From: Dillenia suffruticosa
Taxonomy: Eukaryota > Streptophyta > Magnoliopsida > Dilleniales > Dilleniaceae
Assembly (NCBI GenBank): GCA_033439265.1
Contig: JAVTVX010000020.1
Coordinates: 12,356,001 to 12,420,000, forward strand
Reading direction: 5' to 3'
Length of the DNA stretch: 64,000 nt
Part shown: piece by piece, positions 1 to 64,000 of the stretch
Position numbering within the stretch: position 1 is the first letter of the stretch
Layout of the letters: each line of letters starts with the position of its first letter
Made by a program: the position numbers and the translations under genes
Notes under the pieces: model-generated
Seen by the model: the letters and a program-made list of their open reading frames with translations, nothing else
What the model was told of the DNA's origin: nothing
The model's database searches: none

Positions 1-2225
1 ACTCTCTTTAGATATTTTTCTCAAAAATTCTATTTTTTGGACTGATTTGTATTTTTCACCTAATTTGAGCATAATTTCAAAAATATATAAAATTACTCAT
101 AATATTTCTTAAATAAAAGAATGTATTTTAAGATTAGAGTTTAGCCCCATAAATCATAAAAATTACACCTTTACCCCCATTATTTCAAAATTAACCAATA
201 GTAAGACTACAAGGTTTGGCCTCCATCGAACATAAACTAAATATACGTGATGCATGAAATAGCAAAACCTAGTAGATAGGCATAGATCATAGATTATATG
301 GTATCATCTATCATATTATAGCATCAATCATGCTCCTAATGATACACAGCCTCTCGATATCCATGATGTATGAAATACTCATCATGTATCTTTTCATAGC
401 ATGAATAATTATAATCATAGGCATAATTCATGATCTGATCTAAACATAAATCATATATTTTCTATCACAATTCAACTAATTAAATAACCATTATACGATC
501 ATTATGTCAATAATTACAAGAAATTAAAACGTAAAGTCATGGATAATCAATCTTTAATATTTACCGGATAATGCACGGACAAATTATTAAACATTTAATG
601 TGCTCAAGAGACCTAAAATCACATAAGTACACAAGATACCATAAAAATCTTAAAATAATTCAACTAAACATGTGTTAGGGTCCCATAAAAACTTAACCCC
701 AAATCAAGCCATGCATAAGTAAAAAAGACAAGTAATTAGAGAAGAGTGAGAAAGAGTACAACCCCTGAAAGCCCTAAAAGCTCCACCTTTTCTTCGATTA
801 AATGCAATCCCTAATCCAAACAAAGCAAGTTTTAATGCCAAAAATGAAAACTTTTATCCACAAATGTAAACTTGGATTGTATTCAATGCAAACCCCAGAG
901 AGACAAGCAAAAAGGAGTAAAAATTGATCAAATAACTAGTACTTTAACATATCCATTGATGTTGCTGCACCGAGCTAAGTTTTGCCAAAAATATATTCAT
1001 CATCTTCGTTTCTGTTGAAAAATATTAGAAAATTTATATCAATACAATTTTAAAGATATAGAATTATTATTAAATAATCATACTCTAAATTATAAAATCA
1101 GCACATGATAATTTTAAATATTTATTTGAAATCCATGGAGAAACATAATAAAAATGAAAAATTTAACATAATAGGATTGTGATTAGATCAAAAATTTCTC
1201 CTCTTTTCTCTTGATTCATTAGATGTGTTAACTATAATATTTTCATTATCTAAATGTTTTGATAATTTTGAATCATAACCATCATGAAAAAAGTTGTACA
1301 AAAGGAAAAATTTTTTTATCAGCCAAAGAATTTGAAAAATACAAATATATATTTATAAATGAAATATCTATAGATAATAAGTTTTATATTAGTAGAGTAT
1401 TACCTCATCTATCTCTCTCTTTTTCTTGATAATTTGACACAGACAAACCTTGCACATTTTTCATCATTTATAATGGTATTTGGTCTTATTTTAAAACTGT
1501 GCTTAGTCCCTATAATGTTCTTGTTATGGTATGGAACAAGATATTTTTCATCATTTTCTTATAAAATATTTATTAAATTAAATATCAGTATTCATTGGTT
1601 AAAAGTAAAGATATGATATAAATATATTATTAAATTATTAAAAATTTTAATCAAAACAAAAAATATATATATTGAATCAGTAAATCATTCCTTCTTTATT
1701 TTGTCCTTGAATCAATAAGAAAGTCTATTCCAAATAATATAATGCAGGTAATTTCCCTGAGATAAAACTTTTAAAATTATTAAAGCACTTATTTATATAT
1801 TTTTAAATATAATAGATGTAATAATAATAATAATTACTATAAAATACCTCTAATTCATCGATAATAACAAATTCAATGCTTATATGCCTTCCATGCATTA
1901 GTGACTTTCCGCTTTCGAGCAATTCTAATTTTTATTCTTGAATCTTCTTGTCGGGACTTAATTTTGACAACAAAATATAATCAAAATTCTTTTTATTGTT
2001 TTCTGACCTGCATATAAAATGCATATCATAAACAAACAACTTAATTATTTAAGTAAAATAGAAAAGCATATAAATTACTATTTTTATTTTCTATTTTTTA
2101 TTTATTCTATACATTATAAAAGCATATGAGTAGATAATGGAGAAATCTAATACATAATCATATATAATTTTTTATTATATTTCTATCAAGTTAGAAAGAT
2201 GGAGAACAATATATAGTGAAAAAAG

Positions 2226-2256
<31 letters not shown>

Positions 2257-5100
2257 AATTTTTATACTTGATGCATAGTGGGTTTGTAGTTGTTCCTTAT
2301 ATGGATAGATCTTATTGAGAAGAAATAGAGAAGATGAGCGGAAATAGAGAAAAAAAAGGAAATGTAATTTGAGAGAAAAAAAAAATGTAAGGAATAGAAA
2401 ATAAAAAACTAACGATGGTTAATTGTATATTTAAATGGAAGGCGTCATTGTTTATTAAGGAGACATGATTTTTATATTAAAAATAAAAAAGTAAATAAAA
2501 GATTTATAAATTAAAACAGAGGTAAATAGAATGTGCTAAACGTAAAAAATAATAGAAATGTCAAATTTTTTAAATGGAAGGTGGAAGGTCTCATTGTTTA
2601 TTAAGGAAGCACAATTTTTATGTTAAAAATAAAAAAGGTAAATTGAAAATCACAAACTAAAATAGAAGTAAATGGAAATTGTTAAATGTAAAAAATAAGT
2701 GAAAGGTCAAATGTTTGAAATGATATTTTTTTAATATTTAAACTATATGAAATTTAAATAGGGTCATGTGTGATTTAAATAAAAGGTAAAATAAAAAGTT
2801 TCTTTTTTTATTATGGTTTTTATTATGGTTTTTTGATTTTCATGCTAAAAAAGGAGGAAATAACAATTAAAATAATCATTTATCGAAATAGAGATAAAGA
2901 CCATGAAAATAAAAGATAAATTGAATTGGAGGGATAATATTTATATTACATGATTTGAATAAATTGAATTATATATATAAATATATATTCAAGTAAAGTG
3001 AAAAGTTATTTAGCTCAAAAGTTATGAACCTTTCATTTTTAAATTAAAGGAGTTATAAAGAATTTAAAATTTTAAATATTTATAGATATTGTTTTAAAGG
3101 ATCATATATAATTTAAGTGAAAGTAGTTTTTTAAATTTTAAAATCTACACGTATGGTTTAAAAATTAATTTTTCTATAAAGAAATTATTCTATACAGAAT
3201 TTAGATGCATGAATGGCCGATACATATAGTAGAGAAGAGGAACTCAAACATTAAAAGAATAATAATCAATCAAAAAGAAAATAAAAAGAAAAAAGCAAAG
3301 AAAAGGTCATGGTTAATGTAATTAAATATAGGTAAACCAACAGGAATAGAGAAACAAAATGTAATTCGAGAGAAAAAATATGAGGAATAAAAAATGAAAA
3401 TCTAACGATGGTTAATAGTATATTTAAATGGAAGGTGTCCTTATTTATTAAGAAAATACGATCTCTATGTTAAAAGTAAAAAAGGTAAATAAAATGTCAT
3501 AAATTAAAATAGAGATAAATGGAAAGTAGTGCACGTAAAAAATAATTGAAAAATCTAATGTTTTAAATGGAAGGTGTTCTAAAGAATTTATCCATGTATA
3601 GCTGATGGGAGGGGAAAACCAAGTCAAATAAATAAAAAGTCAAATGTTTAGCAATTTTTCAAAAAAAAAAAAAAAAAAAAAAAGGATTTTCTTACATGTT
3701 TTTATCCGGATATATATATAATAAAGGAGTTGTAAAGAATTTATGACAAAAACATGTCAAATAAATGAGAAGTTAAATGTTTTTACAGATTTTTATCGGT
3801 CCATATTAAAAAAAAACCTATAATAGATGTCAGTATTTACGATAAAAATCTAATTTTATATATATAGTATAGATTTAAGTGTTTTAAATGAAATATATTC
3901 CCAAGATTTATATTCTGAAAATATCTCAGAGATACCCATCATTAATACTGTAATTAGGATAAGGAAATTTTGTATTAAGAAATAGGTCATCGTCACTACT
4001 ATCTAAGGTCGTGGTTACAATTTAAAATGATGTAGCACTGATCTTTCCCTGCAAATCACTTTTGCTTGTGCATTGTTGACATGCTAATAAGTCTTACTTT
4101 TCTAAATTAATTTTTTTTTTTTTTTTTAAAAAATTAGTAAATATCAACACTAAAGATATTAACTCGAAATCTAACAAATCAATAGTTGACATGCTATTCT
4201 AGATTTTATATTTAATTTTGAAACATATGGTTTATTATTTTTGTTTGAAAGAATACAAAGTTATTTTTGCATTTGCAGTTTTTTTGTGTAGTTGGAAAGA
4301 AGATGAGGAGTGTCGATCCACTTAAACTACTCATTACATTTTATTTTAAGGAATTCATGATAAATTATAATGAAACAAATTATATAAATGTGGGTTTTGA
4401 TGAAAAGTTTTAATTGCAAGAACCATCCACATTTCTAAAATGAGTTTCAATTAAATGTCATGTTAATGATCCGTGATCCCTACAAACTCTAAATAGCATT
4501 TCTTTCCTCCTTAAAAAGAGACTTATTCTAAACCCTCACGACAGTTTGACTTCCATTTTCATGTATCTACATTAAATATAAAAGTTTGTATTTAGTAAAA
4601 TCATTTTTGACTAATATATAATATTTTGTCCTTATGGAAAAATGAATTTCCGATATTATCTTAATGTAATATATTTCATTAAATTTCTGTCTTTATTTTA
4701 TATCTCCCTTTTGTGTATTTAGATTTGTACCTCTTAAGATTACACATTTCAATCTCAAACACCCTTTTATATATCTCTACATTAACCATTCAAATTTTAT
4801 ATGGTTCCAACACTCATATAACTCGAAACTAATTGTTTCAATAGATGAAACCACATTTCTTTCATTTTTCTACTAATTATCTAAATTCTCAAAATATTTA
4901 TAATAAATTTTTAATTTTGTTGTTAAAATCGAATGCACACAACAAAAAATATAACTTCTTCCAATGCTTTTTTTTTCCTGATGTTCAATTACAGTGTCGC
5001 CACTATTTTGCCTTCCATGATATTTTTATAGAAAACGTCGATAAAATTTTTTTTGATAATGTTTAAATACCAAAACATCGGAAAAAGTTGTTGGCATAAA
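1..5100. repeat. Old dispersed repeat, copy A (interrupted)
   Basis: Bases about 40-940 match 15755-16610 base by base with scattered substitutions; for example, both read caaaacctagtagataggca. After an extra segment at about 945-3885, the match resumes at about 3886-4090 (16660-16920 in copy B). It continues at about 4330-4925, matching 24470-24936 plus 36364-36510. The two copies therefore represent one ancestral sequence of at least 2 kb. No long open frame or conserved domain was seen. It may be an eroded transposon or a segmental duplication. The short ORFs inside it are not supported as genes. Confidence 0.75.
945..3885. repeat. AT-rich segment present in copy A, absent from copy B
   Basis: In copy B the sequence runs straight from the part matching 930 to the part matching 3890, so this stretch was either gained in A or lost from B. 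It is very AT-rich and contains an AT microsatellite (2226-2252) and an A tract (3661-3682). It also holds three copies of a unit of about 150-180 bases, at about 2405-2570, 2570-2715 and 3400-3580. Each unit contains 'aaatggaagg' followed by 'ttattaag' and a run of A-rich words. No target-site duplication or inverted termini could be assigned, and no gene is visible. Confidence 0.5.
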
Positions 5101-6069
5101 AAAAAAAAAAAAAAAAAGCAATGACAAAACTTTTATCGACATTTTAGCATTAAACCTCAGCAAAAGTTATAAGTTTTTGTCAATATTTCATATTTTAAAT
5201 ATCTGCAGCACTTTCATCTAAATATTGGGAAAGGGTGGATAGAGACACCAGAGAGGTAGACATTTTAGTGAGAGAGAGAGAGAGAGAGAGAGAGATATAG
5301 GGATATCTTTACGTTTTTACTTAAAATATAGATATCTTCATTTTTGCCCGACGTTTTTGGAGCCCAACTTCGGGAAGCCCTTTTAAAACTTACACGAACA
5401 TACCTTCTTTTAAAAATAAGAGATTAATGTCATTCGATTTAGAGTGAAAAAGGGGATGGAAGTAAAAGAGGAATGAAATAGCTTCCCTTCATGTCAGAAA
5501 AATTTCTTTCTACTTATGGATGGATTGGAAATGCAATGAAAATTTGTTGACAAAATTATTTTCTCTCTTCTTCTTTCTTTTTTTTTTTTTTTTTATTTTT
5601 TTTTTTTATTTATTTTTACATGATTTAGACAAAGTAATACTCATTTGCTTCCCCTTCAAGCTCTACATCCACTTTTCACTCTAACCAAATGGGAGAAAAT
5701 AATATATATTTTCTTTTCTTTCACTTATACCAAACAAAACAGAATAAAAGAAAACATATTTATTTTTATCCCATGAAATAAATCTACCCTTCTCTTTCCC
5801 CTCCCCCTCTCATATCACAAACCAAACTTACCCTAAATGTAAGATCAATCATTTTGTAAACCCCGTTGACTTCAAAGAGGGAGTTTATAATCTCATTCAT
5901 ATATAAATATACAAATATTGAGCCACCAAAATTAGTTTTACTGTTCAAATATTGAACAAATAGGAATTCATTGTATGGTAAATTTTTTGAACTTGTAATA
6001 TTGTTTTTTTTTTTCCTCGTTATATAGTAAATACACAAATATGTGGATTTATTGCAAAAGAATTTTAAT
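5101..6069. other. AT-rich spacer without a recognised gene
   Basis: This stretch separates repeat copy A from the xylanase promoter. It contains a GA microsatellite at about 5271-5296 and T-rich tracts at about 5575-5612. The only open frame of note, 84 codons on the minus strand at 5784-6038, is low in complexity and resembles nothing recognisable. Confidence 0.6.
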
Positions 6070-6362
6070 ATAAAGCCAATAGCTAGAAAAATAATTTGTA
6101 TTCAGTTGTATATAAGGCATGTAAACTAAGTAAACAGTATTAGGACAACATGCTCTAGCAAAGTAATTATGGCTTAAATGAATCCCATGTAATAATATTT
6201 ATATTTTTGGAGTGGATGGAAACCTAGAAATTAGAAATTGAAAAAAAGAAATTGTTCCGACCTGTTTGAATAAATAGTTGTAAGCATAAATGCGTCACCA
6301 TATAAGCCAATAGCTAAAATTAGGAGAATGGATGTAGGCTTCATGTTGTATATAAGGAACAA
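6070..6362 (+). promoter_or_regulatory. Xylanase promoter with duplicated TATA module
   Basis: TATATAAGG occurs at 6349-6357, about 110 bases before the proposed start codon. A leader without an upstream ATG follows it. The same word occurs 240 bases upstream at 6109-6117. Both are preceded by a shared block containing 'agccaatagcta' (from about 6073 and 6304), so the core promoter region appears tandemly duplicated. The CCAAT-like word within that block may act as a CCAAT box. The downstream TATA box is the likelier one for this gene, with transcription starting near 6380-6390. No start site is demonstrated. Confidence 0.5.
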
Positions 6363-6461
6363 GAAAACACAATCAGAACCCTACCCTAATTATTTGATTC
6401 GGAAAAGTTTAGTGCACTGAGTCCTTGTCTGGGGCATCATTGAAGACAAAGTGTTTGACAA

Positions 6462-9400
6462 ATGGTATCAGTGAACCTTCTTTGTACCGATTTGGTTAAT
6501 CATTTTAAAGCTCTTATAAAATGGTGCTTTTCTTGTGGCAGAAGGCAACGAATTTGGGTTTAGCTAGTGCCAATATCATACTGAACCCTGACTTTGCAAG
6601 TGGATTGCATTGTTGGCATCCCAATTGCTGTGATGGCTTTGTGGTCTCGGATGACTCTGATCTCCATCCAGGAGTATCTGCAAAGTCAATGGGTAGATAT
6701 GCTGTTGTTACGAATCGTAAAGAATGTTGGCAGGGTCTGGAGCAAGACGTCACCAGCAGAATTTCACCTGGTTCGACTTATGCAGTGTCTGCTCGCGTTG
6801 GAGTCTCAGGGCCTCATCATGAGTCTGCTGATGTTGTGGCTACATTGAGACTGGAATACCACAATTCAGCTCCTACTTATTTGTTCATTGGGAGGTTGTT
6901 ATTATTATTATTATTATTATTATTGTCTCACGTTTTGCTGTTTTATCTTTCTTTTACCGTCTTTTGGATTACATTGCGCAAATGGTACTAATTTCTACTT
7001 GCAGAACTCTGGTGTCAAAGGACCGATGGGAAATGTTGGAAGGAACGTTTACGCTGTCAGCAATGCCCGACCGTGTTGTATTTTATTTGGAAGGACCTTC
7101 ACCTGGAATGGACCTGCTTATACAATCTGTATCTGTATCTTGTTTGAGTCCCACCAACAATGAGGTCAGCATATGTTCTGCATTTGTTCAATTCAATGCA
7201 CTTCAGGTCAGTATATTAGTTATATAGAAAGATATTGGAATGAACAAATATAAGGTTGTTTCATGGATAGCTCCTTTAGATGATTACATGTGCAGATAAA
7301 ACACCATTTTGGTATTTAAAAGGTTACAAGGACACTAATTTGGATAGTCTTTTCTCTTCGTATTTTCAGATGAGTGGAAGCACTCATTGTGTTGCTGATG
7401 GAGATGAAAACATCATACATAACCCTAGCTTTGAGGATGGCCTAAATAATTGGTCAGGAAATGGTTGTAAGATCCTTCTGCACAACTCCATGGGTGATGG
7501 GAAGATCCTACCACCTTCTGGAAACTTTTTTGCATCTGCGACAGAAAGAACACACACTTGGAATGGTCTCCAGCAGGAGATCACTGGATGTGTGCAGCGA
7601 AAGCTTGCCTATGAGGCCACAGCAGTGGTCAGGATATTTGGCAACAATGTTACCAGTGCAGATGTACAGATCACCTTGTGGGTTCAGGCACCAGATGGCA
7701 GGGAGCAGTACATTGGCATTGTCAAGTTAGTTTTCTTGTCTGATTCCTCTGTCGTCTAAATCATGTTTGTCTTCTTTACATACAACTTCTCCATGATATA
7801 AGAGTCCATTAGTGATACATAAACACATCGTTTATGAAACTTTTATAGAATGGTCATATACCCACATGAGTCTGGCATTTGTTTGTTTCTTTATTATTGC
7901 ACTGAGAAAAAATTTGAACTTTCCGTGTATATCCTGTATATTGTGAAGTTGTAATATAAGCAGGTCAAGGTCCTAAATTCACAAAAAATATTGTTCACTT
8001 GTGACTTGCTATACTTCTCCGGAAACTCTTAACTAAGTTACCTCCCGATCCTCAGTAGTGACGGCACACTCAAATAAATGCAACATGGCGCAAATATTGT
8101 TGTTTTTGAATCCAATTCTTTCTTCCTTCTTTCATCTTTTTGGCATTATAGTACTATTTTCTTAACCAGAAGCAAGATATATCTCCTTCCCATTTTTCTG
8201 TTTACAACATTATTTATATTTTGTAGTTGCCCTAACTGTAGTACTTTTACTTTGAAGTTCGCAAGCAACAGACAAGGATTGGGTACAGTTACGGGGGAAA
8301 TTTCTCATAAATGGTTCTCCATCAAAAGTAGTCATTTATTTTGAAGGTCCTCCAGCAGGAACAGATATTCTTGTCAACAGTTTGGTGGTAAAGCACGCAG
8401 AGCCAACTCCACCTTCACCTCCTCCAGTTGTTGAGGTTGGTTAACAAGTGAAAAGACTTTGATTTATTTCTGAGTTCACTTATTGAATACATTGGCATTG
8501 CCAAGTCACTTCATTCATGTTGTTAGAATTGATTGTCCTCTATGTTCAGAATCCAGATTATGGAGTAAATATAATTGAAAACAGCAATCTTGACAATGGC
8601 ACCAATGGATGGTTTCCGCTTGGTAATTGTACTTTATCAGTTGTTAGTGGCTCACCACACATTTTACCTCCAGTGGCAAGAGATTCCCTTGGGCCACAAG
8701 CACCCTTAAGTGGCCGCTACATCCTGGTGACTAACCGTACAGACACTTGGATGGGTCCAGCTCAGATGATCACTGACAAATTGAAACTATATTTGACATA
8801 CCAAGTATCTGCTTGGGTGAAGATAGGGCATGGAGCTACTGGTCCGCAGACTGTTAATGTTGCATTAGGAGTTGACAATCAGTGGGTCAATGGAGGCCAA
8901 GTTGAGGTTGATGACAACAGATGGCATGAAATCGGAGGTTCTTTTAGAATCGAGAAGCAACCATCCAAGGTTATGGTTTATGTTCAGGGTCCTGCATCAG
9001 GTATTGACTTGATGATTGCTGGACTTCAAATCTTCCCAGTTGATCGATCCGCAAGGTTTAAACTTTTAAAGGAGCAGACAGATAAGGTAATCTTTCAACA
9101 CAATCTTTTAAAGTTTAATCGCCTATATTTTTTTTTCCCAATTTTCCCTAAATAAATTCCTTGGGCTTCAGTATTGTGAGCTCCATCGAATATCACACCA
9201 TATGGGATTTGAATTAGAAGGTATTACCTTCTGCATCAAAAAAATGAAATGCTTTTTCCACATCCAAACACAAAAGGCCTCCTGAAAAAATTCACGGATT
9301 AGGAAAGATCAAGTCGGGGTTGATCCTGTCATTAATTGAACAAAAAGCTTTGTTCATCAATGTTCTCTAATTCTGCATTGATGAAATAACATGAGCACTA

Positions 9401-10676
9401 GCATTCCTCTGCTGCTGCTTCCAGAAAAAATTGATTATTTTAGAGTAACTTCTACTGAAATGCATGGGCTGAAGGTCTCAATTCTTTGTGTTCACCTTCT
9501 TCTTTAAACTGGATTAACAATGTCACTTTTAATAATCAATTACTGATTTCATAAGTGCAGATCCGAAAGCGTGACATAACCCTGAAATTCTCAGATTCTG
9601 GTGAATCCAGTTTATTTGGCACATTTGTTCAAATCCGGCAGACGCAGAACAGTTTCCCCTTTGGCTCATGTGTAACGAGAATGAACATAGATAATGAAGA
9701 TTTTGTTGACTTCTATGTGAAAAATTTTAACTGGGTTGTGTTTGAGAATGAATTGAAGTGGTTTTGGACAGAGCCTGAACAAGGTAACTTGAACTACAGG
9801 GATGCAGATGAACTATTAGATTTGTTTGAAAGCCACAATATAGAAACCCGAGGACATTGTATTTTCTGGGAAGGTGAAAACGCTGTCCAGTCATGGGTAC
9901 GATCACTGAACACGAATGACTTGATGACAGCTGTTCAAAACCGTCTGACCGGCCTTTTGACACATTACAAGGAGAAGTTCAAGCACTATGATGTGAACAA
10001 TGAAATGCTGCATGGATCCTTTTATCAAGATCGATTAGGCAATGATATCAGAGCTAACATGTTCAAGACTGCAAACCAGCTTGATCCATCTGCAACACTT
10101 TTTGTTAATGACTATCATGTAGAAGATTGGAAAGATCCTAAGTCATCCCCGGAGAAGTACATTGAACACATTCTTGATCTGCAAGAGCAAGGTGCTCCAG
10201 TGGGTGGAATTGGGATTCAGGGGCATATAGACAGCCCTGTAGGGCCAATAGTGCGTTCCGCCCTAGATAAGTTGGGTATTCTCGGTCTTCCAATCTGGTT
10301 TAGTGAACTTGATGTGTCTTCCATAAATGAGTATGTCAGGGCAGATGATTTGGAAGTCATGCTTCGAGAAGCTTTCGCACACCCGGCAGTGGAGGGTATC
10401 ATGCTTTGGGGATTTTGGGAGTTGTTTATGAGCCGTGACCATGCTCACTTGGTGAATGCAGAAGGTGATTTAAATGAAGCTGGTAAGCGATACCTTGATC
10501 TTAAACAAGAATGGCTTTCGCATGCTCATGGGCATATTGATGAGCAAGGAGAGTTAAGTTTCAGAGGCTTCCATGGGACATATACAGTGGAAATTGTTAC
10601 ACTTACGAAGAAAGTTTCCAAGACATTTGTTGTTGAGAAAGGGGATTCCCCATTGGTTGTGTCCATCGGTCTATAA
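6462..10676 (+). CDS. XYN1: Endo-1,4-beta-xylanase, GH10 with three CBM22 domains (XYN1-like)
   Basis: This enzyme hydrolyses internal beta-1,4 bonds of xylan and is expected to act in cell-wall remodelling. Proposed exons are 6462-6464 (ATG), 6542-6894, 7005-7164, 7370-7725, 8258-8435, 8550-9086 and 9561-10676. All junctions are GT-AG and keep frame, giving 900 residues, close to Arabidopsis XYN1 (about 917). Three CBM22/CBM_4_9 modules occupy about residues 13-165, 183-340 and 353-515; they start ANIILNPDF, ENIIHNPSF and VNIIENSNL. The GH10 domain fills about 540-810. The acid/base Glu lies in YDVNNEML (codon 10002-10004, about residue 677) and the nucleophile in WFSELDVSS (10305-10307, about residue 778). 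No signal peptide is evident. The start is the least certain part: an ATG at 6521 also opens the frame, but the AG at 6540-6541 looks like an acceptor. A TTA microsatellite lies in the intron after 6894. All domains look intact. Confidence 0.93.
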
Positions 10677-11160
10677 TGCAAGGTACTATCTCATTTTATC
10701 CAATAAATAACACTAAGGACCTTCACTTGTTCTCTACTCTGCAAGAGAGAAAAGATGGGGTGTTCACCTTGAAAACAGTATTTTCCTGCTTCAATAATGT
10801 GAATTTGGAAATATTTATAATATGGTTTTCCAATTCAATATATGTGAAGAATAATGAAAATAAGGATGATGATATCTTCATTGTATCTGTTGCATTTAAT
10901 GTTTGCAAATATTACGCTTAAAAATAAATCTTATATTATTCTTACTCCATCTTGCTTGTTCCCTGCTAATATGAACATTGCTTCCGGTGGCAAATAAGAA
11001 TTACATCACCCCAAGGTTATTTTCTTGGACAGTGGAAAAAAAAAAGGCGACTACAATCATCTATCTTAATCCTACCAAAACAAAAGTACTTTTGATATAT
11101 GTTTGTTCCTCGAATGATGCTAGTTACCTTACCTTAAAAACCTCATAGTAGCATGTTTAT
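10677..11160 (+). other. Xylanase 3' UTR and downstream spacer
   Basis: AATAAA words occur at 10702-10707, just after the stop codon, and at 10923-10928, within T-rich sequence. Either could serve as the polyadenylation signal; the second gives a more usual plant 3' UTR of about 250-280 bases. The short open frames on both strands here have no recognisable content. Confidence 0.5.
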
Positions 11161-11189
11161 GGCACAGTAGATGCCAACAATAGAGAAGG

Positions 11190-11371
11190 CTGTGAGATCT
11201 AGATGTTGGGATTGCCTTACTAATTGGTCCGGAAAAGGCTGTGTGATCCTTCTGTACAACTGCGTTAGATATCTGTGGAAACATTTTAGTCAGTGCAACG
11301 GAATGAAGAGGGATAAGGAGCTGATTGTTGCAAGAGGTCACTGGAGTGCCGGGAGCTTGACAAGAAACTGA
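11190..11371 (+). pseudogene. Decayed CBM22 fragment from the xylanase
   Basis: One frame reads DCLTNWSGKGCVILLYN, which matches DGLNNWSGNGCKILLHN in the second CBM22 of the neighbouring xylanase (exon 7370-7725). The match also holds at DNA level: 'aattggtccggaaaaggctg' against 'aattggtcaggaaatggttg'. Further on, 'gaggtcactggagtgc' resembles 'gagatcactggatgtg'. The middle of the domain is scrambled or deleted, and the other exons and the GH10 part are missing. It is most simply the remnant of a tandem or partial duplication of the gene about 3.7 kb upstream. It cannot encode a folded CBM22. Confidence 0.7.
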
Positions 11372-12100
11372 TTGTCTTTGTCTTGAAAGAAAGCTAGAGA
11401 TATGGTCGTTTCATATTATATTGGCCGTCGCCAATTGTTTTTCCCCTGCATGGCAATGACCGCTTCATTATCATTATGCACATGGAGTTGAAGGAGCAAA
11501 TTTTCATGATTCATTAGTTACATTTGTAAAGTTGGGTGGTGAATTTGATTTACATCCTTTTGTATGATTATCCCTGCAAATTTTCAACTGTTATTACTAG
11601 GAAACATTAATAGAAATTTGTACGTCCCAAAAAAAAAAAAAAGAAATTTGTACATCCCAATTTTGTTGCGAGAGAACTACTAAATCTTGATGACATTCTT
11701 ATTTCTTTTGTATATGATCCGGTGCACCTAATTTCTTAAGAGGACCTAGAAATACCGGGACACTGTTGGGACCTTAGTTCTTCCACGCATTGTGCTAGCT
11801 CAGTATGGAGAAGGCCACGCTTCTGCTCAAGTCCATGCTTATTCAGTTGTCACATAAGCAATAGTCCATAACCGAAGAACTAAAGGTTCATACCTAGCAC
11901 CATGTGAGAATTTATCACCTAAATAGTCATGTTTATCTAGAAGTTTGCTTCCCACTGCGCCCAACTTAAGTGGGTCAGAAGATAAACCAAATTTGCTGAT
12001 GCTGGTTTCCCGATTTGGGCCTTTCCTGTGATATTGATCCCAAGATTGTGGGCTCATTTCCCTACTAGAACCCAATCATTTTCTTTTTAAATTCAGTTGG
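11372..12100. other. Spacer, no gene recognised
   Basis: Mostly unique AT-rich sequence, with a local direct repeat of 'agaaatttgtacrtccca' at about 11612-11660 separated by an A tract. A 78-codon minus-strand frame at 11839-12075 has no recognisable similarity. Confidence 0.5.
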
Positions 12101-12424
12101 GTTGTTTGAGTACACAAAATGGCTTTTCTGCCACATCATCAACATCCACAAAATCATATGAACATTCTGCGTCTCAAAATAAATCGAGAAAATGTTGTTT
12201 GTGTCGGAGGGAATGGGTCCCAACGCGCTACATCAATTGATAGGCTCCCACCATCTAACTTCACTCTAAACTATGATAGGACAATACGTGGGCCCCTACC
12301 AAACAAGCAGTCTCATCTCCGTCACAAATACCAGGTTCTCTCGGTCCCACCTCCCACATGGGTGAATAGCGCCGTTGCCGGACCCAACACGCACAATATC
12401 CCTAACAGAGTTGTAGCCTCTTCT

Positions 12425-12461
<37 letters not shown>

Positions 12462-12900
12462 GAGAGGAAGAGTTGAGTTGAGCTCCACATCAAAGCGGGA
12501 GGCAGAGAAATAACGTTTGATATGACAGGGTATGGGACCCAGGCCAGTACATAAAGTAAATTAGAGAGGGAGAGGGAGAGAGTAGGGACTGACAAGAGTT
12601 GTGGTGTCAGTTGCGTCGGGAAACAGCTCCCGCGCTGTTTGCGCGGGCTCCAAACCAAATAGGGGAAGGGGGGGGGGAGAGAGAGAGAGAGTAGGCAGAA
12701 GAAAAACCCAACAGTCATACGTAATAAGGGTTGAAGATTAAAGACACTGACGGCACCCCACCACCATCACCACTCAAATTCGCGCTGTAACTCCATCTGA
12801 CCAAACTTGATTTGGAGTGTGTGCGGCGGTCTGATCCGATAGTTCGACTCTTTTAACTCCGCGTGACTGTTAGAGGGAACTTATTAGTGGTACTTAGTAC
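12100..12900. promoter_or_regulatory. Promoter/5' UTR-like GA-rich block without a gene
   Basis: This block is less AT-rich than its surroundings. It carries a long GA microsatellite (12426-12458), more GA runs at about 12566-12580 and 12674-12691, GTGGGCCC at about 12289-12296, and CT-rich stretches. These are common in plant core promoters and 5' UTRs; GA tracts bind BPC proteins and TGGGCC-type words bind TCP proteins. A short perfect hairpin, CCCGCGC-tgttt-GCGCGGG, lies at 12629-12647. The open frames here (120 codons plus, 140 codons minus) owe their length to the low-complexity GA/CT sequence. No downstream coding region precedes the LTR element at 13372. Function is inferred only. Confidence 0.35.
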
Positions 12901-13371
12901 GGCGATTTCTGTTTCTTTTGCTCGTGTATCTTCAATCACGTAAACGTACGTGCACCATCCCGATATCTGCTCCTTTTCTGCTCATCGCCAAGTGTTTGAA
13001 AATTTCATAGTTTTTTGTGACTGTACAAATGCCCGGATGGTCGGTCCATTGGAAAGTCAAAAATTATAGGAACATTCTCTGATCTTAAAATTATTTTATA
13101 TATTAGGTCGGATCACACCTTTGCGTATGCTTTGGGGGTGGGGACACCCTTTGGATTTTGTTAAAGGTTTGTTTGAAGAATTGAACATGCTTTAGTACAT
13201 TGCTATTTGAAAAATTATGATAAATATGTTCCCATGTAGCGTCTTTTTCAATCAAATAAGAAAACCCTACCATCCCATTTTTGAATTCATTGATCTATAG
13301 GGTATTTGCGGTTTTTCAATTGATAGCATCAAGGGAGCACGATTAAGTATCTTTATAGCCTAATCAAGGGC
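12901..13371. other. Spacer before the LTR element
   Basis: AT-rich sequence with no open frame, RNA gene or repeat that I could recognise. Confidence 0.4.
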
Positions 13372-14359
13372 TCATGGTACCTGTTTTAATAGTGAAAACT
13401 TTTTTTTATATAAAATTTCAATTTTCTTATAATTATCAGATAAAAAAAAATTTTCTAATAAATTCAAATTTTTCTTAATCCCTAAAATTTTAATTCTCTT
13501 GAACTCTTGAAAAAACATGAATTTTTTTTTTGTTTTTAATCCTAAATATTTCTTAATCTCAAAGGTTTATAAATATTTTAAAAGTCTTTGACTTCAATGT
13601 CTACTATTTCGGAAGATTTTACACAAAAGGAAAATAAGATTTTCTATATATCTCTTAGAAGGCTATAAATATAGAGTAAAGATGACCCACTAAAGGAGAC
13701 ATTCAACCCCACATATACCACAAGAAGGCAACTAAATTCTCTACAAAAGAGATACTGTTTTATGCCAAATTATACATTATCATATGTATGACTTCATGCC
13801 CAATTATATACTATCAGAAATACAATTTCATACTTCATTCTATACATTATCAAAGATATGACTTCATACTCAATTATACATATATAATACATTTATCATC
13901 TCTTTTTGCATACATACATCGTACATAAGACTATATTCATGATTCTCTACAAACAATACACATGGGGCCAAATTCTACACACATAATACAAGACCATATC
14001 CGAGACTCCTCGATCTTTCTATTATACTCTATTCAACTTGAGCATCAGAGTCCCCTGCCAGGCCAGTCTCGACGGGATTTTTGTAGGTTTCTCCATTGAT
14101 GACGACTCAACCAACACATCAACATCGGTCAATTGTACACATGGCATAAAGAGACAAAACAAGGCTATAGTGCGAACTCTCTCAATTTTTTCTCTTTCTT
14201 TTACTACTCTATTTAACTTGAACGTCGAAGTCCGCTCGTCGGGCCAACCCCAATGGGGTTTTTTGTAGGTTTCCCATCTAATAAGATCCCATGAACATCT
14301 TGACACAAACTCCCTGTTTGGGTCAAAAGAGCAGGTTGAGTCAAAAATCAGTTGTAACA
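13372..14359 (+). repeat. LTR of the 13.4-kb gypsy-like element
   Basis: The start is set by alignment with the LTR at 60279 (both begin close to 'ggtacctg'), and the end by the primer-binding-site-like sequence at 14361. It ends in ACA. The interior repeats the phrase 'gggttttttgtaggttt' in two variants, near 14079 and 14255. Confidence 0.55.
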
Positions 14360-14867
14360 GATTAACGTTGTCCGTGGGAATGACTGATTGATTACACGCC
14401 CTACTTCACTTCCTCTCTCTTAAGACCCTGCCACCAAAGAAAAAAACGAAAGTGCCGTGACAAACATCTCACCTCTTACCTCGTTTGACACTGACAACTT
14501 GGATCTAGTAATTTTTATTCACGACATACAATTATTTTAGTATCACTAACAAATTCTTTTGATCTGAAATCTTACTTTATATTCATCGTGACAATAATAT
14601 TACTATTCTAGCTATTCCGTCACTTCTTCATTATTATTGACTAACAACAGCCCAGCATACCTTTCAACATCAGAGAGCTCAATTGTGATCCGAATCCATC
14701 AAAGGTCTCGGTCTAGTAATTTCTATCCATTGTCAATTACATGGTCAATTTTATCTATATCTCTATTTCATACATTCTGTCTATTTTTCATTACATTTTA
14801 ACTAATCATGGTTTATGATCATGTGCCCATAAATCTCTAGTCTACCACCTTTTCTTTGGCTCACACT

Positions 14868-15200
14868 CTCTTTGCGCAATGCCCAATATGCTTTTCAGGG
14901 AACAATACCCCCGAGTACCATCAACGCAATATCTGATATGCTTTCCAAGGCGTAACGCCTCGAAATATCATCAGTGCAATACACAATATACATTCTAGGG
15001 TGCGACGGGCCCGAGTACCATCGGCGCAACACCTGGTATGCTTTACACACTCAAGACATAATACCTCTGAGTACTATCGGCACAACACCCGGTATGCTTT
15101 ACACACCTAAGACGCAATACCTCCAAGTATCTTGGTGCAATGCCTAGTACGCTATCTTGGCACAAAATCTCCATAGTCTCCTTGCGTAATGCTAGGGACA
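14868..15200 (+). repeat. Tandem array, unit about 55-75 bases
   Basis: Units read roughly 'gcgcaacacctggtatgctt' followed by 'gagtaccatcg', repeated about five times with drift. The reverse complement of this unit resembles the array at 41146-41612 inside the minus-strand gypsy-like element. Each array therefore has the same orientation relative to its own element. Confidence 0.6.
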
Positions 15201-15224
15201 CTCCATCGGTTCACGACATGATAT

Positions 15225-15490
15225 GGATTTCGCACTCAATTTCTCGATTTTCAATTTATATACAGGCTTCAACCCTCGAATGGGATTCAACTCTCTCTCT
15301 CTCGGTCTTTTGATTATATATGGGTCCCGACCCTCAGATGTAATTCAACTTCCTCTTTCTCGGTTTTCTATTTACATATGGATCCCAGCGTGTCGATGGG
15401 ATACAATTCCCTTTCTCTCAATTTTTTGTTTAACATGACTATTACTGCACCAAACGGGATCTAACTCCCTTTCTCTTGGTACCGTATTGT
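15225..15490 (+). repeat. Second tandem array, unit about 70 bases
   Basis: Three to four units run 'ggattcaactctctctct', then 'cggttttctatttacata', then 'tgggtcccgaccctcagatg'. The same unit recurs at 63170-63310 in the sister element, which supports shared internal sequence beyond the LTR. Confidence 0.6.
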
Positions 15491-15739
15491 ACCATTTGTA
15501 CTATTTGCTTTAGTATATATTCTCTCGACTCTAATGCCTAATATTCTCTCGTAACTATAATGCGTTTGGGGATAATTCAACGAACAAATTACTTCATCTC
15601 AACACAATTTATTTTTTTATTCAAAAAATCTTTATATATTATGCAAACATCTTTTGTTTTGTATAAATTCTTATACATCGTATAAATAAAATACAACCGA
15701 CGTGGTAATAACGCTCCTTGCACTTTTGAAACTTTTGAT

Positions 15740-17198
15740 TTTTGAGTCAATTTAAAATTTTAACCTAATTTAAACATAATTTCAAAAGTACATAAATTAC
15801 TTATAATATTTTTTAAATAAAAGAATATATTTCAAAATTAGAGTTTAACCTCATAATTCTTAAAAGTTACACCTTTACCCCATAATTTCAAATTTAACCT
15901 TATATAGATAGTGAGATTACAAGGTTTAGCCTCCATTGAATGTAATCTAAATATATGTGATGATGAAATAGCAAAACCTAGTAGATAGGCATAAATCATG
16001 GATTATATGAGATGATCTATCATATTGTAACATCAATCATGGTCCTAATGATACACAACCCCTAGATTTCATGATACATGAAATATTCATGATGTAACTT
16101 TTCAGAGCATGAATCATTATAATTACAGATATAAATCATCTGATATCAGTATAGATCATACATTTTCTATCACAATTTTGAATAATTAAGTGCATTATAT
16201 AATCATTATCTTAATAATTATAAGAAATTAAGATGTAAAATCATGAATAATCAAATTTTAACATTTACAAGATAATACACGAACAAATTATTAAACATTT
16301 AATGTGCTCAAAAGACCTAAAATCACGTGAATACACAAGAAATAAAAAAAATTCCTAAAGTAATTCAACCAAACATATGTTAGGGTACTATAAAATATTT
16401 AGCCCTAAATCTAGTCATGAATGATTAGGAAAAGACAAAGTAATTAGAAAACAGTGAGAAAGAGTATAGACCCCAAGCGATAAAAGCCCTACCTTTTCTT
16501 CAATTAAATGCAATCCTCAAGCCAAACAAACAAAGTTTTAATACCAAAAATGAAAACTTTTATCCATAAATGTATCGTTGTATTCAATGCCAACCCTAGA
16601 GGGACTAGCAAAAAGACTAAAAGTTTATATAATAATTTAAATTTTTTTAATATAATATATTCCCAAGATTTAAATTCTCAAAATATCTAGAAATATGCCT
16701 TTAATAATACTGAAACACAAAATCTATCGATTATTATTGTGATTATGATAAAAATATCATAATTATGATATATAAAATTTAAATTAACAAACGGGTCATT
16801 GTGACTACAATCTAAGTTGGTGGTTACAATTTAAAATGATATAGCATTGACGGCTTTGGCTGACCCAGTTACCTATCATTATGACCCCAACAAATCTCTT
16901 TTGCTTGTGGATCTCATCACTCCACGTAGCTACATATGATTAGCACGTAAGAGACATAATCTCCTCGGATTCTTTTTTAAGAGTTTTGATTTGGATTGCT
17001 AATCGGGCAGCATTAGGAAGACATAAGACCTTGTTAGGCTATTAATCCTCTTTTGACCACATTGCATGAACCAATCACGGTGTGGCAACTCCCAAGTTCA
17101 ACCGCAGATGCATGAAGGTTATTCTCTAGGAATAATAGAGAGGCCAATGATTTGCCTCTTTTTTTTTTAATTAAAGTTATTTTTATTCTTATCCAAAA
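15740..17198. repeat. Old dispersed repeat, copy B (first part)
   Basis: Matches 40-940 and 3886-4090 of copy A without the 2.9-kb extra segment. It continues to the edge of the copia LTR at 17199. It resumes after that element at 24383-24936, and after the CACTA element at 36364-36510. No coding content was recognised; the 60-codon frame at 16508-16690 also overlaps repeat sequence. Confidence 0.7.
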
Positions 17199-17703
17199 TG
17201 TTAAATTCATTCTTATTGTAGAAACTTGAAAAATTACAAAAATAAATATATTGGAATTGTGGGTAAATATCTTAATATGTAAATTTCTAAAAGTACGTGA
17301 CTATGAACTCTCGAATAAATCACTCAGTTGGACTGATAACTATGTAATACGAACTATCATCATTGATCCACGATACCACAACTCTAATCTGATAATCCAA
17401 TTGATAGGAGAAAATTTTCTATTTAAAATTTATTCAGTATCCTCAATTATTTCTTATTCTAGAGATTGTGTTTATCTCTCTCTCACTATTTTGTCACATG
17501 AATGATGATCACCGTGTCAACCAATTCTCAATTGTTTAGTTTTCTAAAACATCTCACATTTTAGAGAAGTTAACACATATTAAAAGAGAGGGAAAGATAG
17601 GTCGGGAGTTAGTAGGGATTATAAGAGTTATCTTAAATTTAAAATTTAATTTGAATTAAATTTACATATGGTAAAAGTCCCTCATGGATATATCTTACCA
17701 ATA
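17199..17703 (-). repeat. 3' LTR of copia element 1
   Basis: Begins TGTTAA and ends CCAATA, eroded from TGTTAG...CTAACA. Beyond the high end lies 'tctaccattt', the complement of a short polypurine tract. It aligns along most of its first 340 bases with 24052-24382; for example, 'ctctctcactgttttgtcac' there against 'ctctctcactattttgtcac' here. Confidence 0.75.
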
Positions 17704-18879
17704 TCTACCATTTGAATATGAGGATATTTTACATTCATCACAAAATCACAACTCATACGATTTTACATATCACTCTATTGGATTTTCATTTAGGATTAGG
17801 TATCGTGCGACCGGTAAGTACACCTGCGAATAAAGATTTCTCGATACACCTGTTATGATGATCAAGAAACCACTGTTGGTATATAAAGAACCCGCTGTAT
17901 TCCAAACTCAACGAATTATATCTATCGAATCACTTGTCTCATTGAAAGTGATCCGTGATCCCCAATCATTGCTCAACTTTGTATTCACTACTATATTTCA
18001 ATTCTAATATGGATAAAGATAACAGTTCGACCGGTAAATATAACACAACAATGTAATATTGATTGGTTTTTCTTTTCCCTACTAGAAATTATTCATCTCA
18101 ATTCAGTTGTTTTTCTAGATCGGTCACACAAATCTCATTATCTTCTAGACCATTGATAAGCAGACTAAAGTAGGATATACTAAACCAAAACTTTAGAAAA
18201 TAACCAAAAGCAATTAGGGTACTGATTGGCCCATCCAATGGGTCTTGGGTCTTGACAGTGGGCAGGAGATCAAAATCATATCATCTTCTCAAATAATAGC
18301 TCCCACTATCCTATAGTTGGTTTATTACACAGGGAATGAAATACGTGCCACAGTATTATTCACTCGTCTCTCAAAAGGGTATATATCAAATTTTTATAAC
18401 ACTATTAGATATGGGATTCAGTCTACACATAAAACTTTTTCAGAGATTTCAGAGAGAGTATCTCAAAAACGATATCAGTAGTCTCATGTGATATATGAGA
18501 TTTCAAATCTAACTATTTACAGGTAACATGAATGTTGGTAAATCCATTCAGTCATATCGTATATGATTTCATCATAAACACGTTTTAGGGCGATTTGTGT
18601 TCTAGCAGTGCCACTCTCAAAATCTCTTGCGATTAAAAACTTTCACATCCTTGTAAGCTCAGAGCCGAAGGTAGTCACTCTTGTGAGAGTCGACTTCACC
18701 TGTCTGAATATCTTTTATCACATCACATCACAAAATATGTGACAACAAAGAAATATAGTAAATAAATGATTGAATAATGCATATATATCATATATAACGA
18801 TAAGTATCAAAATATCAACATAATATATATACGACATGTCAAAATACATATAAATCTAATAGTTCCTTATATCCTACAA

Positions 18880-20270
18880 AAGAATCTCTTATTATAGGTT
18901 TGATGAAAGGATCAGCTGCTGTATGTGGAAATGTACTTGATCGCCACTTCATCCCTTTTCAATGATATCTCTCACGAAATGGTATCTGATATCAATGTAT
19001 TTGGTTCTGTTGTGATACTTAGGATCTCAAGTGTATGGCATGGAGTTAGTCGTGGCTTCTTTCTCGAGTCATGCACTCAATGAAAGAGTTTTACAAGTAG
19101 CATTGCCTTTCTTCACTCGCGCGATATTACTAGATCGGGTTTTCACCCGTTGTCCAAAATTATGGAGGCCTGATTATCATAGTAAATTATTACTGACCTC
19201 CCACTATTTACAATAATCCCTAAATCATCTAGAAATCTCCAAAACAAACACTCTCCTAAACTGTTACTGACTATACCATAAACTCAAATTCTATCATAAA
19301 TAGAGATACAATGATTTGCTTCTTACACTCCATGATATGGTAATGTTATTGAACAAGATAACAAAACCTGATGTCGATCTACGTCCATCCAGATTGCCAC
19401 CTCAATCGATGTTTGAATACCCAATAAAACACAAATCACCTCTTCCGTAACAAAAAGAGAGATCCACCCCTTAAGATCTCTCAGAATCTTTTTCACTGTT
19501 CTCCAGTGACTCCTTCTAGGATTCGATTGATATCTACTCATCATATCAATTACAAAACAAATGTCTAGTCATGTACATAGCATCGTGTATATCAAACTGC
19601 CGCTGCATTAGCATAAGGAGTTCTACTCATCTCTTTTATTTTTTCTTGAATTTTAGGACACATCAAGAGTCAAACCTTCACTATTAGCGATAGAATTATC
19701 TATGAGGTTGCAACCACTCATCGAAAAATGCTAAAAAAACTTCTTGATATAGAACTCTAGTGAAAGAGCCAACACCTGTCTCGAACAATCTCTTTGAATC
19801 CTAACTCCAAGAATGAACTGAGTCTCATCCAGGTCCTTCATATCAAAATTGACGATAACCATGCTTTTGATGGTTATCAGATATTCTTTGTTATTCCCAA
19901 CCAACAAAATATCATCCATATATAAAGATATAATCACAAAGGAGTCCGTAGAACGTATCAAACAGATGCAATGATCCTTCTCAATTATCATGAAACCATA
20001 AGATATCATATTCTCATAAATTTCAGGTACTTTTGTTTGGATGATTGTTTAAAACCATATATCAACTTTCGAAATCAACAGATCTTATCTTCCGGACCTA
20101 CAAGAACAAAACCAAATGATTGCTCCATTTAGATCTTCTCTTCCAAACTTCCGTTCAGGAATGTATTCTTAACATCTATCTAAGATTCATGTCCATGACA
20201 ATCATTGAAAGAAACAGATCGAGATAAATTTGACTATTGAGGAGAAAGTCCCCTCATATTCCATATCTTT
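18880..20270 (-). pseudogene. Copia reverse transcriptase and RNase H remnants
   Basis: The frame at 20009-19731 contains YMDDILLVGNN, the catalytic YxDD box of copia reverse transcriptase, followed by FDMKDLDETQFILGV. Both are typical of this family. The frame at 19544-19323 reads MMSRYQSNPRRSHW then VKKILRDLKG, the connection between reverse transcriptase and RNase H. The RNase H part toward 18880 is recognisable only in fragments. Frames are interrupted between these blocks, so no functional polyprotein is encoded. Confidence 0.8.
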
Positions 20271-20509
20271 AGTCAAGTGTAACCCTTGGTTACTAGAAGA
20301 GTCTTATACCTCTCCACCGATCCGTTAGCTTTTCTCTTAATTTTGAGAACCTACTTATTCCCAATGATTTATCTACCATTAGGCAAATCAACTAGGTTCT
20401 AAACCCATTGATTTTCATTAACTCTATCTCTTCATCCATAGCTTTCAACCAATGGTTCTTTGTAGAACTCTCAAGAGCCTCCTAGATTGTTTTGAACTCC
20501 TTTTCATTC

Positions 20510-21560
20510 TCAGAAGTCACAATGAGAACTCACCCCTAATCGTAAAGCAATGTTTAGGTACGTATCTTTGACTGCTCCTACGAGGAGGGGAAACCCCTTC
20601 ACCTCTAGATGGATCACTTTTACTAGTATTAAAATCCATAACGGGTTCTTGGTACCCGCCGCTGGACTTAGCTGAGCTACTAGACTCATCCATCTCATAA
20701 AAGGTAAAATCTCGATCGATTTCATCTCTCTTAGAGAAATCATTCTCAAAAAACATGATATCACGAGACTCTATCTCAATGACAGTGCCGTCCGTATCTT
20801 CACCTAAGAGCACATGCCGCTCGGAGTATTCTGAATATCTTAAAAGATACACTTCTTTCATCGTGGGTCAAACTTGCCATGTGAATACATGAAATCTTGA
20901 ATATACGCAGCACCTTCCCATGACCTCAAGTGGTTAAAGTCAGATTGTCTCTTTGTCCGAAGCTCATATAAGGTACCGACTATGAATTTTGATGGGATAC
21001 AATTAAGAACATAGATTGCAGTCAATAATATATCTCCCCAATGGGAGATTGGCAAATTGGCCCTGCTATCATAAATCTTATCATCTCCAACAAAATCCTA
21101 TTCCTCCTCTCGGTTACTCCATTCAGCTGAGAAGTAACAGAATAGTCAGTTGTCTTGTAATACTTTTCTCAAAACAGAACTTTTTAAATTATTTAGATAA
21201 ATACTTACGCCCCCGATTGGTTCTAAGAGTTTTCACTCTCAAATCTAACTATTTGCTAATAAACGTCATGAAGTATTCTAATGCCACAAGTTTGTGCAAC
21301 ATCAGATTGATGTAATCAAAACATATGAAATCGTTTATGAACGTAATAAAATTCACAATTTCATTTCAGACTTTCACATTCATATGGTCACAGATATCGA
21401 AATGGATTCACTGTAATATAGTCTCAGTTCTCATTGTCTTGTCAAATGGCTTTTTTGTAACTTTGTTGTTTAAGCAAAACTCACATACGGGCAGCTTTGG
21501 TTAATGGGCTCAATAGACCACTCGTTACTAACCGGTTCATTCTCTCTTGCCTTATGTGTC
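20510..21560 (-). pseudogene. Copia integrase remnants
   Basis: Three stretches identify it. GHIRQERMNRLV near 21540 is the GAG-pre-integrase block. WGDILLTAIYVLNCIPSK (frame 21055-20858) is the integrase core end. VYLLRYSEYSERHVLL (from 20861) is the stretch beyond the core that leads into the acidic linker before reverse transcriptase. Several stops and shifts lie between them. On the plus strand this region shows only shadow frames. Confidence 0.8.
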
Positions 21561-21959
21561 CACGACTACTATACCATATAATCACATCATCATCAACACA
21601 ATTAGATATAAAGGCAATATCAGAATAACAATAATAACCATTAAAAGAAATAACATTCAGTGTATACAGTTTATCATGAATAAAACCACAACAATTAAAG
21701 AACTGTCGTAATAAATAAAAATATATAAGTTTCCAAAAAATAAAACATCTCCTAAGCGGTCTAAACAAAATATAAAAATGAGATTCCGTCGAATGTCCGG
21801 AATATAAAGTACATCATGCGATATAGAGTTTAGTCACTTTGTAACTCTAGTTTGCAAGTGTCAATTCTCCAATCAATGACAAATGTTCAGTTCCCCCCGT
21901 AAATTTTGCTAGACTAAGGACTCATTCAGTGAAACTCTACATATGCATTCATATTTCAA

Positions 21960-22910
21960 TCTATAGGTTAGTGGCTCCTGAATCCACAATCCATAAGGGA
22001 GAGGAATCAGTGAGCATCACAATAGAGGAGACAAAACTCAAACCATGTAAAGATGAAGAACATATCTTATGCTCTTCACACTCACAAATGAAATGACCAA
22101 ACTTGTCATATATATAGCACTTCACTTTGACCTTATCAAACTCCTTCTTCCTACACTTTTGTACTCATTGTCGGATTTTTTGGATGGTTTCTTCTTGTCT
22201 GGATCTCGGGTCTTCTTCTCATTCTTCTTCCATTTACGTTTGGTGTTACGAGAGGCCTTGCTCGACTTTGCTACATAAGCATGACTCTAATACGGTTTAC
22301 TTGCCTCCAGACGCTCCTACTCGAGCTCACAATGCATGCTTACATTAGTGAAAGTACGAATACTCTCATTATACATGAGATATGTTTTCATAGTTTTCCA
22401 TAAATCAAATAATAATTGGATCACACTCAGTATCTGAAACTCAGCTGAAATAGGTTTGCCCGCAATCCTTAACCTAACGATTGTACTTGACATTTGCATC
22501 AAATGTTGATTCATCATTTGATCAACCATTTTTTTTAATAGATAATAAACTTATAAGTTAGATCATCACCTTAGAAGCTGAAAGAGTACCATAATACTCT
22601 TTTAGGGCAAGCCAAACTGACATAACCATAACATACTGCTCATAAAATAGGATCATGTTATCGTATATGCTACTAATTATGATTGCCTTAGCACGACTAT
22701 TCTTCTTTTTCCATGCACAATAGGCCTCATAATCCCGCATAACCTAATGTGTGGTATCTCCCCGGGATCCACTATCTCGTGGTTCAAAATCTCAAAAAAT
22801 TCCTACTCCTCGAGAACAAACTAAATCTTCCAATACCAAATATCGTAATCATCACCATTCAGCTTATTTCTCTTGCAAAGATCTAGCATGACAGTTTTCG
22901 ATGCAGTCAT
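21960..22910 (-). pseudogene. Copia gag and protease remnants
   Basis: A start codon at 22910-22908 opens MTASKTVMLDLCKRNKLNGD, the usual start of copia gag (UBN2-type). Stops follow within 40 codons. A zinc knuckle near 22090-22130 reads CYIYDKFGHFICEC; the second cysteine of CX2CX4HX4C is now tyrosine. The protease active site WIVDSGATN is at 21993-21967. One reading-frame block at 22740-22558 (MRDYEAYCAWKKKN) is also gag. Confidence 0.75.
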
Positions 22911-24051
22911 ATTCTTTGTTATACAAAGAGAAACATCAGTAACTTATTAATACATATTTACATATCTTGTACACTCTTCGAATTAACAAACATGAAATAG
23001 CTTGAATGTAAACCCCAAAGTGAACAAATGGATCAAGGGACCTATCCACCACAACCCAGATTTACATCTTACCATCCATACTTGGATTAAATACACAAAA
23101 ATCCACAAAAAGTTACAAATTATGATGTGGAACCCCTCAAAAATTGAAAAATCTAGTCCAAACTAGCCTGACGCATTGATCAGAGTCCCACGCGTCGCCA
23201 CCAGCGAGTGGCAGTGCTCCATGTTCTGCATGCGTAGGCTGCGTGTTGGCCCATGTGCCAAATGGGCAAAGCATTGGCCATGTACCTGCATACGCATGAC
23301 CCGCATCCTAGGTCACGTCCTCGGTCTGGACACGAATTTGGGTTGGAACCAACCTAGATCCTTGACCAGGCCTTCATGAGCCTCAGCGTGCATGAAGCTC
23401 ACGCACCTACTCCCTATGCTCTTCACGTGCCTCAACACACGTGAAGGCATGTGAAGAGAATGTACCTACGGGTGTGGGTTGGGTCAAGTCTTCTTTGCCC
23501 AACTCCCTACGATCCGGCCTACACGACTCGGTTGCAAGAAAATACAATTCCGACATATTTTGGCACTGATTTCACCTGGAATATGAAATTGAACTTCTCA
23601 AATTCATTCTCAATTTGATTTTTGAGAGATTTAAACCCTAAACTCAACAATATAAATACCATTCATCACGACCATTTGCAAAAATCGATGAAACACACAT
23701 TTCGGCAACTATCATTCACAATTAATGCATAAAAAATGTAGATCAGAATATCATGAATATGTATAAACCATTTTTTATGCATTAATTTGATCTCTAAACC
23801 AAAAAATCTAGGATTCTAAAGTCACAGACACTATTCATCGTCGAAAATTTCGACAGGACATTTAATGGTGTAAATATGCTCCAAAAATTAAATAAGAATC
23901 ATATTCCTGATCTTTAGGTCATGGTAACCTCGTGGTTTTTTCGGATTCACGAAACTCATTCGTGATCCGAATTCTAAATTTTACTCTACATATTTTTTAT
24001 TAGAAAAAATTTCAAAAAAAATTGAATAAATCTAAATATTCTTGATACCAA
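22911..24051 (-). other. Copia element 1 leader (5' UTR)
   Basis: Non-coding sequence between the primer-binding site and gag, with a locally GC-richer block at about 23180-23540. A comparable block occurs at the same place in the second copia element (about 53270-53620). No separate gene is seen; the 67-codon plus-strand frame at 23176 is a by-product of the GC content. Confidence 0.55.
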
Positions 24052-24382
24052 TTTTAGATTTATTTTTAATGCAAAAGCGTGGAAAATCAAGAAATAAATA
24101 GGTCAGAATTTCGGGATAAATATATTAAAATGTAGGTTTCAAAAAATCCATGACTACGAACTGTTGAACAAATCACTCGGCCGAGATAGTGATCACGTAA
24201 TACGAATCACCACCACAGATTTATGACACTGCAATCCTAAATCCGATAACCCAAATGATGGGAAAAAATTTTTTTTTCAAAATTTTCTCAATGCTCTTAA
24301 TTATTTATCACTCTAGAGAATGTGTTTATGTCTCTCTCACTGTTTTGTCACATGATGATCACAGTGTCAAACAATTCTCAAT
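24052..24382 (-). repeat. 5' LTR of copia element 1, truncated
   Basis: Aligns to the first part of 17199-17703 but stops at about 24382, where sequence of repeat copy B resumes. About 170 bases of the LTR, including its outer end, are missing, so no target-site duplication can be read. Confidence 0.7.
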
Positions 24383-24936
24383 CGTAAAAATAACATGATA
24401 GAAATTGGACTTTTAGGGCATTCGAAGTTAAAAAAAATGAAACATATCAAATTTAAGAAAGTAGTGAAATTATAAATTATAATGAAATAAATTATAGAAA
24501 TGTGGTTTTCACCAAAAAGTTTTAAATTCAAGAAAAAGGTAAGGTTTGATGAACTCGAAAAGAATTTGAATATGCATATTTTTGGAAATAGAAGAATTGG
24601 AAAAAGAAAACTTACATACATTTAATGTTTTAGAATGTAAAACTCTATAAAAAAAATAATTACAATGTACTTCACATTATTAATGATTCAAAATATTACA
24701 TGTATCTGTATCTATATTACACATAAAAGTATGTATTTAGTACACTCATTTTTCACTAATATCGCCCTTATGAAAATTGAATTTCCTATATTATCCCAAT
24801 TAATATATTTCATTAAACTTCTTTATTTTATTTTGTACATCTCTTTTGTCTATTTAGATTTGTAACTCTTAAAATTACACATTTCATTCTCACGCGCACT
24901 TTATATATCTCTGTATTTATTCATTCATATTTTATA
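24383..24936. repeat. Old dispersed repeat, copy B (second part)
   Basis: Matches about 4330-4798 of copy A, for example 'atatatttcattaaa' and 'gtctatttagatttgtaact'. It ends at ATA (24934-24936), which is repeated just after the CACTA element. Confidence 0.75.
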
Positions 24937-24959
24937 CATTACAAAAAAACTTGTATTTA

Positions 24960-25690
24960 GTCACAAATTTTGCGACGAAAATTTAAGAAATATTCGTCGT
25001 TAAATTATTTAGCAACCAATTTTTCGACAAAACAGAATTTGTCGCTAATAACTCGTCGCAAAATTTTATGACAAAAAATATGATATTTGTCACCAATTAG
25101 CGACCGATTATAGTTCATCACAAAATTCGTCGCAAACATTAGCAACCAAAACTTTTTAGTTGCAATTTTCCGACAAAATTTGCGACGAAACATTTCGTCG
25201 GAAAAATTTCCAACAATAAAAAATTTGTTGCAAAAATTGTTGCACAAATTAGCAACCAATATTTTTTTGTTGCAATTTTCCGACCAATTTTGGGACGAAA
25301 TAGTATGTTTCAAAATTCTCTGTCGGAAAATTCGTCGGATAAATTAGCATCAAAAAATTTTTTGTAGCAATTTTGCGACCAACACAACGACGAATATTTT
25401 TTGTCACAAATTAGCGACAAATTTTGTCGTTGCAAATTTCCAACAATAGTTTTTTTGTTGCTAATATTTGCAACAAAATCTGCGACAAAATTATTTTCGT
25501 CGCAATTTGCGACAAAATTTATTTGTGATATAATTTGTCGCAATTCTGTGACAAAATTAGCGACAGCTTTTGCGACGAATTTTGCAACGAAATCTTAAAA
25601 ATTCAGCAACAAATTTTGCAACGAATGTCAAAATCAGCGACGAATGTAGAAAATTTGCGACAAAAAAATTTAATTTGTTTAATATTTGCA
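24960..25690. repeat. Left subterminal repeats of the CACTA element
   Basis: Dense short copies of GCGACGAA, GCGACAAA and their complements TTCGTCGC and TTTGTCGC, with T/A-rich spacers, occupy this stretch in both orientations. In En/Spm such motifs bind the TNPA protein. Open frames on both strands here (up to about 100 codons) come from the repeats and are not genes. Confidence 0.85.
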
Positions 25691-26023
25691 CCAAATTTTC
25701 ATATATATCATATTCCTCCCTGATAGTCTCAACCAACCAGTTTATGAACTAAACCACCAACATCATCATCAACAAATCATCCAGGGTACCATCGAACAGC
25801 CAAGAATACGAAATTTATGCAGTCTCTACTCATTCAAATAACTGACCATCTAATAGTATGAATGAAATAATAATTATAAAAACACTACCATCGTCATGAA
25901 ATAATATTAAACAGTACTAAATAAGTTACAGAATATCGAATTTGTAGAAGTATAAATGAAATTCTAATGAGAAGTCTAATTAAATATAAACGTGAAATAA
26001 AAATTGTTTCAAGAAACATTATC

Positions 26024-26095
26024 ACCATCATCGTCACCATCACCATTACCGTCACCGCCACCATCACCATCACCATCACCATCACCATCACCAAA
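26024..26095. repeat. CACCAT microsatellite
   Basis: An imperfect array of 'caccat' triplet pairs lies within the CACTA element, downstream of the TNPA stop and therefore in its 3' UTR. Confidence 0.8.
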
Positions 26096-26194
26096 TATGT
26101 CATAATCATCATCACCATCATTTGGAGGAGATAGAAAAGGGGGAATCGAACTTGAAGCGGAGACTAACTGAAAATGCTGCATTATAAGCCTCTG

Positions 26195-28277
26195 TTATGC
26201 GCAAAACTTTTCAAATTCATTGTCTTTTCGCTGCTGTTCAACGCGCATGGCTTGAAGTTCATTGTCTCTTCGCTGCTGTTCTACACTCATGACTTGAAGT
26301 TCATTGTCTTTTTGTGCTAACAGCTCCTTCATGTGGCTCAGCTCTTGGTTCATTTGCATTAATTCTGCTCTTACTGGTGTCTGGCCGGAAGAACTTAGAC
26401 CACTGAGTCTGCAAGTTCTGCTCAACGAGCCCATCCCAAGTACTCTTCCCTTCTTTGCTCCACCAGTTGCCTCGAGCCATAAAGCCATATCATTAACAGA
26501 TGGCTCAGACGTTGCAGCATCATCACTACCACTGGAATTTCTAAGTAGAAACTGGTCATATTTCTCCTGCATTATCGTATAAGAAATTAGAAGAAAAATA
26601 AAATAACAATATACTAAAATATCCAATGAAAGAAATAGAAGTGTCAATTAACAGTTGAACAATGTAATAAAAAATCTAACAAATAAAGTCAGAATACAAA
26701 ATTGTATTTCTCATTAAGCGATTGACAGTAAGCAATAAGACACAAAAATTATCTTTGTCAATCAAATATTATAAATTTAATACACTTATGGAATTCTAAT
26801 TACACATACTTATATTTATATATTTAGTTGCTTAATCCATTAAAATGATATTTAGATAATGAGGAGTGTTGTAATTGAAATTAAAATTCGACTACTATTA
26901 CGAGTTTGAAACTATAACAGATCGAATAAAGGAAAAAATTATACTATACGGACATAATGAACCAACCATTTGGAATTGATGTAACAAATTTGATATTATG
27001 TATTTTCTAATTTTATTTTATAATGAAAAATATATATATATATATATGAATTTGAAATGAAAAGTTCAATTTAAATATTTGAGAAATTATTTGAATAGAC
27101 AAATCTATTAAATTCTTATTATAATATTGTGATGATAAATTCAGCATAATAAGTTCAAATAAAAGTTTTTATAAAACAACTTAAAATTTTGAAATTACAT
27201 ACCATAACCGTTCTAGCTCTCTCCCCACTCCAGGTCTTATCTTTTTTCTGAAAAGTCCGTGCGAAAGTCTCTCTAAATGATGGCGGTGATCCCATTTCCT
27301 TGGTCTAAAAACAAAACACCGTTAGATGAATTAATGAAAAAATAAATGAATTAAATTCAAAAAAATATTAATTGAACCAAATTACCATTCTAATTCTATA
27401 CTCATCAATATTGATTGAGCCTCCCGCATAAGTAGCAGATGATTCCCCAGAATTATAAGCTCGATTGATTTTATTTTGCTCACTCCTCCGTCGGCTCTTA
27501 TCGGAATCCCAGAAATTTAAAATGTTGAGCCAATTTTCTTTGGTGATGCAGTGTGGCTTCTTTCGACTCTTTTTTACATGATTTAGTACACCTCGGATGT
27601 GATGACCGCATTTTTTTTAAATATTCTTCTTATTTCAAGCTCCTCGGTCTCATCCCAATTGAACTTTCGCTAAAAAAAAACAATTTGTTATATTTAAATT
27701 ATACACTGAATTGTATATTTAAACTTAGAGGCCTCATTTACCTTGAATTCTCTCCACCATAGCTCTTTGATATCATCTGGAGTATTTGTGTATGACATCG
27801 ATGCTCCTCCCCAATGGTTGTTAATGATTCTATTCAGCTCATGAATAATATACACAGAATTTGTAAATCTATCATAAAATTAGAAATAAAAAGAATGGTT
27901 AGTAAAAAAAATATTTAAATAAACTAATCAATTATATAAATAAAGAAACAATTGTGATAATATTTCAAAATTTAATACTTACGAATCTCCGTAAGGGGAT
28001 ATCACCTCTCGCGTATCTTCCCCTTCAACGTGTGAATCTTGCATTGAAGGTACAATTGAAGGTGCAACTGATGGAAACGGTGAAGGTATATCAGTACAAG
28101 GCGAAGGGGCATGGGAATGTACAGCTGAAACGGACGGTGACGCCGAAGAGTTTGGTCTTGCATTAGAAGATCGTCTATGTCCTACACGTTGAAACTGTAA
28201 CAAGAGTTTTTTCTTGCAAGCAATGAATATTGCATGATTATAAAAAATATAATAGAGTATATGAATAAACATACCAT
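26195..28277 (-). pseudogene. TNPA: TNPA-like transposase (Transposase_24 type), one-base frameshift
   Basis: Expected to bind the subterminal repeats and help bring the ends together. Exons on the minus strand: 28277-28275 (ATG), 28194-27983, 27868-27742, 27669-27386, 27304-27203 and 26566-26195. All junctions are GT-AG and in phase. The order is a Ser/Pro-rich N-terminus, then IIHELNRIINNHWGGA, WWREFKRKFNW, KPHCITKENWLNILNFWDSD and SFRETFARTFQKKDKTW, all typical of plant Transposase_24 proteins. A C-terminal coiled coil with repeated VEQQRRDNELQ units ends at 26195. One base is missing in the A run at 27611-27618 (eight where nine keep frame); restoring it would give about 366 residues. It could be a real mutation or a homopolymer sequencing error. 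Otherwise the gene looks intact. Confidence 0.85.
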
Positions 28278-28485
28278 ATTTAAATTGTCGTCCGAAATGA
28301 GCTATAAAAAAAGAAAACATATTAGCAAATAATATTTCGAAAATGAAACATGAGGCACTAAATATAACATACAAATTGAGAAATTTAAAATGCAAATCTA
28401 AATGTATTTTCACATGAAAACAGTAAAATAAAATTTCATATGATGTTAGACAATTTTAATAAATCTTAAAAAAACAATACTTACC
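28275..28485 (-). other. Splice link between TNP2 and TNPA
   Basis: Six bases after the TNP2 stop (28491-28493) comes a strong donor, GTAAGT (28484-28479). A 27-base exon (28301-28275), with acceptor TATAG and donor GTATGT, ends in the TNPA start codon. TNP2 and TNPA are thus on one strand and chained by splice sites, as in maize En/Spm, where both proteins come from one pre-mRNA. Confidence 0.6.
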
Positions 28486-28490
28486 GACGA

Positions 28491-31400
28491 TCAAAAATCA
28501 AAGTCATTATTGTCATCATCATCCTCATTATCAGATTCTTCAACATCAAATTCATCCTCATCTTCATCATCTGTCTCCAAATCAGGTTCTTCATCGCCAG
28601 ACTCATGAATTTCATTTTGATCCACATCTATCATTACTCCATGTGGATCTCGTAATGTTGGAATAATATATTCCTCAGTCTGAAACGTATTGGCAACTTC
28701 CATTTGTTGATATGCCATATCTTCCCAACGTTCTTCAATTTTCTTTCATACTTTCGTTTTACAAACAGCCCACCAATCAATTTTGTCACGTTTCAAACTA
28801 GGATATGAAGCATAATACACTTGAATCGCTTATTGTGCCAATACGAATGGTTCATATCTTTTATAAAATTTTTTATGATTTATATCAACCAATTTAAACT
28901 TTGGATGCACATTCATCCCTTTTACGGGGTCAAACCATTGGCACATAAATAAAACGACTCGCAACTCTGCTCCAGTGTACTCAACCTCTATAATTTCATC
29001 CAACAAACCATAAAACTCATCTTTTACACCTCCATCGTTGGATGACTGAACACAAACACCACTATTCATAGTAGCTTTTCCGGTTCCATATTCTTGATTG
29101 TGAAAATTATACCCGTTTATAAAATACGATGGCCAAGTTCGCACCGTCGAATTTGGACCCCATGACAGATTAAGTAATAATTCTTATTCAACTTGATCTT
29201 GATTATATTGAATCTGAAGTAAAATAAATGTGTTATTTTTTTAATAATCAAATAGATATAAAATTTAAAATTCGTAAAACTAACATATGTTTTGAACCAT
29301 GCTGCAAAATCTTCATCGCACACACGATTGAACTCATGCATCGATAGTTCAGACCGTGAATGTTGAAAAATCCTACGATTAAAGAAAACGATTTATGTCA
29401 ACAATTTTATCAAAAAAATGAACACATTTTTTATATTTGAGAAAAAAGGACTTACTCGAAGTATGGCGTAACTTTTGGACAGTTCAGTAAAATATATGTA
29501 TGGGCTGCCCGCCATTCTTTCGCAGTTAAATATCTAACCTTATATGATCCACTTGGTCGACCGAGATAGTTGAAAATAGAGAATGATTTTAAATTAGGAT
29601 TAACAGGACCCTCATCATTTCTACCCGCGCGCCGTCTCTTACACTGGACATGAGGCTCGAAATAATATGAAGTAAAACTTGTCACTTCCTCCGCAATGTA
29701 TGCATTAACAATAGATACTTCAACCCGTGACTTATTTTTCACTTTTCTCTTCAAATGATATAAAAATCTAATTGATATGGAATAAAAAGTGTATCAGAAA
29801 ATGATATATAATAAATTTAATACATTGACATACACTATAAACAATATTATGTTGAGAATGTGCAAAAGTTACCTTTCAAATGGATACATCCATCGATATT
29901 GGATGGGACCTGCAACTCTGGCCTCATAAGGCAAGTGAACCAAAAGGTGTTCCATGGAATCAAAAAATGATGGAGGAAAAATCCTTTCTAAATTACATAA
30001 AATGATAGGGATATCTCTCTCTAATTTCGCCATATGTGATTCCTTTAATACTGTCAAGCAAATATCATGGAAAATACTTAACTCTGTAATGACGGCCCAT
30101 ACAAAATCTGGTAATAGTTCCTTAAAAGCAATCAGAATCAATCTTTCCATAAATATGTGACAATCATGACTTTTCAAACCAATCAACTTGCATTCTTTCA
30201 TATCGACACATCTCCCAAGATTTGAGACATAACCATCAGAAAATCTAAGGGATTTCAACCATTCACAAACTTTCCATCTCTGATCCTTATTTATTGTATA
30301 ATTGCCTTTGGTTTTGGTCCCTTACTACTTCCATCCGCATCAAGTGTAGGCCGATTACAATGAAGCCGCATATATTTTCTCGCATTCAAGTTATCTTTCG
30401 TTTTTTCAGAGACATCCATCAATATATTAATCAGATTATCGAAAACATTTTTCTCGATATACATCAAATCGAGATTATGATGAATCAGATGGGTCTTCCA
30501 ATATGGTAAATCCCAAAATACACTCCGTTTGGTCCATTTATGCACACTTCCATATCTGTACGTTGTACCATGTGGGTCTTCAATCGCAGATGAAAATTGA
30601 GACACTCGCTCCCAAATTTGTTGACCAGTTAATCTCAACGGAGGAGGTGTTTTTTCAAATTTATTTTTCGTAAATTCTTCTTTATTTCTTCTAAATTTAT
30701 GATTTTGTGGCAAAAATTGTCTATAACAATCAAAATAACCCGCCTTCTTACCATATTTCAATCTGAATGACTTAGATCTCTCCATACATATTGGACATCC
30801 TAAAACCCCAGCAGTACTCCATCCCGATAGCATGCCATAAGCTAGGAAGTCATTCATCGTCCAAAGAAGAATTGCCTTCATTACAAACATCTGATCAGTG
30901 TTAATATCATACGTAAGAACACCGTCATCCCATAACTGTTTTAACTCCGCAATCAATGGTTGCATATAAACATCTATCAACTTCTTCGGATTTTGCGGGC
31001 CCAGTATAACCAATGTCAAAAACATATAGGGTGTTTTCATACACATACCCGGAGGAAAATTATAAGGAGTTAATATCACTGACCAACATGAATAAGTTTT
31101 CCTCGATTTTCCAAATGGAGCAAAGCCATCAGCACAAAGACCTAACCTAATGTTTCGAGTCTCTCTTGCAAATTCAGGATATGTCATATCAAAATTTTTC
31201 CACACCTCTGTATCCGAAGGATGACACATTAACCATTCCTCTGTTTGATGAGTTGCATGCCAAGTCATATATTCAGTAGTAGCTTTCGATGCATAAAGTC
31301 TTTGCAATCTAGGAGTCAAGGGTAAATAAAACATTTGCTTGAATGGTTTACGTCGCTCAGTATGACCTGTTGTCCTAGTACTCTTGTACCTACTTTGGTT

Positions 31401-32228
31401 ACAGAATTTACAAAATTGTACATTTTCATCAGCTCCCCAAAACAACATGCAACCATCTCTGCATACATCAATTCTTTCCACCGGAAGGCCCAAGTCATTC
31501 ACAAACTTTTTCATACTATAAAAGTCATTCGGCATTATATGATCACGAGGCAATACTTCTCCCATTACTTGAACAATATCATTGAAGCAATTCTCAAACA
31601 AATTATGCTTTTCCTTAACATTTAACATTCTAGCCGTTAATGACAATTTAGTGTGGGTGTCACAACCAACCCATAACGGTTCATCTGCAGCTCTCAACAT
31701 TTCTTGAAATTGGTTAGACAAATAATTCTCATTTTGCACATTCTCATCGACACATGTTGCTTCTACCCCCTCCAATGGTGATGCATAACTTGTAGGTACA
31801 TCTTGATTTGTTGGTACAGAACTAGAACTTGCATAGTTTGTTTGAGGAAAAAAATTTTGACCCGCTGTATCAAATACCATCTGCTGATATGGATTTAACT
31901 GATCATAACAATTGTTATCCCCTCTACTTGAATAATCCAAATTTCGCACATACTCTTCATCAGATATAAACAATTCACCATGACAAGTCCAATTGTAGTA
32001 ATTTAAAGTAAAACCAAATCTACAAAGATGTTCCCTAACTTTATCACATACATGAAATTTGCCATTACCACACTTTCTACACGGACACCTTAACTTATTC
32101 CCATCCATAAACTCAACTTGACTAGTAGCGAAATTCAAGAATTGTTCCACCCCACAAATAAACTCATCAGTTAAACCACGACGATCAGGTAAATTCTTAT
32201 TATACATCCAATTTCTTTCGTTTTGCAT
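28491..32228 (-). pseudogene. TNP2: TNP2-like CACTA transposase, frameshift plus three stops
   Basis: This is the catalytic transposase class of plant CACTA elements. Exons on the minus strand: 32228-29873, 29767-29456, 29372-29285 and 29213-28491, with GT-AG junctions. The first 645 codons are open. They start with a transposase-associated domain (LRCPCRKCGNGKFH, about residues 3-80). Transposase_21 follows, with DVCRDGCMLFWG, RLGLCADGFAPFG and TMNDFLAYGMLSGWS. DUF4218 continues from about 30300 (CEWLKSLRFSDGY, IQYRWMYPFER), DUF4216 is near 28850-29080 (LFMCQWFDPVKG), and an acidic tail ends the protein. A net one-base shift lies at about 30300-30312. In-frame stops are TAA at 29184-29186, TAA at 28830-28832 and TGA at 28746-28748. 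It is therefore a recent pseudogene. Confidence 0.92.
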
Positions 32229-34138
32229 TGTCGTTGTTTAAAAAAATAAATATTATAAAATATTAATAAATTAATTATTAACAAACTATATATTATACTG
32301 AAAAAATAACATTAATAAGAAATAAAGAACATCTAATAACAAAACATTTTAAAATTATTTAACATATTTTCAGAAAATTTAACAAATATAAAAACGTTGA
32401 GTCAGAAAAAATAACAAAATAATTTATAACTATTGCATTTCGCGAATTCACAACATACATACATTGAAATTAGGAATAAGGGATATAAAACAAAGAAAAA
32501 AAATAAAATATACGAAAAAAAATATATACCTCGACCGCTTGAAGATAATAATTTCTCCCCTTTAATTGAACAACACGTCCAATCAACGCAAACACATCTG
32601 CAATGCAAAACCATTAATGTTATTTAGAATTAATCTAATATTAAAATATATTATATAAGATTAACAATATATATTAACTATATATAGCATTATATGTATT
32701 ATAAATTTGAAACATAATCACTCAATAGATGCAACAAACCATGCTTACTCCTCACCACATCTAGGTAGAGATGTGGTGCCTCACTTCTAGACTACGCTCT
32801 AGCAGCCCTTACCAACATTTTTCTACATTCAGGACCTAATACAATGTATCATTAAGAAAGGAACATAGCAATTAATTTTTTATATTGATCTCCCATTATA
32901 TTGATAAAATTTTTTAAACTGATTGTGTTAAATCAAGATGGGCATTTCATAAAAATGTTTCAAAAATTGACATATTTTCTCACCTCTTGCTTAGTTGTAA
33001 AATTGTTATCATACAATTGAAGAACCACAAATGCACACCAGTATTTTACAACACTATCAAACATAATATAGTAGAATTCTACCTAATTAATACATACAAT
33101 CGCAAATGAACTCTACTCTTACGTTGAATAAAAACTTGCTTGCTATACTCTTCAAAACTTCTCATTTGTGTGTTAACAAATGCATACACTATCAAGCAAA
33201 ATATAGCATAATAAAATTAACAAATACATCATCTTAGAAAAGAATGCCGATCATGAAACCTTAAAATCTTATCTTGTGGTGAATATGAATCAAGAAACAT
33301 TGCAATTAGAGGAAATGGCACAGGCAGTTTCCCTTTACCTTTCTTTTCTTTTTAATAGTCAATTTCAAACGTGTAATGAGAAAATATCTTATGCTTACCA
33401 TAGAAACATGCAAATATAAACAAAAACGAGCTTATAAATTTAAATACCCATCAAATCCTTGACCCATGTGAGGGTTTGAAACCCTATTTCCTCTTCCATT
33501 TTAGGGTAATCAATATGATTTCTTCATCGTGTATCACCTTGCCAAGGGCTCTTAAGTCTAGAATATATACACCAAGTCAAGTCTAAGTCATCTTTTTTTT
33601 TTCTCTCCCTATTTACAACCTACTAGTCAAGAGGCTTTTTGGAAAAAATTGAACTTCGATGGGGCTATACGTATGAGGGTCTCCTCTAACATAAGCTTAG
33701 CTTAAGATGTTTCTCAGCAAATATATAGCCTCTACGCATTTAATATTATTCTCTTTATCCTACGCATTAAATGTGTTTCATATGCTAATATTAAATATAT
33801 AATTTTAATTTACTTAAAGACAATGAATATTGATGTAATTTTTAATTCAGTTAAATTATTTTCGATAATTCAGTTAAAATATTTTTTTGTATATAAAATA
33901 AGATCAAATTTGATATTTTTAAAAGAAATATATAGTGATAATTGAGTTATGACTCCTTGTACGTGACAACCCACGTAACTGTAGATGCAGACATGAGTGA
34001 GATCCTTACGTAGTGAACCTCCTTTGCAAATCCCTTCCCATTTCCATCCAACTCCTAGCTGGGAGCGCACAAGGGAAAGTCCATTCTGCCGGCTTGGATG
34101 AGACAAAATTACTTGGAACCTAAATCTTAACTACTGTC
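32229..34138 (-). other. CACTA 5' leader/intron region
   Basis: AT-rich sequence between the TNP2 start and the GC-rich island, on the upstream side of the transposase genes. A possible small leader exon at about 32597-32529 lies between a TTGCAG acceptor and a GAG|GTATAT donor. No protein domain was recognised in the short frames. 32700-34100 shows nothing else. Confidence 0.4.
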
Positions 34139-34556
34139 GGCCCCGCCTGCGAAGATGCGGGCGGGGCCATTACGTCCCCAGATCCGGCCTTTGTGGCCGG
34201 ATCTCAGCGGGGGGAGGCGCTGCGGCGCCTCCCCTCCCCCGGTCGGCCCCGCCTATGAAGATGCGGGCGGGGCCATCCCGTCCCAGATCCGGCCTCTGTG
34301 GCCGGATCTCAGCGGGCGGAGGTGCTGCGGCGCCTCCCCCGCTGTTCAAAGAAACCCGGGGGAGGGGCGTTGCCCCTCCCCCGCTCGGCCCCGCCTGCGA
34401 AGATGCGGGCGGGGCCATCCCGTCCCAGATCCGGCCTCTGTAGCCGGATCTCAGCGGGGGGAGGCGCTGCGGTGCCTCCCCCGCCGTTGAAAGCAACCCG
34501 GGGGAGGGGCGCTGCCCTTCCCCCGCCAAGATCCGGTGGCAATGCCGCCGGATCTA
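34139..34556 (-). repeat. GC-rich tandem hairpin island
   Basis: Three tandem units start at 34139, 34245 and 34387. Each is a series of palindromes: GGCCCCGCC...GGCGGGGCC (34139-34168), GATCCGGCC...GGCCGGATC (34181-34203) and GGGGAGGCGC-tgcg-GCGCCTCCCC (34211-34234). In units 2 and 3 a fourth follows, CGGGGGAGGGGC-gtt-GCCCCTCCCCCG (34357-34383). The block is very GC- and CpG-rich in an AT-rich setting. Its position upstream of the transposase genes matches the GC-rich downstream control region/first exon of maize En/Spm, a target of methylation control. Long frames here on both strands (98-126 codons) come from base composition. Confidence 0.85.
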
Positions 34557-34557
34557 G

Positions 34558-34575
34558 AGAGAGAGAGAGAGAGAG
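34558..34575. repeat. GA microsatellite
   Basis: A GA run immediately right of the hairpin island, followed by purine-rich sequence to about 34680. Confidence 0.8.
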
Positions 34576-34699
34576 TACCTCGTTGATGCCGTGATTCAGA
34601 GGGAGACGACCACGGGGAAGAGAGGGAGAGGAGGAAGAGAGGGATGGGAAAGTGGGGGAAGAGGGAGAGGAAAATTGGGTAGGAGGCATTAAAAAAGTT

Positions 34700-36350
34700 T
34701 TGCAATGAAATCAGCGACGAACATCGAGTTCGTCGCTGAAAAGAGCGACAAACATCGCGTTCGTCGCTGAAAAGAGCGACAAACATCGGCTTCGTCGCTG
34801 AAATCAGCGACGAACATCGCATTCGTCGCTGAAAACAACGACGAAACCTCTCATTCGTTGCTGATCTCAGCGACGAACATCTGATTCGTCGCTGAAAACA
34901 GCGACGAATCTCTCCTTCGTCACTGAATCAGCGACGAACATCGCGTTCGTCGCTGAAATCATGAAATTTTTGGTTATTTAAAGTTTTTTTTTTAATTAAT
35001 TTTATACATGTCTACGGAATGAAAAGTATGCGCAAAGATCAAATTCATGACATGCTATTATTATTTTTTCATCTAATATTTTTATATAATTTTTTTTTTA
35101 TTTTAATTAATAACTATCTATTTAATTAATTACTATTACTAACTAACTAACTAATTACTCTGTCTTAGTTGATTGCCTTTTACTTTTGGCATCCTTGCCA
35201 CGTATTTCGGCTCCAATTGCATGAGCTTTGGGTTCCCTTTCTTATTTTTAGGCAAAGTGCATTAAGCACATCAATGTACATTCGTGAGGGGCAAATTGTA
35301 CAAATATAGAGGAAATGCATGAACAATTATGCATAAATCAACACTAGCAACGCTTTCGGCGGTTTCATTTAACTATTACAATATTTAATTATTAAAATGT
35401 GCACTTTCATTTAATATTATTTATATTTGATTAGGAAAAATGTCATGTCAAATTTAAACATTTTTAAATTTTTATTAAATATAGATAATGAAGTAGAAAA
35501 TTCACTAATAGAAAACAAATTTTTTGTGACGGAATAATCCATAACTGAAGATCCCTTTTTGGTCGTTCAAAGGCATCAACGAACGATTTTTTTAATCACG
35601 AACCATGTTTCGTTGCACATATCAGGGACGAATGTGGTATTTTGTCGTTTCATTTGTGGCGAAATTTTAAATTTCAGCAACAAATATTAATTTTGTCGCT
35701 GCAATCAGCAACCAAATTCCTAGTTATCGCTGAAATCCGCGACAAAAAAATTGTTTGTCGTTGACTCTGCGACGAAACATTTGTTCGTAGCTGAATCTGC
35801 AACGAAAAGGTCTTTTCGTTGCGATTTCAGCGACGAAATCTCTGCGCGTCACTGATTTTAGCGACGAACAACTTATTCGTGGCTGAAATCTGCGACGAAT
35901 ACTTTGCGTCGCTAAAATCAGCGACGAAACTCGTTTTCGTCGCTGAAATCTTCGACGAAATCATTCTTCGTCGCTGAATTTGCGACGAAAAAGTGTTCTG
36001 TCGCAGATGTTGCGACGAAAACTAATGTCGTCGCTGATTTCAGCGACGAAACATCTGTTCGTCGGCAATTTCAGCGACGAAATATCTTCTCGTTGCTGAA
36101 ATGCGCAACGAAATTCGTTTTTGTCGCTGAAATCTATGACGAAATTCATTTTCGTCGCAAATTCAGCTACGAAATTCGTTTTCGTCGCAAATTCAGCGAC
36201 GAAGAATGATTTCGTCGCTAAGTTAGCTACAAAATTTTTTTCGTTACTAATATCGTTGAAAAATGGTTATGAAATTTATTTTCGTCGCCAAATTCGTCGC
36301 AAAATAGCAACAAAAAATGTTTGTCGCAAAGGTCCATCGCAAAATCCGTG
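34700..36350. repeat. Right subterminal repeats of the CACTA element
   Basis: Two blocks (34700-34965 and 35640-36350) hold many TTCGTCGCTGAAA and TTTCAGCGACGAA words, often as head-to-head pairs forming short palindromes. The 34970-35640 gap is AT-rich and nearly free of the motif, suggesting an insertion between two formerly adjacent blocks or a rearranged end. This is the promoter side of the element. Confidence 0.85.
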
Positions 36351-36363
36351 TTTTTTTGTAGTG

Positions 36364-36510
36364 ATATATGTGTAACATTCATATTGTTCGAAACCAATTG
36401 TATAAATAGGTGTACTCACATTTCTTCATTTTTTTTACTAATTATGTAAATACCCAAAATATTTATAATAAATTCTTAATTTAGGTGTTGAAGTTGAATG
36501 CGAAGTTTCT
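36364..36510. repeat. Old dispersed repeat, copy B (last part)
   Basis: Continues the match to copy A at about 4799-4925, including 'caaaatatttataataaatt' against 'ccaaaatatttataataaat'. Similarity fades after about 36510. Confidence 0.7.
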
Positions 36511-37716
36511 ATTTTAGAATGAGATTAAGCATTTGATTGGTCATATAGTGTTACGATGGAGATATGTTACTTTTTTTGTCGCTTTGAAACTATTGTTGTG
36601 AATAATGGTTTTTCGAATTTTCATCCCAAATAACAATTTTCAGATATATTTATTAAACTAAGTATGACAAATGTCACAACAATGAAGGGAGATAGCAATT
36701 TCAAAACTATTATTAAAGATAATGTACTCAAAACACCAACTATAAAATAAAAAGAATGTTCATCAAAGTCATGTTAGTATAGCAACAAGTTATTAAATTC
36801 CTTTAATCAAGTTTCGAATTCAAATTTTATGAGACCTAATCCCTAAATTGGACTCTACAGTACTCAAAGTAAATTTGTCAAATAATTTGGATACTAATTG
36901 ATCAAGACATAAAAAAAATGTCCATGCAATGAGTTGTTTCCACCGGTGCTCAAACTCCTTTCACCAAAATAATTTTCAATTGACTCAAAAATATAAATTA
37001 ATTTCAGTTTTAAGATCGAAATTAAAATTTGTCCAATATTCCTTCCCTCCTTTAAAATTACTTTCTCATTGTAAATCAGAAGTCGAAGCAAGGACTCTTT
37101 GTGGAAATGGATTAGTCTGTGCATAAAACTATGAAACTTTGTAATGATAGTAATGTTTCGGTCATGGGAAAGGCAACATTCTTATTTAGCCGAAGGAACG
37201 CAGATCACAAGTAAATATTAATATGTTCCATGTTCCGGACATAAACTGAACTGCTGAATGGGCCAACTGCTTTAAAAAGGGTATGGTATGCAAGTTAAAG
37301 ACAACCAACTCATTTGTTCTCCATCATAGGCAAAATCATTCATAAGGCTCCATTACCAAAGAATGGTATATTTAGAATTGAAATCAACAAATGATCTTTA
37401 TTCCTTTTAATGCAATTATGAAAGATGAATCATGGTTTTAGGGCATCTTACATATAGGCATTATTTAATAGGTGAAGCAACCAAATCCTCAGAACCCGTG
37501 CATGGCCATTTTCATCGGGAAGAAATTGTTAATTTTAGGTTACAAGAAATGAATCTATTTTCACGAGAAAAATTCTGTAATTTTTAAAGTTTTAAGTAGC
37601 TTAAGGGTTTTGTATTCAGAACCAAATTAACTAAATCATTATTATTGTATCACTAATCTTACTATTGAAAGCCTAACTATTTTCTATCCTAATTAACCTT
37701 AAATTCTCAAAAGGTT
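36511..37716. other. Spacer without a recognised gene
   Basis: AT-rich sequence with short frames only (65-76 codons at 36894-37126), none with recognisable content. It ends at AAGGT, which is repeated beyond the next element. Confidence 0.5.
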
Positions 37717-38325
37717 TATTGAAGGTGGGTTTTTGGTCCACAGATAATAAATCCTTTAGATTGAGGACAGAGGCGAGGTCGATGCAGGTCTTTGCTTGCT
37801 TTGTGGAAGTGTACCTACAAAAATCCACTGAGGGTTGGTCCAGTGAAGGAAGCCCCAACACTTAAATCAGGAGAGAGTGTTTGTGAAAGAGAGAAGTAAG
37901 CTAAAGAGAGAGTTACGTATCCACATTGTGTTCTTGTGTGCTTTCTATGTGTGTCTTAGAACATACCTGGTTCATTACCGATGCTGACTATTCATAGCAC
38001 GTATGTAAGGTTTTGTATGCCTTTTAATTTCCATGTAGGGAGATTGATGGGGTTCATCTGAGATTATTGGGATTACAGTCAAAAATTGAGGAGATTTGGA
38101 AAGGTTTGAAATCCTTTTGACCCAAGAAAACTCAAATTTGGTGGATATTTTCTACCTTATCGAGGAACAAGAAAATGAGATCAAAGCGACCAAGAGAATC
38201 GGAAGTTACGAATTGGTCCTCGGTCTTATATTTGACTAAGGAGCGAAGAGAGACAAAGGTGTATTCAGTCTTTTATGGGCTTGGTGTATGTAGACAATTA
38301 TGGGTCGTTGGTCCATGTACCATCA
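37717..38325 (-). repeat. 3' LTR of the 37.7-44.6 kb element
   Basis: Matches 43868-44593 through 'aagtgtacctacaaaa', 'gtgtcttagaacatacct' and a common end, TACCATCA. It is 117 bases shorter because a block after 'taccttatcg' (44283-44298 in the other LTR) is missing here. Confidence 0.8.
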
Positions 38326-38500
38326 TTTGCCCTAACTCCTAATTGTTGTTTGATTGACAGAACATTTAGGAGTAGATTAAGAATCCGAAAGGACTCGAGA
38401 ACGAAGAGTTTCCTTTGGAGCAAGATCGGCGCGAGAGTGGATCATTTAACACGGGTCATTTCATTTTGGTTTTTATGAATCTTCATTTATACACTTCTTT

Positions 38501-40680
38501 GTGTTTGCTCTGCGATTGGTTCGTGTGTTTCTTCTATACAATCGCTTGAGAGAAAAGGAAACTTCGGTTTGTAAGGTTTATAGAATTGTAGGAAAGGTAA
38601 CAATGGCTCGAGGTTGTAGTTCATGTAAGCATTATAAGATTGGTGAAATTTCAAGTGTAATGATAGAAAAGGAGATGGATTCTTGGATAAAGGACATGAA
38701 TCTCAGCAGTGATTTTTGCCTTACGCTGCCAAGGGTTTTGGAGAGGGCTAACCAACTGCTGGAGGTTATGTTCCCATATATAAGGAATACATCAGGAATG
38801 GTTTTGGGTTCCTTATTTGGGGCCTTTGTCTACTATTTTAAGGGGTTAGAATGTATTTCCTACCCTATTGATTTTGAGTGCGTGGCGGATAGTGGTGATG
38901 GTGACTAGTTTGTTAAGTTTCTATTGGTTAAAGTTTGATTTTGAAATATTGTCTTATATTTTTCATTTAAGGAAATGTGGTGTTGGGGATTTTACTGAAG
39001 GGTGCTATTGTGTACAAACTCAATGACAATTAAAGTGGAAGTTTTTCTATAAGGAGACACTAGACAAATCCTGGAGAAGCAAATTCTTCTTCATAGAGTT
39101 TGTGAACAAAGATTTGTTGCTGTCATTTCCCATGGTTGATGTGGAACCCCTTATTGGGTTGAGGGCACCTCCATGTTATTGGCACTCTAGTTTTGTCAGA
39201 TCGATAGGTAGTTTTTATAGAGCATCGAGTAAGGTAGTGTGGGTAGATGTCCTAATTGAGAATGAAATGCTCAAATTAGTCGGCTTTCTGTTGGATGAGA
39301 GTGTACAAATTCAAGGGCCGTTCATGTTATAGAAGAGGTCTAAGAGGCTTGTCGATATCTTTGATTTTGTTGAGGTGGATGATCTAGACCAAATGACAAC
39401 TCTAAAAGCAATGAGGCCTCATGCCAAGATGGGCCCTAAGGGAGAGGAAGATGAGGGGAGCACGTTTGAGGACGTACTTTTGGATTACATTTCTCAAAAG
39501 AAAAGAAAACTCATATGGATACCAAGCAACAAGGAACGTGAGGATGGCGACGGATCGAGTTCAGTAAGGGGCGATAGTGCTGATGCCTGAGAATTCTATT
39601 GTTTTACTGAAGGATGTTGTCGAAGGGAGAGAAATTGAAGCAGAAGCATAGGTTGTCATGGTCGAAGAGAGGGAGGAATAAAGGGAGAGTTTACCGAAGG
39701 ATGGGGCAAGTGATGAATGCTCCATTGCCACTCTTATTCCCAAAGGAAAGAAGGGTAAGTTGCTGGCCCCTATTGCCAATATTGAGTATGTAAATGATAT
39801 TAGGGAGTTACCTCGAGCTCTTCTCTTGACTGTAGGAGATGATATTTTGTTTGGAGTCCCACTAAGAGGAGTAGAGCCGGGTTCCTTTAGTGCCTTACCG
39901 GAGTACATGTATATCTGGAGGGGCAAAGGGGTAATGCCAAGTCAAACGGCTCCTCCATCCTATTCTGGTTTAGTCGTTTGACCGATCAAAACAATTGAAG
40001 GAGAGGAGAACTACGGTCGTAAGCTGTGGTGATAACTATTTTTGCTCTTTCGAAATGTTGAAAGCAAAGAGATTCACAGATATACTTGATTTTCATTGGG
40101 CATAATCAAAACTAAACCATCTGTAGGTGGAGAGGGTGATGACTCTGTGGTAGCTTTTCTGATTTAGCTAGGTTTTTTTTCTAGTACCTTCTAAGTTAAC
40201 CAACTAGTAGGTTTGATTCTATTATAACCATTCTAACTTATTTTTCTATGCAAGCCATTACGATGTCTAAGTTTCAAAAGACGAGGAAAGACCAGTTGGT
40301 TGATTATTTAAGGAGCAAGTTGGACCTACTGAAGAAAGAGATTGCTCAGCTCCAAAAAAGACCTAGAGGGAAGCCAAGAAAGCAAAGGCAACATGTGTTG
40401 CTCGGAGCATTCTTATGAAGTGACCGACGCAACCATTGCTGAGGGTGAGAAGTTAAGGGATCTCTTCAATAGCAACAAAGCAGATCACCTGGCTGTTGAG
40501 AAGGCCTATGTTGCATTGTAAAGGGAGGTTATAGAACTGAGGGAGACCTACAAACGGAACATTGGGAGCTGTCTAAAAAATTATGGTGAGCTGAAGAGAC
40601 CACCCACCGTTTATAGAGTAGCTCAGTCGAGGGAGCGGATGTTAGCAGTTCTAATGCCCTATGCTCAAGTCTAGTTAGAG
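38501..40680 (+). pseudogene. Antisense coding region of the gypsy-like element (unknown protein)
   Basis: On the strand opposite gag, a chain of frames reads in one direction with protein-like composition. 38501-38908 contains MARGCSSCKHYKIGE and LPRVLERANQLLEVMFPYIR. 39102-39332 is followed by 39375-39590, which is rich in Glu, Lys and Ser. 39760-39981 contains YVNDIRELPRALLL. A Lys/Glu/Leu-rich coiled-coil-like stretch follows at about 40264-40400 (DQLVDYLRSKLDLLKKEIAQ). Stops and shifts separate the pieces. I do not recognise the family. Additional ORFs in antisense are documented in several plant LTR retrotransposon lineages, and this looks like a decayed case. Confidence 0.5.
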
Positions 40681-41145
40681 TTGCCGGGGGTGGCCTTCTG
40701 AAAGGGTGATTGCTGCCGGCTTACTGATTACTACTTTTCGGGCCAACCTTATGAACCTTCGACGAAAACCTCCCCTCCTTCTCCTTGATTTACTGCTATT
40801 TTTGTTCTTTTCCTTTATATTCCTTCCCCTTCTTTTTTTACTAATGGATATTTGAATAGAAAGAAGTTCTTGGTCTACTTTTCTCATCTTATTCTCCTGT
40901 GCTATTGCCATGTTGTTTTATTACTTAATAATCTCTTTGAACGGGAATGGCAGGACGTAGTCCCGAGCAGGGACTATAATTTTGTTGCCATATGGCCTCA
41001 CAAGAGGGGTGTCAGGTCCGCATTATGTAGTGAACTTGGTTGTTTCTTGAGATTTGGTGTAAAGATGATGGCCAGGCACATGCCAAGCTATGGAAAAGTA
41101 TTATAATGAGGTCATCTTCGATGTTGCGTTGTGACAAGTTAAGAC

Positions 41146-41612
41146 GGCATATTAAGGTCTCACTCTTTGAAAGGCATTGCGCAATAGGTACTCAGAGGCA
41201 TTGTGCCTTGATGGTGAATAGTATACTTAGCATTTTGCCAGGGGTATTCGAATGCGTTACGCATTAATGATAAATAGTATACCAGGCGTTACGTTGAGAG
41301 TACTCAAAAGCATTGTGACTTGATGTTGAATAGTAGACCTAGCGTTACGTGGAGAGTACTCGAAGGTATTGCACCTAGGAAACTCATAGGCATTATGCCT
41401 TAGTGGTGAGTAGTGTACTTGGCATTGTGTCGAGAGTACTCGGAGGCGTTGTGCCTTAATAGTGAATAGTACACCTGGGGTTGCGCTAAGCGTACTCAAA
41501 GGCATTGTGCGTTGATGGTGAATAGTGTATTTGGCGTTGTGCAGAGAGTATTCGGAGGCGTTGCACCTTGATGGTGAACAGTGTATTTGGCGTTGCACCT
41601 TAAGAATGAATT
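41146..41612 (-). repeat. Tandem array, unit about 55-65 bases
   Basis: About seven or eight units of 'ggtgaatagtgtacttggcg' followed by 'gagagtactcggaggcattg'. The reverse complement is related to the array at 14868-15200. The 134-codon minus-strand frame here is a by-product of the repeat. Confidence 0.75.
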
Positions 41613-42399
41613 TATTGTTCATACTTTGCAATAACTGTTTGTAACCAACGTGAATTAGCATTTTTTGTTATCTTAATGAAATGTGAAAAAGTTCAGACAT
41701 TGTCATTAAAATACTCACAAAAAGAGAACATTAAATGAAAACTTCAATGGGTGGCATAACACCACCAACAAAACAGCAAAGCAGTATAAAATTTTGTACA
41801 AAATTTACTAGGTAGAAAGACCAAAAGATCTTGATCATGGCTGATCATCTCAATGCCGAGAGATGTTATGAATTGGATTTTCATATATTTCGTGCTTGGT
41901 AATGCCTCCAGAGCATTTAGACTTGGGCTACCAAGATAACATTGTACAACGACGGGAACTTTACCACGTTAAAAGTTGCAGTAGTGGTGGAGTGGTTTGG
42001 TTGTACTTCCAACATTACAACAAAAGATACGATACCTTTGGGATATAGTCATTCGATAGAAGCCCTTTTATGAGTCCAGCATAAGGTTGAAGGTGTACAC
42101 AATCATAGCTTATCTACCTAAAGCTGTCCTAATAAAGAAGATCATAGCCAGCTTCTTGATCGATGAAAATTCTCTTGATTGCATACTGGACAATCTTTCT
42201 GTGATGATCAATGAGTCATCACATCCCGAAAGGGCCCTCTTCAGTTATGCTAGTTGACCAAAGAGTAGAAAGATCACCTGCAGAGGAAGGGGTTCTCAAA
42301 GATAAGTGCTTGGCCCGTATGTGAAGGATTACCCTGTTTGCTTGGTTATTGGTAGGTTCCTGGCCACATTGCTTGTTCGTCTCATCTCCTTATTTTTTC

Positions 42400-43600
42400 C
42401 CCCATGGTTCTCGGCAAGAGTCATCCTTGTGATCGGCATGGATAAACCGCTAGAGCTTACAATCTCAAACCAATTTTTTGAGTTCATCCTTCAACTTCCA
42501 ACACTCGTCTGTTAGGTGGCCATAGTCTCAGTAGAAATAACAATATCGTTTCAGTCCTTCTTGGAGTCATAGCTTGGAAGGTGGCCTAGCCACCTAACAT
42601 ATGACTTATTTTTTATTTGCAGTAGGATCTAGCTCAGTGTTTCGTTCAACGGTTTATAGTAATTGAATTTGTTGTGAGGAAGGAGCACTAATTGGGTCCT
42701 TTTGGGATAGTGCTGCCAAGGAGAGTGGCTGTATTCGCTCCTGTAAGATTTGTTTCATTGCATATCAAACGCTTCTTCTTCTTCAACGGCTATGTACTTT
42801 TCCGCAAGTGTATTGTGGCTGGGGGTTCTTCGTTATGGAGATCTTCATTCCAAAAAGCTATAATCCAGTTAATAGAGGCTATGGAGTGGTCCAAATCCAA
42901 AACCTTCATCATTTCTATCTTGAACTTTTTTAGAAAATTCTTCAAGGGCTCGTTGTCCCTTTGCCAAAATGAGAGGAGGGAGATAGATTTCCTCTTGGCC
43001 CCACGATTGATCATGAAATGATTTTCAAACTGTTCTTTGAACTAGGAGAAGTTTTTGATATTAAATGGTGGTAGAAAGTTAAACTATGACAGTGCAATCC
43101 CCTTTAGGGTCATTGGGAAGTCTTTACATATGGCAACTTTAGACATGTCTCAGGAGATCATGACTGTCATCAAATGGGCAGCATGATCTCGGAGGTTGAT
43201 AGTACCATCATATCTCTCCATGGGGGGAGTAAGCACATCTCGTGGCATCTGTTCGGTGCAGATCTTCGAGTCGAAGACTAAATGTTGGTTACGTATTGGA
43301 CGACCTCACTATGTCCAGTATTGACATGTCTCAGTTCGGTGGCCACAAGATCCTCCACTTGTTTCCTCAAATCATCGAGATCATGCTGAGAAGTTGCCGA
43401 GTGCTCTTGGTTGCTTCAGGGCCGAAGCTTGTGTAAGCGTGAATATACCAATCTCTAGGGGAAGATGACCCCTCCTACCGACCATCATGGTTGTGGTCCT
43501 TCAATTGTCAACTCATGTCTTGAACCTTCGATTCGAGCCTCTCTATCTAGGAGCAGGGGGCTTTATCTGGAGAGGCCTAAGTAGGATTTGGGACAGATTG
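42400..43600 (-). pseudogene. Gypsy-type gag remnant
   Basis: The frame at 43014-42790 contains LLSFWQRDNEPLKNFLKKFK, matching the retrotransposon gag (PF03732) pattern of a Gln-rich turn, then ESL, then a helix. Downstream on the same strand, near 42555-42470, a zinc-knuckle-like stretch reads CYFY, then a stop, then DYGHLTDECWKLKDEL. In intact relatives the first part is CxFH and no stop is present. The gag is therefore disabled. No pol follows; the array and the antisense region occupy that place. Confidence 0.75.
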
Positions 43601-43867
43601 ATTTTGGTGTTGTACAACTGGTGGTCTAGTCTCTCCCTGAGGAGACGATCCTACCACTAGAGTCTAGGGGACAGGAGCATCCATTGGGCCGATTAGGCTG
43701 TCGGCTAAATATCATTTGTTTGGGTTGACATCCATCCATTCACTATAGGCACAGCTTTGGAAGTATTCCCACTCCTTCTTTTTGGAGGCTTGGTTAGCAG
43801 AAAACACGACAAGATAAAGTGCAAAAAGAGTTTCTTTTTAGCCTAGTTCCCATGGACGGTGCCAATC

Positions 43868-44593
43868 TATTAGAGGTAGATTTTTAGTCCATAGATAATA
43901 AATCCTTCAACTTCAGGACAGAGGCAAGATCGATGCAGCTCTTGCTCACTCTATGGAAGTGTACCTACAAAAGTCCACCGGGAGTTGGTCTGACAGAGAA
44001 AACTCCAACGCTCAAGTCAAGAAAAAATGTTTGTGAAAAAGAGAAATAGGCTAAAGAGAGAGTTGTGCGTCCACACTGTGTTCTTATGTGCTTTCTGTAT
44101 GTGTCTTAGAACATACCTGATTCATTGCCAATCGTTTGCCTTTTTGGGAATCGAAACCCTAATTTTCTTGTAGTGAAATTGATCAGGATCCTCCGAGATC
44201 ATCGAGATTGAAGTCAAAAGTTGAGAAGATTTGAATAGGTTTGAAATCCTTTTGATCCAGATAAACTCAAATTGTGGTAAATATTTCCTACCTTATCGGG
44301 ACTTCTACCGAAGTTCGTTTCCTTTGCAGGAGGGACTTTCTCGAGAATAAGGGAGATTTAAATTTTTGAGAATTCCTTTCCTAAGTTACATTTATCACTA
44401 GGAGGGGCACTTGCGTGCAATAAGATGCATCTATAAAGGATCATGATAACAAGATCGATCGAGAGAATCGAAAGTTACAAATTGGTCATCCATCCTCTAT
44501 TCAACCGAGGAGCAAAGAGAGATATAGGTGTACTCGGTCTTTTTTGGGCTTGGTGTATGCACACAATTATGGCCAATAGTCCATATACCATCA
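43868..44593 (-). repeat. 5' LTR of the 37.7-44.6 kb element
   Basis: Starts TATTAG (eroded TGTTAG) directly beside the primer-binding site and ends TACCATCA like its partner at 38325. It holds the longer version of the LTR, with 'cttctaccgaagttcgtttc' and following bases that the other copy lacks. Confidence 0.8.
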
Positions 44594-46163
44594 AGGTCTA
44601 AAATGAAAAGCAATTATGAATAGCGCGAAACCCAAGTGGATATGGCAATTCCCTTCAAATTTTGAGAAAAAAGTTTCAATGTGTACCATTTTTTTTAAAA
44701 AAAACAATGCACATAAATATCACTAAGAGTACATAAAATGTCTTTAAATATTTAACAAAGCAGCATTTTAGGGAAAAAAATAAAAATATCACTAACAATT
44801 ATAAAAATATACCGATAAAACTCTTAAAAATACATTTTAATTTTTTACAATATTATTTATTTTCTAAAATTGATAACATTTGTGACATTCCTCTCCACTT
44901 TGTACTCGCTTCATAAAAGGGTAAGTGCAACTATTGATTAGGACTGAATCCAAACGCTCATAGCATATGGAAATACTCAAACGTACTAATTTCCCTCCTT
45001 TTGCTTGGGCAAATGGAAAATACTTGAGGAGTCAATTCCATGTACAGAACTCTCCTTGAGCTTGGAGCAACGGCGGACCTTGACACTCATTTGTGGAGGC
45101 CTAAGCAATCATAAATTGGAATTCTAAAACTAGCAGTTTTGTCATTTTTCTTCACTATAAAATGAATCAATTTGTACTTTTCTTGTTGAGCCATTTAATT
45201 AAGAATGGATGAAGATATATATTAAATTAATTATGACACTTTTTCTCCTTTTTTTTCTTTTTCTCTCTCACATTGGTTGAGTTATAGGATACACTTTTTT
45301 TATTCTTAGAAGACCAGAATTTTACATAACATGAACGCAATTTTATATCGATATTTATTGATATAGATGAGAAGAATATATTTATCCTTTAATTAAGTCA
45401 AGAGTTTGACTCCCACTGAGTATGAAAAAAATAATGTTGGGAGACCTCTACCTCAAAATGAAACCCGACGACAATCAGGTCGATTCCGGATTAGTCAGGA
45501 TCAAGCCCCGAATACCAGAAAGTCTAAGTAAAAAAAAAATAAACACAATTTTATTCTTTCAAAAATTTTTAAACTTTGTAATAATAAAGAAGTATTCTCA
45601 ACATTAAATATATATTTTTCACGCATTTTGTTCTAAAAATTAATTGTATATATTCTGAAAGGGAAAAAAAATTCTAAAACTTAATTAACTTTTTGCCTTT
45701 TTTGCGAAATTCATCGTTACTCCTACCAGAAGATTACACCCCGCTAATAGAACAACAATCACCCCTCCCTTCCATGGACCGAGGGAGGAGGACTCGCAGG
45801 GGCAATGGACACTGAAAATTTATTTTCTTTTTCTCAGAGTAAGGTTAATTTTCTTCTATTAATATTCATATTCGATGGCTTTGCCCCCCCCCATCCTTTC
45901 CTTTTTCTATGCATTTCCCTTTTTAATCTACATATCGTATCTCTCCCTCTCTCAATTAGGCGTAGGCCATATAAAAAGAAACACCACAATTAAAATCACC
46001 AATTCACAACATTGTCTTAAAGAAGGAAGGAAAAGTCAAAAAATGACAAAAAAAAAAAAGGGTCTACGCACTACCCCTTGAGACATTACCCCCTTATAGC
46101 CATCCATTTCATCTCTCTCTCTCAATCTTCATAATCCGTCTACTTATTCAAGTTTTTCACGCG

Positions 46164-46198
<35 letters not shown>

Positions 46199-47714
46199 CC
46201 TATATATTATGTACATATTTTGAGTTTTTTTTAATTTCTGAATTTATTTTTTTATTTATTCTTTAATTTTTATTTTTATTAATATTGACAAAATTGATAA
46301 TATATTAACTAGTTTATGATCGACAAAAATTTATTGTCCTTTTTTTCATTATTGTGTCTGTCTTTTACTTATATTAATATAGTAAATAAATTTAAAATTA
46401 TTATTTAATTATTTACCTTTTAAATGTTAGAATTATGAAATGCAAAACTATTTAAGTTTGCTGAACTGTTCAATATTAATGTAGTAATAGACATTTAGTA
46501 TTATAAGAGAAAAAAGTTCAATTTAAATAAGATTTTTATTATTTTGTTTAATAATTTTCTTTATACTTTTTAAATTTTTTTTTTGTTTTATCAAAAAAGA
46601 AAAATCCAGGCTAGTACGTCAGTCACATCCACTTCCTTGTGGAATGTTGGCATGGTTTGGGTTCTAATGGGGCGAACTGAGCCGGATGATGAATGGGCAT
46701 CATCTGAGTGCAGGAAGACCGTACGTTTAAAATGCCACGAAAAAGAAAAAGGAAAAAGGAAAAAAGAAAAAGGAAAAAACAAGAAAGACACTTGATTAAA
46801 TTTTGAAAGAGGACAAAAATTAATATTTCTCATTATTTTATAGTTGAATTGTATTATCTTATTTATGCCTAATAGAAAGAGAAGCTAAAAAAAAAAATAG
46901 ATCTTTGGTCTCAGTACGGAATATTCAAGGTAGGTGTTATTTTAAAGTGAAAAAAAAAAGTAATATATTAATAATAATTTTAGTTAAAAATATTATAAAT
47001 AAAATAAAGAAAAATCGAAGGATGTTATAAATATCAAACCGGGGCCTAGGACGTGGGCCTTGCACGCACCGAACCAAATAGACATTTTGTTATTTCTTTT
47101 GGTAACCCAAAATTGGCAATTTCTATAAATGGTATGTGTTTGCTACAGATTAAAATATTTTGGCAAAAAATAAATTTTCCAAAAAAAGCAAATTTTTTCT
47201 AAGAAGATTTGAAGATTATAATCATTTTAACAAATTTTAAATTTTGAGACTTTCTTATTATTATTTTTTCCTAAGTTAATAGTTTCATAGTTTCATTGAA
47301 AAATATTTTAATAATTCAGTTAATAGTTTTAAAGTTTCATACAAAAATGTTTTAATAATTCAGGAGGTGTTTGATTAAAGATTATGCAAATCAAAAATGA
47401 AAATGAAACTCATAGAAATTATTTAGATTAATAGAATGAGAATAAATATATGTGAATGAAACCTTAACATATGAGTTTATGAAATTCAAATAAAATGATG
47501 AATTTCATTTAAACCTATGCATGAAATGCAAAAAGAAATTAACTTTCACTTTTCTCTCGGCCATTCACCCAAAAGAAATTCAAATATATTCTTCTCTCTC
47601 TCTCCAAATCAATGACGATGGGAAGCAAATTAGAGCCCGCAAAGCTTCTATTTTCATACCTTTAAAGGGCTTATGGGTTGCAGAAACACGAATCTCCCGT
47701 GACATACTTGTATA
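44594..47714. other. Spacer without a recognised gene
   Basis: AT-rich unique sequence. It contains a GC/CT microsatellite (46161-46195), pyrimidine-rich stretches around 45780-46000, and a block of A/G-rich repeats near 46738-46792. The open frames of 60-80 codons on either strand are low in complexity. It ends at the LTR of the second copia element. Confidence 0.5.
46161..46195. repeat. GC then CT microsatellite
   Basis: Four GC pairs run directly into about fourteen CT pairs, in a pyrimidine-rich setting. Confidence 0.85.
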
Positions 47715-48186
47715 TATTAGAATTAATTTTACGGTAATATTTTTGGAATAATTAAAAGATAAAATTTTTAGGTATATCTTAACGAATAATTGCAAATAAT
47801 CTAGGAATCACAATATCTTTCTCGACGATCTTGCAGTCAGGATGGTGATCACAAAATGAATCACTACCACGGATTCATGACGTCTCAATCCAACGTCTGA
47901 CGAACCCAATGATAAGAAAAATTTTTTTACTCAAAAATTTCTCAAACTCAGATTAAATTTCTCACACACTTTAGAATGATTTTCTCACGGCCTTTTTCTT
48001 AACCATGTGCACTCAAGAAGGAAGTTTCAAAACTTTCTTAACATATCCCTTGAGTCACTCACAATAAATGGGAAAATAGAGAGTTAGATTAGGGGAGGTT
48101 ATTAGGGCATGGGACAACTTCCCTTATGAAAATTTTAAATTAACCTTTTTAAACCTCATGCCCCTTCGTGGATATTTCTACTAACA
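47715..48186 (-). repeat. 3' LTR of copia element 2
   Basis: Starts TATTAG and ends CTAACA; the inverted TGTTAG...CTAACA pair has one change. It aligns with 54123-54582, for example 'cagtcaggatggtgatcaca' in both. Confidence 0.82.
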
Positions 48187-49339
48187 TCTTCCACTTACAC
48201 ACGAGTGCATGTTACATCCGTCATGTGATCACAATTCATACAATCTTTTACATCACCCTACTGGATTTTCATACAGAATTGAGCGTTATGCGACTAACGA
48301 ATACACTTGCAAGCAAAAATTTCTTAATACACATGTTAAAATGATCGAGAAGTCAATGATCGAGAAGTCACCGTTAGTACAAAAAAAAAACTCACTATAC
48401 CCTTGACTTAACACATTTACATCTATCAAGCAACTTTTCTCATCGAAAGTGATCACTAATCATTTGTTCGACTGTATATTTACTATTATATTTGAATCTC
48501 AATATAGATTAACATAACAGTTCGACTTATGAATATAACACAATGATATAATATTGATTGATCTTTCTTTTCCCAAACTTGAATCTATCAGTTTTAATTC
48601 AGCTAATTTCCTAAACCTACCCCTTAGATCTCAATTTATCTTTCGAGCCATAGGTAAATAGATTAAAATAGCAAATATTGAATCAAAACTTTTAAAAACA
48701 ATTGAAAGTAATAAGGGCACAAGAGATCCTACCCAATGGATCTCGGATCTCACACAGTGGAAACAAAGATCATGATAACACTATCGTTTCAAATTATAGC
48801 TCCCATTATCCCATGGTTGTCTTATCACGCGTGGTATGAAATACGTGTTACAGTATTATTCTCTTATCTCTCAAAAGAGTATATGTCAAATTTTTCTAAT
48901 ATTATATAGATATGAGACTAAGTCTTCACATAAATCTTTACCTAAAGATCTCAGAAATAGTATCTTAGATACAATATTACTAGTCATAAGTGATATCCAA
49001 AATCTCAAATTTGACTAGTTAAAGACAACATGGATATGGGAATGTCTATGTCAGTCATATCGTATATAACCTCATCCTGAATACATATCAGGGTAATTTA
49101 TGTTCTAACAGGACACTTTCAAAGTCTCTTATAACCAGAAACTGTTTCATCTTCGTTTACTCAAAACTAGAGGTATTCACTCATATGAGAAAGTCGATCA
49201 CGCCTGCCTGACATATTTTTCATCATAATTCACAATAGAATATATGACAATAAACAAGTGTAAGAAATAAACATATGATTAAATAATACACATATGTCAT
49301 ATATATCAATAAATTTCAATCAGTACATAGGGAGAAATG

Positions 49340-51240
49340 TCATAATATGTTAAACCTAATGATTCCATGTCTGACAAAGGAATCTCTCTTAAAGGATTTG
49401 GTGAAGGGATCAGCCACCATACTGTATATAAGAGTGTACTTAACCGTCACTACACCCTTCTCGGTGATGTATCTCATAAAATCGTCTCTGCTATCAATGT
49501 ATTTGGCTTTACTATGATATTTAGGATCTCCGTTGTTGGCAGTGACAGCTTGATTATTACAATAAATCATCAATAACCTCACACTATCTGTCACAATACC
49601 TAAGTCATCTAGAAATATTTAGAGCCAAACACTCTCTTGAACTACCATTAAACATATCTCAAGTTCAGTCTCTATTGTAAATAGAGATACATAAATTTGT
49701 TTTTTATTTCTCTGAAATATGACACCATTAATGAGCAAGATAGTTAATCTTGATGTTTATTTGCGTTTATCTAGAATGCCACTCCCAATCGACGTCTGAA
49801 TACCTAATAAAACATAAATCACCTCCTTATTAATACAAGGAGAGGTTTGTCGTTCCCTTGAAATATCTCAAAAACCTTTTTATTGCTCTCTAGTGATTTC
49901 TTCCAAAATTCGATTAATAACTACTTATTAGATCGATTGTAAAACAAATATTTGGTCGTGTATGCCTCATCACATATACTAGATTGCATATTGTATTGGC
50001 ATAAGGGATTCTACTCATCTCCTTATTTCTTCCTAGTTATAAGATATATTTCAAGACTCGAGATTTTCAATTTTAATGATAAGAGTATCTATTGAGTTGC
50101 AATTGCTCATCACCTCTGGATCCTAATTTTGAGAATAAACTAAACTTTACCTATGTTTTTCATATCAAAACTTGACAATAACCATATTTTAATGGTCAAC
50201 AAATACTCTTTGTTATTCTCAACCAATAGAATGGCACTCATATATAAGAATATGGTCACAAAAAATTTATTAGAATGTATCAGATAGATACAATAATCCT
50301 TCTCAATCATTATAAAATCATAAGATATCACTTTTTCGTGAAATCTCAAGTATCATCGCCTGGATGAGTGCTATAGGCTATATGTTGACTTCCAAAATTA
50401 ACAGACCTTATCTACCTGACCTACTAGAACGAACCTAAATATGCAGATCTCTTCATCCAAACTTTCATTACGAAAGGCGATTCTCTATATCCATATAGTA
50501 TAACTCAAAATCCATATTCGTGATAATCACTAAAAGTAAACGAATTGAGCTAAATTGAACTACAACTCCTTGATAGTTCACGCTCTTAGTTTAAGTGTAA
50601 CCATTAGTTATCAGACAGGTTTTATATTCTTGTTAATTCTCATCGACTCTTTTTCTTCATCTATGGCATTTAATAAATAGTCTTTCGTAAAACTCTCGAG
50701 AGCATCTTGGACAATTATAGATTTCTTATCATCCTCAACGGTCATAATGAGGGTCTCAGCCTTAATTTGGAAGCAATATTTAAGTACGCATCCTCAATAC
50801 TCCTACGAGAAGAGAGAATCTCTTTACCTCTTGATGGATCACTCCTACTAGAATGAAGATCCGTAATGGATTCTTGTTTCCCGCTGCTGGACTCGCCTAA
50901 GCCAATAGGCTTATCCATCTCATAGAAAGTAAAGTTCTGATCAATTTTACCTCTTAGGAAAATCATTTTTAAGAAATACAGTATCACGAGACTCAATCTC
51001 AATGACAGTATCACGAGACTCAATCTCAATGACAGTATCATTCGTATGCTCACTTAAGAACACATATTCCCTAGAGTATTCTAAATATCTTATAAAGATA
51101 CATTTTTTTTCTCGTCGACCTAACTTGTCGTGTGAATGCAAGAAATCGTGATTAAACCCCATAACCTCAAGCCACTAAGGTCAGGCTATTTCTTTGTCCA
51201 AAACTCATATGGGGTATTGACTGAGAATTTTAATGAGATA
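49340..51240 (-). pseudogene. Copia integrase end, reverse transcriptase and RNase H remnants
   Basis: The frame 49594-49340 holds CNNQAVTANNGDPKYHSKAK then YIDSRDDFMRYI and ADPFTKSF, which is the RNase H C-terminal part of copia. The frame 50349-50140 contains IFLYMSAILLVENN, where the catalytic YMDD of reverse transcriptase has become YMSA. The frame 51162-50947 repeats the block before the acidic linker (CIFIRYLEYSREYVFL). A short tandem duplication 'actcaatctcaatgacagta' occurs twice near 50990-51035. No functional enzyme remains. Confidence 0.82.
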
Positions 51241-52169
51241 CAGTTGAAAACGTAGACTACAATCAATAAAATATCTTCAAATAGGAGATGAACAAATTAA
51301 CTTGTACCATCATAAATCTCACTATCTCCAACAAAGTCCTATTATTCCTCTCAGTTACTCCGTTATACTGAAAAGTAACAGAAATAGTCAGATGTCTTGT
51401 AATATTTTTCTCGAAATAAAGCTCTTTGTGTAGTTCTGATAAATACTCGTGTCACCGATCGTTTTTGAGAATTTTTATTCTCAAGTATTATTGATTCTCA
51501 ATCTCACTAATAAATCTCCTGAAACATTCCAATGTTTCAGATTTGTGCGAGATCAGAGACATAATCGAAACACGTGTAGTCATCTATAAATATAACAAAA
51601 TACATTGCTCTATTTTAGAACTTTCATACTTATAGGACCACAAATATCATAGTGGATCAATTACAATGGATTCCCAGTTCTCATTGCGTTGATAAATGGT
51701 TTTCTTATAACTTTGTCGATAAGGTAAAACTCACATATAGACAACTCGAATTTGATTAGTCAGCCCAATAGACCACTCACAGCTAATGGATTTATCATCT
51801 CTTACTCTATGCATCCAACTCTATTATACTACTCATTTACATCATCATCTACGTAATCAAACGCAAAGACATTAGAAAAATAACAAAAAAACCATTAGAA
51901 AAAATAGTACCCCGTGCATACAATCCATCATAGATAAACTAGAACAAATAAAAAAATTGTCATATTTAATAAAAACAGATACTTTTATTGCATATCCTAA
52001 ACAATCTTAGACAAAGTACTGAAATGAAGTTCGGTCAAATATCCAGAGTGTAAATCCTCCTAACCCAAGAATTCACTCAGTAGAACCCCATGTGCGCACT
52101 CCTATCTCGAGTTATGTGATTGGTGACTCCTGAGTTTATAATCAACACATGAAAGAAATCAGTAAATAT

Positions 52170-53023
52170 CACAATAGATGGGACAAAACTTAAATTACGT
52201 AAAAAAGAAGAACATTGTTTTCGCTTGTCACATCAAAAGCGAAATGATCAAATTTATATTAGACATAGCTCTTCGAATTGATCTTATCAAACTCTTTCTT
52301 CGTGCACTTTTATTCCTTATTGTCAGTTTTCTCAGTTGGTTTCTTATTGTCTGGATCTCGAGTTTTCTTCACATACTTATGCTATTTGTATTTGGTGTCA
52401 TGGGAGTCTTAACTCGACTCTACTGCTTAAATGTGATCCGAGTATAGTCTACTCACCTCCAAGTGCTCCTTCTCAAACTTACTGTGTTTACTCAAATCAA
52501 CGAAAGTACAAATACTCTTGTCGTATGTGAGATAAGTTTTTATGGTCTCCCATGAATCAAATAAAAGATTGGATCACACACCCGATACCTAAGCCTCGTC
52601 CGAAATAGGTTTGCCCGCATTCTTTAACTCGACGATCATACTTGACATTTGCATGTTATAATGATTAGCCATTTCTTCGGTATTCTCATCATAAGAGCTA
52701 AAAAGAGTACCATAATACTCTTTCGGGGTGAGTCAAATCGACATTATCATAGGATAATACTCATAAAATGAGATTAAGTCATCGAACATACTGCTAATAA
52801 CGATTGCTCTAACTTGGCTATCTTTTTCTTCCATATACTATAAACCTCCTTATCCGGTCTAGCCTGAGGTATGGTATCCTCTTTGAAGCCCACCATCTCG
52901 TATCTCAGAATCTCATACAGATTTTGTTTCTCGAGAACAAACTGAATTTACCAGGTGAAATCTTGCAAATCTTACCATTCAGTTTATCCTTCTTGCAAAA
53001 ATCTAATACGACAGTTTTCATTG
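52170..53023 (-). pseudogene. Copia gag remnant
   Basis: The gag start MKTVVLDFCKKDKLNG is read from about 53023 and matches the gag start of element 1. Downstream gag blocks are broken by stops. The zinc-knuckle and protease region near 52080-52260 is too eroded to assign residues. Confidence 0.65.
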
Positions 53024-54109
53024 CATTAAAAGATATTTTAGTGACTTATTGATATTTATTCTCGCATTTTACGTACCATTTTAATCAATAAATTCAAAAT
53101 GATTCAAGTATAGACTCTAAAGCGAGTTATGAGTCAACGGACATCATACACCACAATCTGAAATCACATCTTACCATTTATATTTGGATTTAGCATACAA
53201 AAACCAACAAAAAGTCACAAATATGGACGTGAGACCCTTAGAAATTGAAAAAATCAATTTTAGAACGACCTGACTCGCCGCCCAGAGCCCTACGCGCAGC
53301 CACGTGCCGACAGCATTCTGCCACGTGCCTGCGGCATTTTGCCATATGCCTCCACGGGCCACAGCAACCTCCTACATGCGCCAGATGCTCAGCTAGTGGG
53401 CCACATGCCTATACGCACGTGACCCTCATCCTAGGTCGCGTCCCAGGTCGGGATGCAAGTCGTTATGCGGGTCTGAGTCAGTTTCGACGATGAATGTCAT
53501 GCTCCCACTCCTTTCTTGCCTGACATGCCTCTTTGCGCATGTTTCTCATGCGCCTGTGGGTCTGGAGAGTGTCTTCTTCACCCAAGGGGCTTGCAACCGG
53601 GTCCTTGTGACTCGGCTGTCGGAAAACGCTTTTTCGACCTATTTTTTACAATGATATCGTTGAAAAAATGGAATTGGATTTTCCTAATTCATCATTAACT
53701 TGATTTTTGGGAGATTCAAACTCTAATCTTGATAAAGCAAGTGTCTAAAATTTTGCCTTTCGTGGCCATATCAGAAATTCCAGTTTCTGGTAATGACAAT
53801 ATACAATATATATGTGAAAATGTAAATCAGCACACAAGAGACACATTTATACCAATTTTATAAATCAATTTGTTTTTTAACTCAATAGATCTACAGTTTT
53901 AAGTTTCAGTACCATTGAGGACCAAAATTTTTGACCTCATATTTTATGGTCTTAAAGCACTCCAAAAATTACGAAAAAATCATTTTCATGATCTTCAAAT
54001 CATTGGCAATATCGTAATATAATTGAATTTACGAAACTCATTCGTGATCTAAATTTCAAATTTTTATACTCGAAAAATTCTGAAAAATATTTTAAAAAAT
54101 CAAACGATC
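53024..54109 (-). other. Copia element 2 leader (5' UTR)
   Basis: Non-coding leader between primer-binding site and gag. It has the GC-richer block at about 53270-53620 that also occurs in element 1, with repeated words such as 'ctgccacgtgcct' and 'ttgccatatgcct'. Confidence 0.55.
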
Positions 54110-54122
54110 GCTCTGATACCAA

Positions 54123-54582
54123 TATTAGAATTAATTTTCACAAAATGAAAGTATGGTGATTTTTTCAGAATAATTAAAACATAAAATTTTTGGACATATC
54201 TCAATGAATAATCGCAGACAATCCAGGAACCATGATACCTTTCTTGATGATCTCACAGTCAGGATGGTGATCACAAAATGAACCACCACCACGGATTCAT
54301 GACACCTCAATTTAACACCCGATGAACCCAATAACAGGAGAAATATTCCTACTAAAAAATTTCTCAAACTCTCGATTAAATTTCTCACACACTTAGAATG
54401 TTTTTCTCACGACATTTTTCTTAACTATGTGCACTTAAGAAGGAAGTTCAAAACTTTCTTAACGTGGATAATGGAGAGTTAGATTATGGGAGTTTATTAG
54501 GTCATGGGATAACTTCTCTTACGTAAATTTTAAATTAACCTTTTTAAACCTCATGCCCCTGGTGCGCATTTTCACTTATATA
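54123..54582 (-). repeat. 5' LTR of copia element 2
   Basis: Begins TATTAG beside the primer-binding site. It matches 47715-48186 up to 'cctcatgcccct', after which the last 20 or so bases are diverged. Relative to the other LTR it lacks a block of about 25 bases after 'ctttcttaac'. Confidence 0.78.
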
Positions 54583-55630
54583 GATTTGCAGTGTAAAATC
54601 AAAACGATAAACCCTATATTTTATAGAATTATTAACTTTTTGAGTTCTATGTCAAGTTATTCAAGAACTAAAGATAAGTTCAAATAATTTAATCTATATT
54701 CTGTATAATACTGAATTGGAAATCGGTAATCAATCCGAGATACTGGTCCAACCAAAGTACAACGCCAATTCTATCTTTTATATATATATATCTTTCTCTC
54801 TCTAAATTGAAGTTATTCTAACTTTGCAATTATTGTGATTGTTGAAAATTTCAGATCGATTGCATGCTATGGAGCAAGGACTAAAGATTCCTAATAAGGG
54901 AAAAACCAAAACAACGAATTCCCTTCTTATTTCTCTCACGAATCAGGAAAAAGTCAGCTTGTTGCACTTCCTCAATCATTGACAGGGTTTTGTTAATATT
55001 TGGATTTCTCATTTCCACTCCAGCTACATCAATTATTTAACCGCCACCAATCTTCAATTGTGCCTTCGTCATAGTTCGATCATGCTTTGTGGTTCATTAG
55101 CCACCATCCGATCATCCACCCTTGTCACCTAAAGCATTTGTCGTCAAATCCCAGTCCAGAAGAACATTAAGGGCAAAATAAAATAATAATAGTTTTAATT
55201 TTAGAAAACTTTAATTTTAAAATTTTAAAATTTTATTTTTTAAAAATAAAATAAAATTTTAAAAATATTAATTTTAAAATATTTTTTATCAAAGATAAAT
55301 TTAATAATTATATTATTGTCATTTCAAAAAAATATATAAATCAATTATCAATATTAATAATAATAATTATATTTATTTTTAAATTTAAACTAAACAAAAA
55401 ATATCTTATTTCGATTTCGTAGATCTTTCATTCTTATTCCGATTTTTATTTTCGAGTACAATCAAACCTTACTTCAATAATATACTAAACATATTTCTAG
55501 ATACCATTTCTATTTATGAAATTTGATTCAAAATTTTAAAATTATAAAATATGTGGGACATGTATCCCAATATTAAAAAACTCTTACTCAGTCAAAAACA
55601 TACCTATTTTTTAGAGATACCAAATTGGAA
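54583..55630. other. AT-rich spacer without a recognised gene
   Basis: Unique AT-rich sequence with A/T homopolymer-rich stretches around 55180-55400. No open frame of interest. Confidence 0.5.
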
Positions 55631-55638
55631 GTGGTAGT

Positions 55639-55732
55639 GGAAGTGGAAGCGGAAGTAGAGTGGGAGTGACAGTTGAACATGGGTTGGAAGTGGAAGTGGA
55701 AGTAGAGTGGGAGTGACAGTTGAACATGGGTT
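55639..55732. repeat. 47-base tandem duplication
   Basis: Units 55639-55685 and 55686-55732 differ at one base. Each starts with repeated GGAAGT and ends 'agttgaacatgggtt'. The single mismatch implies a recent duplication or conversion. Confidence 0.9.
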
Positions 55733-56817
55733 ATCTGTTGCTTTTGTCTGTAGACGTCCAATCGTCCCTGTAAGATTACTGTACCGTGCCTTTTCAATGG
55801 GAAGAAGAGACACTTGCATTTCTGACACCCCCTCTCTTATTTTGGAGCGCGGGACTCTCGGGAGTAAGAGTTTTGGGACCCCCACAAGTTCTCTCTCTCT
55901 CTCCGGGTTGTCATCGTAGAGCCGCAGGCTATTCTTTTCTTTCGGGGGTTATTAGGACTGTGAATTGCACGTGCTATTGCTGCAAATAGGCCACTTTATG
56001 TCCGGTACTAAAAAGCCCTCCCCCGATTAGATCAGTCACACAGTCTCTCTTTTTAACCACACTGTTTACCGTTGAGTAACCTTGAACCTAATTTCTTTAG
56101 ACAAACTCAAGTCACCCGATCCAACGACAATGCATGCGCTTGTATTTTATGTGATTGGCTACCATTGCAACTTAGCGGATGACAGATGCAAAGGGAAAAA
56201 ATGAAAGTTAAAGCAAAGAATAGGAAAATGATATAAGTGCATGCTCTAACATTACATTGAATAAGGTTAAGAAAACCCTTTTGTTGTATGTAAATGAAAA
56301 ACAAAATATAGGTCTATGAAGAAATAATCCTGCCTTTGACTGTCAGATTTCTTACTCTATTTCTAGAGTGAGTCTTATTTTACTATGTAAATGGATAATA
56401 ATGGGAGAAAGGTTTCTCAACTGCTCAAGGATGTGAGCTTAAATATATGAAATCGGAAAGACCTTGCTTCGCTGTGATTGCCAATGACATTTTTTCATTC
56501 TCCACCATAAATATTACTACATTTATATAGTTATAAGCCCAATATTTTTCTTATATATTATTTAAACTAAAATCTTACTATGAGTTGGGATTTGATTTAT
56601 AGAATCTTCCGGAGTCATTGTTAGTTGTAATTGGTGATATTACAAACCAAATAGGGATGATCTTTTGTCACAAAAAGAAATTCATCATGCAACAAACTAA
56701 TAGAATTTGATGGAAAAGATGAATGAGAAAAAATTTTGAATTTTAACCATACGTTTGAAGGGTCATATAAAGGCCACTTGAACAATGAGAAACAAAAAAT
56801 AAATAATAATTTATTTT
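55733..56817. other. Spacer, possible gene debris
   Basis: 55740-56000 is less AT-rich and has overlapping frames on both strands, one of which reads VPFQWEEETLAFL. That short motif is the only protein-like feature and is not enough to call a gene. The rest to 56817 is AT-rich without recognised features. Confidence 0.35.
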
Positions 56818-57050
56818 GTAAGTAAACATACACAACTTTTAAATATGCGTGATTATTTCTATTTGTTTGTACCTTATGAATTGTGTCTATCGTTGTAAGT
56901 AAATAGACTCAACTTTTGAATAGGTGTAATTATGTTTCTCTGTTTGTGCCTTGCGAATTGTGTCCATTGTTGTAAGCAAGCAGACAAAATTTTGAATAGT
57001 TGTGATTATACCCATTAGTGTGTGTCGCTTGAGTTAAATGGTCTTCTCCT
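56818..57050. repeat. 77-base tandem repeat, three units
   Basis: Units start at 56818, 56895 and 56972, each with 'gtaag(t/c)aa' and 'gaattgtgtc(t/c)at' at equal spacing. The third is incomplete. No coding potential seen. Confidence 0.85.
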
Positions 57051-57810
57051 ATTTTATCTTTTCTTTTTTCATAAATACTATTTCTTTTAAACAGAAAAAT
57101 CATTCTAATTTTTGAGATTTTATTATCTCAAGCTTTTATTTTTGACTTATATATTCTCGAGAAATTTACCATTAATCCAGTCAAATTATAATGAGGATAT
57201 AATTTGTTTGAAAACAATAATTATTTCACATACAAGTCATCCTTTTAAATTTTCATAGTCCTTTATACTTTCCCAACACTCCTCTCATCATAAGGCTAGT
57301 TCGGACAATTCAAGATTCTCTAGTAAGATCATGCAGTTGAATTTTCTAAATAAGGGATCAAATATTTTGTATTTGTTGCTATTTCAATGATAATCGATTT
57401 TTTCGTTTAAGAAACTTTTACTTATAAATATTATTTTTTCCTATAGTTTTATATACGTCTCATTTTTTTTATTTTCATTTTCTTGCCATCTATATGGTTT
57501 CTATTTATGACCCTACCTTAACTTAGACCAAGTGTCCCATTCCACTACCGTGAGAACCATGGTTGAGTTACGGTTTGCGTTTTCTACAAACCATAACCCT
57601 AATCGGATCGAAACTAGGAAAACGAACCGACAGTTCATTGAGTTTTCCCCTAGTTTTGGAGTGCTTCCCCTTCCTCTCTTTCCCTTGTTTGTAGCAAAAC
57701 TGAGGTCCCTAGATATCTCTCACCTTCAATTTGAAGGATAAGGGTTAGATTTATGTTTCATTGTAGAAAATAAGTGAAATTTTGGAAGCGAGGGAAGATG
57801 TGCTTTTGAA

Positions 57811-57851
<41 letters not shown>

Positions 57852-57913
57852 TTCTCTTTCTGATATCATCATTACACCTTCTTTTACCTGAACCTATCAT
57901 CTTCTAAACCATG

Positions 57914-57947
<34 letters not shown>

Positions 57948-60197
57948 AGATCTACATTTTTGTTCAAATGCTCCATTTTTCTCCGATTTGTCTCTTTTTT
58001 TTGGCCTTTTTTTTTTTGGCCTTCATTTGAATTCCTCAAAAATGCCTCTTTTTTTTTTTTTTTTCAAAATTTCTCTTAAAAAGCATTGACCGAGATTGAC
58101 CAATACTAACCAAGCGTAGTTGACCGATACAGCCTCGCTAATTTCATGCCATTTTTTTTGTGTTTTAGTTGGGGTCGGTTAATAAAATGATTAATCGATA
58201 TTTTTGATTTGGTAAAAAAAAAAAAAAAAAAAGAAATTAACTAGTGCGATTGACGGATAGTTTTGTTTGCTACATAACTATATCTTGCTTTTGTTTGCTT
58301 TGTCAAATCAACAAATTGAGACTCTTAAACTAATTGAGAGAGGTGTTTAAAAATTCGAACCAAGGATATGGATAGTCTATGTTGAATGAATAACAAATGC
58401 CATCATTGATAGGGATTCTTAAAATATTATTTCACAATTAAATTCCAGGTAAATTGGTGCAAGAAAATAGGTCAAGTGTTACTTCAGAAAGTGAATTAAC
58501 ATAACTTAGAGATTTTAATTGAAAATAAATAAGGAAATGATTCGGAATCATCTATTTAGAAATAAATATTCTTTCACTTTTTATTAAAAAATAATCCCCT
58601 CGCTATACTTCATCCAATTGGCAAGTCCTTTATGTGGTCTCAAGGAGTATAGTGTTGATCCCATGAAAAAGGAAGCACCAAGTGCCAAAATTAGAGTTTT
58701 GCTCATTAATTAGGCGAATCATGAAACATAAATGATAATGCATAAAACTAAATCTATTCTAAACTAAATTAATCTAATCTTATTATGTACAAATAATGGG
58801 ATTAAGACTATAGCTAGATTTTATTCATTGATTACTAAAGATAGACATTTTGTGCAATCGGCTGAATTCATTTTGTGATTAATGACTATATCCCTTAGGC
58901 CATATGATACTCCCTTTCGGGATATACCACGTGCGCTAACAAAGGAAGTGATTTTCTTGCACTCGAAAACTAAATCCTATAATAAACCTATTACGGTCTA
59001 GTCTAATATATTGCAATGTCATATGGGGAATGTTTTTCTTGCACCAGAAGATAAAAACTCTAGATTTAGTGCCTTAATGAACAAGTGGGAGACTTCCCCT
59101 TTGCTCCATCTGCCCACATATGCAAATGAGTCTCACCTTTGTTTGGATCTTAATTCCATTGTCCTCCGTCTTTATTATTGCTCAATGTTTTTGTAACCCT
59201 TGAGCTCTTGAGGCTCTCTATTGATTTCTGTCTCCCTCTCTTTAGCTCCCAAGGGTAATAACAAAAAGACAATAAAACCCAAGCAAAGGAGGTTAAAGGA
59301 GCTCTTGAGGCTCTCTCTATTGACTTCCACATATGCAAATTAAGACAAAGCATCTAAATGAGCTTAAAGAGCTCCCTTACAAAGGAGCTTAGGTTTTGGG
59401 AACAGAGACAATAAAACCCAAGAAAAATAGCTCCTCAAATATTTGAAGTTCCAAGCTTACCCTCAAAATACTTGCATTGAGGAAGAAATGCTCAGCCGCC
59501 CGTGCAACAGTGTTGCACATTAGTGTACAATCTTCTTACAGGAAAAAAAAAAAAAAAAAAAAAAAGAGTACAATCTGTTTTCCCCAAGCAGGCAAATTAT
59601 TATTATTATTATTTTTTATATAAATAAATTATTTATTGATAATCGATATTTAAATTTTATTTGATAAATTTTATTTAAAAACTATGGGACCCTCCGCAGA
59701 GGGTTTAGTACTCTCATATTCTATTTTTCATTTTTTATTATTTCGAACATGAGATTTATTATTAAGAAGTATAATATTTGATTGTCACACCCATATGAGT
59801 TTAGTCGAACAGGCAAATTTTGTGATCCATTCTGAGCCTCTTTTGACTATTTTTTTAAAGCTAATTTAGGTCAATCTCAAAATATGAAATTTGTACCCTG
59901 ATGTCTCATTTAACCATTGAATCTTCAATCGCCACAATCCGTTGTGTATAATTCAAGTCATGCCCAATTTACCATCAAAGCAGGATGAAATAGGGGGCAA
60001 CAACTATAGTTTCTTCTTGAATTGCTATATTTTGCTTAATTTCAATTCTTCTTCTTTATCTTCAACTTCATCTTCATCTTCATCATCTTCTTCCTCTTTT
60101 ATACTAAAATACAAAGAAAGAAAAAATAAGTAGAATTACATTATTTAGTGGCATGGATATATGATCCTAGAACATGAATGGGAAATTTAGTACAGTT
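57051..60197. other. Spacer without a recognised gene
   Basis: AT-rich sequence with a 28-base T tract (57815-57842), an AT microsatellite (57917-57944) and an A tract at 59540-59564. At 59200-59430 a block is imperfectly repeated: 'gagctcttgaggctctct' occurs at about 59201 and 59301, and 'gacaataaaacccaag' at about 59268 and 59407. A serine-coding TCT/TCA/TCC-rich run lies at about 60045-60100. No gene family was recognised in the frames of up to 75 codons. Confidence 0.45.
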
Positions 60198-60277
60198 CTA
60201 GAACCTATTAGCCTCCTTACTGAAGTTCACCACAAAACTAGAACCTATTAGCCTCCTTACTGAAGTTCACCACAAAA
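60198..60277. repeat. Exact 40-base tandem duplication
   Basis: 60198-60237 and 60238-60277 are identical (starting ctagaacctattagcctcct). They end one base before the proposed start of the LTR at 60279. Confidence 0.92.
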
Positions 60278-60278
60278 C

Positions 60279-61195
60279 TGAGGGTACCTGGTTTAAACGT
60301 AGAAATTTTCTTTATTCTCATAAAATTTTAATTCTCTTATAATTATTTGATAAGAAAAAAAATCCCTAACAAATTTAAATCTTTCTTAATTTTATAAAAT
60401 TTTAACTCTCTTGAACTCTTAATAAGGAATGAAATCTTTTTAAAATTTTAAACTTTTCTTAATCTCGAGGAATTCTAAATCGTCTAAGAACTCTTTCACC
60501 ACAATGTCTGCCATTTTGGAAGATTACAAACAAAAATAAAGTAGGGTTTTTTATACCCCTTTGCAGGTTATACATACAGTGAAAAGGCAACCTACGAAGG
60601 AGATATACATTCAATTCTCCACAAGAGGAGCACCCGATATTCTCTCTTTCTTTATACACATTCAACTTTACATCTATGTACCCACCATAGGGAGGCACAA
60701 TCACAACTACCTCAACTCGCAATGAGAGAGAGGTACGGTTTCATACCCAATTTTATACCATCAAATGTATAATTTCATACTCTATTCTATTCCATTAAAG
60801 GTACGACTTTATACTTAATTATACCTATGTAATACATTTATCATGTCTCTTTACATACACATAACATAAGACCATATCTGAACCTTCTCGCTCTTTCTAT
60901 TATTATTATATTTGTAGGTTTCTACATTGATGATGACACAATCGACATACTGACACCGATTAACTCTATATATGACATACAGAGGTAATACATGGCTATA
61001 GTTAGAGCTCTCTTAATCTTTTCTCTTTCTTTTTTTGCTCTATACTGACTTGAGCGTCGGAATCCTCCCACTGGCCGGCACTGGTAAGGTTTTTGTAGAT
61101 TTTCGATCTAAGAAGATTTGATGAACATATCGACATAGGCTCTTTGTTCGGGTTGGAAGAGTAGGTATATGTGGAGCCAATTTTTGACATCAATA
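60279..61195 (+). repeat. 5' LTR of the 60.3-kb gypsy-like element
   Basis: Starts TGAGGGTACC and ends CAATA, next to the primer-binding site. It aligns with 13372-14359, including 'taattctcttataattat' and the 'ggtttttgtaga' phrase near 61087. Confidence 0.6.
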
Positions 61196-62559
61196 GATTG
61201 GCGTCGTCGGTAAAAAACGACTAACTAATTAGCCAAAGAGGTTTTACACTCTATTTCACTTTGCCTTTATATTGCCATGCATAAAGTGGAGGAACAAATG
61301 TCCAAACCCCTGGACCGGTCGCACATGTATTTTGCAAGACTAGAGCCCCCACTTTTAGGGAAGTCTTCATCATTCAATATTACTTTATTAATTTCCTAGC
61401 ATTCGTTACTAATTATTCTGATATGGAATTTTGTCTTATATTTCTCATGACAATAATATCTTTATTTTGCATGTTTGGCCACTTCTTCGCAACATTTTGA
61501 TTACATCGAATGGCCAACAATCAGAAGCAATCCTCAGTCACAACTACTTTTAATGCGGTCAAACTACCGTCCATTTACGAAGCATAGATTGGATGTCTTG
61601 GAAGCATTACCAAATACCAAACACATGAAAGTTAAGTTCGGGACACCTCTCGGTATCGGAATGTCCAACTATGATTGGGCTCTGTCAAATGCCTCAGTTT
61701 AGTAATTCCTATTCATAGCCTACTATTAGTTTTATTAGTGTTTTATTATTGTTAACAAATTATTTTGATCTGAAATCTTGCTTTATGTTTATCGCGACAA
61801 TAATATTCTTATTTTACATACTCTATTACTATATCTTAACTAACAATAGTTCAACACATCTCTAGACATCGGAGTATTCAACTGCGATCCGGATCCATTA
61901 TAGGCCTCGATTTAGTAATTTATGTCCACTGCCTACTACTGCTTGTCAATTTTCTAATATTTTTACCTAACTATTTCAAAATTTTCTTTACGATTATCAT
62001 GATAACAATGTCTCTATTTATATACTCTGTTGCTTTTCGAAATATTTTAATTAATAGCAAGACTTAGGCCCCAACAATTTACCACGAGTCTCAAGCCCTA
62101 GCGATCTTGAAACTCCAGTTTATCACAATGGTTTAAGTATCCACTCTCTTAACTTTACACCTCAAACGCATTGTCAATACGGATTCTAGCACCTTACTGG
62201 GTAGACACAACCCTCATTCTCTCTGTCCCGCACCTTACATTTGTTTCGCACCCAACATCTTAGCTTTACAACCATCCTCGAGATGTCTCTCGGCGTTGTA
62301 GTGCTTACCTACAATCCGGATCCATCGAGTACCCCGATTTAATAATTTCTATCCGTCACCTCTTACTACTTTGCTAATATTTTTGTATTGCTAACTATTT
62401 GTTCTGATTTAGAATTTTGTTTTATATTTATTATGACAATAATACCTCTATTCTACATGCTCTGACTCTCCTTTGTAACATTTTGACTATGTTGACCATA
62501 CAACAATCAGAAGCAACTTTTCATTGGTGATCACGTAGTTGGGGTACCCCTTCGTTGAG

Positions 62560-63170
62560 CAGTTCTCTTGACTCCACACCTCTCAAAATGCAAATATACG
62601 GGATGTAACTCCCGAATGGGTGATTCTCAAATATCCTCTTGGCTCTGTGTCTCAGATGGGTTATGCACCAATTTTAACCAACATTCAGGATCTAACTCTC
62701 GAATGGGTGACTTCCATTATCTTTCGGGTTAGCGCCTTACATGAATTCCATACCCATCCTAACCAACATACTAAATCAAACTCTTAATCGGACGGCACCC
62801 ACCATTTCTCGATTCTGCGCCTCACATAGGTTCTATACCTATCCTCTCAGCACCATGCCTCACATGGGTCTTACACCCATCCTAGCCAACATGCGGGATC
62901 GAACTCCTGAATGGGTGGCTTTCACCATCTCTCGGTTCCGTGCTTCACAAAGGATCCATACGCATCCTTTCGGCTCCATGCTTCACATAGGTTCTACACC
63001 TACTTAGCCAACATACGGGATCTAACTTTTGACCGGTTTGCTCCCACTATCTCTTGGCTCTGTGCCTTACACAGGTTTCACACCCATCTTAACCAACATA
63101 CGGAATGTAACTCCCAAGTGAATGACTCTTATATTCTCTCAACTCTTCTCCTCATATGCATTCCACATCC
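62560..63170 (+). repeat. Tandem array, unit about 120 bases
   Basis: About five units run 'ccaacatacgggatctaact', then a 'gggtggctttcaccatctct' phrase, then 'gcctcacatgggt' phrases. Unit length and spacing vary slightly. Frames here of 88 and 115 codons come from the repeat. Confidence 0.75.
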
Positions 63171-63310
63171 ACTCTCTTGGCTTTCTATTTATATATGGGA
63201 TTCGGTCCCTAGATGGGATTTAACTCTCTTTTTCTCAGTTTTCTATTCATATATGTAGGCTTTGGGCCTCGGATGTGATTCAATTGCATTTCTTTCTATT
63301 TTTTGTTTAT
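63170..63310 (+). repeat. Tandem array shared with 15225-15490
   Basis: Two units of 'ttctatttatatatgggatt' and 'ggtccctagatgggatttaa' type match the array in the sister element. Confidence 0.6.
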
Positions 63311-64000
63311 ATATACATTGTATAATGCAGTGAAGGAAACAAATTCTCTATGACGAGACGGGACAGCTATTGCTCTTCCATTAATCTATCAGCAACTTAC
63401 AGTCTAACCCCATTCTCTCTTGTTACGGTCTCTAGCTCTCGCACTCACCAAGAAGCCTTGTCGCACTAACAAAACAAGGACTCTAGGTCAGCTTTTAAAC
63501 ACCCTATCTCTCTGTCTTTATCACTCAAAACAACATCTGCTATCCTCTCTTGTTCGATTCCCTCAAGCATGCCAACCTCTTGGCCCATAATCATAAAGTA
63601 AAAGATACGAAGCCAACCTCCCTTAACCACAAGGCCTACAGCTCGACCTCCTGAGCTCTCGATTTCTCAATCACTATCTTACTCCTCTCTATACACCGTC
63701 CAATCATCCTTTCTCACACTTTACTCACTTGGCCTTTTAACCTCTCATTCTTCTTATCCGTCGGTCACTTCGACACCTTACCACTATGGAAGTAATTCCC
63801 ATTACGCAATAGATCTAAGTTGAGATTTAATACCTCCACAAAGTCCACGGAGCAACCTCTTGATTGTCCGACCTCTTGACCATTCCTCTTCTTCTCTCGA
63901 TATACTTGGTCCGACAATCTTCTCTTAGTATACTTCAGTCATTGAGTCTCTTAACCTCTTAGTCTCCCGATCTCTCGGTCTCTCACCCGACCTCTTGACT

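Follow-up and report, generated by a model that had tools for sequence, protein, structure and literature searches.

A tandem array of GC-rich palindromes in the predicted first intron of a CACTA transposon family of Dillenia suffruticosa: a candidate cis-regulatory island

What might a row of stable GC-rich hairpins do just upstream of a transposase gene? We address this question for a locus of Dillenia suffruticosa contained in a stretch of 64,000 nucleotides (the window, hereafter), in which such a row, the hairpin block, occupies positions 34137-34555 of the minus strand. The block is a GC-rich island amid low GC, as first described in an initial annotation made from the sequence: its GC content is 0.74, compared with 0.30 at 33001-34000 and 0.33 at 35001-36000. 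TRF detects periods of 105 and 142 bp, and we recognise 12 hairpins, ordered A-B-C, A-B-C-D, A-B-C-D and E, in tandem units that start at about 34137, 34243 and 34385 (Table 1). Nine stems in the block pair perfectly over at least 9 bp, with loops of 3-12 bases; 100 dinucleotide shuffles average 0.09 such stems and reach 1 at most. The hairpin array therefore exceeds both chance and GC richness, the latter in agreement with the annotation. Its picture of units built from perfect GC palindromes holds for the three tandem units and the nine stems, but "perfect" overstates the matter a little: hairpins C (unit 2), D (unit 3) and E fall short of 9 perfect pairs, and two hairpins of unit 3, B and C, reach that number only with larger loops. 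The strong folding that it expected of minus-strand RNA is also found, the whole-block z score being -11.4 for the minus (sense) strand and -15.5 for the plus strand (100 shuffles each), with a local z of -13.2 on the sense strand. A search of 32000-36500 against Rfam returned sub-threshold matches only, none at the gathering score. We considered and rejected a hairpin of the microRNA type, which has a stem of about 20 bp or more; the perfect GC-rich stems in the 40 copies described below are 8-15 bp long, with one listed at 18.

The element that hosts the block belongs to the CACTA (En/Spm) superfamily, as is evident from its terminal repeats, 3-bp duplication, TNPD transposase and subterminal repeats. 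The terminal inverted repeats read CATTACAAAAAAA on the left (one change) and CACTACAAAAAAA on the right (minus strand), and the 3-bp target site duplication, ATA/ATA, flanks the element. Among the matches listed, 11 copies lose homology at 36363-36369, and L012 does so at 24937. The subterminal motif AGCGACGAA has 38 matches in the whole window, compared with 1.9 expected, most of them at the two ends of the element, where the repeats are present in both orientations. At 34706-34958 and at related loci, the subterminal repeats are palindromes spaced by 31 bp, with conserved arms and highly variable 5-base loops; those with exact arms number 179 and have 46 different loops up to orientation (a one-strand count). 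When we looked for a TnpA-like DNA-binding protein, the open reading frames at 27979-28455 and 26195-26647 matched no Pfam family at E 0.001. We also observed that CACTAATAGAAAA..GTGACGGAATAATCC at 35503-35540 resembles the end of another CACTA element nested in the window element, and that the matches of L013, L024 and L025 skip 35493-35791. Elsewhere in the window, at 9555-10676 on the plus strand, we recognised by eye an open frame for a putative plant GH10 endo-xylanase.

Table 1. Features of the CACTA element in the window, in order of position.
Feature	Position	Strand	Remarks
CACTA element	24937..36363	-	terminal repeats and ATA target duplication read directly
Remainder of TNPD, several open frames	28830..30290	-	Pfam DUF4218, DUF4216
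TNPD transposase, first and longest coding exon	30291..32228	-	Pfam PF02992 E 3e-77, PF13963 E 1e-19
Predicted exon 2, untranslated	32530..32597	-	donor GT retained in 17/18 copies
Predicted intron 1	32598..34578	-	contains the hairpin block and a stretch varying among copies
Unit 1: hairpins A-B-C, D absent	34137..34242	-	
Unit 2: hairpins A-B-C-D	34243..34384	-	
Unit 3: hairpins A-B-C-D	34385..34528	-	
Closing hairpin E	34529..34555	-	first hairpin past donor; common to sister family
CT-rich leader, predicted exon 1	34579..34700	-	ends CAACGAG before GT donor 34578-34577
Subterminal repeats, 31-bp period	34706..34958	-	AGCGACGAA motif in inverted pairs
Additional subterminal repeats toward the element's 5' end	35640..36295	-	

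The place of the block within the transposase gene was read from its relatives. We use here a set of 40 copies selected by the block (39 fetched copies and the window, all oriented) and an alignment of splice signals from 18 copies, out of 22 long enough, that passed our filter. In all 40 block-selected copies the CT-rich leader is present and adjoined by the block, and in 39 of them the leader is followed by a donor GT; the intron 1 acceptor TTGCAG is retained in 16 of the 18 aligned copies. Because donor and acceptor are conserved in these relatives, the block is predicted to sit in intron 1, outside the mature leader, with hairpin E beginning 23 nt past the predicted donor in the window copy. 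Homology resumes at 32650 or 32628 in six copies among the matches listed. One role raised by the initial annotation was a translation block, in which stable hairpins would stand in the leader of the mature TNPD mRNA. The location between the CT-rich leader and the TNPD start codon and the very stable fold are consistent with this idea, but the splice signals (donor GT in 39/40, acceptor AG in 16/18) put the block in the predicted intron, which makes it highly improbable. The acceptor of predicted exon 3, ahead of the TNPD start, is retained in 17 of the 18 copies. The exception is the window copy, which is without the AG at 32234 and for this reason is probably defective.

The genome searched comprises 596 Mb. 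Hairpin B with exact arms occurs at 267 places in it and hairpin E at 103, compared with 0 for the reversed-pattern control in both cases; at least 33 of the 50 E places listed (of the 103) adjoin a listed block, B hairpin or TNPD. A search with the block scored 40 places from 247 first-look candidates, and a search with TNPD scored 73 from 3493. All 40 block-selected copies have the build A-B-C-D in 142-bp units, and each is closed by E; 18, 15, 5 and 2 of them contain two, three, four and five A hairpins, respectively. The array is expected in all 40, since these copies were selected by it. A set independent of the block consists of 11 TNPD copies outside the block list, stop-free in the part searched, for each of which 1.1 kb was read at a set distance upstream. 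The block or its edge lies within this distance in eight of the 11 (L055-L059 and L061-L063; L058 and L059 have only short matches to it), and it becomes visible in L064 once longer sequence is read. Leaving out L065, nine of the ten scorable TNPD-chosen copies thus have the block. The same unit is found in other CACTA copies of this genome, where the annotation had proposed to seek it. The tenth, L060 (C10:18048378-18049478), lacks both leader and block and has an open TNPD frame; in this copy, the subterminal repeats are followed immediately by the AT-rich stretch found past the block in L056. From these observations, the hairpin block is a regular, position-specific feature of its CACTA family. 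The portion of intron 1 beyond the block varies among copies. In L064/L067 (C31:11510222-11513300), the second unit of the block is followed by some 1.7 kb of unrelated sequence and then by a block-like remnant, as if that sequence had been captured.

Other CACTA families were sampled through a PF02992 list, for which 150 of 2257 candidates were scored, by reading the upstream DNA of seven further copies (L048-L054). L048 and L049 form one family, with GGGACGAA subterminal repeats, and their GC island, 0.7-0.8 kb long, occupies the equivalent place. This island opens with a 12-bp E hairpin, 40 nt past a donor-like GT in L048 (by eye); past E it contains mostly different hairpins, its local fold z being -12.0 and -12.9 in the two copies. 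Between the leader and block of the window and those of L048/L049, compared with words of 11, only the CT tract and hairpin E match at an E value <0.01. A search with the L048/L049 island scored 40 places of 243 candidates. Four diverged copies of this sister family, aligned with L048/L049, have few hairpin substitutions; a single arm has a one-sided change, and the repeat tract in the middle varies in both length and sequence. The sister-family hairpin GCGAAGGGGC-loop-GCCCCTTCGC is similar to the core of D, with two pairs differing on both sides; we do not count this as compensation, because homology between the two is not established. A smaller GC island, which may be their subterminal repeats, is present in L052 and L054 and also has excess structure (z -6.7 and -6.6). 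In L050 and L051, the GC islands upstream of TNPD exceed their expected structure little or not at all (z -0.5 and -2.4), and no comparable GC island is present in the upstream stretch read for L053. We also note that the islands of L050 (about 1720-2550) and L051 (about 990-1700) lie between a putative TnpA-like frame, recognised by eye, and TNPD.

Comparison of the units with each other reveals which parts of the block are held constant. In a larger set of 119 units from 46 elements, each matching at 116 bases or more, columns with two common alleles (at 8%) make up 2 of 90 arm, 1 of 18 loop and 16 of 34 linker positions. The contrast between hairpins and linkers has a Fisher probability of 2.5e-9 at this threshold and of no more than about 4e-7 at thresholds of 3, 5 and 15%, and it rests on tandem units that have possibly been homogenised among themselves. 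At 3%, the counts are 16/90 arms, 7/18 loops and 24/34 linkers, and the arm contrast holds; for loops alone against linkers, the probability is 0.002 at 8%, weakening to 0.039 at 3%. In an earlier set, made up of 102 units with lengths of 135-148 bp, the counts were 1/90 arms, 0/18 loops and 14/34 linkers, and a rare-versus-common test gave 7e-7. Rare changes occur at rates of 0.018 in arms, 0.031 in loops and 0.022 in linkers, that is, in loops as often as in linkers. The palindromes, as we read these sequences, were maintained during the life of the family and decay in dead copies.

Covarying stem changes between copies, which the annotation regarded as the sign of selection on structure, are not what the units display. 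Over hairpins A-D, 246 changes are one-sided and 2 both-sided (1 of them Watson-Crick) in 5280 pair cells. Over all five hairpin types, the count is 224 one-sided and 3 both-sided (1 Watson-Crick) in 5398 cells; only about 2.5 both-sided changes are expected by chance, so the test is low in power. This second count left out instances with non-consensus length or more than 6 differences, retaining 107/111 for A, 107/118 for B, 116/127 for C, 124/141 for D and 28/40 for E. Damaged stems do persist in the copies, and the drift of one arm without compensation, which the annotation had set against its own proposal, is the rule for fresh mutations (246 one-sided versus 2 both-sided).

These figures bear on the idea of an RNA device, in which the hairpins would fold in the nascent transcript near the 5' splice site and tune splicing or transcription of TNPD intron 1. 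The sense strand does fold strongly (z -11.4, local z -13.2), but the opposite strand folds at least as well (z -15.5). Hairpin E stands close to the splice site in both families (23 nt past the predicted donor here, 40 nt past the donor-like GT in L048), and the hairpin build recurs in the sister family with mostly other sequence, all of which suits such a device; the uncompensated stem changes do not. The two common arm variants point in opposite directions: that at column 9 (19/119 units) turns a non-Watson-Crick pair into C-G, whereas that at column 131, the most widespread (44/119 units), breaks a pair in the sense RNA, making it A-C. Stem changes that create G-U pairs have no significant sense bias (69 versus 51, p 0.12), which weakly favours DNA sites over a stem-only constraint on RNA. 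We consider an RNA device rather unlikely.

The loops are informative in the same respect. Their diversity is 0.5-1.0 bits in B, C and D, 2.8 in A and 1.7 in E, compared with 4.7 bits for the 179 subterminal-repeat hairpins, and these lower values suit recognition of whole sites in DNA better than a stem-only RNA constraint. Given that the hairpins are constant, the linkers diverged and the stem changes one-sided, palindromic sites at the level of DNA would fit better than a selected RNA structure.

Could the palindromes be without function, a by-product of mutation that has arisen and spread through slippage, template switching and the duplication of units? Variation in the number of A hairpins per copy, from 2 to 5, is consistent with this explanation, as are the retention of fresh stem damage and the loss of the block from L060. 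In addition, the 3-base loop of D has been inverted in place, with neighbouring hairpins unflipped, in two backgrounds (L021 and L027/L045/L046), which points to hairpin-mediated template switching. We retained only the D inversion: inverted B and C loops in added loci are probably orientation errors and occur in none of the 40 block-selected copies, and the change in the E loop is explicable by one substitution. Against a by-product, the palindromes stayed fixed while neighbouring linkers diverged, E was retained in two families whose islands are otherwise unalignable save for the CT tract, and the island has an equal gene position in both. On this evidence we judge a functionless origin unlikely.

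Tandem and inverted repeats are classic triggers of silencing, and the block may be seen as a target in which CpG-dense repeats attract methylation and small RNAs, whether as a host trap or as a self-limiting device. Transitions in the block are more frequent in CG (0.0286) and CHG (0.0196) than in CHH contexts (0.0061), a footprint of the methylation type, and the copies, the block included, have probably been methylated. The corresponding rates are 0.0320, 0.0357 and 0.0196 for TNPD (14 copies) and 0.0404, 0.0341 and 0.0302 for the 5' end (20 copies); these counts omit any column with two common alleles, and block and TNPD have different thresholds in line with their copy numbers. The block is not singled out by this footprint, which in CG contexts is no stronger than in TNPD. 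Its observed/expected CpG ratio is 0.83, lower than the 1.14 of the entire element. For these two reasons we find no mark of a special methylation target. Stems of 9-15 bp are, moreover, short for Dicer. That silencing is what the block is for seems to us improbable.

In En/Spm, the GC-rich control region lies in untranslated exon 1 and is built of a short GC repeat; this downstream control region of the maize element was reportedly the subject of work by Masson in 1987, Banks in 1988 and Schlappi in 1994. The annotation had likened the location of the block to that region, and the likeness stands: both are repeated GC-rich islands that follow closely on the promoter and subterminal repeats and precede the coding exons, and the block lies upstream of TNPD on the minus strand of a CACTA element. 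The window element differs in having a 142-bp unit of four hairpins, as opposed to a short GC repeat, and in the location of the block, which is predicted intron 1 and not exon 1. The block also resembles CpG islands and GC-rich first introns in its GC and CpG values (0.74 and 0.83) and its position near the presumed transcription start; unlike them, it is packed with palindromes far above what its composition predicts.

Serial palindromes in CACTA elements have a precedent in soybean Tgmt* and TgmR*. There, stem-loops are described in the subterminal repeats near the termini and are taken as sites for a TnpA-like protein, and Tgmt* shares the ATA target duplication with the window element (PMC2613891, PMC4219821). 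Unlike those palindromes, the GC block of the window is separate from the element's own subterminal repeats, which have free loops. A GC hairpin array between leader and TNPD is mentioned in none of the available parts of PMC2613891, PMC4219821, PMC4158355, PMC8195511 and PMC10398659; it is likewise absent from titles and the beginnings of abstracts among the literature matches listed, which is no proof of its absence from print.

By analogy, the block is probably best understood as a palindromic form of the En/Spm downstream control region that lies in intron 1. In functional terms, we hypothesize that it is a cis-regulatory island of the transposon that acts as DNA, in the manner of that control region, and we give this about an even chance of being right. 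The island lies just within the predicted first intron of TNPD, past the leader and subterminal repeats, and would act mainly as a dense array of GC-rich palindromic DNA sites. These may bind a dimeric protein from the element or the host, and binding would decide between an open and a silenced promoter region. Hairpin extrusion at replication would be a side effect, allowing unit duplication and loop inversion. Position, tandem palindromic build and presence in most copies speak for a regulatory island, as do the constancy of the palindromes relative to linkers and the island of largely different hairpins that a sister family has in the equivalent place. Against it stand L060, without leader and block though its TNPD frame is open; the CG footprint and CpG ratio, the former not above that of TNPD and the latter below that of the element; the L050/L051 islands, with little or no excess structure; and the rare changes, which strike loops (0.031) as often as linkers (0.022). 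A different reading, which we regard as unlikely, is a second, as yet undescribed class of binding-site array in CACTA elements, whose long intron 1 palindromes would be read whole by a fast-evolving protein encoded by the element. Such a protein would explain both the freezing of palindromes within a family and their replacement between families, and E would be retained next to the splice donor as an anchor.

A classic question about CACTA elements is how they change between activity and silence, and although the GC-rich control region of Spm has long been known, we know of no clear sequence rule for it. Here, two families have mostly different palindrome arrays in the same intronic place, and others have plain GC islands. 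These families let one ask what the region requires: GC and CpG alone, palindromes, or particular sites.
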